A stretch of 45,743 bases of DNA from a bacterium (GTDB lineage Bacteria > Patescibacteriota > Patescibacteriia > UBA9934 > GWF2-40-263): positions 1-45,743 of the forward strand of contig JAGVFR010000014.1 of NCBI GenBank assembly GCA_020057555.1. The letters run 5' to 3'. Shown piece after piece: positions 1-45,743 of the stretch. Position numbers and translations under genes: made by a program. Below the pieces are notes generated by a model, which did no database searches, was not told the origin of the DNA, and was given only the letters and a program-made list of their open reading frames with translations. Each line of letters opens with the position of its first letter. The first letter of the stretch is position 1.

Positions 1-224
1 ACAGGATAGGCCGCCCGAGGCACGAATCCTCGCAGACTGCGAGCTGTCTTCATGACAGGACTCGCGTCGCTGAACAACGCACCGATCCCTGATTTCGCGA
101 TGTCCTTTCCGGACTCGCCTTTGTCAGCCGCCCTCCTCATCGCACCTTCAACTGCGTCGTGCATTGTGTTCTCGCTAGCTTCTTCAGCCAGCTTTCTCGA
201 TAGTTCTTCTGCAAAAGTAGCCAT
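1..224 (-). CDS. Hypothetical protein, N-terminal part, truncated by window edge (MATFAEELSRKLAEEASENTMHDAVEGAMRRAADKGESGKDIAKSG...)
   Basis: Open minus-strand frame from ATG at 224 to the window edge with a strong GGAGGG Shine-Dalgarno at 232-237; absent from the ORF track because it has no stop in the window. Confidence 0.6.
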   Translation of the reverse strand, partial: MATFAEELSRKLAEEASENTMHDAVEGAMRRAADKGESGKDIAKSGIGALFSDASPVMKTARSLRGFVPRAAYP

Positions 225-389
225 TTCCAAACCCTCCTGTGCGATACTTAAACCGCGCAAATGGTTGCTAATGAACCAGAAACGAACTAACAGCTAATTT
301 AGACAAGAAGTAACACACTCCCAGCCTAAATAACTGATTTTGTTTCCTCAATGCGCGGTTTTCCGCACACAGAAGAAGGACACTTTATA

Positions 390-1550
390 TCATATTTTTG
401 CAAAAATGTCAACAGAAAGACCGCTTTTATTACAAATTTCCTCGGTAATACGCGCACGGTCAGTATTTCGATTTAGAAGAATTGCGCCAACTAACTGCCC
501 TTTTCGGCCAACCAGTTGTGTAATACCACCTTCTTTAATAGACCCAAAAAGTCGTACTTCATCAGAAACTTCTTTTGAAACATCTCCGATAAAAATCACT
601 TCAAGTCCAAGAATATTCGTGGCATAAGATGAGACAAGTTCAAAAACAGTTTTATTTCCAAACATATTTTGCGCGACAACACGACCTTGCGCCATTGCGC
701 TCATCCAATTTCCCATTTTCAAATGTCTGTTAACAATCACATCAAAAAATTCAGCAACATCTCCTGCTGTATAAACATCAGGAATGTTTGTCTCCAAAAA
801 TTCATTTGCTCGAATTCCAGATTTTATTTCAATTCCAGATTCTTTCAGCCATGAGAAATCTGTTTCAATCCCTATACCGATTCCAAAAATTGAACTCTTA
901 TATTTCAGTTCCTCCTCAACGAAAGAATCCGAAAACAAAACGTTTTTTCTCAATGTGATTCCACTTTTTTCCAAATGTTGATTTACAAATTCAGATGGTT
1001 CGCGATCCAATATCCGAGACCAAAAATGTTCGCCACGAAACGACACACGAGTTGGAATATTAAAATGAGCGAAGAGATTTAAGTACTCACACGCAATAAA
1101 TCCACTTCCAAAAATTTCCCCATTGCAATTATTGTCACGACTGTTTAGAAGTTCCAAAAAATTGTCAGCGTCGCCCAAAGATCGCAAATAAGAAACATTA
1201 TGTGAATTTTCAAAAAGTGTTCTCGGCTCTCCCCCTGTTGCGATGAGTAGTTTGTCGTACTCAATTTCACGTCCATTTGAAAGTGTGACGAATTTATTTT
1301 TTGTATCCAAATGAACAGCTAAGACTCCTGCCATCCAATCAATGTTTTGCTCGCTATACCAATTTTCTTTTTTCAAAAAAACACGTTCACGTGGAATTTT
1401 TCCTTTTATATAATGAGGTAAAAGCACCCGTGAATAAATCGGGTGCTGTTCTTCAGAGATAATAGTGATTTCTGATGATGGATCGAGTCTACGCAACTCC
1501 TCCGCCGCAGTTGTTCCAGCAATTCCACCACCAATAATAACGTAATGCAT
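390..1550 (-). CDS. FAD-dependent pyridine nucleotide-disulfide oxidoreductase (rubredoxin/nitrite-reductase-type NAD(P)/FAD oxidoreductase)
   Basis: MHYVIIGGGIAGTTAAEELRR dinucleotide-binding motif and later TAGDVAEF motif. Start at 1550 preferred over 1565 because a hairpin overlaps the longer start. Confidence 0.85.
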   Translation of the reverse strand: MHYVIIGGGIAGTTAAEELRRLDPSSEITIISEEQHPIYSRVLLPHYIKGKIPRERVFLKKENWYSEQNIDWMAGVLAVHLDTKNKFVTLSNGREIEYDKLLIATGGEPRTLFENSHNVSYLRSLGDADNFLELLNSRDNNCNGEIFGSGFIACEYLNLFAHFNIPTRVSFRGEHFWSRILDREPSEFVNQHLEKSGITLRKNVLFSDSFVEEELKYKSSIFGIGIGIETDFSWLKESGIEIKSGIRANEFLETNIPDVYTAGDVAEFFDVIVNRHLKMGNWMSAMAQGRVVAQNMFGNKTVFELVSSYATNILGLEVIFIGDVSKEVSDEVRLFGSIKEGGITQLVGRKGQLVGAILLNRNTDRARITEEICNKSGLSVDIFAKI

Positions 1551-1592
1551 ATTCGTTACACCCATTCGACAAGCTCAGGGTGTAAAACTTTT

Positions 1593-1859
1593 TTATATTT
1601 CAGGAAAAAGCTGAACTCCGTTTTCATCAAAAATAAAAACCGCAAGTGTTGGACAAGATTGCGCGGCAAGAAAAATGTTTTCCTTTTCATCTTCATTTAC
1701 TTCAATCCAACGTTCGTAAGTTCTACCATTTGGTTCTTGAGAATGATCAAGCACAACAGCTTTGTTTTCTTCATTGAGTTGAAATGTTTCTGGAGCAACC
1801 GTGACGCACGATGCCGCGCCAATGCACAAATCAGAGTCAACTTTGATTCGAAGTTTCAT
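1593..1859 (-). CDS. Small ferredoxin, probably [3Fe-4S] or atypical single cluster
   Basis: MKLRIKVDSDLCIGAASCVTVAPETFQL...AAQSCPTLAVF. Start moved to 1859; the upstream part of the ORF-track ORF overlaps nifU. Confidence 0.8.
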   Translation of the reverse strand: MKLRIKVDSDLCIGAASCVTVAPETFQLNEENKAVVLDHSQEPNGRTYERWIEVNEDEKENIFLAAQSCPTLAVFIFDENGVQLFPEI

Positions 1860-1863
1860 ATAG

Positions 1864-2505
1864 TTATCCAAAATATTTTTCTTTATAAAATCGAATGAGT
1901 TCTTCAACGGCTGGTAAACAACTTGGATTTCCAATTCCAACTTTTGTTTTTTGCTGAACTTGCTCAAGTGTTTGTGCACCTTCAAGCACAGCAGTTTCAA
2001 TATCGTGATCTGTAACTTTGGCGATTGAATCTATAACACGCGATGCTTCAGCTATTATTTTATCAAACTGTTCTGTTCTGCGATAATAATCATTTATCGC
2101 GTCGCGTAGAGCCTTATCACACAAAACAGAACAATGAATTTTCCTTTGTGGAAGACCGCCGAGACGATCAATTATGTCTTGGGGTTTGAGTTTTCGAGCT
2201 TCATCAAGAGTCATTCCACCATTTTCAGTCACAACAACTGAAGCCATTGATGTTGAAGCGATCGCACTGCCACATCCAAATGTTCGCCAACGAAATTCTA
2301 AAATTCGTTCACTTTGTGGATCAACTTTCATCCAAACTCGAAGTTCATCACCACACGCAGGGGACCCAACTTTTCCAATTGAGTTGAATCTGCGTTCATC
2401 TATTTCTCCGTCTTCAATAAAATTTCGAGGATGAAAAAAATGATTCTTTACAATGTCGGAATAAAACCATGATTGTTTGTTGTCTTTACTGGTAACGTCT
2501 GACAT
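1864..2505 (-). CDS. nifU: NifU/IscU-like Fe-S scaffold with C-terminal BFD-like domain
   Basis: Scaffold cysteine motifs GSPACGDELRVW, FGCGSAIASTSM and KIHCSVLCDKALRDAI, then a BFD-like tail VLEGAQTLEQVQQKTKVGIGNPSCLPAVEEL. Confidence 0.88.
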   Translation of the reverse strand: MSDVTSKDNKQSWFYSDIVKNHFFHPRNFIEDGEIDERRFNSIGKVGSPACGDELRVWMKVDPQSERILEFRWRTFGCGSAIASTSMASVVVTENGGMTLDEARKLKPQDIIDRLGGLPQRKIHCSVLCDKALRDAINDYYRRTEQFDKIIAEASRVIDSIAKVTDHDIETAVLEGAQTLEQVQQKTKVGIGNPSCLPAVEELIRFYKEKYFG

Positions 2506-2506
2506 A

Positions 2507-3709
2507 TTAAGCAAAATACTTCTCATCAACTCGCACAGGACTTATCGAACGCAATTTTTCAACAAGAGGCGGAAGTGTTTCCAAAACGTAATCAATGTCT
2601 TTTTCTGTTGTCTCGTGTCCCAGAGTAAATCGAATTGAACCATGTGCAACTTCATACGGCATTCCGAGCGCGAGAATAACATGCGAAGGTTCAAGCGAAG
2701 CGCTAGTGCAAGCCGAACCTGTTGAAACAAAAACCCCTGCCGCATCAAGGTACAACACAAGCGCTTCTCCTTCAATATCCATAAACGAAATGTTTCCGTT
2801 ATTTGGCAATCTTGTTGTTGGATGGCCGTTTAAGCGTGTCTTTGGAATTGATTTCAAAATTCCATTGATTAGTTTGTCGCGAAGTTGAACAAGACGCTTT
2901 GATTCATTGACTTTGTCTCTTTGTGCAAGTGTCAAAGCTTTTGCCATTCCAATTATTCCTGCAACATTTTCTGTTCCTGAACGAAGCCCGCGTTCTTGTG
3001 ATCCGCCAAATTGGAGTGGTTGTAATTTAATACCACGTCTTACATACAAAAGTCCGATTCCTTTTGGACCATACATTTTTGAACCATTGAGTGTTAACAA
3101 ATCAACATGCAATCTCTCAACATCGAGATCCAAAAAAGAACTGGCCTGACAAGCGTCGGTGTGAAAAACAGGCCACGTATGTTTTTGTTCTTGACGATAT
3201 TTTTGAACGAGATTTCCAATCTCGCGAATCGGCTGAACTGTTCCAATTTCGTTATTTGCATACATGACCGAAACAAAAATCGTGTCAGGCCGAAGGGCAT
3301 CTGCTATTTGCGAAGCACTAACCAAACCATCGCGGTCTGGTTTAAGATATGTAACTTCAAACCCCTCTTTTTTTTCAAGTTGAATCATTGCCTCAAGAAC
3401 TGCATGATGTTCAATCTTTGTTGTTATCAAATGTTTTCCGTTTGTTTGATTCGCGCGAGCAAAACCAAGAATAGCAAGATTGTCAGATTCAGTTCCGCCT
3501 GACGTAAACAAAATTTCATCTGAACGCACATTCAGAACCTCTGCGATCTGACTCCGAGATTCGCTTATATCATCTTTTGCTTGTTTGCCAAGTGTGTGAA
3601 AACTCGAAGGATTACCATATTTTTCTGTGAGGTACGGCAACATCACCTCGATCACACGAGGATCAAGTGGTGTTGTTGCCGCGTGATCTAGATATACTTT
3701 ACGACCCAT
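2507..3709 (-). CDS. nifS: Cysteine desulfurase (NifS/IscS family)
   Basis: VYLDHAATTPLDPRV, TSGGTESDNLAI, HTDACQ, LNGSKMYGPKGIGLLYVRRG, STGSACTS motifs. Confidence 0.95.
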   Translation of the reverse strand: MGRKVYLDHAATTPLDPRVIEVMLPYLTEKYGNPSSFHTLGKQAKDDISESRSQIAEVLNVRSDEILFTSGGTESDNLAILGFARANQTNGKHLITTKIEHHAVLEAMIQLEKKEGFEVTYLKPDRDGLVSASQIADALRPDTIFVSVMYANNEIGTVQPIREIGNLVQKYRQEQKHTWPVFHTDACQASSFLDLDVERLHVDLLTLNGSKMYGPKGIGLLYVRRGIKLQPLQFGGSQERGLRSGTENVAGIIGMAKALTLAQRDKVNESKRLVQLRDKLINGILKSIPKTRLNGHPTTRLPNNGNISFMDIEGEALVLYLDAAGVFVSTGSACTSASLEPSHVILALGMPYEVAHGSIRFTLGHETTEKDIDYVLETLPPLVEKLRSISPVRVDEKYFA

Positions 3710-3776
3710 AGTTCAGGAAGGTTATCAAAAAATGAAGCCATTTGCAAGACTTCACCTTTGCTTCTTTTTCACTGTT

Positions 3777-4331
3777 CTACTTTGTTACTTCAATTCCAAA
3801 ATACATACTTACAGCCAAACCAATTACATAACCAATAAGCGCGGCCGCAAGTGAAATAACCATCATCTCAATTCCGCTTCTACACGCACTGCGTTTTGTA
3901 AACTTTGATGACCAAACACCTAGAAGAAAAAGACAAACTGCTGTAAGAGGAATAGAAACGACAATGGCTTTAGAAATTGGAAGAAAAAAATAAGATAAAA
4001 GCGGAATAAATCCTCCAATAAAATACAAAACACCCATCACAAGCCCTGCGCGAACAGGGTTTGAATCATGATTGTATATTTTGCCGTCAGCTTTATGAAG
4101 TGATTGTTCTGTTTCAGATGCTGATTTTGAGGAAAGATAACTCCCTGCCGCCATCGACATACTTTCCGCCGAAATTAAAACAAGACCAGAAAGAATCACG
4201 ATATATGTACTACGCGCGCCGATCGCGATTCCAGTGAGCGCACCAAGAGTTGAGACAAGTGAATCTTCAAGTCCAAAAACTATCTCGCGCATGCTTTCAG
4301 CAATAATTCTTGTAAATGCTCCTTTTTTCAT
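3777..4331 (-). CDS. VIT1/CCC1-like (vacuolar iron/manganese transporter family) membrane protein
   Basis: REIVFGLEDSLVSTLGALTGIAIG...SAESMSMAAGSYLSSKS, typical VIT/CCC1 TM1 and TM2. Start moved to 4331; the longer ORF runs through a tRNA. Confidence 0.85.
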   Translation of the reverse strand: MKKGAFTRIIAESMREIVFGLEDSLVSTLGALTGIAIGARSTYIVILSGLVLISAESMSMAAGSYLSSKSASETEQSLHKADGKIYNHDSNPVRAGLVMGVLYFIGGFIPLLSYFFLPISKAIVVSIPLTAVCLFLLGVWSSKFTKRSACRSGIEMMVISLAAALIGYVIGLAVSMYFGIEVTK

Positions 4332-4341
4332 AAAAAAATTT

Positions 4342-4417
4342 TGGAGGCCTGGGCCGGAGTTGAACCGGCGCATAGCGGTTTTGCAGACCGCCGCGTTAAC
4401 CACTTCGCCACCAGGCC
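4342..4417 (-). tRNA. tRNA-Cys(GCA)
   Basis: Acceptor GGCCTGG/CCAGGCC, U73, encoded CCA, anticodon loop CTGCAAA, T-loop GGTTCAACTCC. Confidence 0.95.
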
Positions 4418-4452
4418 GCGACAGAAATGTATCAAAATTTCCTAATTAAATC

Positions 4453-4476
4453 AAAACGACCCTTGCGGGCCGTTTT
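4453..4476. terminator. Probable intrinsic hairpin AAAACGACCC-TTGC-GGGCCGTTTT
   Basis: 10-bp stem with one mismatch, A/T-rich on both sides. Confidence 0.6.
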
Positions 4477-5098
4477 AAAACACTTCAATTGTGGCGTATT
4501 GAACACCGAACACTTTTGCGTCTGATTTCTCCTTCATCCAAATATCCATTTTGTAGTTGTAACGTTTGTTCATACGATCTTCTACATAGAAGACTTGGTC
4601 ACCATATAGCTCTGGAATACGCACACGAGTCCCAAGTGGCAAAAAGTTCGCGGCAACAACGTTTTCAATATTACGTTCACACACATCAAGCCCGGAAGCT
4701 GTGACACAAGGTGTATCGTCTGTTTGTGCTGGCTCTGAAGTGTACGCAGTAATTGGAACAAGGTAACTTCGACGAGGAGCCGCGTCAGGAGACAGTGTTA
4801 AACGACCGTATGGTCGAGTTTTATTTTGCATTGCCTCAATAATAAGACCTACTGTTTGAGTATCAAGATTCCTTTGTTCAAGTTCCATATCAGCATTAAC
4901 GATTGTTGGGAAAAAGACGTACAAACCAAGAATAGCTATAAAAATAGCTATGGAAGCATCGGCTGTATAACGCTTTATTGGAACCCATGTTTTTCGCATA
5001 GGCGAAAAGATATCTGAAATCCAATACCAAGCAGTACGCATAAAAAATGCGTCTTCCTCAAGTAATCTAATGAATTGTTTGATAAGTATATTCGACAT
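4475..5098 (-). CDS. Membrane-anchored 3D (Asp-Asp-Asp) domain protein, RlpA/MltA-barrel-like
   Basis: One TM segment followed by ITAYTSEP...TASGLDVCERN...AANFLPLGTRVRIPELYGDQVFYVEDRMNKRYNYKMDIWM, a 3D-domain signature. Confidence 0.8.
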   Translation of the reverse strand: MSNILIKQFIRLLEEDAFFMRTAWYWISDIFSPMRKTWVPIKRYTADASIAIFIAILGLYVFFPTIVNADMELEQRNLDTQTVGLIIEAMQNKTRPYGRLTLSPDAAPRRSYLVPITAYTSEPAQTDDTPCVTASGLDVCERNIENVVAANFLPLGTRVRIPELYGDQVFYVEDRMNKRYNYKMDIWMKEKSDAKVFGVQYATIEVF

Positions 5099-5255
5099 AA
5101 TAAAAACTCCCCGCGTTCTTGGGAGTGGCAGAAGGATACCATAAAAACGACTTTTTGTCAATCTACTTATCAACAAAAAAAGTTGAAAAAGATATGCTTG
5201 TGTGCAGTGTTAAACACTTTGATTTATCACAAAAATCAGGTATTCTATGACAGTT

Positions 5256-8171
5256 ATGTCACACTATATACACAACACACAGGGTTGGAAATCACCAAAA
5301 TCCAGATCTTCACACAGACAACTCATAAAAAATTTGGTTCTGCTTGCAATCGCCTTAGGCTTTGCGGGTTCTCTCATGCTTGTTGGTTTGATGGCTTTCA
5401 TAAGTGGACAACTGCCAAACCCAAACAGTTTGACTGAACGTAGCATTTCTCAAACAACAAAAATCTACGACAGAACAGGTGAGCATCTTCTTTATGAAAT
5501 CTTTGGAAGTGAAAATAGAACTTTGAAAAAAGTTCAGGAAGGATTTTGTAAAGACGATAAAGACCTTGAGGTAGACAAAAACGGAATTCCACTTTTTGCA
5601 CTTCAAGCAACAATTGCGGCAGAAGATCGAGGTTTTTGTAAGCATAATGGGTTTGATATAAAAGGAATCGTTAGAGCGTTTTTGGAAAACCTGCGTGGTA
5701 ATCGTGTTGGCGGATCCACTCTTACTCAACAACTTGTTAAAAATGCAATTCTTTCAAACGAAAAAACATTCACACGTAAAATCAAGGAGCTAATGCTCTC
5801 TGTTGAACTTGAACGAAGGTACACAAAAGATGAAATCCTACAAATTTACTTTAACGAAATTCCGTATGGATCAACTTATTACGGAATCGAAGCGGCCTCT
5901 CAAAATCTTTTCAAAAAAAGTGTAAACAAGCTCACACTTGCTGAAGCCGCAACACTTGCCGCTCTTCCAAAAGCTCCAACAACATATCTTAATAATCCTG
6001 ACCGATTGCTCGCCAGACGTGATTATATTTTGAATGAAATGAAAGACCTTGGTTTTATTTCGGAAGAACAATTAACGTCAGCAAAAAAAGAATCAACGCC
6101 AGTTCAAATACAACTTATTAACATTGATGCGCCTCATTTTGTACTTTATGTAAAAGAGCAACTTGAGGAAAAATTTGGACAACAAGTTGCAGAAGCAGGT
6201 GGGCTTAAAGTAATCACAACTCTGAACTTTGATTATCAAAAAATCGCTGAAGAAGAGGTTAAAAAACATGTTGATGAAAAAGGTCCAAGTCTAAAATTTA
6301 GCAATGCCGCGCTTGTTGCGATTGATCCAAAAAATGGACAGATATTAAGCATGGTTGGGTCAAAGGATTACTTTGATGACACTATTGATGGCCAGGTTAA
6401 TGTGGCAACACGTCTGCGCCAACCAGGTTCAAGTTTCAAACCAATCGTATACTCAAAAGCGTTTGAAATGGGTTACACACCAAACACTGTTGTGTGGGAT
6501 GTTATGACTGACTTTCCAACTGTTACAGGAACATACACTCCGCATAATTACGACCTTAAAGAGCGTGGGCCTGTACGACTTCGAGACGCGCTCCAACTTT
6601 CACTTAACATACCAGCAGTAAAAATGTTGTATATGGTTGGAGTAGAAAACGCGCTTGATTTTGCAACTTCTCTTGGTTACACATCATTTGTAGATCACAG
6701 CGCTTTTGGTTTGTCGTTGGTTCTTGGTGGTGGCGAAGTGAAGCTCCTTGAACATGTAAACGCGTACGCGGCATTTGCAAATGAAGGCAAACAATTCGAA
6801 CCAGTTTCAATTCTCAAAATTGAGGATGCAAGTGGAGAAACACTTGAAGAGTGGAAAGAAAAACAAGGCAAAAAAGTAATGGATGAAAATACAGCGCGAA
6901 CTATCACTCATGTTTTGTCAGATAATAATGCGCGTGCGCCGGTTTTTGGCTTAAACAGTCCGCTTCAACTTGGAGACAGACCAGTTGCCGCAAAAACAGG
7001 AACAACAAACAACAATCGAGATGCTTGGCTCTTGGGTTACACTCCATCTCTTGCTGTTGGAGTCTGGGCAGGAAACAATGATAATTCTGAAATGACAAAA
7101 AGTGCTGGAGGTTTTTCTGCATCTGGTCCAATTTGGAATGCGTTTATGAAACGTGCGCTTTCAAATTCTCCAATTGAAACCTTTATCCCTCCTGTAATCA
7201 AAGCAATGGGGAAACCAATTTTGGATGGAAAACTTGCGGCAACAACTGTAATGATCGATAAAATATCTGGAAAACTTGCAACTGAATTCACACCAACGTC
7301 TCAAAAAGAAGAGCAAATATTCGCAGAATATCACTCAATACTCCATTACGTAGACAGAGCTGATCCTCTTGGTGCGTCTCCAAAAGATCCAAACTCTGAT
7401 CCTTATTACGAACCATGGGAAATTGGAATCAAAAACTGGATTACAAAACAAGAGAAAGAAACTGGAAAGAAAATAACTCAATCTGCACCACCAACAGAAT
7501 TAGATGATATTCATGTTCCAGAAAATTTCCCTTCTGTAAAAATATTGTCTCCACAAGACAACCAAACACTCGGAAGACAAATAAGTATTGAGGCTTCTGC
7601 TTCAGCACCAAGAAAAGTTTCGCGAGTTGAGTTTTATATTGATGGAGCATACTTAGGATCAGACGAAACATCTCCATATAAATTCAATTCAACACTTCCA
7701 AACACAATCGGACGAGGAACTCACTCGTTAAAGAGCGTTGTTTTTGATGATGTAGACAATCAAAGTTCAAACTCTGTGAGTATTCAAGTCTCTGAAGACG
7801 CGTCTGAAGGTTCACTAACTCTTATTGATCCAAAACATGGACAAATAATTGAACGAACATCGGAAACTTACGCAATCGTTGTCTCTGTAAAAAAACCTGA
7901 TGACTATAGTTCAATCAAAATTTATGTTGATCCATCTGGTCCCGAAGGACAATGGCTTCTTGGTCAACAATCAAACCCAACCACTGTTTTTACTACGTTT
8001 GACTGGACCCTTCCTCAAAGTGGAACGTTTGCCTTATTCGCAGAAGGCACAACAAAACAAGGAACCCAGTCGCAAACTTCTGGAGTTCTCATTACAATTA
8101 ATCCTCCGAGCTCAAACTCACCAACAGAATCTGATTTATTTATTCCTCAAAACGATCTGAATCTTTTTTAA
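5256..8171 (+). CDS. Class A penicillin-binding protein (PBP1A-like transglycosylase/transpeptidase) with C-terminal Ig-like domains
   Basis: Glycosyltransferase motifs AAEDRGFCKHNGFD, GGSTLTQQLVKN; transpeptidase motifs RQPGSSFKPIVY, SLNIPA, AKTGTTNNNRDAW. Start 5256 preferred over 5247 because of the TATTCT box at 5241-5246. Confidence 0.95.
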   Translation: MSHYIHNTQGWKSPKSRSSHRQLIKNLVLLAIALGFAGSLMLVGLMAFISGQLPNPNSLTERSISQTTKIYDRTGEHLLYEIFGSENRTLKKVQEGFCKDDKDLEVDKNGIPLFALQATIAAEDRGFCKHNGFDIKGIVRAFLENLRGNRVGGSTLTQQLVKNAILSNEKTFTRKIKELMLSVELERRYTKDEILQIYFNEIPYGSTYYGIEAASQNLFKKSVNKLTLAEAATLAALPKAPTTYLNNPDRLLARRDYILNEMKDLGFISEEQLTSAKKESTPVQIQLINIDAPHFVLYVKEQLEEKFGQQVAEAGGLKVITTLNFDYQKIAEEEVKKHVDEKGPSLKFSNAALVAIDPKNGQILSMVGSKDYFDDTIDGQVNVATRLRQPGSSFKPIVYSKAFEMGYTPNTVVWDVMTDFPTVTGTYTPHNYDLKERGPVRLRDALQLSLNIPAVKMLYMVGVENALDFATSLGYTSFVDHSAFGLSLVLGGGEVKLLEHVNAYAAFANEGKQFEPVSILKIEDASGETLEEWKEKQGKKVMDENTARTITHVLSDNNARAPVFGLNSPLQLGDRPVAAKTGTTNNNRDAWLLGYTPSLAVGVWAGNNDNSEMTKSAGGFSASGPIWNAFMKRALSNSPIETFIPPVIKAMGKPILDGKLAATTVMIDKISGKLATEFTPTSQKEEQIFAEYHSILHYVDRADPLGASPKDPNSDPYYEPWEIGIKNWITKQEKETGKKITQSAPPTELDDIHVPENFPSVKILSPQDNQTLGRQISIEASASAPRKVSRVEFYIDGAYLGSDETSPYKFNSTLPNTIGRGTHSLKSVVFDDVDNQSSNSVSIQVSEDASEGSLTLIDPKHGQIIERTSETYAIVVSVKKPDDYSSIKIYVDPSGPEGQWLLGQQSNPTTVFTTFDWTLPQSGTFALFAEGTTKQGTQSQTSGVLITINPPSSNSPTESDLFIPQNDLNLF

Positions 8172-8177
8172 CTACAT

Positions 8178-8726
8178 CTAAACACTGACGGTTGGATAAA
8201 AATCTGGTTGATGAAAGTCTGGTTTGTCTCCAGATAATGGACTGTAAGCAAGAAACTGACCTGACGCAATCATAAAAGCATTAAGTGCGCGTAAATTTTC
8301 TGGGATCATTTTCCAAGGAATCGTTAATTCTGAAACCCATGTTTTTTGTTGTGTTTTGTGAAATTGTATAACTGGATGGAAGTTAATGTAATCTTTTGAT
8401 TGATGACGAATACGATCAAAACCCAATACAAGAAACTGTCCTCCAGCACCAAGTTCAATTTCTAAATATTGGTGACCTGGTCCAACTAAGAACAACTCAA
8501 CAACATCAAAATTCCAAAGCCCTTCAACCCTTGTTCCAATCGCGGCTTCAATTGGAATACGTTGTTCATGCAAAATTGGAGATTCTACTTTTACATGTAA
8601 TCCATCAGAGATTGTCGAGATCTCAAACACACAATTTACTCTCTCATCAGGACACTTATCTCCATTCCAAAGGCGATCTACTTTAATTGATAAATTTTCT
8701 GGATGTTTTGGAATTGTAAGAGCCAT
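8178..8726 (-). CDS. UPF0462/C4orf33-like predicted beta-sandwich protein
   Basis: GLWNFDVVELFLVGPGHQYLEIELGAGGQFLVL...LTIPWKMIPENLRALNAFMI...KPDFHQPDF resembles, from memory, the LWDYEVVEAFF...QYLEVELCPHGQHLVLL...LPWSYFPPNVTKFNSFAI...KPDFH pattern of UPF0462. Confidence 0.6.
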   Translation of the reverse strand: MALTIPKHPENLSIKVDRLWNGDKCPDERVNCVFEISTISDGLHVKVESPILHEQRIPIEAAIGTRVEGLWNFDVVELFLVGPGHQYLEIELGAGGQFLVLGFDRIRHQSKDYINFHPVIQFHKTQQKTWVSELTIPWKMIPENLRALNAFMIASGQFLAYSPLSGDKPDFHQPDFYPTVSV

Positions 8727-8747
8727 AAAACAAACTCGCGTCTACAA

Positions 8748-9884
8748 CTAAGCCTTGATAGGCATCAGAACATACCTGTACGCCTCTGTTTTACTCTCTG
8801 GGGTGAGCAAACATGGATTTGAGGCATCTATCATCTCAAAGTTTACACGCTCTGTATTCATGGCTTGCAAGCCATCCAAGAGATATCTATAATTTATCGT
8901 TACGTTATTTTTTTGTCCAATAAATTCTGCTTGGCATGAACTTGAGTTTTGGCCACGGATCGCGTCAGTTGCTTGGGCTTCAACCAAACCACTGACTGGA
9001 TCAAACTGGAGTGTCACATCATAAAGCCCGTTTTTTGAGAAAAGACTTGCCGCTTTCACAGCTTTCATAAAGTCTTCTCGATCCAAAATCGCTTTTGTTT
9101 GAAATTGTTTTGGAATTATTTGCTCGTAATCCGGATAATTTTCATCAATTGCTCGAGAAATGAGTTCGACTGGTCCGTAAACAAAAACTGCTTGGTTTTG
9201 TGAAAGTTGAAGGGTAATTACTGATGGAAATTCAACTTCATCCTTGAAAACAGACAAAATTCGGCTTATTTCAGCCAAAGTTTTTGATGGAACAACAACT
9301 TGTTTTTCTTCATTTATCTGGCTTGTAACTGGAATCACTTTTTCTGAAAGTCTGTACGAATCAGTGGACGCCATTTTTAATCGGCCTTCTCCTTCAAACT
9401 GATAAAACTTCATAAGCACACCTGTCAGCTCCGGTCGTGACTCATTTGTAGCAACAGAGAACAAAACCTGTGACAATGCTTTTTTGAACTCTTCAACAGG
9501 AATTTGGTACATTGTTTCACCTTCGACTTTTGGAATAAGTGGAAATTCAGAAGCTGACAAACCATTAATTTTTGTTTTGTAATTTCCGCATTCTATATTA
9601 ACAACTTCATTATTTGTTGTGATGTGAATTGTTTCATTTGGAAGAAGAGAAACGTAATCAAAAAATAATTTTGCTGGAATTGTGTTTTCTCCAACCTCTT
9701 CCACTTTCCCTCTAACAGAACAATGAACAGCAATTTCCAAATTTGTTGATGTAAAACGAATAGACCCACCTTCTGCTTTCATCAAAACATTTTGAAGTAT
9801 TGGAAGATTAACATTTTTTGTCATTAAATGACTTGTTATTCCCAATCCTTGATGAAGATTTTCTTTTGTACAAGATAGTTTCAT
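8748..9884 (-). CDS. dnaN: DNA polymerase III beta sliding clamp
   Basis: MKLSCTKENLHQGLGITSHLMTKNVNLPILQNVLMKAE; C-terminal YVLMPIKA. Confidence 0.96.
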   Translation of the reverse strand: MKLSCTKENLHQGLGITSHLMTKNVNLPILQNVLMKAEGGSIRFTSTNLEIAVHCSVRGKVEEVGENTIPAKLFFDYVSLLPNETIHITTNNEVVNIECGNYKTKINGLSASEFPLIPKVEGETMYQIPVEEFKKALSQVLFSVATNESRPELTGVLMKFYQFEGEGRLKMASTDSYRLSEKVIPVTSQINEEKQVVVPSKTLAEISRILSVFKDEVEFPSVITLQLSQNQAVFVYGPVELISRAIDENYPDYEQIIPKQFQTKAILDREDFMKAVKAASLFSKNGLYDVTLQFDPVSGLVEAQATDAIRGQNSSSCQAEFIGQKNNVTINYRYLLDGLQAMNTERVNFEMIDASNPCLLTPESKTEAYRYVLMPIKA

Positions 9885-10135
9885 AACTTCACAAGTCTAT
9901 TATATTAATTGTTTAGTAATAAGAATCAATAGTAGTAGTAAGGGGTGTGGATGAAGTGGAAAAGTCATTTTAAACTCTAATTTTAGAGATTTTTTTCAAT
10001 TTCGAAAGTGGACAGAGAATAAGATAAACACTGGAAGAAAGTCTGGATAACTTTGAACACATTTTTGATTCATCTTTTTATCACCTACTTTTCCTCAATT
10101 AGTCACAGAGTTATAAAATAGATATAAACACGTGA

Positions 10136-11521
10136 CTAAATTGCGTATAACTTCTGTTTAATCAGTTCCAAATCATTTTGAAGTTTTTCATCAACTTGCA
10201 AACATCCACTGATTTTTTCATACGCATGCATTGCGGTTGTGTGATCTCGGCCTCCAAGTTCTGTTCCAATTGAAGGATAACTCGCTTTCATCTCCTCCCG
10301 CATAATGTACATAATTATTTGACGTGGGAAAGCTAAACGTTTTTGTCGGCTCTGTCCAAGTAGATCTTCAATTTGAACATCAAAATATCCAGCCACAGTT
10401 AAAATGAGTTGTTTTGGTGTGATTGATTTTCGTGTGTTGGAAGGTTGGAAACTTGTGAGTATTGGTTTAACACTTTCAGCAGTTGGTTTTATGTTTTTGA
10501 ATTGATGGAAGGCAATGATTTTGTTTAAAGCACCTTCAAGTTCACGCACATTAGTTTGAATCACTGTTGCAACATGATGAAGTATCTCTCTCTCCATCAT
10601 ATAAGACTTTTCTCGACACTTGGTTTCAAGAATAGCAATACGTGTTTCAAAGTCAGGAGACCCAACATCAGCCATCATTCCGCACTCAAAACGCGAAACG
10701 AGCCTATTTTCAAGGGCTGGGATGGCTTTTGGTGGGCGATCAGAAGAGATGACGATTTGTTTATTATTTTGGTAAAGTTGGTTAAATGTGTGGAAAAATT
10801 CCTCCTGTGTGCCCTCTTTTCCTGTAATAAATTGAATATCATCTACTAGTAAAACATCAACAGTTCGATAACGATTCTTAAATTCGACCATTCGGCCAGT
10901 TTTGAGAGCTGTTATAAAATCATTTGTAAAACGTTCGCAAGTTACATAAAGAATGCGTGTTTCTGGGTTTTTTCTAATAAGTTCATTTCCGACAGCTTGT
11001 AAAAGATGTGTTTTTCCAAGACCAACCCCTCCATAAATAAAAAGAGGGTTATAAACTCCACCAGGTTGAGCGCAAACAGCTTGGGCCGCTGCATGCGCGA
11101 GTTCATTTTGTTTTCCAACGATAAAAGCAGAGAAACAATACTTATTATTTAAAGAAAATTCACCAGTTCGAATTTCTTGAGGTTCATGTTCTGTTCTTGG
11201 TTGATAGAATTCACTTTGAACTTGAGGCTCTGGTGTTGGTTCAAACACAGGAACAATTTGTGGATTTTGTGATCTTGATTCAACTCGATATGCTAGTTGT
11301 TTTACAGTTCCATTTGTAAGATCTTGCAGTGATTGAAGAATTTCCTTGGCATATTTTTTTTCAAGCCAAGCTTTTGTGAACAAATTTGGCACTCCAACAA
11401 TGACAGAGTTATCACGAACTTCAGAAATAAAGGTTTGTTTAAACCATGTTGTGAAGTTTGCCTTACTAAGTGAAAGCTCAAGTTCACCTAGTACTGCTTG
11501 CCAAAGTTCGTTGGTGTTCAT
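10136..11521 (-). CDS. dnaA: Chromosomal replication initiator DnaA
   Basis: NPLFIYGGVGLGKTHLLQAVGNE Walker A, LLVDDIQF, C-terminal GGRDHTTAMHAYEKI DnaA-box-binding motif. Confidence 0.98.
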   Translation of the reverse strand: MNTNELWQAVLGELELSLSKANFTTWFKQTFISEVRDNSVIVGVPNLFTKAWLEKKYAKEILQSLQDLTNGTVKQLAYRVESRSQNPQIVPVFEPTPEPQVQSEFYQPRTEHEPQEIRTGEFSLNNKYCFSAFIVGKQNELAHAAAQAVCAQPGGVYNPLFIYGGVGLGKTHLLQAVGNELIRKNPETRILYVTCERFTNDFITALKTGRMVEFKNRYRTVDVLLVDDIQFITGKEGTQEEFFHTFNQLYQNNKQIVISSDRPPKAIPALENRLVSRFECGMMADVGSPDFETRIAILETKCREKSYMMEREILHHVATVIQTNVRELEGALNKIIAFHQFKNIKPTAESVKPILTSFQPSNTRKSITPKQLILTVAGYFDVQIEDLLGQSRQKRLAFPRQIIMYIMREEMKASYPSIGTELGGRDHTTAMHAYEKISGCLQVDEKLQNDLELIKQKLYAI

Positions 11522-11620
11522 ACGGCTGACAGTTTAACTAATTGTCCACATGTGGGCAAGTTATTGAAATGTTGGTAAATGGGTTGATTTATTGTGGACA
11601 AGATGTTAGTATTTTTTTGT
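11522..11620. promoter_or_regulatory. Divergent dnaA/rpmH promoter region with three DnaA-box-like sites; candidate part of oriC
   Basis: TTGTCCACA (11542-11550), TTGCCCACA on minus strand (11551-11559), TTGTCCACA on minus strand (11593-11601); dnaA -35 TTGCCC / 17 bp / -10 TAAACT; rpmH -35 TTGATT / 17 bp / -10 TAGTAT. Confidence 0.65.
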
Positions 11621-11767
11621 ATGCCAAAACGCACATATCAACCAAAAAAACGTCAGCGTTCAAAAGTGCATGGATTTCGTGCTCGCATGAAAACATCCAC
11701 TGGTCAGACTGTTCTTAAACGTCGTCGCGCAAAAGGGCGAAAGCGTTTGAGCGTTAGTGATAAATAA
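11621..11767 (+). CDS. rpmH: 50S ribosomal protein L34
   Basis: [48 protein letters not shown], 48 aa; too short for the ORF track. Confidence 0.97.
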
Positions 11768-11771
11768 GAGT

Positions 11772-12116
11772 ATGCTCTCAAAAGAGCATCGCCTTCGTAA
11801 TGATAAAGATATTAAAACGCTCTTTGCCAAAGGCAAAGGCGTCTTTGGTTTACTTGTAAACATCAAATACCGTCCAAATCATATTTTGGTTTCTCGGTTT
11901 GCTGTTGTTGTTGGAACAAAAGTTTCAAAAAAAGCTGTTGTGAGAAATCGTTTGCGCAGACAAATCAACGAGATAATTTTCAAACGATTAAAGGATTTTC
12001 GTCCCGGGGTCGATGTTGTATTGATGCCAAAGAAAGAAGCAGTCGGGAAAAAAAGTATAGAGTTTGAAGAAGAAATTTTTAAAACTCTTAAACAAAAAAC
12101 ACGCATACTTATATGA
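11772..12116 (+). CDS. rnpA: Ribonuclease P protein component
   Basis: [21 protein letters not shown]...[17 protein letters not shown] RNase P protein signature, downstream of rpmH. Confidence 0.93.
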
Positions 12117-12364
12117 GCTTGCGTGTTTTTCTTAAAAAATCAGTTTTGTTTTCAATCAGGTTGTATCAAAAGACAATTTCTTTTGATCATGGCTTTGTTC
12201 GTTTTTTTTATCCGGATGGCTTTTGTAAATTTTATCCAACTTGTTCAGATTATGGGTATCAGGCTGTAAATCAATTTGGGGTTTTTCGTGGAGGTTGGAT
12301 GGCTTTTAAGCGGATTTTACGTTGCAATCCATTTTCAAAAGGCGGAAATGATCCAGTTTTATAA
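12113..12364 (+). CDS. yidD: Membrane protein insertion efficiency factor YidD
   Basis: [12 protein letters not shown]...[45 protein letters not shown]. Confidence 0.95.
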
Positions 12365-12589
12365 TGGCTTGTCTATAATTTCAATTTGTTTGATTCGTGT
12401 TGTTTTTCCACGAATAATTTCCATTGCTGTTTTTCTTATATCGAGTTCTTCTGACAAAAGTTCTAAAATCGCTTCGTTAGCTTTCCCTTTTTCAGGTTTT
12501 GCTTTAACTGAAATTTTCACTGTATCTTCATCAACCCACTCAACTGAATTTTTTCGTGCGTTTGGTTTTGTGTAAACTGTTAGAATCAT
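12359..12589 (-). CDS. DUF167/YggU family protein
   Basis: [45 protein letters not shown]...[14 protein letters not shown]. Confidence 0.9.
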
Positions 12590-13878
12590 ACCTTCACCAT
12601 GATCTGTTTAAGCAAACTAATAGTTTTTCGATTTACAAGCACGCGTTCTATATATTCTCGAAACGTCGGTTCATAAACTCGTTTTTTCATTTCAGGATCT
12701 TCATAATGTTCCGCAAGTCGATCAAGTTCAGCGTCAACTTCATCGTCTTTTAATTCAACATTTTCCTTTTGAGCAACTGAACGAAGCGCGATTGCAACTT
12801 TGATTCGAGTTAACGCTTGTGGTGTAAAATCGATTTTGAGTTGAGCAAGTGTTTTTTTCAGATTTGAAACATATGTTTCAAACTCAAGACCTTGTGATTC
12901 AACATTGCGTTTTAGTTCATCAATCATTTTATTGATTTCTTCATTAAGAAGAAGATCTGGAATTTCTTCAAACTGTGATTTTTTTACAAGCAATTCAAAC
13001 ATCTCTTTTTCTTGACGTGTTGTTTCTTCAACATCTTTTTCATCTCTTAAATTTTTATCGATTTTTTCTTTTAGTTCTTTTAAGTCCTTCATTCCAATTG
13101 AACTTGCAAACACGTCATCAATTGTAGGAGGTTCAAGGTTGTAAATCTCTTTGATTGCGACATCAAAATCAACATCATTTCCTGCTAACATTTTTTGAAC
13201 GTGTTCTTTTGGAAATGGAAGTGTGAATGTTTTTTGATCTCCTTCTTTCATTCCAATCAATTGTTCCTTAAAACCTGGAATGTAATAATCCTCGGATAAA
13301 TAGATAGCGTGATTAGGTGACTGTCCCCCATCAATTGCGACACCATCTTTTTTGATACTCATTGAGAGGACGACTTTGTTTTGTCCGCTGATTTGCATTC
13401 CTGTTTGAATTCGAATTTCTTTTGTTTGCATTTTTTGAATATCACCAAGCGCAATGTCAATCTCTTTGTCAGTAACTTCAACAGGTTTTGATGTAACAGT
13501 TAGTTTTTTGTAATCAGTAAGCGAGAGCGCTTTTGGCATTCGAGCAACTTCAGCTGTAAAAACAATATCATTTCCTGGCGCTAATTTTTCAACATCAATT
13601 TTTGGCGATCCAACAGTTTCAAGATTTTTTGCCAAAACCGCTTCAACATATGATTTTCGAATAATAGGCTCAAGCGCTTCTTCCAAGAGTTTCATCTCCC
13701 CGAACCTTTGTTTCACCATTTCAAAATCTGCTTTTCCAGGTCTAAAACCTGGAATTGGAGTTTGTTTGCAAAGTCGAACAGCCGCTTCTTCAAGATAAGG
13801 TCGAGCTTCTTCTTGAGAAACAGTGAAAGTTATTTTTATAGTCGCTTTTTCTTTTTCTTCGATGTTGATTGTAGGCAT
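12586..13878 (-). CDS. tig: Trigger factor
   Basis: N-terminal ribosome-binding-like PGFRPGKADFEMVKQRFGE; FKBP-like middle GMKEGDQKTFTLPFP; 430 aa. Confidence 0.93.
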   Translation of the reverse strand: MPTINIEEKEKATIKITFTVSQEEARPYLEEAAVRLCKQTPIPGFRPGKADFEMVKQRFGEMKLLEEALEPIIRKSYVEAVLAKNLETVGSPKIDVEKLAPGNDIVFTAEVARMPKALSLTDYKKLTVTSKPVEVTDKEIDIALGDIQKMQTKEIRIQTGMQISGQNKVVLSMSIKKDGVAIDGGQSPNHAIYLSEDYYIPGFKEQLIGMKEGDQKTFTLPFPKEHVQKMLAGNDVDFDVAIKEIYNLEPPTIDDVFASSIGMKDLKELKEKIDKNLRDEKDVEETTRQEKEMFELLVKKSQFEEIPDLLLNEEINKMIDELKRNVESQGLEFETYVSNLKKTLAQLKIDFTPQALTRIKVAIALRSVAQKENVELKDDEVDAELDRLAEHYEDPEMKKRVYEPTFREYIERVLVNRKTISLLKQIMVKV

Positions 13879-13954
13879 AATAGCTAAAAGCTAATGGCTA
13901 AAGGCTTATCTAACGGCTAAAGGCTAATGGCAAACCACTATTTTGTCAATGAAA

Positions 13955-13994
13955 ATGACCTCCTTCCAGCACTAAAGTGCGTGGAGGAGGTCAT
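13955..13994 (-). terminator. Strong hairpin downstream of hppA
   Basis: ATGACCTCCTTCCAGCAC-TAAA-GTGCGTGGAGGAGGTCAT, long near-perfect stem; followed by TTTTC on the minus strand. Confidence 0.75.
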
Positions 13995-14018
13995 TCTTCA
14001 GGACTCAATGACTTTTCC

Positions 14019-16010
14019 TTACACAATCAACGCGACTATCAATAGCGCAACGATGTTCAAAATTTTGATCATTGGATTGATTGCAGGACCAGCAGTGTCT
14101 TTGTATGGATCGCCAACAGTGTCACCTGTGATAGCCGCTTTGTGCGCATCCGATCCTTTGCCTCCGTAGTTTCCAGCCTCAATGAATTTCTTTGCATTGT
14201 CCCAAGCTCCACCACCTGTTGTCATAGAAATTGCAACAAAGAGTCCAGTGATGATTGAACCGATCAATAAACCACCAAGCGCTTCAGGGCCGAGCAAAAA
14301 TCCAACAACGATTGGAGACAAAACAGCCAAGACAGCAGGAGCAATCATTCTTCGAAGCGCTGATTGAGTTACTATATCAACCGCTTTTCCGTATTCAGGT
14401 TTTGCAGTTCCTTGCATGATTCCAGGAATTTCACGGAACTGTCTGCGCACTTCTTCAACAACAGCGCCGGCCGCTTTTCCAACAGCTTCCATTGCCATTG
14501 CGCCAAAAAGATATGTGACAAGACCGCCAAGGAAAAGTCCAGCAATCACATTTGGATCAACAAGATTAAATACAACGTCAACACCTTCTGCTTTGATCGC
14601 GTGAATATAATCACCGAACAAAACAAGAGTTGCCAAACCAGCAGATCCGATCGCGTAAGCTTTTGTAACAGCTTTTGTTGTGTTGCCAACAGCGTCCAGA
14701 GGATCTGTAACATCGCGAACTTCTTTTGGAAGCTCTGCCATTTCAGCAATGCCGCCAGCATTGTCTGTGATTGGACCGTATGCGTCCATTGCGACGATGA
14801 TACCAGTTAAAGATAACATTGCCATTGCCGCGATCGCGATTCCGAACAAGCCAGCGAATTGATATGAAACCAAAATACCAAGCACGATTGAAAGAACTGG
14901 CAATGCAGTGGATTTCATTGATAGCGCAATACCGGCGATGATGTTTGTTCCATGTCCAGATTCTGAAGCCTTCGCAAGTTCTTGAACTGGTTTATGTGTT
15001 GTGCTTGTATAAAATTCTGTAATTACAATCATTAGCGCTGTGACAATTAGACCGACGATCGCGCTAAAATAAACATTCATCGGTTGAATTCCAGAAATAC
15101 CAGCAAGCATTTTTGTTGTGACAGGGTAAAAACCAATCGCGGCAAGAACGCCTGCGACAATCAAACCTTTGTACAATGCTTTCATTATTTTTTTGTCCGC
15201 GCTAATTTTAATAAAGAACGTTCCAATGATTGATGCGACAATAGCGATTGCTCCAAGAGCCAAAGGATAAACAACTATTGTCTGATTTCCTTCAAATAAA
15301 AGTGAACCAAGAAGCATTGTCGCAACTGTTGTTACAGCATATGTTTCAAAAAGATCAGCTGCCATTCCTGCACAATCACCAACGTTGTCTCCAACATTAT
15401 CAGCAATCACTCCAGGGTTTCTTGGATCATCTTCAGGAATTCCAGCTTCTGTTTTTCCAACCAGGTCTGCACCAACATCAGCGGCTTTTGTGAAAATTCC
15501 TCCGCCCAAACGTGCAAACACACTGATGAGTGATCCACCAAATCCAAGTCCGACAAGCGCCTGCACATCACCAGTTATTGCATAAAATCCAGCAACACCA
15601 ATTAGCGCAAGACCAACAACGAAAAGTCCAGTGACTGATCCGCCACGAACCGCAACATCCATCGCCGCTGACAAACCATGTTTTGCGGCTTCCGCAGTTC
15701 TTACGTTTGCGCGAACTGAAACTGACATTCCAATAATTCCAGCAAGACCGGAAAGAATCGCACCAACTAGAAATCCAATCGCAAGCGTCCAATTAAGTCC
15801 GAATCCTAGAATAAGAAAAATCACAATTCCGATTCCAGCGATCACTTTATATTGGCGTGACATGTAAGCATTCGCGCCTTCTTGAATCGCAAGCGCGATA
15901 CCTTTCATTTTTCCTTCGCCAGCCGGACGTTTAAGGATCCATTGAATTAGCGCGACGCCGTAGAGAAGTGCAAGAATTCCTGCACCGATTGCGTAGTAAG
16001 TGATGGGCAT
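14019..16010 (-). CDS. hppA: Membrane-bound proton-pumping inorganic pyrophosphatase, predicted K+-independent
   Basis: [76 protein letters not shown]. Confidence 0.97.
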
Positions 16011-16264
16011 AGTAGAAGAGAGCCGTTAGCTTTTAGCTGTTAGCCATTAGATTTGGTAATAATTTTTATTTAACGGCCAATGGCTAGAGGCTAATAGCTA
16101 CGTTATTTATTTTCAAAATATGAGGATATACTAGAAAAAAAACGGCATTTTGTCAAAGTTTCGTTGACGATTTGATCATTTTTTGCTAACATTTTAAGCG
16201 CTTAAACAAACTCTCTATTCTCATCAAACTAAAACAATTTATTGTTCGCACACTCCTTGGTCTT

Positions 16265-17512
16265 TTGCGCGGACTCATGATTTTCAAGCGCTACGGCGGA
16301 ACAGGGTTTGGTATCGTCACCAAACCGATTTCTATCACAGGGCTTTTTTTGGTTCGTTGGGTTGGAATTCCAATTTATCGTTTTACTTTTTTTGTTAGGC
16401 ATTTTTTTTATCGTATTGCGCGTCCGACAAAACATAAACTTTTGAGCATTATCACAAATCGTTACACTGTTCATGCGATGATGGTCGTTTTGGTTGTCGC
16501 TGTTATGTTTGTAAATATTAGTACGCGAGAAGTTCGCGCGCAAACATTTGGACAAAAAAGTATTTTGCATTCACTGATCGCAGTTGATGACTCGCAAGAT
16601 GTCGAAATTGTTACAGCGAGCGATAGTGTTGTTTCAACTGGAACAAGTGTTGCATATCTTGATGATACAATTTTGGATGCGAATTTACATATTGATCAAA
16701 ATTATCTTGATGAATCGTATGTGACTTCAACAACAGGTGGAGCTGGTGCTGTTTCTTCTGTTCCAATTCGCGACAAGATTGAAACATACATTGTTCAGGA
16801 AGGAGATACTCTTGGTCAGATTTCTGAAAAATTTAGTTTGAATCTTAGCACTGTTCTTTGGGCAAACAATTTAACTTTTCGTAGCACAATTCAACCAGGG
16901 CAAAGTCTTGTGATTTTGCCTGCCGATGGTCTTTTATACAAAGTCCGTTCTGGAGATACACTTTCAAAAATTTCACAACGTTATGGCGTTGAGCCAGAGA
17001 AAATTCTTGAACAAAACAAACTTGCGAGTGCTGATCGTCTTTCGATAGGAGATGAGTTATTGATTCCTGGTGGAGAACCGATTTCTCAAGCGCCAAAACG
17101 TTCTTCCTCTGTTGCAAATCTTTTTGTGTCTCCTTCAGCAACTCCTCCTGTCGAGGGTTATTGGCTATGGCCAACAGATTGGCACACGATTACGCAATAC
17201 TATGGTTGGAGACACACAGGGGTTGATATTGATGGAGATTACACGACGAACAGTTACGCGGTCCGTGATGGTGTTGTGATTTACAGTGGATGGCGCGGAG
17301 GATATGGGCTCACTGTTGAAGTTGACCATGGCGACGGATATATAACTCGATACGCACATCACTCGAAAAATTTTGTTTCAGTTGGAGATGTTGTGAAAAC
17401 AGGAGACGCGCTTGCGAGAACAGGAACAACAGGACGTTCAACAGGAACACACTTACACTTTGAAGTTATTAAGAAAGGTAAGTTCCAGAATCCATTGGAT
17501 TATGTGAGGTAG
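16265..17512 (+). CDS. LysM (x2) and M23 peptidase domain cell-wall hydrolase
   Basis: YIVQEGDTLGQISEKFSLNLSTVLWANNL and YKVRSGDTLSKISQRYGVEPEKILEQNKL (LysM); HTGVDIDGD...DGYITRYAHHSKNF...TGRSTGTHLHFEV (M23). Confidence 0.95.
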   Translation: MRGLMIFKRYGGTGFGIVTKPISITGLFLVRWVGIPIYRFTFFVRHFFYRIARPTKHKLLSIITNRYTVHAMMVVLVVAVMFVNISTREVRAQTFGQKSILHSLIAVDDSQDVEIVTASDSVVSTGTSVAYLDDTILDANLHIDQNYLDESYVTSTTGGAGAVSSVPIRDKIETYIVQEGDTLGQISEKFSLNLSTVLWANNLTFRSTIQPGQSLVILPADGLLYKVRSGDTLSKISQRYGVEPEKILEQNKLASADRLSIGDELLIPGGEPISQAPKRSSSVANLFVSPSATPPVEGYWLWPTDWHTITQYYGWRHTGVDIDGDYTTNSYAVRDGVVIYSGWRGGYGLTVEVDHGDGYITRYAHHSKNFVSVGDVVKTGDALARTGTTGRSTGTHLHFEVIKKGKFQNPLDYVR

Positions 17513-17527
17513 TAGTAAAGCAAAACT

Positions 17528-17902
17528 ATGACTACATGCAAACAATGCAAACAACAAGTTGAACTTTGGAATAAAGAGTGTGGTTCTTGCGGATTCCATT
17601 TGGTTCTTGAACCTGATGAAGCGCGACGCGCAAGATTTTTACGCGGTCCATCTCTTGGCGCAATGCTTTTCACACAAGGTTGGGCATTTGGTGCGAGACT
17701 TTATCTTTGGTTTCTTCTTTCGTTTGTTCCGATTGTTGGTATTTTAGTTTTGGTCGCACTTTTAATTTTCGGACGTCGTTGGTCATGGAAGTATGGAGTT
17801 TGGGCAAGCTGGGAAGATTTTACACGCAGAATGCATTTGCTTGATTTGATTGCAGTGCTTTGGGTTTTGATTTTGGTCGGAGTATATTTTTGGGCACGAT
17901 GA
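17528..17902 (+). CDS. Zinc-ribbon membrane protein, hypothetical
   Basis: CKQCKQQVELWNKECGSCGFHL zinc ribbon followed by two or three TM segments. Confidence 0.7.
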   Translation: MTTCKQCKQQVELWNKECGSCGFHLVLEPDEARRARFLRGPSLGAMLFTQGWAFGARLYLWFLLSFVPIVGILVLVALLIFGRRWSWKYGVWASWEDFTRRMHLLDLIAVLWVLILVGVYFWAR

Positions 17903-17910
17903 AAAATGAA

Positions 17911-19419
17911 TCATTCTTTTTTGGAAAGACGGAATTGCAAAGCTTCAGCCAGATGGTTTTCTTCAACAGGTTGTGACTGTGCAAGATCGGCAATTGCTCG
18001 CGCAACTTTCTGAATACGAAAATATCCTCGAGCGCTTATCATTCCATAAGAGAACGCTTCATCAAGAAGCGTTTTTGCTTTTTTTGAAATGTTTGCAAAC
18101 AATTTTATATCTGAAGATTGCATTTCATGATTTAGTTTGAATGTTGTTTTACAAAAACGCTCTTCTTGAATTTTACGCGCACAAATAACTCGAGTCCGAA
18201 TTTGTTCCGAAGCTTCTCCTTGAACACTTTCTGACATTTCTTTTGGTTTAACATTTGGCACATCAATTACCATATCAATACGATCTAGAAGTGGACCAGA
18301 GAGACGCTTTTGATAATTATCTATTTCTCTTGTTCCACAAACACAAACACGTTTTGGATCATTCAAAAATCCACACGCACACGGATTTCTGGTTGCGATA
18401 AGTTGAAACCGTGCTGGAAAAGTAAACGCACCAGCAGCGCGAGCAACAGTAACAGTTCCATCCTCAAGTGGCTGTCTAAGATTTTCCAGTACGTGACGCT
18501 GAAATTCAGGAAGTTCATCAAGAAACAAAACACCACGATGAGCCAAACTTACTTCTCCAGGCGCAGGCCATGATCCCCCACCAATGAGAGAGATTGCTGA
18601 AGATGAATGATGCGGGTTTCTAAACGGACGATTGAAAGAAAGAAGGTTGTCTTTGTTTGGAATGTTTGCGATCGAAGCAATGCTTGCGACCTCGATTGCT
18701 TCTTCGTAAGAAAGTAACGGAAGAATTGAAGGAAAAGTTCGCGCGAGTAGTGTCTTTCCAGTTCCGGGTGGACCTTGAAGAAGTACGTTATGTCCACCAG
18801 CTGCGGCAATTTCAAGACCGCGTTTTGCAAAAGATTGTCCAAAGATTTGTGAAAAACACATCTCATGTTTTTGCTCTATTTGTTGAATTGGAGTCGATGG
18901 CTCAAGCAAAGAATCATTATTAAGATGAGCGAGAAGTTGTATGAATGTTTCAATTCCAAAAACTTTTAAGTTGCTTATGATTGCGGCTTCTTTTGCATTA
19001 TCAAGTGGAACAAATAGAAAAGGTTTAGCCATCGTATTTGCCATCACAGCTGTTGGGAGAACTCCTTGCACACTTCTGACTTCACCGTGAAGCCCCAGTT
19101 CACCAACCAGAACAGACTGCTCAATTGTTTGTGGCTTAAGTTCTCCAGATTGGATAAGAATTGAAAGTGCGATTGGCAAATCATAAAGAGCGCCCTGTTT
19201 GCGAAGATGTGCTGGAGCAAGGTTCACAGTGACTCTGCCGCGCGGAAAAGGGAGCCCACTATTTTTAATGGCAGAACGTATTCTGTCGCGCGATTCGCGA
19301 ACAGAAGCATCTGGTAAACCAACGATCGTGAATTGTGGAAGACCAGCGGAAATATCTGTTTCAATTGAAACAGGAATTGCTCGCACGCCATATATTGCTG
19401 ATGATGTAATTGGAAACAT
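17911..19419 (-). CDS. comM: YifB/ComM family Mg-chelatase-like AAA ATPase
   Basis: GLPDASVRESRDRIRSAIKNSGLPFPRGRVTVNLAPAHLRKQG...LLQGPPGTGKTLLARTFPSILP...RNPHHSSS...FLDELPEF. Confidence 0.95.
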   Translation of the reverse strand: MFPITSSAIYGVRAIPVSIETDISAGLPQFTIVGLPDASVRESRDRIRSAIKNSGLPFPRGRVTVNLAPAHLRKQGALYDLPIALSILIQSGELKPQTIEQSVLVGELGLHGEVRSVQGVLPTAVMANTMAKPFLFVPLDNAKEAAIISNLKVFGIETFIQLLAHLNNDSLLEPSTPIQQIEQKHEMCFSQIFGQSFAKRGLEIAAAGGHNVLLQGPPGTGKTLLARTFPSILPLLSYEEAIEVASIASIANIPNKDNLLSFNRPFRNPHHSSSAISLIGGGSWPAPGEVSLAHRGVLFLDELPEFQRHVLENLRQPLEDGTVTVARAAGAFTFPARFQLIATRNPCACGFLNDPKRVCVCGTREIDNYQKRLSGPLLDRIDMVIDVPNVKPKEMSESVQGEASEQIRTRVICARKIQEERFCKTTFKLNHEMQSSDIKLFANISKKAKTLLDEAFSYGMISARGYFRIQKVARAIADLAQSQPVEENHLAEALQFRLSKKE

Positions 19420-19426
19420 AAAACAA

Positions 19427-19452
19427 AAACCTCCCAGGTCATAGGAGGTTTA
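19427..19452 (-). terminator. Hairpin between lspA and comM, possible terminator/attenuator
   Basis: Minus strand AAACCTCC-TATGACCTG-GGAGGTTTTTGTTTT-ATG. Confidence 0.65.
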
Positions 19453-19464
19453 AGATTTCTATAA

Positions 19465-19974
19465 TTATTCTACCACAATTTCTTGATTTGTCAAATGTTT
19501 TTTTCTTGATAACAAAAGAAGTGAAAGCACACCAAGGATTATGACCAAGTCGGAGAAATTAATTGCGCTTTTTCCAAATAATATAATGTAATCAACTGTA
19601 AATCCGTAAACAATACGATCATAGAAATTTCCAAAGGCTCCAAGAAGAATCAGAATTACTGAAAAAGCTATTTTAGGGCGTAACATGATGTTTTTCCAAA
19701 CAACTCTTAGCAAAAAAATTCCAAGTATTACAGAAATGATTATTACAAATTCAAGTCGAAACGGGATATCAAACGCAAGACCGTAATTTTTGTGAACAGC
19801 AAATTCTATGAATTTTGGTGAAACAAGTAAAATGTCCTCTGGAAAAGTTTTGATTGCATGAAGTTTTATCCATTCATCCAAAAAAACAATAAACGCACTT
19901 GGTACCAAAATAAAATAAATATATAAATTAGTCTTCACATCTCTTGTGTCAAAGTTTTTTTGCATTGAATACAC
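19465..19974 (-). CDS. lspA: Lipoprotein signal peptidase (signal peptidase II)
   Basis: Four TM profile, catalytic GNFYDRIVYGFTVDYI and AINFSDLVI. Confidence 0.88.
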   Translation of the reverse strand: MYSMQKNFDTRDVKTNLYIYFILVPSAFIVFLDEWIKLHAIKTFPEDILLVSPKFIEFAVHKNYGLAFDIPFRLEFVIIISVILGIFLLRVVWKNIMLRPKIAFSVILILLGAFGNFYDRIVYGFTVDYIILFGKSAINFSDLVIILGVLSLLLLSRKKHLTNQEIVVE

Positions 19975-20309
19975 GAAGTCGAAGTTGGACGAGCTGAAAG
20001 TCTGCGTTCATCAATTTCTTGACCGCAGTACTTACATTTTCCATATGTTCCATTTTCGATCATCGCAAGCGCGCCTTCAACGTCACGAAGAGCCTTTTCC
20101 AACTCCTCCTCAAGTGAGAGGTTGTCTGAAAATCGAGCGACTTCTGATGCGTTTTCATCTTCTTTATCGCCGAGATTTTGAAAATCAGCAGTGAAATCTG
20201 TTTCAGCAGCCTTTGGATTTCGATGAGTAAACTTTGAGAGCTCAAGTTCAAGCCCTTGTTTTTCTTCAATCAGCCTTTGCTTCATTTGTTCGAAAAAGTC
20301 TTTGTTCAT
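19935..20309 (-). CDS. DksA/TraR family C4 zinc-finger protein
   Basis: GTYGKCKYCGQEIDERRLSARPTSTSCIQCKKT. Confidence 0.9.
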   Translation of the reverse strand: MNKDFFEQMKQRLIEEKQGLELELSKFTHRNPKAAETDFTADFQNLGDKEDENASEVARFSDNLSLEEELEKALRDVEGALAMIENGTYGKCKYCGQEIDERRLSARPTSTSCIQCKKTLTQEM

Positions 20310-20369
20310 ATATGTTTTTCAGTCTAAACACTCTATCAGTTTATCAAAAACTGTGCAAAGAAAAGGTCT

Positions 20370-20430
20370 AAAAAAAAGAAGAAGGGCAGTGAGCCGCTAT
20401 AACAAAGTGTTGTTTTTCGGCTATGCCCTT
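20370..20430 (-). terminator. Intrinsic terminator of the ncRNA
   Basis: Minus strand AAGGGCATAGCCG...CGGCTCACTGCCCTTCTTCTTTTTTT. Confidence 0.85.
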
Positions 20431-20767
20431 AAGATATGAAGGAGAAACGGTTCTATAGGCGTCGGGTTGAGTAGTCCAAATGTTTGAACCACTCGACTCG
20501 ACGCCCTGTGAACACTATTCAACCTTCGGAGTTTCACAACCTCTCTACCATTCCATGGTTTTACCCACGATGAATTCATAGAATTCATATTTTTGCGGGT
20601 TAACCTAGATTTGTTTCTGTTCTGTTTTTGTTTTTATATCAGAACAGTAGAGCGGTGAGACGTTTTCCGAATAGCATATAGCAAGCGTGGGACACCTGCT
20701 TAATAACAAAGCCTTCGGAAAACCTCCCAAGAGTGTGTAAAAGAACGATGCGACCGTACTAGGTCAC
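20370..20767 (-). ncRNA. Structured ~400-nt non-coding RNA, family not recognised
   Basis: Minus-strand promoter-like TTGATT-17-TACTAT; about 7 stems including GTTTTCCGAA(20662-20671)/TTCGGAAAAC(20714-20723), GGCGTCG(20458-20464)/CGACGCC(20499-20505), CTGTTCTG/CAGAACAG, ATGAATTC/GAATTCAT; ends in a strong U-tract terminator; no long ORF. Confidence 0.7.
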
Positions 20768-20885
20768 AACTACATAGTATCAGAAAAAAAAAGAAAAATC
20801 AATATTCAAAGTTTAGCTTGTTTTAGCAAAAAAAATATTTTCTGATACAAACTTGTGTTCAAGAGGTGATGTCACGTGTACAAAG

Positions 20886-20925
20886 TTATCCACAGAATCA
20901 CCTACTTATGAATAAGTTATCCACA
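20886..20925 (+). promoter_or_regulatory. Two consensus DnaA boxes TTATCCACA in tandem, 31 bp apart
   Basis: TTATCCACA at 20886-20894 and 20917-20925. Confidence 0.6.
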
Positions 20926-20926
20926 A

Positions 20927-22183
20927 TTAAAAACACAACCTCAAGTTTATTGAATTCCAGGCCTTTTCGATTGATGCAACGCTAAAGTTTACAGACAGAA
21001 GTCTGATAATGTCGTTTTTATAATAATGAGTAGTGAACGAATTTGATTCAACAAATTTTTTTAAAGATAAAAAAGCAACATTTGCGTTACAAATCTTCAA
21101 CATTTTTTTATTGCCTTCATTTTTTAGCCATATCCGAATCATTTCTTCATCATTTGATAGTGTTAGATTACCGGCTTTGCCTATAAACAACGCCTCGTTA
21201 CTGTTTGAAGCTCTATAAAATTCTAAACCCTCAATCATCTTTTCCTCAACAGAAACAAGACTTGGGTCTGAAATGAACTCTTGCATTTTGGTGTTGTCAG
21301 CAAGATATTTTGTGACAACCGTTGGATTTTTTAGTGCAATCGCTGTTTGTAAAAGCGAGATTTTTTCTTTTTCACCAATTTTTGCCTTTGAAACAAGCAG
21401 ATATTTTGGATTTTCTATTTCTTTCATCATTAGGAACCCTTCAGTTGAAAAAAATGATCGTAAAATATCCTGATCTTTGAACAGAGTTTGATACATTTCG
21501 AGATTTTTTTCATCCAAAAGAGGTAGTTTCAGTGCGAGATATGTATTTTCTTGCAGTGTTTTAATGTTAAATATACTTTTTGCTTCTTGATTTGCAAGAG
21601 GAATGATAATTCCTTCCTTTGTTGCAAGAATATCAGTTAACTTTCCCCCTTTTTCATAGAACGTCCCTATTTTTTTCTTAAATGACGGAAAATAACTCCC
21701 AATGCTGTGTTTTGATTTGATTCCGCTAATTGGTTGAAGCTTATCTGTTAGCAAAAAAACATTAGAATTGACTTGTTGAACAATAATTTGGTTTACATCT
21801 AGGAGTTTTGTTGGTAATTCGTTCTTTTTTGAGCGAATTGCAATTGAGCGACTTCCATCATCATGAAAAAACCATCCAATTTCACCATGAACAAATGGTT
21901 GAATATCTTTCAGTGTAAAACTTCGGTTTGAAATAAGTGGAACTGTATTTAGGATTTGAGTGAGAACTGGCAAAGTATTCTTATTTACCAAAAGCTGAAC
22001 TGCAACCTGTGTATTTTCAGGCGCAGAAGAAAAAACAGTGTTTCTTGTGAACCAAAGTGTCGCTAAATGAGCGAAAAATAAAAAACAGGCAATGAATAAT
22101 ATTACCAAAAGCCAAACAACCCACCGAGGTCGGCGAGTTGTTTTTTGGTATCGGGATAATTGAATGTGGAGTTGTGGGCTCAT
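20927..22183 (-). CDS. Hypothetical single-pass membrane protein with large extracytoplasmic domain
   Basis: Cytosolic basic N-terminus, TM (WVVWLLVILFIACFLFFAHL), long non-repetitive C-terminal domain; family not recognised. Confidence 0.75.
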   Translation of the reverse strand: MSPQLHIQLSRYQKTTRRPRWVVWLLVILFIACFLFFAHLATLWFTRNTVFSSAPENTQVAVQLLVNKNTLPVLTQILNTVPLISNRSFTLKDIQPFVHGEIGWFFHDDGSRSIAIRSKKNELPTKLLDVNQIIVQQVNSNVFLLTDKLQPISGIKSKHSIGSYFPSFKKKIGTFYEKGGKLTDILATKEGIIIPLANQEAKSIFNIKTLQENTYLALKLPLLDEKNLEMYQTLFKDQDILRSFFSTEGFLMMKEIENPKYLLVSKAKIGEKEKISLLQTAIALKNPTVVTKYLADNTKMQEFISDPSLVSVEEKMIEGLEFYRASNSNEALFIGKAGNLTLSNDEEMIRIWLKNEGNKKMLKICNANVAFLSLKKFVESNSFTTHYYKNDIIRLLSVNFSVASIEKAWNSINLRLCF

Positions 22184-24390
22184 GGCTTTTTATTGAACGG
22201 TCTGAAAGGTTTGCGAGGTCCACGATCATGCGGTGGTGCTGGTGGACGATCGCTGTGGGCTGGGCGTTCAGGGTAAACATTTCCTGGTGCATCTTTCATT
22301 GAAAGGCTGATCTTTCCATCAGGTGTTAGATCCATCACTTTTACTGTAACCTCATCTCCCATTTTGACAATATCACTAACTTTGTCAACACGCCACGGAG
22401 CCATGTTGCTTACATGCACCATACCATCTTTCTTTGGCAAAAATTCCACGATCGCTCCAAAATCCATAATGCGTGTTACCTTTCCTTTATATATTTCTCC
22501 AACAACGACTTGTCGCGTGAGCTGTTCAATAATACTTTGCGCTTTTATCGCTCCTTGCGCGTCAGTTGAAGTGATCATCACAAGACCATCATCTTCAATG
22601 TCGATTGCTTGAACATTTGTTGTTGAAATAATTTCGTTGATTGTTTTACCGCTTGGGCCAATAACACTTCCGATCAACTCTGGACTGATGTGCATGACAA
22701 TAATTCGAGGCGCAAAAGGCGAAAGCTCTGGTCTTGGCTCCGCGATTGCTGAAGTGAGAACTTCCAAAACTTCCAAACGAGCTTCGCGAGCTTGCTTGAT
22801 AGCCGTCTCAACCATTTCGCGCGTCAGACCTTCTGTTTTTGTGTCCATTTGAATTGCTGTGATTCCTGTTTTCGATCCAGCAATTTTGAAATCCATTCCA
22901 CCTTTTCCATCTTCAAGATCTTGCAAATCTGTGATGACTTTCCATTTCCCTTTTCCATCAGTTGCAAGACCCATGGCAATTCCAGCAACAGGCGCTTTAA
23001 TTGGAACACCAGCATCCATGAGCGCAAGTGTTGCTCCACATGTTGATCCCATTGAGCTTGATCCATTTGAACCAAAAACTTCAGAAACCGCTCGGATCGT
23101 GTATGGGAATGTTTCTTTATCAGGCAACATTGGTTGAAGAGCTTTTTCTGCCAAAGCTCCATGTCCAATGTCACGACGCGACGGACCTCGCATTGGCTTC
23201 ACTTCTCCGACTGAATATGGAGGAAAGTTATAGTGGTGGAAGAAACGCTTTGTTCCAACAAGTTCCATTCCATCAAGAGTTTGTTGATCACCAGGGGCTC
23301 CAAGTGTGACAACAGTTAGAACTTGTGTTTCTCCACGCATAAAATGTCCGCTACCGTGCACACGAGGAAGAACCGCAACTTCACTCACAAGTGGTCGAAT
23401 TTGTGTGAGTGATCGTCCGTCAACGCGTTTATTGTCTTCAAGAATTGAGCGCGAGACTTCACGCTCGAGAATTTCTAAAGTTAAATCTGTTCCAATATGA
23501 ATAAATTCTGGTTCAACACCTTTTTCAATCAAGAATGTTTTTAGATTATTTTTTAGAATCTGTTTTTGTTCATTGCGGTCGGCCTTTGTTGCTTTTGGAG
23601 TTCCAAAAAATAATTCCTTAATTTGTGCGACAAGAAATGGAACAGCAAGAATTTCTACTTCTTTTTCCTCATCTGTTTTTTGAGTAATCAAATTTCGTTT
23701 TTCTTTTCCAACAACAGCTTGAATTTCTTTGATCAATTTTATTGGCACATCTATGTGTTTTTGACCAAACCAAAATCCTTCCAAAACAGTTTCTTCAGGA
23801 GCTTCATTTGCACCAGCTTCAACCATTATGATTTTTTCTTTTGTTCCTGCAATCGCAAGATCAAGAATAGACTTGTCGCGCGCTGTATAGCTTGGGTTGA
23901 TGACCCACTCGCCATCGACTTGTCCAACACGAATACAACCAATAGGGCCATTCCATGGAATATCGCTGATATGAAGCGCGCAACTTGCGCCGATTAGTCC
24001 CAAAACATCAGGGTCGTTTTCTCCATCAAAAGCAAGTGTTGTTACGACAACTTGCACTTCATTTCGAATATGGTCGTCAAATAACGGGCGGATTGCGCGA
24101 TCAATAAAACGTGCGGAAAGAACTGCCTCATCAGTTGGCCGTCCTTCTTTTTTAATAAATCGGCTACCTTTGATGCGTCCAGCCGCATAAAGTTTTTCTT
24201 CAAATTCAACAGTCAAAGGGAAAAACCCCATGCTTTCTTTTGTTTCATGACTCATTGTTGCCGCGGCAAGCACAACAGTATCGCCGTATTGAACAACGCA
24301 AGATCCGCCGGCTTGGTTTGCGTACTTACCAACCTCGATTGTTAGTGTTTTTCCTCCCCATTCTGTTTGGAATAAGTTTTTCTGTGTCAT
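22180..24390 (-). CDS. pnp: Polyribonucleotide nucleotidyltransferase (PNPase)
   Basis: [34 protein letters not shown]; two RNase PH domains; KH ([12 protein letters not shown]) and S1 ([20 protein letters not shown]). Confidence 0.97.
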
Positions 24391-24401
24391 ATATTTTCAA
24401 A

Positions 24402-25025
24402 TTAAAATTCTAGTCTTCGTGTTCTTGAATCTGCTTGGTCGTTTTTTGGCGGTTCAATAAAGAACGCGTCTTCTTCGTCCTCTTCCTTTTTTTCCTCCAT
24501 TTCATCTTTTCCTTCTGTTTTCACGATCGGGCCAATCAAATATCGTTTTTTATTTTGAGAAAGGTCAATATAGTCATCAACGTAATTAACGAGATTAGAC
24601 GATGTTGTTTCACCAAATGCCATGACCTCTGCGATACGTCCGCGACTTTGAATGTGTTCGACAAGTGGCAGATAATCTCCATCTCCTGAAACAATCACGA
24701 CAACGTCGAGGATATCGAGCATGTGAACAACATCGATCGCAAGTCCAACATCCCAATCTGCTTTCTTGTGACCTGACGCATATTCCATCAAATCTTTTTC
24801 GCGCGTTTCAATTCCGGATTTTTGAAGAGCATCAAAAAAAGGTTGCTCATCTGCTGTTTTTGTTTTTACAACATAAGCAAGCGCACGGATAAGCAGACGA
24901 CCAGCGACCGCGTCTTCAACAATGCTTTTGAAATTAACTTTACGCTGGAAAAGATGGCGAGCGCTGTAGTACATGTTTTGCGTGTCGATAAAAACTCCGA
25001 CACGTTGGTCTTTGTGTTTGAACAT
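24402..25025 (-). CDS. NYN domain (LabA/DUF88-type) PIN-like nuclease
   Basis: RVGVFIDTQNMYYSAR...KADWDVGLAIDVV...VVIVSGDGDYLPLVEHIQSRGRIAEVMAF. Confidence 0.88.
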   Translation of the reverse strand: MFKHKDQRVGVFIDTQNMYYSARHLFQRKVNFKSIVEDAVAGRLLIRALAYVVKTKTADEQPFFDALQKSGIETREKDLMEYASGHKKADWDVGLAIDVVHMLDILDVVVIVSGDGDYLPLVEHIQSRGRIAEVMAFGETTSSNLVNYVDDYIDLSQNKKRYLIGPIVKTEGKDEMEEKKEEDEEDAFFIEPPKNDQADSRTRRLEF

Positions 25026-25090
25026 ATTGTTTAAGTAGTAAAGTAGCAAAGTAGAAAAGTAGCAGAGGTGATACTTGGTTCTAAAAAGCC

Positions 25091-25117
25091 AACACCCCGC
25101 CGATAAGGGCGGGGTTT
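25091..25117 (-). terminator. Intrinsic terminator after rpsO
   Basis: ACCCCGCC-GATAAG-GGCGGGGT stem just past the rpsO stop. Confidence 0.75.
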
Positions 25118-25119
25118 AA

Positions 25120-25383
25120 TTATTTCAAATCCAAATCTTTTTTGATTTTCAAAAATGCTTTTTCGTCTTCGCGTTCGAGATATTTAAGCAAACGTCGGCG
25201 TTCATTCACTTTTTTGATAAGTCCACGGCGAGAAGAAAAATCTTTCTTATGATCCCGCATGTGCTTTGTCAGTTCTTCAATTTCGGATGTTAAAATAGCG
25301 ATCTGAACTTGCGGAGAACCAGTGTCGGACGCGTGTGTTCGGAATTTTTCAATTACTTTCTGCTTTTTCTTAATGTTGAGCAT
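25120..25383 (-). CDS. rpsO: 30S ribosomal protein S15
   Basis: HASDTGSPQVQIAILTSEIEELTKHMRDHKKDFSSRRGLIKKVNERRRLLKYL. Confidence 0.97.
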   Translation of the reverse strand: MLNIKKKQKVIEKFRTHASDTGSPQVQIAILTSEIEELTKHMRDHKKDFSSRRGLIKKVNERRRLLKYLEREDEKAFLKIKKDLDLK

Positions 25384-25463
25384 AGTTTTTTGAATAAGCG
25401 TACGGCCGAGAAAAGGGGCTCATTCCTTAAATCCAAGCTGTCGCGGAAATGAATTACGCACGC

Positions 25464-25492
25464 AATTTATCCCAGAAACAAGAGAGTGTCAA
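25464..25492 (-). promoter_or_regulatory. rpsO promoter
   Basis: Minus strand TTGACA (25492-25487), 17-nt spacer, TAAATT (25469-25464). Confidence 0.75.
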
Positions 25493-25502
25493 GGACTTAA
25501 AC

Positions 25503-25631
25503 GAGACCGTTGAAATACTCTAATTCTCTCCAAATTTTATTTCCTGAGCCTGTCGAAGGGACAAAATTTGGCTAAATCATATACAGCCTTCGACAAGCTC
25601 AGGCAATAATTTAGAGTATTTCAACGGTCTC
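25503..25631. mobile_element. MITE-like palindromic element with perfect 21-bp TIRs and TAAAC target duplication
   Basis: GAGACCGTTGAAATACTCTAA (25503-25523) / TTAGAGTATTTCAACGGTCTC (25611-25631); TAAAC at 25498-25502 and 25632-25636. Confidence 0.72.
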
Positions 25632-25685
25632 TAAACCTTTGTAAAGAGTCGAGACTTATTTAAAAAAACGTACCAGTTCGGTACG

Positions 25686-26207
25686 CTATTGAGCTTCCAC
25701 AACATCGGTCGTGCAGTAGGCAAGGTTATCGTATTTATTCGTGCCAACAGGTCTGTGGCACGACAATTGAATCGTTTTGTTTTCACGTGTATTAGAGACG
25801 ATGATTTTCCAGATTTTTCCATCTAGGTCAACGACGTCGAAATCAAATGGGCAACTTGGTGCAAGATAGGTAAACTCAACCGTCTTAGTTACCTTATCGT
25901 ACATCTCAAGCATTTCTTTCGAAAGAGGATTCCTCCACCATCCCTTTTTTTTCGTGATCTTCAGAAAATCCCGTGTTGAAACCCATGAGGCATTCTCGTA
26001 TTCCATCTTCAGTTTCGGATCGACTTCTGGGTGAACGACGAGTCCGGTAAAGACGAAGATGACTGTTCTTGCATCTGTCTGGCGTGAACAACTCCAGTCT
26101 ATAACAGTGTAGTGGCTTATGCTTTTTTCCTTGACCACTTGTTCCTTAGAAGAAGCACAACTGATGAGAATGAAAAGAGCCAGTATGAATGAGAAACGCA
26201 TTTTCAA
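25686..26207 (-). CDS. Putative lipoprotein, hypothetical
   Basis: Signal peptide with lipobox FILISC|ASS; family not recognised; AAAGGGG Shine-Dalgarno upstream. Confidence 0.75.
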   Translation of the reverse strand: MKMRFSFILALFILISCASSKEQVVKEKSISHYTVIDWSCSRQTDARTVIFVFTGLVVHPEVDPKLKMEYENASWVSTRDFLKITKKKGWWRNPLSKEMLEMYDKVTKTVEFTYLAPSCPFDFDVVDLDGKIWKIIVSNTRENKTIQLSCHRPVGTNKYDNLAYCTTDVVEAQ

Positions 26208-26319
26208 CCCCTTTCTGGTTTGAATCCATCTGCACCAATTGCAGATGGAGGAAAAAGAATATCACTTATTGATCGAAACGTCAAGCTAGGCACCATCGGT
26301 GTATAATGTTGCAGTATGT

Positions 26320-26456
26320 CCGGTAGGACAACAATGATCTGTCACCTGTTCTGCTGGGCGTTAATACAGTCTGTACGACACCCTACGTAGGGAGTTCGTA
26401 ACAATGTCAGTCAAAGAAATACTAACAAGTAATAAATATCATTGTTGTACTACCGG
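26320..26456. mobile_element. 137-bp MITE-like element with 19-bp TIRs and 6-bp target-site duplication
   Basis: CCGGTAGGACAACAATGAT (26320-26338) / ATCATTGTTGTACTACCGG (26438-26456), 18/19 complementary; GTATGT directly abutting both ends (26314-26319, 26457-26462). Confidence 0.78.
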
Positions 26457-26458
26457 GT

Positions 26459-27652
26459 ATGTCCATCCAAACATCTCACAAACGCTCTTTTGCTCATCTT
26501 TCAGCACTTCCGACTTTGGCTTCAAATCGAATGATCGCGTTTATAGGCTCGAGCATTGTTGGAGTTTTCCTTCCAATTTATATTTTTGAATTTTTTGGTC
26601 TTTCAATTACACACGTTTTAGCTTGGTTTGCGATTAACTTTGCGTTTAAACTTCCATTCTACGTTCCGGCTGCCAAAATATTTTCACGCGCAGGACTTGT
26701 TGTGAGTATGGTTATAGGGACTATTGGACTCGTGATCTTTTATTGGATGTTTTTTTTGCTCGATCACGGAAGTTCGATAAATCCATTTGTTTTGATGGCA
26801 ATCGGAATCGTAGGACTCATGCTTGATGGTGTTTTTTATTGGTCGCCGTATCACATTGATTTTGCAAAATTTTCAGACGCGAATCACAGAGGCAAACAAC
26901 TTGGAATATATTATGGTTTGCAAGAAGCGGTTAGCATTCTCACTCCACTTATAGCTGCGTTTATTTTGATGCGTTTTGGTTATGAAATGAATTTTTTTGT
27001 CGGACTACTACTCACAACAGCTTCAATTATTCCACTTTTTTTCGTTTCAAAATATAAAGTGACTTATGAATTTGGTTACTTTGAAAGTTTTCGAAAACTT
27101 TTTTCAAAAAAATATATTGCAATGACGCTTTCAATGGCGGCACTTGGAGCTGAAAATATTGTCGGCGTTATTGTTTGGCCGATTTTTTTGTTTTCCGTTT
27201 TTAACGGAAATTATTTAGAAGTCGGTTTTGTAACAGCCGTGATCGTTGTGATTAGTATGATTGTTGAATTGATCGTTGGTCGCCAAATTGATCATTTGAC
27301 AGCGCAAAAAATGTTGAAATTTGGTTCGTGGATTTATGCGCTTGGATGGATTGCAAAAGGATTTGTTCAAACAATCACAGGAGTTTTTGCGGCTTCAACT
27401 TTTCACAGTTTTGGTTCGATTATGATGCGCATGCCGCTTGATACAATGAGCTATCAGCAAGCGGCCGACTCCGGACATTACATTGACGAATTTACTGTTT
27501 TGCGAGAGATGGCAATCGGAATTGGAAGAGTTGCGATTTTAGTTCTGTTGATTCCGGTCACGATGAATTTTTCAATCGGTTCAGCATTTTTTATCGCGGC
27601 CCTTGTTTCACTTGGTGTGAATTGGCTCGCGCAATATAAAACGCAAGAATAA
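26459..27652 (+). CDS. Major facilitator superfamily-like transporter
   Basis: About 12 hydrophobic segments, 397 aa; central NHRGKQLGIYYGLQEAV loop. Confidence 0.8.
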   Translation: MSIQTSHKRSFAHLSALPTLASNRMIAFIGSSIVGVFLPIYIFEFFGLSITHVLAWFAINFAFKLPFYVPAAKIFSRAGLVVSMVIGTIGLVIFYWMFFLLDHGSSINPFVLMAIGIVGLMLDGVFYWSPYHIDFAKFSDANHRGKQLGIYYGLQEAVSILTPLIAAFILMRFGYEMNFFVGLLLTTASIIPLFFVSKYKVTYEFGYFESFRKLFSKKYIAMTLSMAALGAENIVGVIVWPIFLFSVFNGNYLEVGFVTAVIVVISMIVELIVGRQIDHLTAQKMLKFGSWIYALGWIAKGFVQTITGVFAASTFHSFGSIMMRMPLDTMSYQQAADSGHYIDEFTVLREMAIGIGRVAILVLLIPVTMNFSIGSAFFIAALVSLGVNWLAQYKTQE

Positions 27653-27690
27653 AAAATACTGCTTTCGACTTGGCTCAGGCAGTATTTTTT
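27651..27690. terminator. Bidirectional intrinsic terminator between convergent MFS and DsbA-like genes
   Basis: AAAAAATACTGC-TTTCGACTTGGCTCAG-GCAGTATTTTTT, 12-bp perfect stem. Confidence 0.85.
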
Positions 27691-27695
27691 GGTTC

Positions 27696-28445
27696 TTATT
27701 TTGCAAGTAGTTGGTCAATCGCGGAAGAGACAGAACTGTATGGGAGGGCGCCTTTTATCGGAATTGCATTTCCATCTTGGTCAATAATGAACGATCCGGG
27801 TGTTCCAGTGACTCCAGCTGCTACCCCTCCTTGATATTGTGATTCGATTTTATCGCTGTATTTTGAGTTATCGTAGCAAGTCTGCCATTGGCTTACGTTT
27901 AACCCAAGTTCTGTTGCAAGTTGTTTGTAGTAATCACTACTAAGTGATTCCTGATTTTCAAACAATTTATCCGCATACTCCCAAAATTTGTTTTGTTCTG
28001 CAGCGCACTCGGCTGCGTTAGCCGCTGGCAAAGCTTCTGGATGGAACGAAAGCGGATAATGTCGCAAAATCCATCTAACTTTTCCATTATAGTCTGTCAT
28101 GACTTGTTGCATTGTTGGATGAAAACGACTGCAGAACGGACATTCAAAATCCGAATACTCAATAACTGTGATTGGAGCGTTTTTATCTCCTCGAACATGA
28201 TCAGAGTCGTTTACGACAGGAACAGCTTCTGGAGTCGGCACTGTACCATCATCTGCAACAACAAGATCTGTGTTGGTATCCGTAGGAACATCACCATTGT
28301 TTGCCAGCCCAAGTGAACACGAGCCTTTTAGTACACAATTTCCCAAAATAATAAACCCAAGCGTTCCAAGAACGAGAATTGCTGTGATAAAACCTACCCA
28401 AAAAGAGGTTTTGGATGGAAGAGAGTCGAAGAATGAGTTTGGCAT
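27696..28445 (-). CDS. DsbA-family thiol:disulfide oxidoreductase, membrane anchored
   Basis: N-terminal TM; ITVIEYSDFECPFCSRFHPTMQQV (CPFC), RHYPLSFHPEALPAANAAECAAEQNKFWEY, GVTGTPGSFII. Confidence 0.93.
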   Translation of the reverse strand: MPNSFFDSLPSKTSFWVGFITAILVLGTLGFIILGNCVLKGSCSLGLANNGDVPTDTNTDLVVADDGTVPTPEAVPVVNDSDHVRGDKNAPITVIEYSDFECPFCSRFHPTMQQVMTDYNGKVRWILRHYPLSFHPEALPAANAAECAAEQNKFWEYADKLFENQESLSSDYYKQLATELGLNVSQWQTCYDNSKYSDKIESQYQGGVAAGVTGTPGSFIIDQDGNAIPIKGALPYSSVSSAIDQLLAK

Positions 28446-28555
28446 AAATTAGAAGTAAGAATAAAGAAGCGAGAAGTTAGAGAAGTTTAGTAAACGTATA
28501 CTAGCACAAATAGTAAAGATGAGGAAAGGATGAAAGTGTCGTATAATTAATTTGT

Positions 28556-29479
28556 ATGAAATTGCTTGATTCACTTATTACGGATTTTCTTGAATATCTT
28601 GAAGTTGAGAGAGGACGTTCAGAAAGAACGATTCGTAATTATGATTTTTATTTGAAACGATTTTCAAAATGGGCTGGGAATCCGACTCCCAAAAAAATTA
28701 CTCGTGACACAATTCATAGATATCGTCTTTGGCTGAATCGTTTAACAGAAGGTCGTGAAGGTGAAACTTTGAAAAAAAGTACGCAGAATTATCATCTCAT
28801 CGCGCTTCGATCTTTTTTGAAATATCTGGCTCGTCAGGATATTTTATCCATTCCGCCAGAGCAGATTGAACTTGCCAAACAATCAAAACGAACGGTTGAA
28901 TTTTTGGAAGCTGAAGAATTAAATCGTTTGCTTTCGGTTGCGAAAAAGAAAGCTATTGGAATTATTGGAATGCGCGATTTTGCGATTTTGGAACTTTTAT
29001 TTGCAACTGGTATGCGCGTTAGCGAACTTGCAAATTTGAAAATTGAACAAGTGAATTTGAAACGTGATGAATTTACTGTTCGCGGTAAAGGCGACAAACC
29101 ACGAGTTGTTTTTTTGTCTGATTCAGCAAAAGAAGCTTTGAAATCCTATCTTGCAAAACGTCATGACACTTCCCCGTTTATGTTTGTGTCTCATGATCGC
29201 GCGAAAGCCGGACGAAAAAATACTGGACCGATCACATCTCGTTCGATTCAAAGAATTGTTGAGAGAGATGCCACAGAAGCAGGTATTACAAAAAAAATAA
29301 CACCACATACACTGCGACACACGTTCGCAACTGATTTGTTGTTGTCTGGCGCTGACATTCGATCTGTTCAATCAATGCTTGGACATGAATCAATTACAAC
29401 AACACAGGTTTACACGCATATTACGAACAAACAAATGAAAGAAGTGCACAAAAAGTTTCACGGACAGAATCGAGAATAA
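28556..29479 (+). CDS. Tyrosine recombinase, XerC/XerD family
   Basis: ATGMRVSELANLKIEQVNL...TPHTLRHTFATDLLLSGADIRSVQSMLGHESITTTQVYTHI (R..K..HxxR..H..Y). Confidence 0.95.
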   Translation: MKLLDSLITDFLEYLEVERGRSERTIRNYDFYLKRFSKWAGNPTPKKITRDTIHRYRLWLNRLTEGREGETLKKSTQNYHLIALRSFLKYLARQDILSIPPEQIELAKQSKRTVEFLEAEELNRLLSVAKKKAIGIIGMRDFAILELLFATGMRVSELANLKIEQVNLKRDEFTVRGKGDKPRVVFLSDSAKEALKSYLAKRHDTSPFMFVSHDRAKAGRKNTGPITSRSIQRIVERDATEAGITKKITPHTLRHTFATDLLLSGADIRSVQSMLGHESITTTQVYTHITNKQMKEVHKKFHGQNRE

Positions 29480-29501
29480 AAAAAGATAAAACTATTAACA
29501 T

Positions 29502-29530
29502 AAAAACCCCAGAACAAGTCTGAGGTTTTT
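29502..29530 (+). terminator. Intrinsic terminator after the recombinase gene
   Basis: AAAAACCCCAGA-ACAAG-TCTGAGGTTTTT. Confidence 0.8.
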
Positions 29531-29533
29531 ATG

Positions 29534-29609
29534 TGGGGCGACCACCGGGAATTGAACCCGGATCAGGAGAGCCACAATCTCCTGTGTTAACCGTTACACC
29601 ATGGCCGCC
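29534..29609 (-). tRNA. tRNA-His(GTG)
   Basis: Encoded G-1, acceptor GCGGCCA/TGGTCGC, anticodon loop TTGTGGC, T-arm CCGGGTTCAATTCCCGG, C73 and encoded CCA. Confidence 0.95.
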
Positions 29610-29656
29610 ATGCAACAGAAAAATAACAATAAAAACCTGAAAGGTCAAAAGCTATT

Positions 29657-29734
29657 CTGGTGGCCCGGGGGGGACTTGAACCCTCAACCTTGAGTTTAGA
29701 ACACTCCTGCTCTATCCAGTTGAGCTACCGGGCC
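29657..29734 (-). tRNA. tRNA-Arg(TCT)
   Basis: Acceptor GGCCCGG/CCGGGCC, anticodon loop GTTCTAA, T-loop TTCAAGT, encoded CCA. Confidence 0.94.
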
Positions 29735-29892
29735 GCGCAAGCAGTGTAATCTATCTTAACTTTTTTGTTGAGTCAATCCCAACATTGACATATCCTTTTT
29801 CTTCAGGCACACTATCGGTCGCCTGCTCATCGGAAAGTACCGGTGAGGTGCAACTAGACAGCCCAAACAGGGCAAAACGGAAAGAGGGTTCA

Positions 29893-30942
29893 ATGAATCA
29901 GGGCCAGGTTCTGGAAAGAGCGATCAACTTCAAGTGGGATTGGGGCACGATCACGCTGAAGAGCGCGGTTGGCCCCCAGAAGCAGATCGCCGAGCTGGCC
30001 AAGCAGTTGATCATGCAGGGGTTGCCCCCGGCAGGGATCATCTGTTTTGGAATCAGCAAGACAGGGGTAGACTCGCACCTGGTATACATCGAGCCAACTG
30101 ACAGGATCAGCACTGCGGCAGACATTGCCGCCATGTGCGGAATCTTTTCAAAGGCAGAAGTATTCGGGTTTCTTCTCGGAGATCATAACTACGCGTCGTT
30201 TTTCTCGAGCATGGAAAACGGCGTCATGATCTCTGTCTGGGACAAAGGCTTCAAGACAGACAAGTATTCCGATATCACCTACAAGAGTTTTTGCGATGCC
30301 ATCTTTGATGAGGATGGCAAAGTGAGAGGCTCGGATTCGACCACACTTCTACTTCTTTCTCGTCAGGGCGAACGCATTCTGTGCGCAAACCTCAATGGCG
30401 GCATGGATCAGATCACAGAGATCATGTCTCCGGTCAACCTCGGATTCCCGACCTTTGGCGTGGTTGCTCGCAAGATCATTCTCACAGCGCAGATGGACAA
30501 CAATCAGGTCTACGCAATCAGCGTGAACAAGATCATCCAGACTATCAAAACAGGTGATCTCCCAAGATGGGAAGTGCGGTCACTTCTCGTCGACCAAGTC
30601 GAGGACATTTCTTTGCCCGTTGACGAGTCTGGTACAACAGTGGTCATCACTGCTGTAAAATACGGCAGACGACTTCTTTTTCCGGCCGTTGTTTTGCCAG
30701 ATTTGACAAATGGTCTTCGGATCACTCTGTGCATCGGTCATTCTGTGACCGAGATCCAGAGGACTGATCCTGCCCCACAGCGCATCGATGTCGCGGCCAA
30801 TTTCGTGGTTGCCAGACAGAACAACGGCGGGCCCAATCGTCTGCACATTACGACGATTGAAAAGTATGCGACAGGAAACGCTTCGTTCATCGCAATGATC
30901 GATCGCGCAACCTCTGGCGACTTTTCAAGAGCAATAGCCTAG
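29893..30942 (+). CDS. Hypothetical protein (349 aa), GC-richer than its neighbours
   Basis: Start at ATG 29893 preferred because of the AAAGAGGG Shine-Dalgarno; ends before a strong terminator. Confidence 0.75.
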   Translation: MNQGQVLERAINFKWDWGTITLKSAVGPQKQIAELAKQLIMQGLPPAGIICFGISKTGVDSHLVYIEPTDRISTAADIAAMCGIFSKAEVFGFLLGDHNYASFFSSMENGVMISVWDKGFKTDKYSDITYKSFCDAIFDEDGKVRGSDSTTLLLLSRQGERILCANLNGGMDQITEIMSPVNLGFPTFGVVARKIILTAQMDNNQVYAISVNKIIQTIKTGDLPRWEVRSLLVDQVEDISLPVDESGTTVVITAVKYGRRLLFPAVVLPDLTNGLRITLCIGHSVTEIQRTDPAPQRIDVAANFVVARQNNGGPNRLHITTIEKYATGNASFIAMIDRATSGDFSRAIA

Positions 30943-30971
30943 TCGTGATCGCAGTCTGACGTTCTCACTTG

Positions 30972-31003
30972 CCGCCCTTGGATTTATTCAGGGCGGTTTT
31001 TTA
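30972..31003 (+). terminator. Intrinsic terminator
   Basis: CCGCCCT-TGGATTTATTC-AGGGCGGTTTTTT. Confidence 0.9.
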
Positions 31004-31045
31004 TTTTCAAGAAAAAGCTCCCGAGGTTGGGGAGCAGGTGTCGGT

Positions 31046-31390
31046 TCACAGCCAACCGACAAATAGCAATGCGGCGATCACTGCGAAGTGGCACAACTGG
31101 TCAGCCCAAATGGTCTTTATCACCTTCATGCGTGCCGAGAGCGTATCTATCAGCACATGTGTTGCGAAGATGACAAGTGCGAACAAGACGCTTGGGACCA
31201 GTGGTGTGCGACCGTCAAGCAGTGCGAGCAAGGCCGCGAACGGAGCTGTGTATGTCGCGCTGTGGTAGATCAGTACTTCGACGTTTTTTCCTTTCTCCAT
31301 TGCCATCCACGCACTCTGAAAAGCGAAGTCCCCGATGAAGTGCGCGCACAAGTACAGGATCGAAAGGTTGAACAGGGTCAGAGCGATCAT
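31046..31390 (-). CDS. DUF3307-like small membrane protein
   Basis: LCAHFIGDFAFQSAWMAMEKGKN...YHSATYTAPFAALL...FATHVLIDTLSA...WADQLCHFAVIAALL resembles DUF3307; GGAGG Shine-Dalgarno. Confidence 0.75.
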   Translation of the reverse strand: MIALTLFNLSILYLCAHFIGDFAFQSAWMAMEKGKNVEVLIYHSATYTAPFAALLALLDGRTPLVPSVLFALVIFATHVLIDTLSARMKVIKTIWADQLCHFAVIAALLFVGWL

Positions 31391-31514
31391 GACACACCTC
31401 CTTCTTCTGTTGTCTAATGAGAGAGTAATTCATAGTGAAAATATTCCAATAGAATGTGTCCTATTTTTCGACAACACTTCCTCTTTTAAAAAAAACGATC
31501 TATTGTGATTATAT

Positions 31515-32276
31515 ATGCGTATGAAATATCCGCCGGATCTCATAAAGGGACTTGGCGCGTACGGACTTGACGAAAAAGAAGTCAAAGTATATTTGGCTGG
31601 ACTTGAACTTGGATCTTCAACGGTTCTTGGTCTTTCAAGACGGACAGAATTGCCACGCACGACTTTATATCCAATTTTGGATAGATTGGTTCGACACGAA
31701 GTTTTTCGTTTAGGCAAAGAGAAAAAAACAACAGTTTATATTGCGGAACCTCCTGACACTCTTGAAATGGTGATGAGAGAACGAGGAAAATTATTTTCAA
31801 AAACAATGCCTTTGCTTCAAATGTTAAAAGATACAGTTGAAGAAGGGCCAGGGATTACAATTTATGAAGGCACTGACGGATTCAAACGAATGTGGAAACA
31901 ACTCTTTCAATCTGGGGTAAAAGAATATCGGTTAATTACAACAGGGGTTGGACTTCTTGATTATGTAAAAGAGCGTTACATTGTTAAACGCATTATCGCA
32001 GAAAGAATTAAACGCGGAATTAAGAGCCGTCAGCTTATTCCTGTTTGTCGTGATGCAAAAAAGATTGTTGAAAAAGATAAAGAAGAATTGCGCGAATCAC
32101 GTTTTCTTCCAGAAGGTACTGTTCTTCCTGCTACCATTATTACTTTTGCAGGAAATATTGCTTTCATAACAACACGAAAAGAAAATACAATGATTATTTT
32201 GGCATCTGGAGACATTGCTCGTAGTTACGAAACTCTGTTTGACTTGATTTGGGACAGGGCGGAAAGACCATGTTAA
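31515..32276 (+). CDS. TrmB-family transcriptional regulator
   Basis: LGAYGLDEKEVKVYLAGLELGSSTVLGLSRRTELPRTTLYPILDRLVRHEVF winged helix. Confidence 0.88.
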   Translation: MRMKYPPDLIKGLGAYGLDEKEVKVYLAGLELGSSTVLGLSRRTELPRTTLYPILDRLVRHEVFRLGKEKKTTVYIAEPPDTLEMVMRERGKLFSKTMPLLQMLKDTVEEGPGITIYEGTDGFKRMWKQLFQSGVKEYRLITTGVGLLDYVKERYIVKRIIAERIKRGIKSRQLIPVCRDAKKIVEKDKEELRESRFLPEGTVLPATIITFAGNIAFITTRKENTMIILASGDIARSYETLFDLIWDRAERPC

Positions 32277-32285
32277 ACTGTGGCC

Positions 32286-34880
32286 ATGTCCAAATCTTCC
32301 AAAACGTTTTTGGTTCTTGATGGCAATGCCCTTCTTCATCGGGCGTGGCATGCTATACCACCGCTTACAACAAAAGACGGTTTGGTTGTGAATGCCGCGT
32401 ATGGTTTTTCAATGGTTTTGGAAAAAATGCGTGAGCGATTCAAACCAGACTACATGGCAGTTGCATGGGATTTGCCTGGCAAAACATTTAGGCATGAAAA
32501 ATACGAGGCCTATAAAGCAACACGCAAAAAAAAGGAACAAGAACTTTACGATCAAATTCCGATCATTCAAGACATTTTGAAGACTTTTCACATTCCGTCG
32601 CTTTCGGCTGTTGGTTTTGAAGCTGATGATATTATTGGAACTCTTGCCAGCGCTGCAGAGAAAATAAATCTTGAAACTTTGATTGTTACTGGGGACTTGG
32701 ATTCACTTCAACTTGTAAACCCTCACATAAAGGTCGTTTTTTTTCAAAAAGGAATTTCAGAAACAAAAATTTACGATGAAAAAGCTGTTGAAGAACGTTA
32801 CAATTTGAAGCCAGAACAGATGATTGATTACAAAGCGCTCCGTGGCGATCCGTCTGATAATTTACCTGGCGTTGTCGGGATTGGTGAGAAAACAGCGACT
32901 GAATTGCTCAAAGCGTACAAAACAATTGTTGGAATTTTTTCTGCTCTTGAAAGCGGGGAGATTGAAGAGAAAATTGCAAAAAAATTGCGCGGAAAAGAAC
33001 AACAAGCAAAAGAAATGAGAGAATTGGTTTCTGTTGTTTGTGATGTAAAAACAGATTTTAGTTTTTCTTCAGCGCAAACAAAAGAGCCTGATTGGGATGC
33101 TGTTCGTGAGATTTATCGGCGTTTGGAGTTTAGGACTTTACTAAAGAAACATGGAGAGGAACAACAGAAGGAACAGCAGGGTGGGCAGCAGAAAAAACAG
33201 CAGGGAGGGAAAATACTAATTTTGCGCGATGAAACAGAGATCAAAAAAGTTTTGGGTGAAATGAATGGGCACATCGGTGTTTTGATCGCAGAACAGCAAG
33301 CTGATCTTTTTGGATCAACTCAAGCCGCGATCGCTGTGTCTGATGGAAATACAACAATCGTTGTTCCGAATCCAGCACAAAAACATTTTATCGAAATTAA
33401 AAAAGTCGTTGAAAATTCTTTTGTTATTACACACGATCTAAAACATCTGATGCATCAGACAGGTTGGGTCATTTCACAGTCGTTTGACACCATGATTGCT
33501 ACATATCTTTTGAATTCTGGTTCGCGCGCGCAAGGTTTATCTGATGATTTACCAAATTCGTATGCAACACAAAAAGATTATGAACGTCTTGGGCGATTTG
33601 TTGCAACGTTTTCAAAACTTGCAGAACAATTAGGACAAAAATTAAAGAGTATAGATGTTTTTCAAATTTTTGAAGAAATGGAAATGCCGCTTCTTCCTAT
33701 TTTACACAAAATGGAAACCGCGGGGATATTACTTGATATAGGCGCGCTTGAGATATTTGCTAAAAATTTGGAAAAGCGATTAGTAGAGCTTGAGAAAAAA
33801 ATTCACTCACTCGCGGAGGTTGATTTTAATGTTCAATCCCCTCTTCAACTTGCGGAAATTTTGTTTGAGAAGTTGAGATTACCGACAAAAGGAATCAAAA
33901 AAACAAAATCTGGATATTCAACAGCCGCATCTGAACTTGAAAAGCTTTGGGATACTCACGAGATTATTCCACTTATCAGTGAACATCGTGAACTTGCGAA
34001 ATTACAATCAACGTATGTTGAAGCTCTTCCAAAATTGGTTGATAAAGAGGGCAGAGTTCACACAACTTACAATCAAACTGTAACTGCGACGGGCCGTTTA
34101 TCGTCTTCTGAACCGAATTTGCAAAACATTCCGATCAAAACAGAACTTGGACGTGAAATTCGTCGAGCGTTTATAGCTCCGAAAGGAAAAGTTTTGATCG
34201 CGGCTGATTATTCGCAGATCGAACTTCGACTCGCGGCAATTATTGCCAAAGATAAGCCGTTCATTGAAGCGTTCAAGCAAGGCGCTGACATTCACACACG
34301 AACAGCCTCGGAAGTTTGGGAAATTGACGAGGCTCAAGTCACAAAAGAACAGCGTCGAGCCGCCAAAGCAATCAATTTCGGAATTCTTTACGGCATGGGG
34401 CCTCATTCACTCTCACGATCAACCAATTTGTCGTTTTCAGAAGCCAAAATTTTTATTGATCGTTATTTTGAAATTCATCACGCGATTCAGACGTATCTTG
34501 ATGAAACAAAAACCAAAGCTCATGCTGATGGATTTGTCGAAACAATGTTTGGCCGCCGTCGCTATTTTCCAGAAATCAATTCCGGAGTTCCAATGCTTGT
34601 TGCCGCGGCCGAAAGAATGGCTATCAATATGCCAATTCAAGGAACAGCGGCTGATATTATGAAAAAAGCAATGCTTGCAGTGGACGGATGGCTCAAACAG
34701 AGTAAGTTGCCAGCAATAATGCTTATGCAAGTTCACGATGAATTGGTTTTTGAAGCTGAACGCGATGTTGCGGATCAAGTTGCGCGTGGTGTAAAAGAAA
34801 TGATGGAAAGCGTTGCTTCATTTGAAGTCCAGCTTGTTGTAGAAATTGAAGTAGGTCCAAATTGGGGAGAGATGAAATAA
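32286..34880 (+). CDS. polA: DNA polymerase I with 5' nuclease, degenerate 3' exonuclease and polymerase domains
   Basis: GDPSDNLPGVVGIGEKTATELL; TATGRLSSSEPNLQNIPIKTELGREIRRAF; ADYSQIELR; MQVHDELVFE. Confidence 0.96.
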   Translation: MSKSSKTFLVLDGNALLHRAWHAIPPLTTKDGLVVNAAYGFSMVLEKMRERFKPDYMAVAWDLPGKTFRHEKYEAYKATRKKKEQELYDQIPIIQDILKTFHIPSLSAVGFEADDIIGTLASAAEKINLETLIVTGDLDSLQLVNPHIKVVFFQKGISETKIYDEKAVEERYNLKPEQMIDYKALRGDPSDNLPGVVGIGEKTATELLKAYKTIVGIFSALESGEIEEKIAKKLRGKEQQAKEMRELVSVVCDVKTDFSFSSAQTKEPDWDAVREIYRRLEFRTLLKKHGEEQQKEQQGGQQKKQQGGKILILRDETEIKKVLGEMNGHIGVLIAEQQADLFGSTQAAIAVSDGNTTIVVPNPAQKHFIEIKKVVENSFVITHDLKHLMHQTGWVISQSFDTMIATYLLNSGSRAQGLSDDLPNSYATQKDYERLGRFVATFSKLAEQLGQKLKSIDVFQIFEEMEMPLLPILHKMETAGILLDIGALEIFAKNLEKRLVELEKKIHSLAEVDFNVQSPLQLAEILFEKLRLPTKGIKKTKSGYSTAASELEKLWDTHEIIPLISEHRELAKLQSTYVEALPKLVDKEGRVHTTYNQTVTATGRLSSSEPNLQNIPIKTELGREIRRAFIAPKGKVLIAADYSQIELRLAAIIAKDKPFIEAFKQGADIHTRTASEVWEIDEAQVTKEQRRAAKAINFGILYGMGPHSLSRSTNLSFSEAKIFIDRYFEIHHAIQTYLDETKTKAHADGFVETMFGRRRYFPEINSGVPMLVAAAERMAINMPIQGTAADIMKKAMLAVDGWLKQSKLPAIMLMQVHDELVFEAERDVADQVARGVKEMMESVASFEVQLVVEIEVGPNWGEMK

Positions 34881-34881
34881 T

Positions 34882-35862
34882 ATGCTCATCCTTGTTTACG
34901 GCGAAGACGCGTTTCGCGTTGCGGAAAAAGTTCGACAACTGAAAGACGCGTTTCAAAAAAAATACGATCCAACCGGATACAATACGGTTGATTTTCCGCC
35001 TGATGATTCACACAAGCTTGAAGCATCAGAAGTTTTACAATCAATGTGCTCTTTTCCGTTCCTAGGTTCACGTCGAATGGTGCTTGTCAATGGGTTATTT
35101 TCTTTTTTGAAAAAAGCAGATGAAAAAATTTGGCTTGAAGGTTTTGGTCGAATGCCAGATTCGAGCATTGTTATTCTTTGGGAAGTTATTGAAAAAGCCA
35201 ATGTTGAAAAAAAGTCGTGGGTTAAAGAACTTTCTAAAACTGCTGAAGTTCATTCGTATCCATTCCCTGTGCTTTCTGGTATTGCACTGACAAAATGGAT
35301 TTCAGATCGTGTGAAAACATTTAGTGGATCGATCGAACCGACTGCTCTTTCAGCGATTATTGAAAGAGTTGGAAGTGACTTGTGGCAAATGTCACATGAG
35401 ATTGAAAAGTTGATTGCATTCAGTCACGGCAAGGCTATCACAAAAGAAATGGTTGATGATTTAGTGCACGCAACATTTGAAGGAAAGATTTTTGAGCTCA
35501 TGGATTCGATTTCTAAAAAACAAACATCGCGCGCGATTCGTTTGCTTGAAGAAGAACGTTCTGCTGGCTCGGACGATCATTATCTTCTGACTATGCTTGG
35601 ACGACAGGTTCGGATTTTGCTTGGAGCTCGCGCACTGCTTGATCAAGATTCGCGAGTTTCAAAACAAAAAGTTGCTGAAGAGCTCGATGTTCATCCATTT
35701 GTCGCGCAAAAATCTTTGGAGCAAGCGCGATTATTTTCATTTGATGATTTGAGAAAAGCTCACGATCTTTTATTTGAATATGATTTGAAAATAAAAACCG
35801 GCAGGATTTCTGCCGATCTTGCAACTGATCTTGTTACAGACCATTTGCTTACGAAATTTTGA
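34882..35862 (+). CDS. holA: DNA polymerase III delta subunit
   Basis: Length and domain organisation of HolA, AFRVAEKVRQLKDAF..., VEELDVHPFVAQKSLEQARLFSFDDL; adjacent convergent rpsT, a common neighbour. Confidence 0.9.
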   Translation: MLILVYGEDAFRVAEKVRQLKDAFQKKYDPTGYNTVDFPPDDSHKLEASEVLQSMCSFPFLGSRRMVLVNGLFSFLKKADEKIWLEGFGRMPDSSIVILWEVIEKANVEKKSWVKELSKTAEVHSYPFPVLSGIALTKWISDRVKTFSGSIEPTALSAIIERVGSDLWQMSHEIEKLIAFSHGKAITKEMVDDLVHATFEGKIFELMDSISKKQTSRAIRLLEEERSAGSDDHYLLTMLGRQVRILLGARALLDQDSRVSKQKVAEELDVHPFVAQKSLEQARLFSFDDLRKAHDLLFEYDLKIKTGRISADLATDLVTDHLLTKF

Positions 35863-36118
35863 GCGCGTTTACTTTTTGCATCATCCGTGACTTTAATCGA
35901 GCCACGGTGTTTTTTTTGAAAATCTTTTTTGATTGCGCTTTATCAAGCTTTTTTCCGATTAGTTTGATGACCTCTTTTGCCTCGTCGATTTTCTTTCCAG
36001 TAACAGCTTTACGAAGTTTTACACGCAAAGAGTGGATCTCGGCTTTTATTGTCTGATTGAGCTTTTCGTGTTTCACGCTTTGTCTAAGCGCTTTTTTAGC
36101 GTTTTGTAGGATAGGCAT
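35849..36118 (-). CDS. rpsT: 30S ribosomal protein S20
   Basis: MPILQNAKKALRQSVKHEKLNQTIKAEIHSLRVKLRKAV...HKNTVARLKSRMMQKVNAL-like C-terminus. Confidence 0.92.
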   Translation of the reverse strand: MPILQNAKKALRQSVKHEKLNQTIKAEIHSLRVKLRKAVTGKKIDEAKEVIKLIGKKLDKAQSKKIFKKNTVARLKSRMMQKVNALKIS

Positions 36119-36214
36119 AAGTTAGAAGCTAGAAGAAAGAAGCAGGAATTTTAGATATATTTAACAGAACGGCGTTAGTTTACCTGAAGCTAAAAAACAG
36201 TCAAGTTGAGAGGC

Positions 36215-36407
36215 GGTCGTTCGCATCCTCTGTTCTTGACCGCCGCCGTGGGTCGAAGAGAATGATCAGCGTCGGAGTCGTTTGTACATGTCTCCGGGCC
36301 AGCGGACTCCTCGCCGCTGTTCCCTCCGACATGATACAAACGACTCCTTGTGAATCAGTGTGTGAAAATCGGCTGCGGATGTCTGCGAACAGAGGATGCA
36401 AACGACC
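36215..36407. repeat. Nested inverted repeat (outer 21-bp arms, inner ~20-bp arms)
   Basis: Outer GGTCGTTCGCATCCTCTGTTC / GAACAGAGGATGCAAACGACC (20/21); inner GGAGTCGTTTGTACATGTC (36274-36292) / GACATGATACAAACGACTCC (36328-36347). Confidence 0.8.
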
Positions 36408-36448
36408 ACATTAAGTCAGGTTGGAAAAAAATCCGCACAACACGATGG

Positions 36449-36958
36449 TTATGCGGGAGAAGCGGGCTTGGGCTTACGAGCTTTTTGATCGTTAAAAAAG
36501 AAAGAGGACACTAAAAGAGCAATGAAGCATGTCGTTCCAAAAAGGAAACCAACTGGAAGGAACCAGATATGGTTGCTGAGACTAAGTGGTAGCAATATGC
36601 CGAGGAATTCTGTGAATGTGAGTGGTATGACACATGCTGGCATGAGTCTGGATTCATCTATCGCGTGCGCAAAACAGACTCCAAGCGCTAAGCAAACGAC
36701 GAAAGCTGCTATGGGTGTGGCAAACGCGAAAAATACCGCAGCAAATGCGACTAAAAAAGCCGTCATGATGTAGAGAGCGAACTTCGACTTTGTGATCGCC
36801 GCAAGCAAAGCAGAAATTGCGACGATTACGAACATTGTGACAAGTATTAACACTGCTGACAGGTCACTGATATTCAGTGTAACTGTCATTTCGGATAGGC
36901 AAAGAGCAATACTCACTGCAGCTGCCTGCCAACCCGCCAGCGCTTTTATACTGTCCAT
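36449..36958 (-). CDS. Hypothetical multi-pass membrane protein (169 aa)
   Basis: Several hydrophobic TM segments; AAGGAAGG Shine-Dalgarno upstream; terminator-like hairpin at its stop. Confidence 0.7.
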   Translation of the reverse strand: MDSIKALAGWQAAAVSIALCLSEMTVTLNISDLSAVLILVTMFVIVAISALLAAITKSKFALYIMTAFLVAFAAVFFAFATPIAAFVVCLALGVCFAHAIDESRLMPACVIPLTFTEFLGILLPLSLSNHIWFLPVGFLFGTTCFIALLVSSFFFNDQKARKPKPASPA

Positions 36959-37030
36959 TCCAAGCCTTCCTTTACTTTATCTTTTTTTGCCACCTTGGCA
37001 AATTGATTTAACATCACAACATCAAGAATG

Positions 37031-38164
37031 TCAATCAGATTGCTCAACCACTTCAATATCGCTTTCCGGGCCAATTTCAATTAAATCAAGCTGTTTCCCT
37101 GCTGTGCCTTCTGTGATTCTAAATATATCTTTGTCGATCTTTTTGAGTTCACTTGAAGAGCTAGTGAACGCTCGAACTGTTGTTTCAAGATGTTTCCCAA
37201 CACGATTATGATGTTCCTCATACGCTTTCATGTGGCGCATGAGAAGTTCAGCGTGTTTTTGAATTTCTTTTACTGATTCCTCAATTTGAAGCGCTTTGAG
37301 ACCAAGCATAACTGTTTGTAAATATGCAAAAAACGAGGTTGGAGAAACAATCATCACACCTTTTTCAAAAGCGTATTCGATTAAGTTTCTGGAGTTCACT
37401 TTTACAGCACCAATATCTGCGTTTATAAGATTATGATAAACGCCTTCTGCTGGAACAAACATAAAAGCAAAGTTGGTAGTCCCCTTTTCAGGTTGAATAT
37501 ATCGTGATGTTTCATCAATTCTAAGTTTAACATCAGACTTAAATTGCTTTTCAAGTTCATCTCGTCTGATCGGATCTGTTTCTTGCACAATTCTGTTGTA
37601 GTTTTCTAACGAAAATTTTGCGTCAATAGGTATCAACATTTCTTTAACAAAAATTACAGCGTCTGGAATGAGTTTTTGTCCGGTTGTTTCATCAATTCCA
37701 AGTTGATACTGCATTTTGTACTGGCCTGAAGTTAAAACTTGTCCCAACAGAGTCTCTAGCCAGTATTCACCAAGGATTCCCCGCTGTTTTGGATTTTTAA
37801 GAATATTTTCAAGACTTTTCAGCTGGTCTGAATAGTTGAGGATTTGTTTGTTTGTGCTGTCTAAAGTAAACAAACGCTCGTTTACATCTTTAAACATGTT
37901 CGCTGTTTCATGAAAGTGTTTTTGAAGAGTTGATGAGGAATCTGTCATGTTTTGAACCAGACGACTGTGCATTGTGTCTAGTTTCTCGTGAACTTCTCGG
38001 CGTTGAGTGTTTGTGGTTTCCTGGATTTCACGTCTTAAATCATTGAAAAGATTGTAAATTTTTTCTCCAGAGTCACTTATTGGCCCATTCCGTTTTGCAA
38101 CAAGAAAAAATATAGCGATTACAAGAATTATTACGATAAAAATTAGAAGCAATTCGATTGTCAT
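37031..38164 (-). CDS. rmuC: DNA recombination protein RmuC family
   Basis: N-terminal TM and coiled coil; NPKQRGILGEYWLETLLGQVL...PDAVIFVKEMLIPIDAKFSLENY...FMFVPAEGVYHNLI. Confidence 0.94.
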   Translation of the reverse strand: MTIELLLIFIVIILVIAIFFLVAKRNGPISDSGEKIYNLFNDLRREIQETTNTQRREVHEKLDTMHSRLVQNMTDSSSTLQKHFHETANMFKDVNERLFTLDSTNKQILNYSDQLKSLENILKNPKQRGILGEYWLETLLGQVLTSGQYKMQYQLGIDETTGQKLIPDAVIFVKEMLIPIDAKFSLENYNRIVQETDPIRRDELEKQFKSDVKLRIDETSRYIQPEKGTTNFAFMFVPAEGVYHNLINADIGAVKVNSRNLIEYAFEKGVMIVSPTSFFAYLQTVMLGLKALQIEESVKEIQKHAELLMRHMKAYEEHHNRVGKHLETTVRAFTSSSSELKKIDKDIFRITEGTAGKQLDLIEIGPESDIEVVEQSD

Positions 38165-38275
38165 ATTTGCGTGTTAAAAGCTTTGACGAAAGTTATTTTT
38201 CTACGTATGATGCTCGCGTTCAAGAGCAGTATAGCACAGTACTAGAAATGCATTTTACGACACATAACTTGTTAA

Positions 38276-38351
38276 GTCCCCGTAGCTCAACTGGACAGAG
38301 CAGCTGCGTCCTAAGCAGTTGATGGAGGTTCAAGTCCCTCCGGGGACACCA
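38276..38351 (+). tRNA. tRNA-Arg(CCT)
   Basis: GTCCCCG/CGGGGAC acceptor, anticodon loop GTCCTAA, encoded CCA. Confidence 0.95.
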
Positions 38352-38367
38352 ATGTCTTTCTTGTTCT

Positions 38368-38383
38368 CGTTTCACGTGAAACA
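38368..38383. promoter_or_regulatory. parS-like ParB binding site
   Basis: CGTTTCACGTGAAACA versus the consensus TGTTTCACGTGAAACA, 15/16 match with a perfect 14-bp palindrome. Confidence 0.85.
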
Positions 38384-38392
38384 AAATTCGGG

Positions 38393-38417
38393 GACAGTTA
38401 GCTCGGAGCTAACTGTC
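38393..38417. repeat. Perfect 12-1-12 palindrome
   Basis: GACAGTTAGCTC-G-GAGCTAACTGTC. Confidence 0.9.
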
Positions 38418-38539
38418 TCGATATGAAATGACCACCGCAGTGGTTCGTCACTTTATCAAAAATATCTATATGAAACTTTGTTTCTCATGGACATTTTAAT
38501 CGAAGGATCTGCGTAGTGGTTTCCATTTCGCTCGCTCGG

Positions 38540-38615
38540 GGGCCGTTAGCTCAGTTGGTAGAGCGTCGCATTCGCATTGCGAAGGTCTGGGGTTCGAATC
38601 CCCAACGGTCCACCA
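38540..38615 (+). tRNA. tRNA-Ala(CGC)
   Basis: GGGCCGT/ACGGTCC acceptor, anticodon loop TTCGCAT, T-arm GGGGTTCGAATCCCC, encoded CCA. Confidence 0.95.
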
Positions 38616-38616
38616 T

Positions 38617-38648
38617 ACAAAATATCCGAAAAATTTCGGATATTTTGT
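38617..38648 (+). terminator. Hairpin after tRNA-Ala
   Basis: ACAAAATATCCGAAA-AA-TTTCGGATATTTTGT, 15-bp perfect stem. Confidence 0.75.
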
Positions 38649-38961
38649 ATTTGAGACCGTTAGCACGCCACCTGCGTGGCATGCGTGGGGATTCGAAAGG
38701 CGCGTTCGAAATATGAATTTTATCAAGTTTTAAACGAACATGGCATCCAAGAAGGAATAAGCTATTCCTCGAAGAACGTGCGAGCGATAGGAGAGGAGAA
38801 TTTCAAAAAAGGTGGAATTCTGTAAATATCAGCTCGATCGTCGGGAATTAAAGGGATAAAATACAAAATTCTTAAATTTTTTTTGGGATTCATCTTTGTC
38901 CTTAAGACAGGTGCATGAAATAACGATTATGTGAATTTCACAGAACGGGATAATTCATAGG

Positions 38962-39015
38962 ATGAACACTTAAATTGTTCATTTTTTCAAAAAAAGACCA
39001 AAATCGGTCTTTTTT
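38962..39015 (+). terminator. Two tandem terminator-like hairpins
   Basis: ATGAACA-CTTAAAT-TGTTCATTTTTT and AAAAAGACC-AAAATC-GGTCTTTTTT. Confidence 0.65.
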
Positions 39016-39042
39016 GTTTACACTAGTGTATACAAACACACC

Positions 39043-39107
39043 AAAACTGTGGATGATTTCCAACTTTTGAAATGACTGGAGGTAAAATGGCACTTATCCA
39101 CAGTTTT
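39043..39107. promoter_or_regulatory. Inverted repeat carrying two DnaA-box-like sequences
   Basis: AAAACTGTGGAT (39043-39054) / ATCCACAGTTTT (39096-39107), 12/12; contains TTATCCACA (39094-39102) and TCATCCACA on the minus strand (39048-39056). Confidence 0.7.
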
Positions 39108-39155
39108 TCTCCTCTCATTTTCTTTTTTCTTTGCTAAATTTAGCAGAATAACATG

Positions 39156-39184
39156 TTGACTACTTTTTGTATTCATGGTATACT
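39156..39184 (+). promoter_or_regulatory. Sigma70-type promoter of the surface-protein operon
   Basis: TTGACT, 17-bp spacer, TATACT; preceded by the palindrome GCTAAATTTAGC (39133-39144). Confidence 0.8.
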
Positions 39185-39203
39185 GTTTTTGTAAAGGAAA
39201 TGT

Positions 39204-40112
39204 ATGTTCAATCGAACCGTCACCTTTGCGCTTGTGGGGTTTTTTGTATGGGCGAGCTTTGCTTCTGCCGGAATGACCTCCACGAACTATGAAATACGGT
39301 GGGACACAATCTCAACCGGTGGTTCTGACACTTCAAGCTCTGCATCGTATTCTCTTCGCGACAGTTCGTTGATCGGTCCTGGAGGTTCTGCAAGCAGTTC
39401 CTCTTACCAGGTTTCAAATGGGTATCGTGCTGGGATTTTCGATCAAATCATTTCTTTCGATCTTTACATCCAAAATTCAAACAATGAGCGAGCCATAACA
39501 TCAATTTCTGGAACAACTGTTTCAATGTCATCTACGACCGGACTTGCCGCAAACGACTATGTTGCCGTAGTGCAAGACCTTGGAGCGAGCCAAGTTGTGG
39601 GAATTGGAAAAATTTCATCCGTTGGCGTCGGGAGTATTGTTTTAGATAGTCTCGCTGTTGGAGCAAGCTCTCCTGCTATTGATGGAACAAATGACCATCT
39701 TTATCAGCTCAATGGTTCAAGTCTAACCCTTGAAACAATTAGTTCAACCACTGTTGGAACTGGAATTATCGGATTTGAAGTGACTATTGATAATGATAAC
39801 GGTTACAGTATTCAGATTTTAGAAAACACAAATTTACAAAGTGGGGCTACAGCAATTAGCGACGTTGCAGATGGGACTGTTACAGTGTCTGCTGAAGAAT
39901 ATGGCGCAAGATCGTCCGACACAACAGTTGCAACAAGTACTTTTGATACGGCTGATACAGCAATTACATCGAGCGCTCAAGATATTGTTACAAAAAGTAC
40001 GTTTGGATTTGATGATCGATCCTTTCTTGTTCTAAAAGCAGGAGTTGCAACAAATACGCCGTCACTGATCTATAGCAATACAACAACGTTTATTGCGGCT
40101 GGAAATTATTGA
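39204..40112 (+). CDS. Secreted Ser/Thr-rich surface protein, hypothetical
   Basis: Signal peptide MFNRTVTFALVGFFVWASFASA, low-complexity Ser/Thr-rich repeats; AAGGAAA Shine-Dalgarno. Confidence 0.8.
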   Translation: MFNRTVTFALVGFFVWASFASAGMTSTNYEIRWDTISTGGSDTSSSASYSLRDSSLIGPGGSASSSSYQVSNGYRAGIFDQIISFDLYIQNSNNERAITSISGTTVSMSSTTGLAANDYVAVVQDLGASQVVGIGKISSVGVGSIVLDSLAVGASSPAIDGTNDHLYQLNGSSLTLETISSTTVGTGIIGFEVTIDNDNGYSIQILENTNLQSGATAISDVADGTVTVSAEEYGARSSDTTVATSTFDTADTAITSSAQDIVTKSTFGFDDRSFLVLKAGVATNTPSLIYSNTTTFIAAGNY

Positions 40113-40113
40113 T

Positions 40114-41037
40114 ATGAAATTTCGACTTCTAATAAGTTCAATCGTTATTGCATTGATCCCGATCTCTGTCGGAGCCGCGTCTATTGTTCCATCAGTTATG
40201 GAAATTAGTGGCTCTCGTGGACAGGTTCTTCACGAAACATTCACCGTGATCAATACAAGAGAGATGGAGCAGACGTACTATCTTGGAGTTTTAAAGTTTG
40301 AACCGCAAGAAAACGGGGAAGGGCCGAAGTTCATTCCATTTAAAGAGGATCATTCTGGACTTGCGCAGTGGATTCAACTTTCCTCTGCAGAAGTAATAAT
40401 TCCAGCAAATACAAAAGGTGAAATACCGTTTGATATTTCTATTCCATCTGATGTTTTGTCGGGTGGATATTATGCCGCGCTCACTGTTTCGCAATCACCT
40501 TCTGATCTTGTTGCAGATAACGGAGCTATGGTTGAAGCAAAAACCGCGGCTCTCATCTTGCTTACTGTTCAAGGGCAAACAACAGAAAAACTCTCACTTT
40601 TGGAATTTGGAAAAGACTCGGCAGGATTGTATAGCGGAATTGATGGAAAATATGATTTCCGAGTGCAAAATCAAGGAAACGTTCATGTTGCTCCAGCTGG
40701 AACAATTCAAGTGAAAGATATTTTTGGGAGAATTGTTGCAAAGCTAGATGCAAACCCCTCATCAGGACGAGTTTTACCGAACTCAACTAGAATTTACGTT
40801 GTTGGATCAGAGGAAACTAAGAATTATTATCAAAGCGCCAAAGATCAGATGAGAGTGTTGGCTTTTGGCCCGATGACTGCCGAATTGCTGTTGAAATACG
40901 GTCAGTCTGAACAAACGATTACATCAAGTGTTTCATTCTGGTACTTGCCATGGCAGATTATGTCACTAGATGTTCTCCTTATATTAGTGATCCTGTTTAT
41001 TTATTCATTAGTTCGTCGCAGTAAACGTAATAAATAA
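40114..41037 (+). CDS. DUF916-like extracellular beta-sandwich protein with C-terminal TM anchor
   Basis: Signal peptide, VPSVMEISGSRGQVLHETFTVINT...WIQLSSAEVIIPANTKGEIPFDISIPSDVLSGGYYAALTVS, C-terminal TM then RRSKRNK. Confidence 0.65.
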   Translation: MKFRLLISSIVIALIPISVGAASIVPSVMEISGSRGQVLHETFTVINTREMEQTYYLGVLKFEPQENGEGPKFIPFKEDHSGLAQWIQLSSAEVIIPANTKGEIPFDISIPSDVLSGGYYAALTVSQSPSDLVADNGAMVEAKTAALILLTVQGQTTEKLSLLEFGKDSAGLYSGIDGKYDFRVQNQGNVHVAPAGTIQVKDIFGRIVAKLDANPSSGRVLPNSTRIYVVGSEETKNYYQSAKDQMRVLAFGPMTAELLLKYGQSEQTITSSVSFWYLPWQIMSLDVLLILVILFIYSLVRRSKRNK

Positions 41038-41041
41038 GTGT

Positions 41042-44000
41042 GTGCAAAATCTTGTTCGCAAAATCTGGAGCATCGCAACCGTTTCCGTTGTTCTAATGGC
41101 AACGATTTTGGTGTCTTCAGTAAACGCCGCGACTGTCACAAGTGCGAATGATTATCCGACAACGCTTCAATCAAGTCAAAGCGCGAACCACCAAGTGCTC
41201 TTTACAACTTCATCTGGTGTAGCAGAAGGACAAACAATCACTCTTTCATTTTCTACATCATTCAACACTGCTTCAATCATTGAAGATGATGTCGATGTTG
41301 CAGATGACGGAACTGATCTTACAACTGCAGTCAACTGCGCTGGAACAGAAAAAGCTTCCGTTGTCATTGCAGGTGATGTTCTTACAATCACAATTTGTGC
41401 CGGAGATGGCGGCGCGATTGCCGCGTCTAGTCAGGTTGCAATAGAGATCGGCACAAACGCGACAAGTTCTGGAACAGGAGCAAATCGTATAACCAACCCA
41501 TCAAGTGTTGGAACATACTTTGTGACAATTGGAGGAACTTTTGGAGATTTCGGATCAATTGCTCTTCCAATAAGTTCGCAAGATCAAGTCACTATTACTG
41601 CTAGTGTCTCAAACCAAGGCGGTGGCGGCGGAAATAATGGAGGTGGCGGCGGTTCTCAAGGAGACTCTACTTCTCCTATTATCAGCAACATTGTTGTTTC
41701 ACAAGTGACAGCAACATCTGCTGCTATAAGTTGGACAACTGACGAATCGTCCGACAGCGCGATTGATTATGGTTTGACTCAATCCTTTGAAGCAGGAACA
41801 ACTTCTGACTCTTCTTACGTTGTGAATCATTCGCTTGGACTTGGAGGTTTGCAAGAAGGGAAGACTTACTACTTTCGCATTCGATCAAAGGACATAAGTT
41901 CAAATCAAGCAACGTCTTCCACACAATCGTTTACAACTCTTGATCAAACTGCGCCAACGATTTCAAATATAAGCGTTGTTGACATCACTCAATCAAGCGC
42001 GCGAGTTACGTGGAATACAAATGAGGCTTCAACAAGTATTGTCGAATATGGACTTAATGAAAGTTATGGTTCATCTAAAAGTAACAGTTCGCTTGTCACA
42101 GATCACAGTGTTATTTTGATCGGTCTTCAATCTGGGAAACAATATCACTTCCGCGTTCAATCAGTTGATAGTTCAAGCAACACAGCGCTGTCAGGTGATA
42201 ATACGTTTACGACTTCACAGGATTTCGCGCCAGCAAATGTTTCAGGACTGACAATTACAGATGGAAATAAATCGTTGTCGCTTTCATGGACAAATCCAAA
42301 TGATACTGACTTGGCTGGAATAAAAGTTATCGAGTGTCAGGACGAATACCCAACTGGGCCGAGCGATTCATCATGCACGCAAGTTCTAAATTCACTTGCA
42401 ACAAGTCTTCTACGCACCAATCTTACAAACGGACTCACATATTATTATGGAGTGTTCTCTTATGATGCTGCAGGGCAATTCGCTTCTGGAGCGGTTGGAT
42501 CAGGTACACCAACCGCTTCGGAAGAAGAGGTGCCACCTGTAGTTCCAGAGCCCGAGCCCGAGTCAAAACCCGAGCCCGAGCCTGAACCAGGCGCTGAGCC
42601 ACTGCCAGAAGTGCCTCCGGAGGAACCGATTGAGGTTCCATCTGGAGAGCCGGTAGGAAGCTCGCCAACTTTTCTTGGTGCTGTCAAAGCAGCACTTGAA
42701 ATTGAGGACGTGATAATTGTTGTAGCAAATGGCAGCATCACCCTTTCTTTGGGTGAGAAAGGGGCGTTCGATGTTTTGCCAAGCACACAAATCCGTCTGC
42801 AAATTTCAGAAGATGAACTTTCCGATAATGTAGAGGTCCTGCAGGCTTCTATTGGGTCGGATATGTACCTACTTCGCCTTGAAGATGAGCAAGGTGGAGA
42901 CGCTCTTTACATGGCGGACATAATAACGCCTGCGCTTCCGCAACTTTATAAGCTAGAGATTGCGGTTGAATATGCAGATGGGACAAACGAAAGTGTTTCT
43001 TCCCTCTTGAATGTGTTGCCATGGGGCATCACAACACAAGACATCGATGGTGAAGAAGCTAAAGTTGAAGGAGTTAGTCTGACTCTTTCACAACTCGTTG
43101 ATGGAAAGATGGTTGTATGGGATGGGTCACCATACAGTCAATACAATCCAACAACAACAGATTCAGACGGAACATACGGGTGGTATGTTCTTGATGGATC
43201 ATATCGTTTAAAAACATCAGCAGTGGGTTTTAAGTCGTATTCTGGTGAAACATTTGTTGTTGATAATAACATTGTTAACAAAAAAATTGTTTTAACAGCA
43301 GTTCCAAAACCAGAAACGGAAAAATTGTCCGTGCAAATTCAAAACGTATTTCAAACGCCTGTAGCAGAGACAGTGCAACAAGCGCTTGATTCAGTCCGAG
43401 ATAATCGTGTTGCTCAAAAAGCAACAAGTATTGCCACGCCAGTGCTAGCTGTCACAGCCGGTGCCAGCTTGCTCATCATGACAGTGGCATTCGATTTCCT
43501 TCCGTTCCTTCAATACCTTTTTACCGCGCCTGTCCTACTTTTTTGGAGGCGCAAACGTAAAGGATTTGGCACTGTCTATCATGCCTTTTCCAGAACTCCG
43601 GTTGATTTGGCTGTGGTTCGTCTTTTCCTTGTTGAGGATAAGACAAATCCTAGCCTAGGGCGGCTTGTGAAAAGTCGCGTGACTGACAAACAAGGACGAT
43701 TTTTCTTCTTGGTTCAACCAGGAACATATCGTCTGACAGTCACAAAAGCCGGATTCCGATTTCCATCGGAATACTTAAATGGGGTGAAGGATGACGGCAT
43801 ATTCCTGGACGTCTACCACGGTGAGTTCATCGAGGTGACAGAAAAGGATGCTGTAATCACTCCTAATGTTCCACTTGATCCGGCTCAAGTGACAGAAGTT
43901 GGAAAACCGAAACGTGTGGTTTGGCAAGGGCGGTTGCGCTTGCTACAACATTTCATCGCTATAAGTGGTGTGATTGTTTCGGTGGCTGTCGTTATCATCA

Positions 44001-44389
44001 GGCCGACCGTGCTTGCGGCCGTGATGGTTTTCGTGCAGATCCTGGTTTATCTGCTTGCGCGACGACTTGCCAAACCACGTAAACCTAAGAGTTGGGGAAT
44101 TGTGTACGACATAGAAACAAAACGTCCTCTTTCAAATGTTGTCGCTAGAATTTTTGAACCTAGATACAACAAGCTTCTCGATACACAGATGACAGACAGT
44201 AAGGGACGTTACTCGTTCATGCTTGGACCGAGTGAATACTTTGCCGTGTTTGAAAAAGAAGGATACAGATCAACACAAGTGCGACCAATTGATTTACGCA
44301 ACGAAGAAGGATCACAAGACTTTGCTGTTGATGTAGAGATGCATCCGCATTCATCTATTGGAACAGAAACATATGAATCTGAGACTTAA
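41042..44389 (+). CDS. Multi-domain surface protein: fibronectin type III-like repeats, Pro/Glu stalk, carboxypeptidase-regulatory-like domains, several TM segments
   Basis: TSPIISNIVVSQVTATSAAISWTTDESSDSAIDYG... and TAPTISNISVVDITQSSARVTWNTNEASTSIVEYG... (FnIII); EPEPESKPEPEPEPG stalk; repeated TDKQGRFFFLVQPGTYRLTVTKAGF / TDSKGRYSFMLGPSEYFAVFEKEGY. Confidence 0.85.
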   Translation: MQNLVRKIWSIATVSVVLMATILVSSVNAATVTSANDYPTTLQSSQSANHQVLFTTSSGVAEGQTITLSFSTSFNTASIIEDDVDVADDGTDLTTAVNCAGTEKASVVIAGDVLTITICAGDGGAIAASSQVAIEIGTNATSSGTGANRITNPSSVGTYFVTIGGTFGDFGSIALPISSQDQVTITASVSNQGGGGGNNGGGGGSQGDSTSPIISNIVVSQVTATSAAISWTTDESSDSAIDYGLTQSFEAGTTSDSSYVVNHSLGLGGLQEGKTYYFRIRSKDISSNQATSSTQSFTTLDQTAPTISNISVVDITQSSARVTWNTNEASTSIVEYGLNESYGSSKSNSSLVTDHSVILIGLQSGKQYHFRVQSVDSSSNTALSGDNTFTTSQDFAPANVSGLTITDGNKSLSLSWTNPNDTDLAGIKVIECQDEYPTGPSDSSCTQVLNSLATSLLRTNLTNGLTYYYGVFSYDAAGQFASGAVGSGTPTASEEEVPPVVPEPEPESKPEPEPEPGAEPLPEVPPEEPIEVPSGEPVGSSPTFLGAVKAALEIEDVIIVVANGSITLSLGEKGAFDVLPSTQIRLQISEDELSDNVEVLQASIGSDMYLLRLEDEQGGDALYMADIITPALPQLYKLEIAVEYADGTNESVSSLLNVLPWGITTQDIDGEEAKVEGVSLTLSQLVDGKMVVWDGSPYSQYNPTTTDSDGTYGWYVLDGSYRLKTSAVGFKSYSGETFVVDNNIVNKKIVLTAVPKPETEKLSVQIQNVFQTPVAETVQQALDSVRDNRVAQKATSIATPVLAVTAGASLLIMTVAFDFLPFLQYLFTAPVLLFWRRKRKGFGTVYHAFSRTPVDLAVVRLFLVEDKTNPSLGRLVKSRVTDKQGRFFFLVQPGTYRLTVTKAGFRFPSEYLNGVKDDGIFLDVYHGEFIEVTEKDAVITPNVPLDPAQVTEVGKPKRVVWQGRLRLLQHFIAISGVIVSVAVVIIRPTVLAAVMVFVQILVYLLARRLAKPRKPKSWGIVYDIETKRPLSNVVARIFEPRYNKLLDTQMTDSKGRYSFMLGPSEYFAVFEKEGYRSTQVRPIDLRNEEGSQDFAVDVEMHPHSSIGTETYESET

Positions 44390-45743
44390 AAATAATCGGA
44401 TTAGCATCATAACCATCGTCTCCATACTTGCGATGGTTATGAGCTGGGTTGTGCTTCCAGCACAGGCCGCTAGTCCACCAAACATTCTTACCTATCAAGG
44501 ACGCGTTTTGGATGCAAACGCAGTTCCTGTTTCGAGTTCATCGGTTTCGATGAAGTTTTTCTTGTATTCATCATTGGCTGGTGGAACATGTGTTTGGTCA
44601 AACTCATCTGCGACATGTGACAGCAATACTCCTGCTTCAACAACAGCGCGAACAGTAACTCTCACAAGTGGCTTGTTTACAGAAAATCTCGGCGATACGT
44701 CAATCGCGTCTCCTTATGCCGCGATTGCTGATTCAACTTTTGCGGATAACGCAGGAATCTATCTTGAGGTAATAATTGCTGGTGAAACACTTACTCCACG
44801 CAAACAGTTAGTAGCGGCACCGTACGCTTTAAATGCTGATACACTTGATGGAATTGATTTATCGGTAATTCAACTTTGGGAAGTTGGCACAAATGGTTCT
44901 TATGAAGATGATGCGGCGGCAATTGTGGGAGCCGATGCAGCGTTTTCATACGGCTCTGGTGGTGCAGGAGATTTACGTATAGCTGATGAGATTGAAGTAA
45001 TGGGCGATGGATTTATTGATAATGATTTGGTTGTTGGCGCTTCGACATCTTCAACTGAAACTATCGCGAATGTCGCGTTTTCTTTGAGTGGAAATGATTT
45101 GTTTGTTGCAAGCGATGCAGGAGTTGAGGGGAATTTATATATTGATGGCGCGATTGATCTTGTTGGAACAGCGACTGTTGGAGATCTCGCTTGTACAGAC
45201 TGTCTCGACTTCGCAGAACTTTCTGACACTCTTGCGCTTGATGCTAGTACTTCAATAACTCAAGATGGAGCAGAAGCGTTTACAATCACAAATAGTGGAA
45301 CAGGTGATACAGTTGTTAACCTTTCAAGTACTGGTGACTTTATCGTTCAGGATAACGGTGTTGCCGCGTTTACATTAAACGATTCCGGAAACGGAACCTT
45401 TGCTGGTGACCTTGCAGTTAATGGTGGTGATCTAACTTCAACTGCAACAACTTGGAACATTGATGTTGGAAACACTGGTTCTGTTGTTTTTAGAGATGGA
45501 ACAAACACTCTCTTTAGTATCGCTGATGCAGGAACAACAGGAAATGTATCTATTACTGGGACACTCGGTGTGACAGGGAATTCAACACTAACTGGTGATC
45601 TTGCTGTAAACGGAGATGATATTACTTCAGACGGAAATCTAACTATATCTGCAACTGGATACACACGAGTCGGTGACACCGGAGTTCCCGACTCCGCAAC
45701 AGTAGATGATTCTCTTTATGTTGAAGGCGCATTTGAAGTTGAT
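44373..45743 (+). CDS. Large repetitive secreted surface/adhesin-like protein, truncated by window edge
   Basis: Frame manually translated from ATG 44373 (overlaps the previous stop) with no stop to 45743; signal peptide, then repeats such as GDLAVNGGDLTSTATTWNIDVGNTGSVVFRDG and GDLAVNGDDITSDGNLTISATGYTRVGDTG. Missing from the plus-strand ORF track because it lacks a stop. Confidence 0.85.
   Translation, partial: MNLRLKNNRISIITIVSILAMVMSWVVLPAQAASPPNILTYQGRVLDANAVPVSSSSVSMKFFLYSSLAGGTCVWSNSSATCDSNTPASTTARTVTLTSGLFTENLGDTSIASPYAAIADSTFADNAGIYLEVIIAGETLTPRKQLVAAPYALNADTLDGIDLSVIQLWEVGTNGSYEDDAAAIVGADAAFSYGSGGAGDLRIADEIEVMGDGFIDNDLVVGASTSSTETIANVAFSLSGNDLFVASDAGVEGNLYIDGAIDLVGTATVGDLACTDCLDFAELSDTLALDASTSITQDGAEAFTITNSGTGDTVVNLSSTGDFIVQDNGVAAFTLNDSGNGTFAGDLAVNGGDLTSTATTWNIDVGNTGSVVFRDGTNTLFSIADAGTTGNVSITGTLGVTGNSTLTGDLAVNGDDITSDGNLTISATGYTRVGDTGVPDSATVDDSLYVEGAFEVD

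What the first reader, a model, noticed from the sequence alone, without database searches (positions are those of the whole stretch)
26302..26464. MITE-like insertion exactly at the start codon of an MFS gene, with the target duplication regenerating the ATG
Seen directly: 19-bp terminal inverted repeats (18/19) bound a 137-bp element (26320-26456), and GTATGT directly abuts both outer ends. Deleting the element plus one GTATGT copy gives TATAAT-gttgcagt-ATGTCCATCC, with 8 nt between the -10 box and the ATG. That matches the leaderless spacing seen here at rpmH and the Xer-type recombinase. Inference: a short transposable element landed on the start codon of a leaderless gene. The duplication kept an ATG for the MFS gene but moved it about 143 nt from its promoter. 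The old promoter now faces a 24-codon leaderless mini-ORF (MSGRTTMICHLFCWALIQSVRHPT*), and the new ATG lies beside the 3' TIR, which can fold as a long hairpin. This may create a new regulatory leader or a silenced allele.
Basis: partly seen in the sequence, partly recalled or inferred. Interest (0 to 1): 0.87.

Follow-up and report, generated by a model that had tools for sequence, protein, structure and literature searches.

The report
Start-codon-inserting GIY-YIG mobile element family
The 139-bp insert is the non-coding offspring of a previously undescribed family of tiny mobile DNA elements that insert at the start codons of bacterial genes, many of them essential, and whose full-length versions carry one small GIY-YIG nuclease gene that begins with the host gene's own start codon.

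Summary
Comparing copies corrects it: the ends are 20 bp (CCCGGTAGKACAACAATGAT) and the target duplication is 4 bp (TATG), not GTATGT. The window's own genome (Patescibacteria, closest to Uhrbacteria MAGs) holds one copy; two congeners hold 16 and 5. Every copy whose right flank could be read sits on the start codon of a gene (rpsL, infC, rpmI, rpmE, ileS, cysS, ftsA and others), in the same orientation. For 18 of 19 host genes an uninterrupted ortholog was found in a sister species, and no site is shared.

Diverged relatives (75-349 bp, complementary ends, NATG on both sides) occur in other genera, orders and classes, again at start codons (ftsZ, rpsD, miaB, tmk, topA, rpsR). The ~310-bp forms encode a ~95-aa GIY-YIG nuclease, in most of them read from the host's ATG; the duplicated ATG then serves the host gene. 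One such element lies at adk in a congener, with nearly the same ends.

Best reading: a MITE of a new kind of start-codon-inserting GIY-YIG transposon. Not shown: that GIY-YIG does the transposition, how start codons are chosen, and how the host gene is still translated. Two relatives are not at a start codon. No precedent found in the searchable literature.

The parts
26302..26307 (+). -10 box TATAAT of the host (MFS) gene, 8 nt before the left ATG; the same box and similar spacing are present in the uninterrupted orthologs of G001 and G002
26315..26318 (+). left copy of the 4-bp target duplication TATG (the original start codon)
26319..26457 (+). the mobile element, 139 bp with 20-bp ends; non-autonomous (MITE) form
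   Evidence: only copy in this genome
26319..26338 (+). left terminal inverted repeat; the first base is T where the family has C; encodes MxGRTT, the relic of the N-terminus MPGxTT of the GIY-YIG ORF
26438..26457 (-). right terminal inverted repeat
26316..26390 (+). 24-codon mini-ORF from the left ATG (MSGRTTMICHLFCWALIQSVRHPT); not conserved in length between copies (13-80 codons or more) and not evidence of a protein
26458..26461 (+). right copy of the target duplication TATG = present start codon of the MFS gene
26459..27652 (+). host gene, MFS transporter (397 aa), intact

Best explanation
The element is a miniature, non-coding member (MITE) of a family of mobile elements that integrate on the start codons of genes. 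The full-length form is about 310 bp: terminal inverted repeats plus one ORF for a ~95-aa GIY-YIG nuclease, whose first codon in most copies is the host gene's ATG and whose first residues are encoded by the left repeat. Integration duplicates 4 bp containing the ATG (usually TATG). The left ATG, with the host's own promoter or ribosome-binding signals, expresses the nuclease; the right ATG, 8-33 nt after the nuclease stop codon, starts the host gene. In the window a deletion derivative has done this to an MFS gene: the old promoter now points at a 24-codon mini-ORF, and the MFS gene restarts at the foot of a ~24-bp hairpin. Shown by sequence: multiple copies, empty sites, duplication, start-codon position, fixed orientation at start codons, linkage of the ends to a GIY-YIG ORF. 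Inferred: the GIY-YIG protein is the enzyme that moves the element; host expression survives through re-initiation or through the hairpin bringing the two AUGs together.
For: 22 copies in 3 congeneric genomes. All 20 complete copies and one partial copy (livH-like) lie at start codons in one orientation. Uninterrupted orthologs for 18 of 19 host genes, no site shared. In the window only 21 of 70 non-coding TATGs are start codons, and 190 more TATGs are inside genes, so 20 of 20 by chance among non-coding sites is about 3e-11. Diverged relatives in other genera also at start codons (rpsD; miaB, tmk, uvrD). A CATG duplication on both sides at tmk shows the base before ATG comes from the target. 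End repeats covary: 51 compensatory cells against a shuffled mean of 12.9, maximum 26 of 2000. GIY-YIG ORFs between the same kind of ends: G037 twice, G001 at adk, and 11 in other orders including topA and rpsR; further ones in other classes. Class hits lacking the TIR-encoded N-terminus showed no convincing ends there.
Against: No transposition was observed, and GIY-YIG nucleases are known as homing or repair enzymes rather than transposases. The window genome has no such GIY-YIG gene. The best-preserved nuclease copy in the genus has lost its start codon (TATT). Start-codon choice by the non-coding copies is unexplained: no consensus beyond TATG at the sites. Two relatives are not at a start codon, with their internal sequence reversed (L171/L196 at a gene's stop; L249 next to a terminator). 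In one phylum hit the nuclease begins at its own internal ATG (L292), and in L319 the frame from the host ATG is closed.
Confidence: 0.78

Rival explanations
1. The elements are mobilised in trans by an ordinary transposase or recombinase (DDE, HUH/Y1 or tyrosine type); the GIY-YIG ORF is a passenger or accessory nuclease.
For: TIR plus short target duplication is the usual DDE anatomy (general knowledge). Y1 transposase genes exist in G000 and G002. Fixed orientation relative to TATG resembles single-strand (HUH) or recombinase insertion.
Against: G001, with the most copies, has no Y1 hit, and the Y1 loci carry no such ends. No TIR pair in the three genomes encloses anything but MITEs and GIY-YIG. 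GIY-YIG recurs as the only ORF between such ends across orders and classes.
Confidence: 0.17
2. The hairpin is a conserved regulatory leader (riboregulator) that happens to look like a MITE.
For: It always lies between promoter or upstream gene and start codon, in one orientation; strong hairpin; internal sequence partly conserved.
Against: Different genes in each species, empty sites in sisters, tandem copies, precise duplication, no Rfam match, internals unrelated between families, only one internal pair with a both-sided change.
Confidence: 0.03
3. Integration is random at NATG; start codons predominate only because insertion there spares the reading frame and copies elsewhere are purged.
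For: Insertions inside genes would usually be lost from such compact genomes; the autonomous form additionally needs a start codon to express its ORF.
Against: Non-coding TATGs that are not start codons are 2.3 times commoner than start-codon TATGs in the window (49 against 21), yet only 2 of about 60 relatives seen are off a start codon. Purging does not explain why all 20 complete congeneric copies point the same way.
Confidence: 0.12
4. The insert is neutralised at RNA level: the stem brings the two UAUGs together and the ribosome slides or hops from the first AUG to the second, as in T4 gene 60 or mitochondrial byp elements.
For: UAUG repeats exactly flank the base of a covarying stem; essential genes tolerate the insert; in some relatives a Shine-Dalgarno AGGAGG remains upstream of the left AUG only.
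Against: No expression data. Nuclease-encoding copies could instead use ordinary termination-reinitiation (8-33 nt gap). This concerns tolerance, not origin.
Confidence: 0.15

Closest known systems
[quoted passage not shown] MITEAba12 of Acinetobacter (PMC6382973, seen)
   Same: Short, non-coding, near-perfect TIRs, short target duplication, multiple dispersed copies, empty sites
   Different: Start-codon position in every complete congeneric copy, one orientation, and a parent element that encodes only a GIY-YIG nuclease
GIY-YIG homing endonucleases (I-TevI type; review PMC1564403)
   Same: Nuclease domain family carried by a selfish element
   Different: Homing is copying into a cognate allele, and such enzymes are said not to recognise their own mobile DNA (PMC1564403); here there are TIRs, target duplications and many unrelated sites
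UPF0213/YhbQ-like small GIY-YIG proteins (solved: 1zg2, 1ywl)
   Same: Best solved relatives of the nuclease by sequence
   Different: Described as stand-alone genes; the class hits without the element N-terminus showed no convincing ends in the search made there
GIY-YIG or LAGLIDADG-encoding insertions in rRNA genes of CPR bacteria (PMC11270868)
   Same: Same bacterial group; nuclease-encoding insertions
   Different: Those lie in rRNA genes and are treated as introns/insertions; the paper reports sparse GIY-YIG there and does not mention start codons or transposons
IS200/IS605 palindrome-associated elements and IS110 (seekRNA/bridge RNA; PMC11187229)
   Same: Directional, sequence-specific insertion
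   Different: No Y1 or DEDD enzyme between the ends; IS110 guides read long targets, whereas here only NATG is shared between sites
Mobile translational bypassing elements (byps) of yeast mitochondria
   Same: Hairpin inserts flanked by a repeated codon within genes (from memory)
   Different: byps lie inside ORFs and are skipped; these lie at the start codon and bypassing is untested

Membership tests
MITE | terminal inverted repeats | tested here: met
   20-bp TIR, one mismatch plus first-base change
MITE | target-site duplication with empty sites in relatives | tested here: met
   TATG; orthologous empty sites for 18 of 19 host genes
MITE | multiple dispersed non-coding copies | tested here: met
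   16 + 5 + 1 copies in three congeners
MITE | related autonomous element with the same ends | tested here: met
   GIY-YIG element in G001 at adk, nearly the same TIR; G037
Known insertion-sequence families (DDE, HUH, serine/tyrosine, DEDD) | characteristic transposase gene between the ends | tested here: not met
   only a GIY-YIG ORF found between such ends; Y1 loci carry no such ends; other transposase families not scanned genome-wide
GIY-YIG nuclease superfamily (the protein) | GIY-YIG catalytic domain above the curated cut-off | tested here: met
   PF01541 E 5.7e-16 and 7.8e-13; invariant Tyr, Arg, His, Glu columns
Homing endonuclease element | spread only into cognate homologous sites | tested here: not met
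   unrelated target genes sharing only NATG
Riboswitch or known RNA family | match to an Rfam model | tested here: not met
byp-like bypassing element | ribosome skips the insert | not testable with these tools
   needs expression data

The most novel reading that the evidence does not exclude
A new class of transposable element in which a ~95-aa GIY-YIG nuclease acts as the transposase and recognises start codons, perhaps through translation or transcription rather than DNA sequence alone. It borrows the host's ATG for its own gene, gives a copy back, and is tolerated in essential genes because translation restarts across an RNA hairpin.
Probability: 0.5. Interest if true: 0.93.

Novelty: categorically new. 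Interest (0 to 1): 0.87.

Why it matters
Essential genes are normally closed to transposons. These elements sit on the start codons of ribosomal proteins, initiation factors, tRNA synthetases, topoisomerase and division genes while leaving the protein sequence untouched, by duplicating the ATG. That is a neat solution to living in a compact genome, and it would give the GIY-YIG fold a role as a transposase. It also means that some small GIY-YIG genes annotated in Patescibacteria are mobile elements, that gene starts and operon structure there are reshaped by them, and that a very small start-codon-specific integration system may exist to be tested.

Tried and rejected
GTATGT as a 6-bp duplication: rejected by comparing copies. 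Riboswitch/Rfam: none. Transcription-bubble targeting at leaderless promoters: many sites have -10-like boxes, but rpsD directly after rpsK, grpE, rimK-like, secF and several sites right after a stop codon look operon-internal, so it cannot be general. HUH/Y1 partner: PF01797 absent in G001, loci without such ends. Viral contigs: pattern hits were chance or phage sequence without a second end. Nitrobacter hit (L052): single end, chance. In-frame N-terminal fusion (MSVKEILTN..LPG-M): open in many 135-bp copies but out of frame in the window copy and others, so not taken as functional. Element-internal promoter reading into the MFS gene: none found by consensus scan. Literature: ten searches, no description of start-codon transposons or GIY-YIG transposases found; only openly licensed papers are searchable.

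Full report
Check. The inverted repeats, the flanking GTATGT and the geometry are as described, and the single strand folds far better than shuffles. The window is contig C16 of an 849-kb, 30-contig genome; this is its only copy.

Copies and true boundaries. BLAST, end-pattern and covariance-model searches of relatives found 16 copies in congener G001 (= JACQXU, a Candidatus Uhrbacteria MAG) and 5 in G002 (= JACPHT). Twenty complete copies align at 73-98% identity, with nearly invariant ends. Across them the left flank reads N-TATG-C and the right G-TATG-N, with single substitutions in the lipoprotein copy (TATT) and the secF copy (AATG) on the left. The repeat is therefore CCCGGTAGKACAACAATGAT and the duplication TATG. 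In the window copy the first repeat base is T, and the outer matches that make GTATGT are coincidental.

Start codons. In all 20 complete copies the right TATG is the start of an ORF in one orientation: MFS, rpsL, ftsA (two elements in tandem), gyrB, ribF, ileS, infB, grpE, a rimK-like gene, infC, rpmI, rpmE, secD, secF, cysS, a kinase, a lipoprotein and two unknowns. The truncated copy at a livH-like gene agrees; one more copy is cut by a contig end. Pfam confirms S12, IleRS, IF3, L35, L31, CysRS, MFS and the livH-like permease; the other names are read from the N-termini. One query of joined N-termini located the orthologs in all three genomes. For 18 of 19 genes a sister genome has an uninterrupted start with similar upstream sequence, for example ribF ..ttagattaaataagTATG-C[element]G-TATGCGTGAATTG against ..tagattaaattagTATGCGTGAATTG. 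No site is occupied twice. In the window 21 of 32 genes start with TATG, against 49 other non-coding TATGs and 190 inside genes, so random use of non-coding TATGs would give 20 of 20 with p about 3e-11. The gene set was picked by hand from ORFs, so this is an estimate. No further site consensus was seen.

A wider family. The covariance model and an end pattern found relatives in other genera and families of the order. Their internals are unrelated and 75-312 bp long, their ends differ but complement each other, and they are flanked by TATG at start codons: G009 (miaB, an era-like gene, parB, rpmB, tmk and others), G036 (an ftsZ-like gene; rpsD directly after rpsK), G037 (uvrD), G003, G021, G013, G046, G068, plus a second subfamily in G001 and G002. 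The tmk copy has CATG on both sides, so the base before ATG comes from the target. End positions covary: 51 compensatory cells against a shuffled maximum of 26 (this control ignores relatedness). Two relatives are exceptions, both with reversed internals: L171/L196 at a gene's stop codon and L249 beside a terminator.

The coding form. Two ~310-bp members in G037 contain an ORF that begins at the left, host-derived ATG and encodes a GIY-YIG nuclease. The same architecture lies at adk in G001, with ends like those of the window element; its left ATG has decayed to ATT. A model of the three proteins (A2) run over 381 genomes of the class gave, at the top, proteins whose match includes the repeat-encoded N-terminus (MPGATT, MPSNKT, MPRNTT, MPGSTT...). 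The eleven further ones examined have complementary ends (10-14 of 14) and TATG on both sides. Hosts include topA and rpsR, pilB-, nrdD-, porD- and comEC-like genes; one is followed in tandem by a MITE and rodA. Class hits lacking that N-terminus showed no convincing ends. In the phylum search, members occur in other classes (L293, L294; L291 and L292 with the duplication one base over, ATGC/ATGA). The nearest solved proteins are UPF0213 GIY-YIG proteins. Most small GIY-YIG ORFs of the window's family are not in such elements.

How it probably works. Shown: duplication of the ATG lets the left copy start the nuclease and the right copy start the host gene, so the host protein is unchanged. Inferred: GIY-YIG cuts ends and target. 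The nuclease stop lies 8-33 nt before the host ATG in the elements, suited to termination-reinitiation; MITEs offer only the hairpin, which brings the two AUGs together. Selection for expression explains start-codon sites of coding elements; it does not explain those of MITEs, so either target choice is intrinsic or an unknown filter acts. This is the main open point.

The MFS gene. It is intact with dN/dS 0.078 against G002, which mostly predates the insertion. Its promoter is separated from the present ATG by the element; effects on expression are unknown.

Novelty. Ten literature searches found no start-codon transposon and no GIY-YIG transposase. The corpus is limited to openly licensed papers, so a prior description elsewhere is possible.

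Noticed in passing
L091:2066-2253 (G001 contig C46): A different ~190-bp inverted-repeat element (TATAGTCATCACATTATGAAAT...ATTTCATAATGTGATGACTATA) lies inside, and has truncated, a start-codon MITE of a livH-like gene.
   Followed up: no
L311, L316, L287 and similar loci: Other small GIY-YIG ORFs in distant Patescibacteria sit between other complementary ends (e.g. CCCTGTGAAA/TTTCACAGGG before ychF, CCCCGCTAGAGA/TCTAACGGGG before thrS) just upstream of gene starts, with their own internal ATG: possible sister element types.
   Followed up: partly
L171/L196 (G009:C8) and L249 (G001:C6): Two family members are not at a start codon (one at the TATGA end of a gene, one beside a terminator) and have reversed internal sequence: the exceptions that any targeting model must explain.
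   Followed up: partly
alignment A1, columns 13 and 137: The single mismatch in the end repeats is G.A in most copies, T.C in grpE and rimK, and T-A in rpsL, as if the two ends exchange sequence.
   Followed up: no
window and sister genomes: Start codons in this genus are preceded by T in most genes (21 of 32 in the window set) and often lie about 8 nt after a TATAAT-like box, suggesting widespread leaderless or near-leaderless transcripts.
   Followed up: partly
G000:C13:93-416, G000:C20:24429-24740: Two Y1 (IS200/IS605 or RAYT-like) transposase genes in the window's own genome, without ends of the present type.
   Followed up: partly
L264 and L266: Coding GIY-YIG element immediately followed by a second element with its own ends, sharing the ATG between them (rodA downstream in L264), like the ftsA tandem in G001.
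   Followed up: partly
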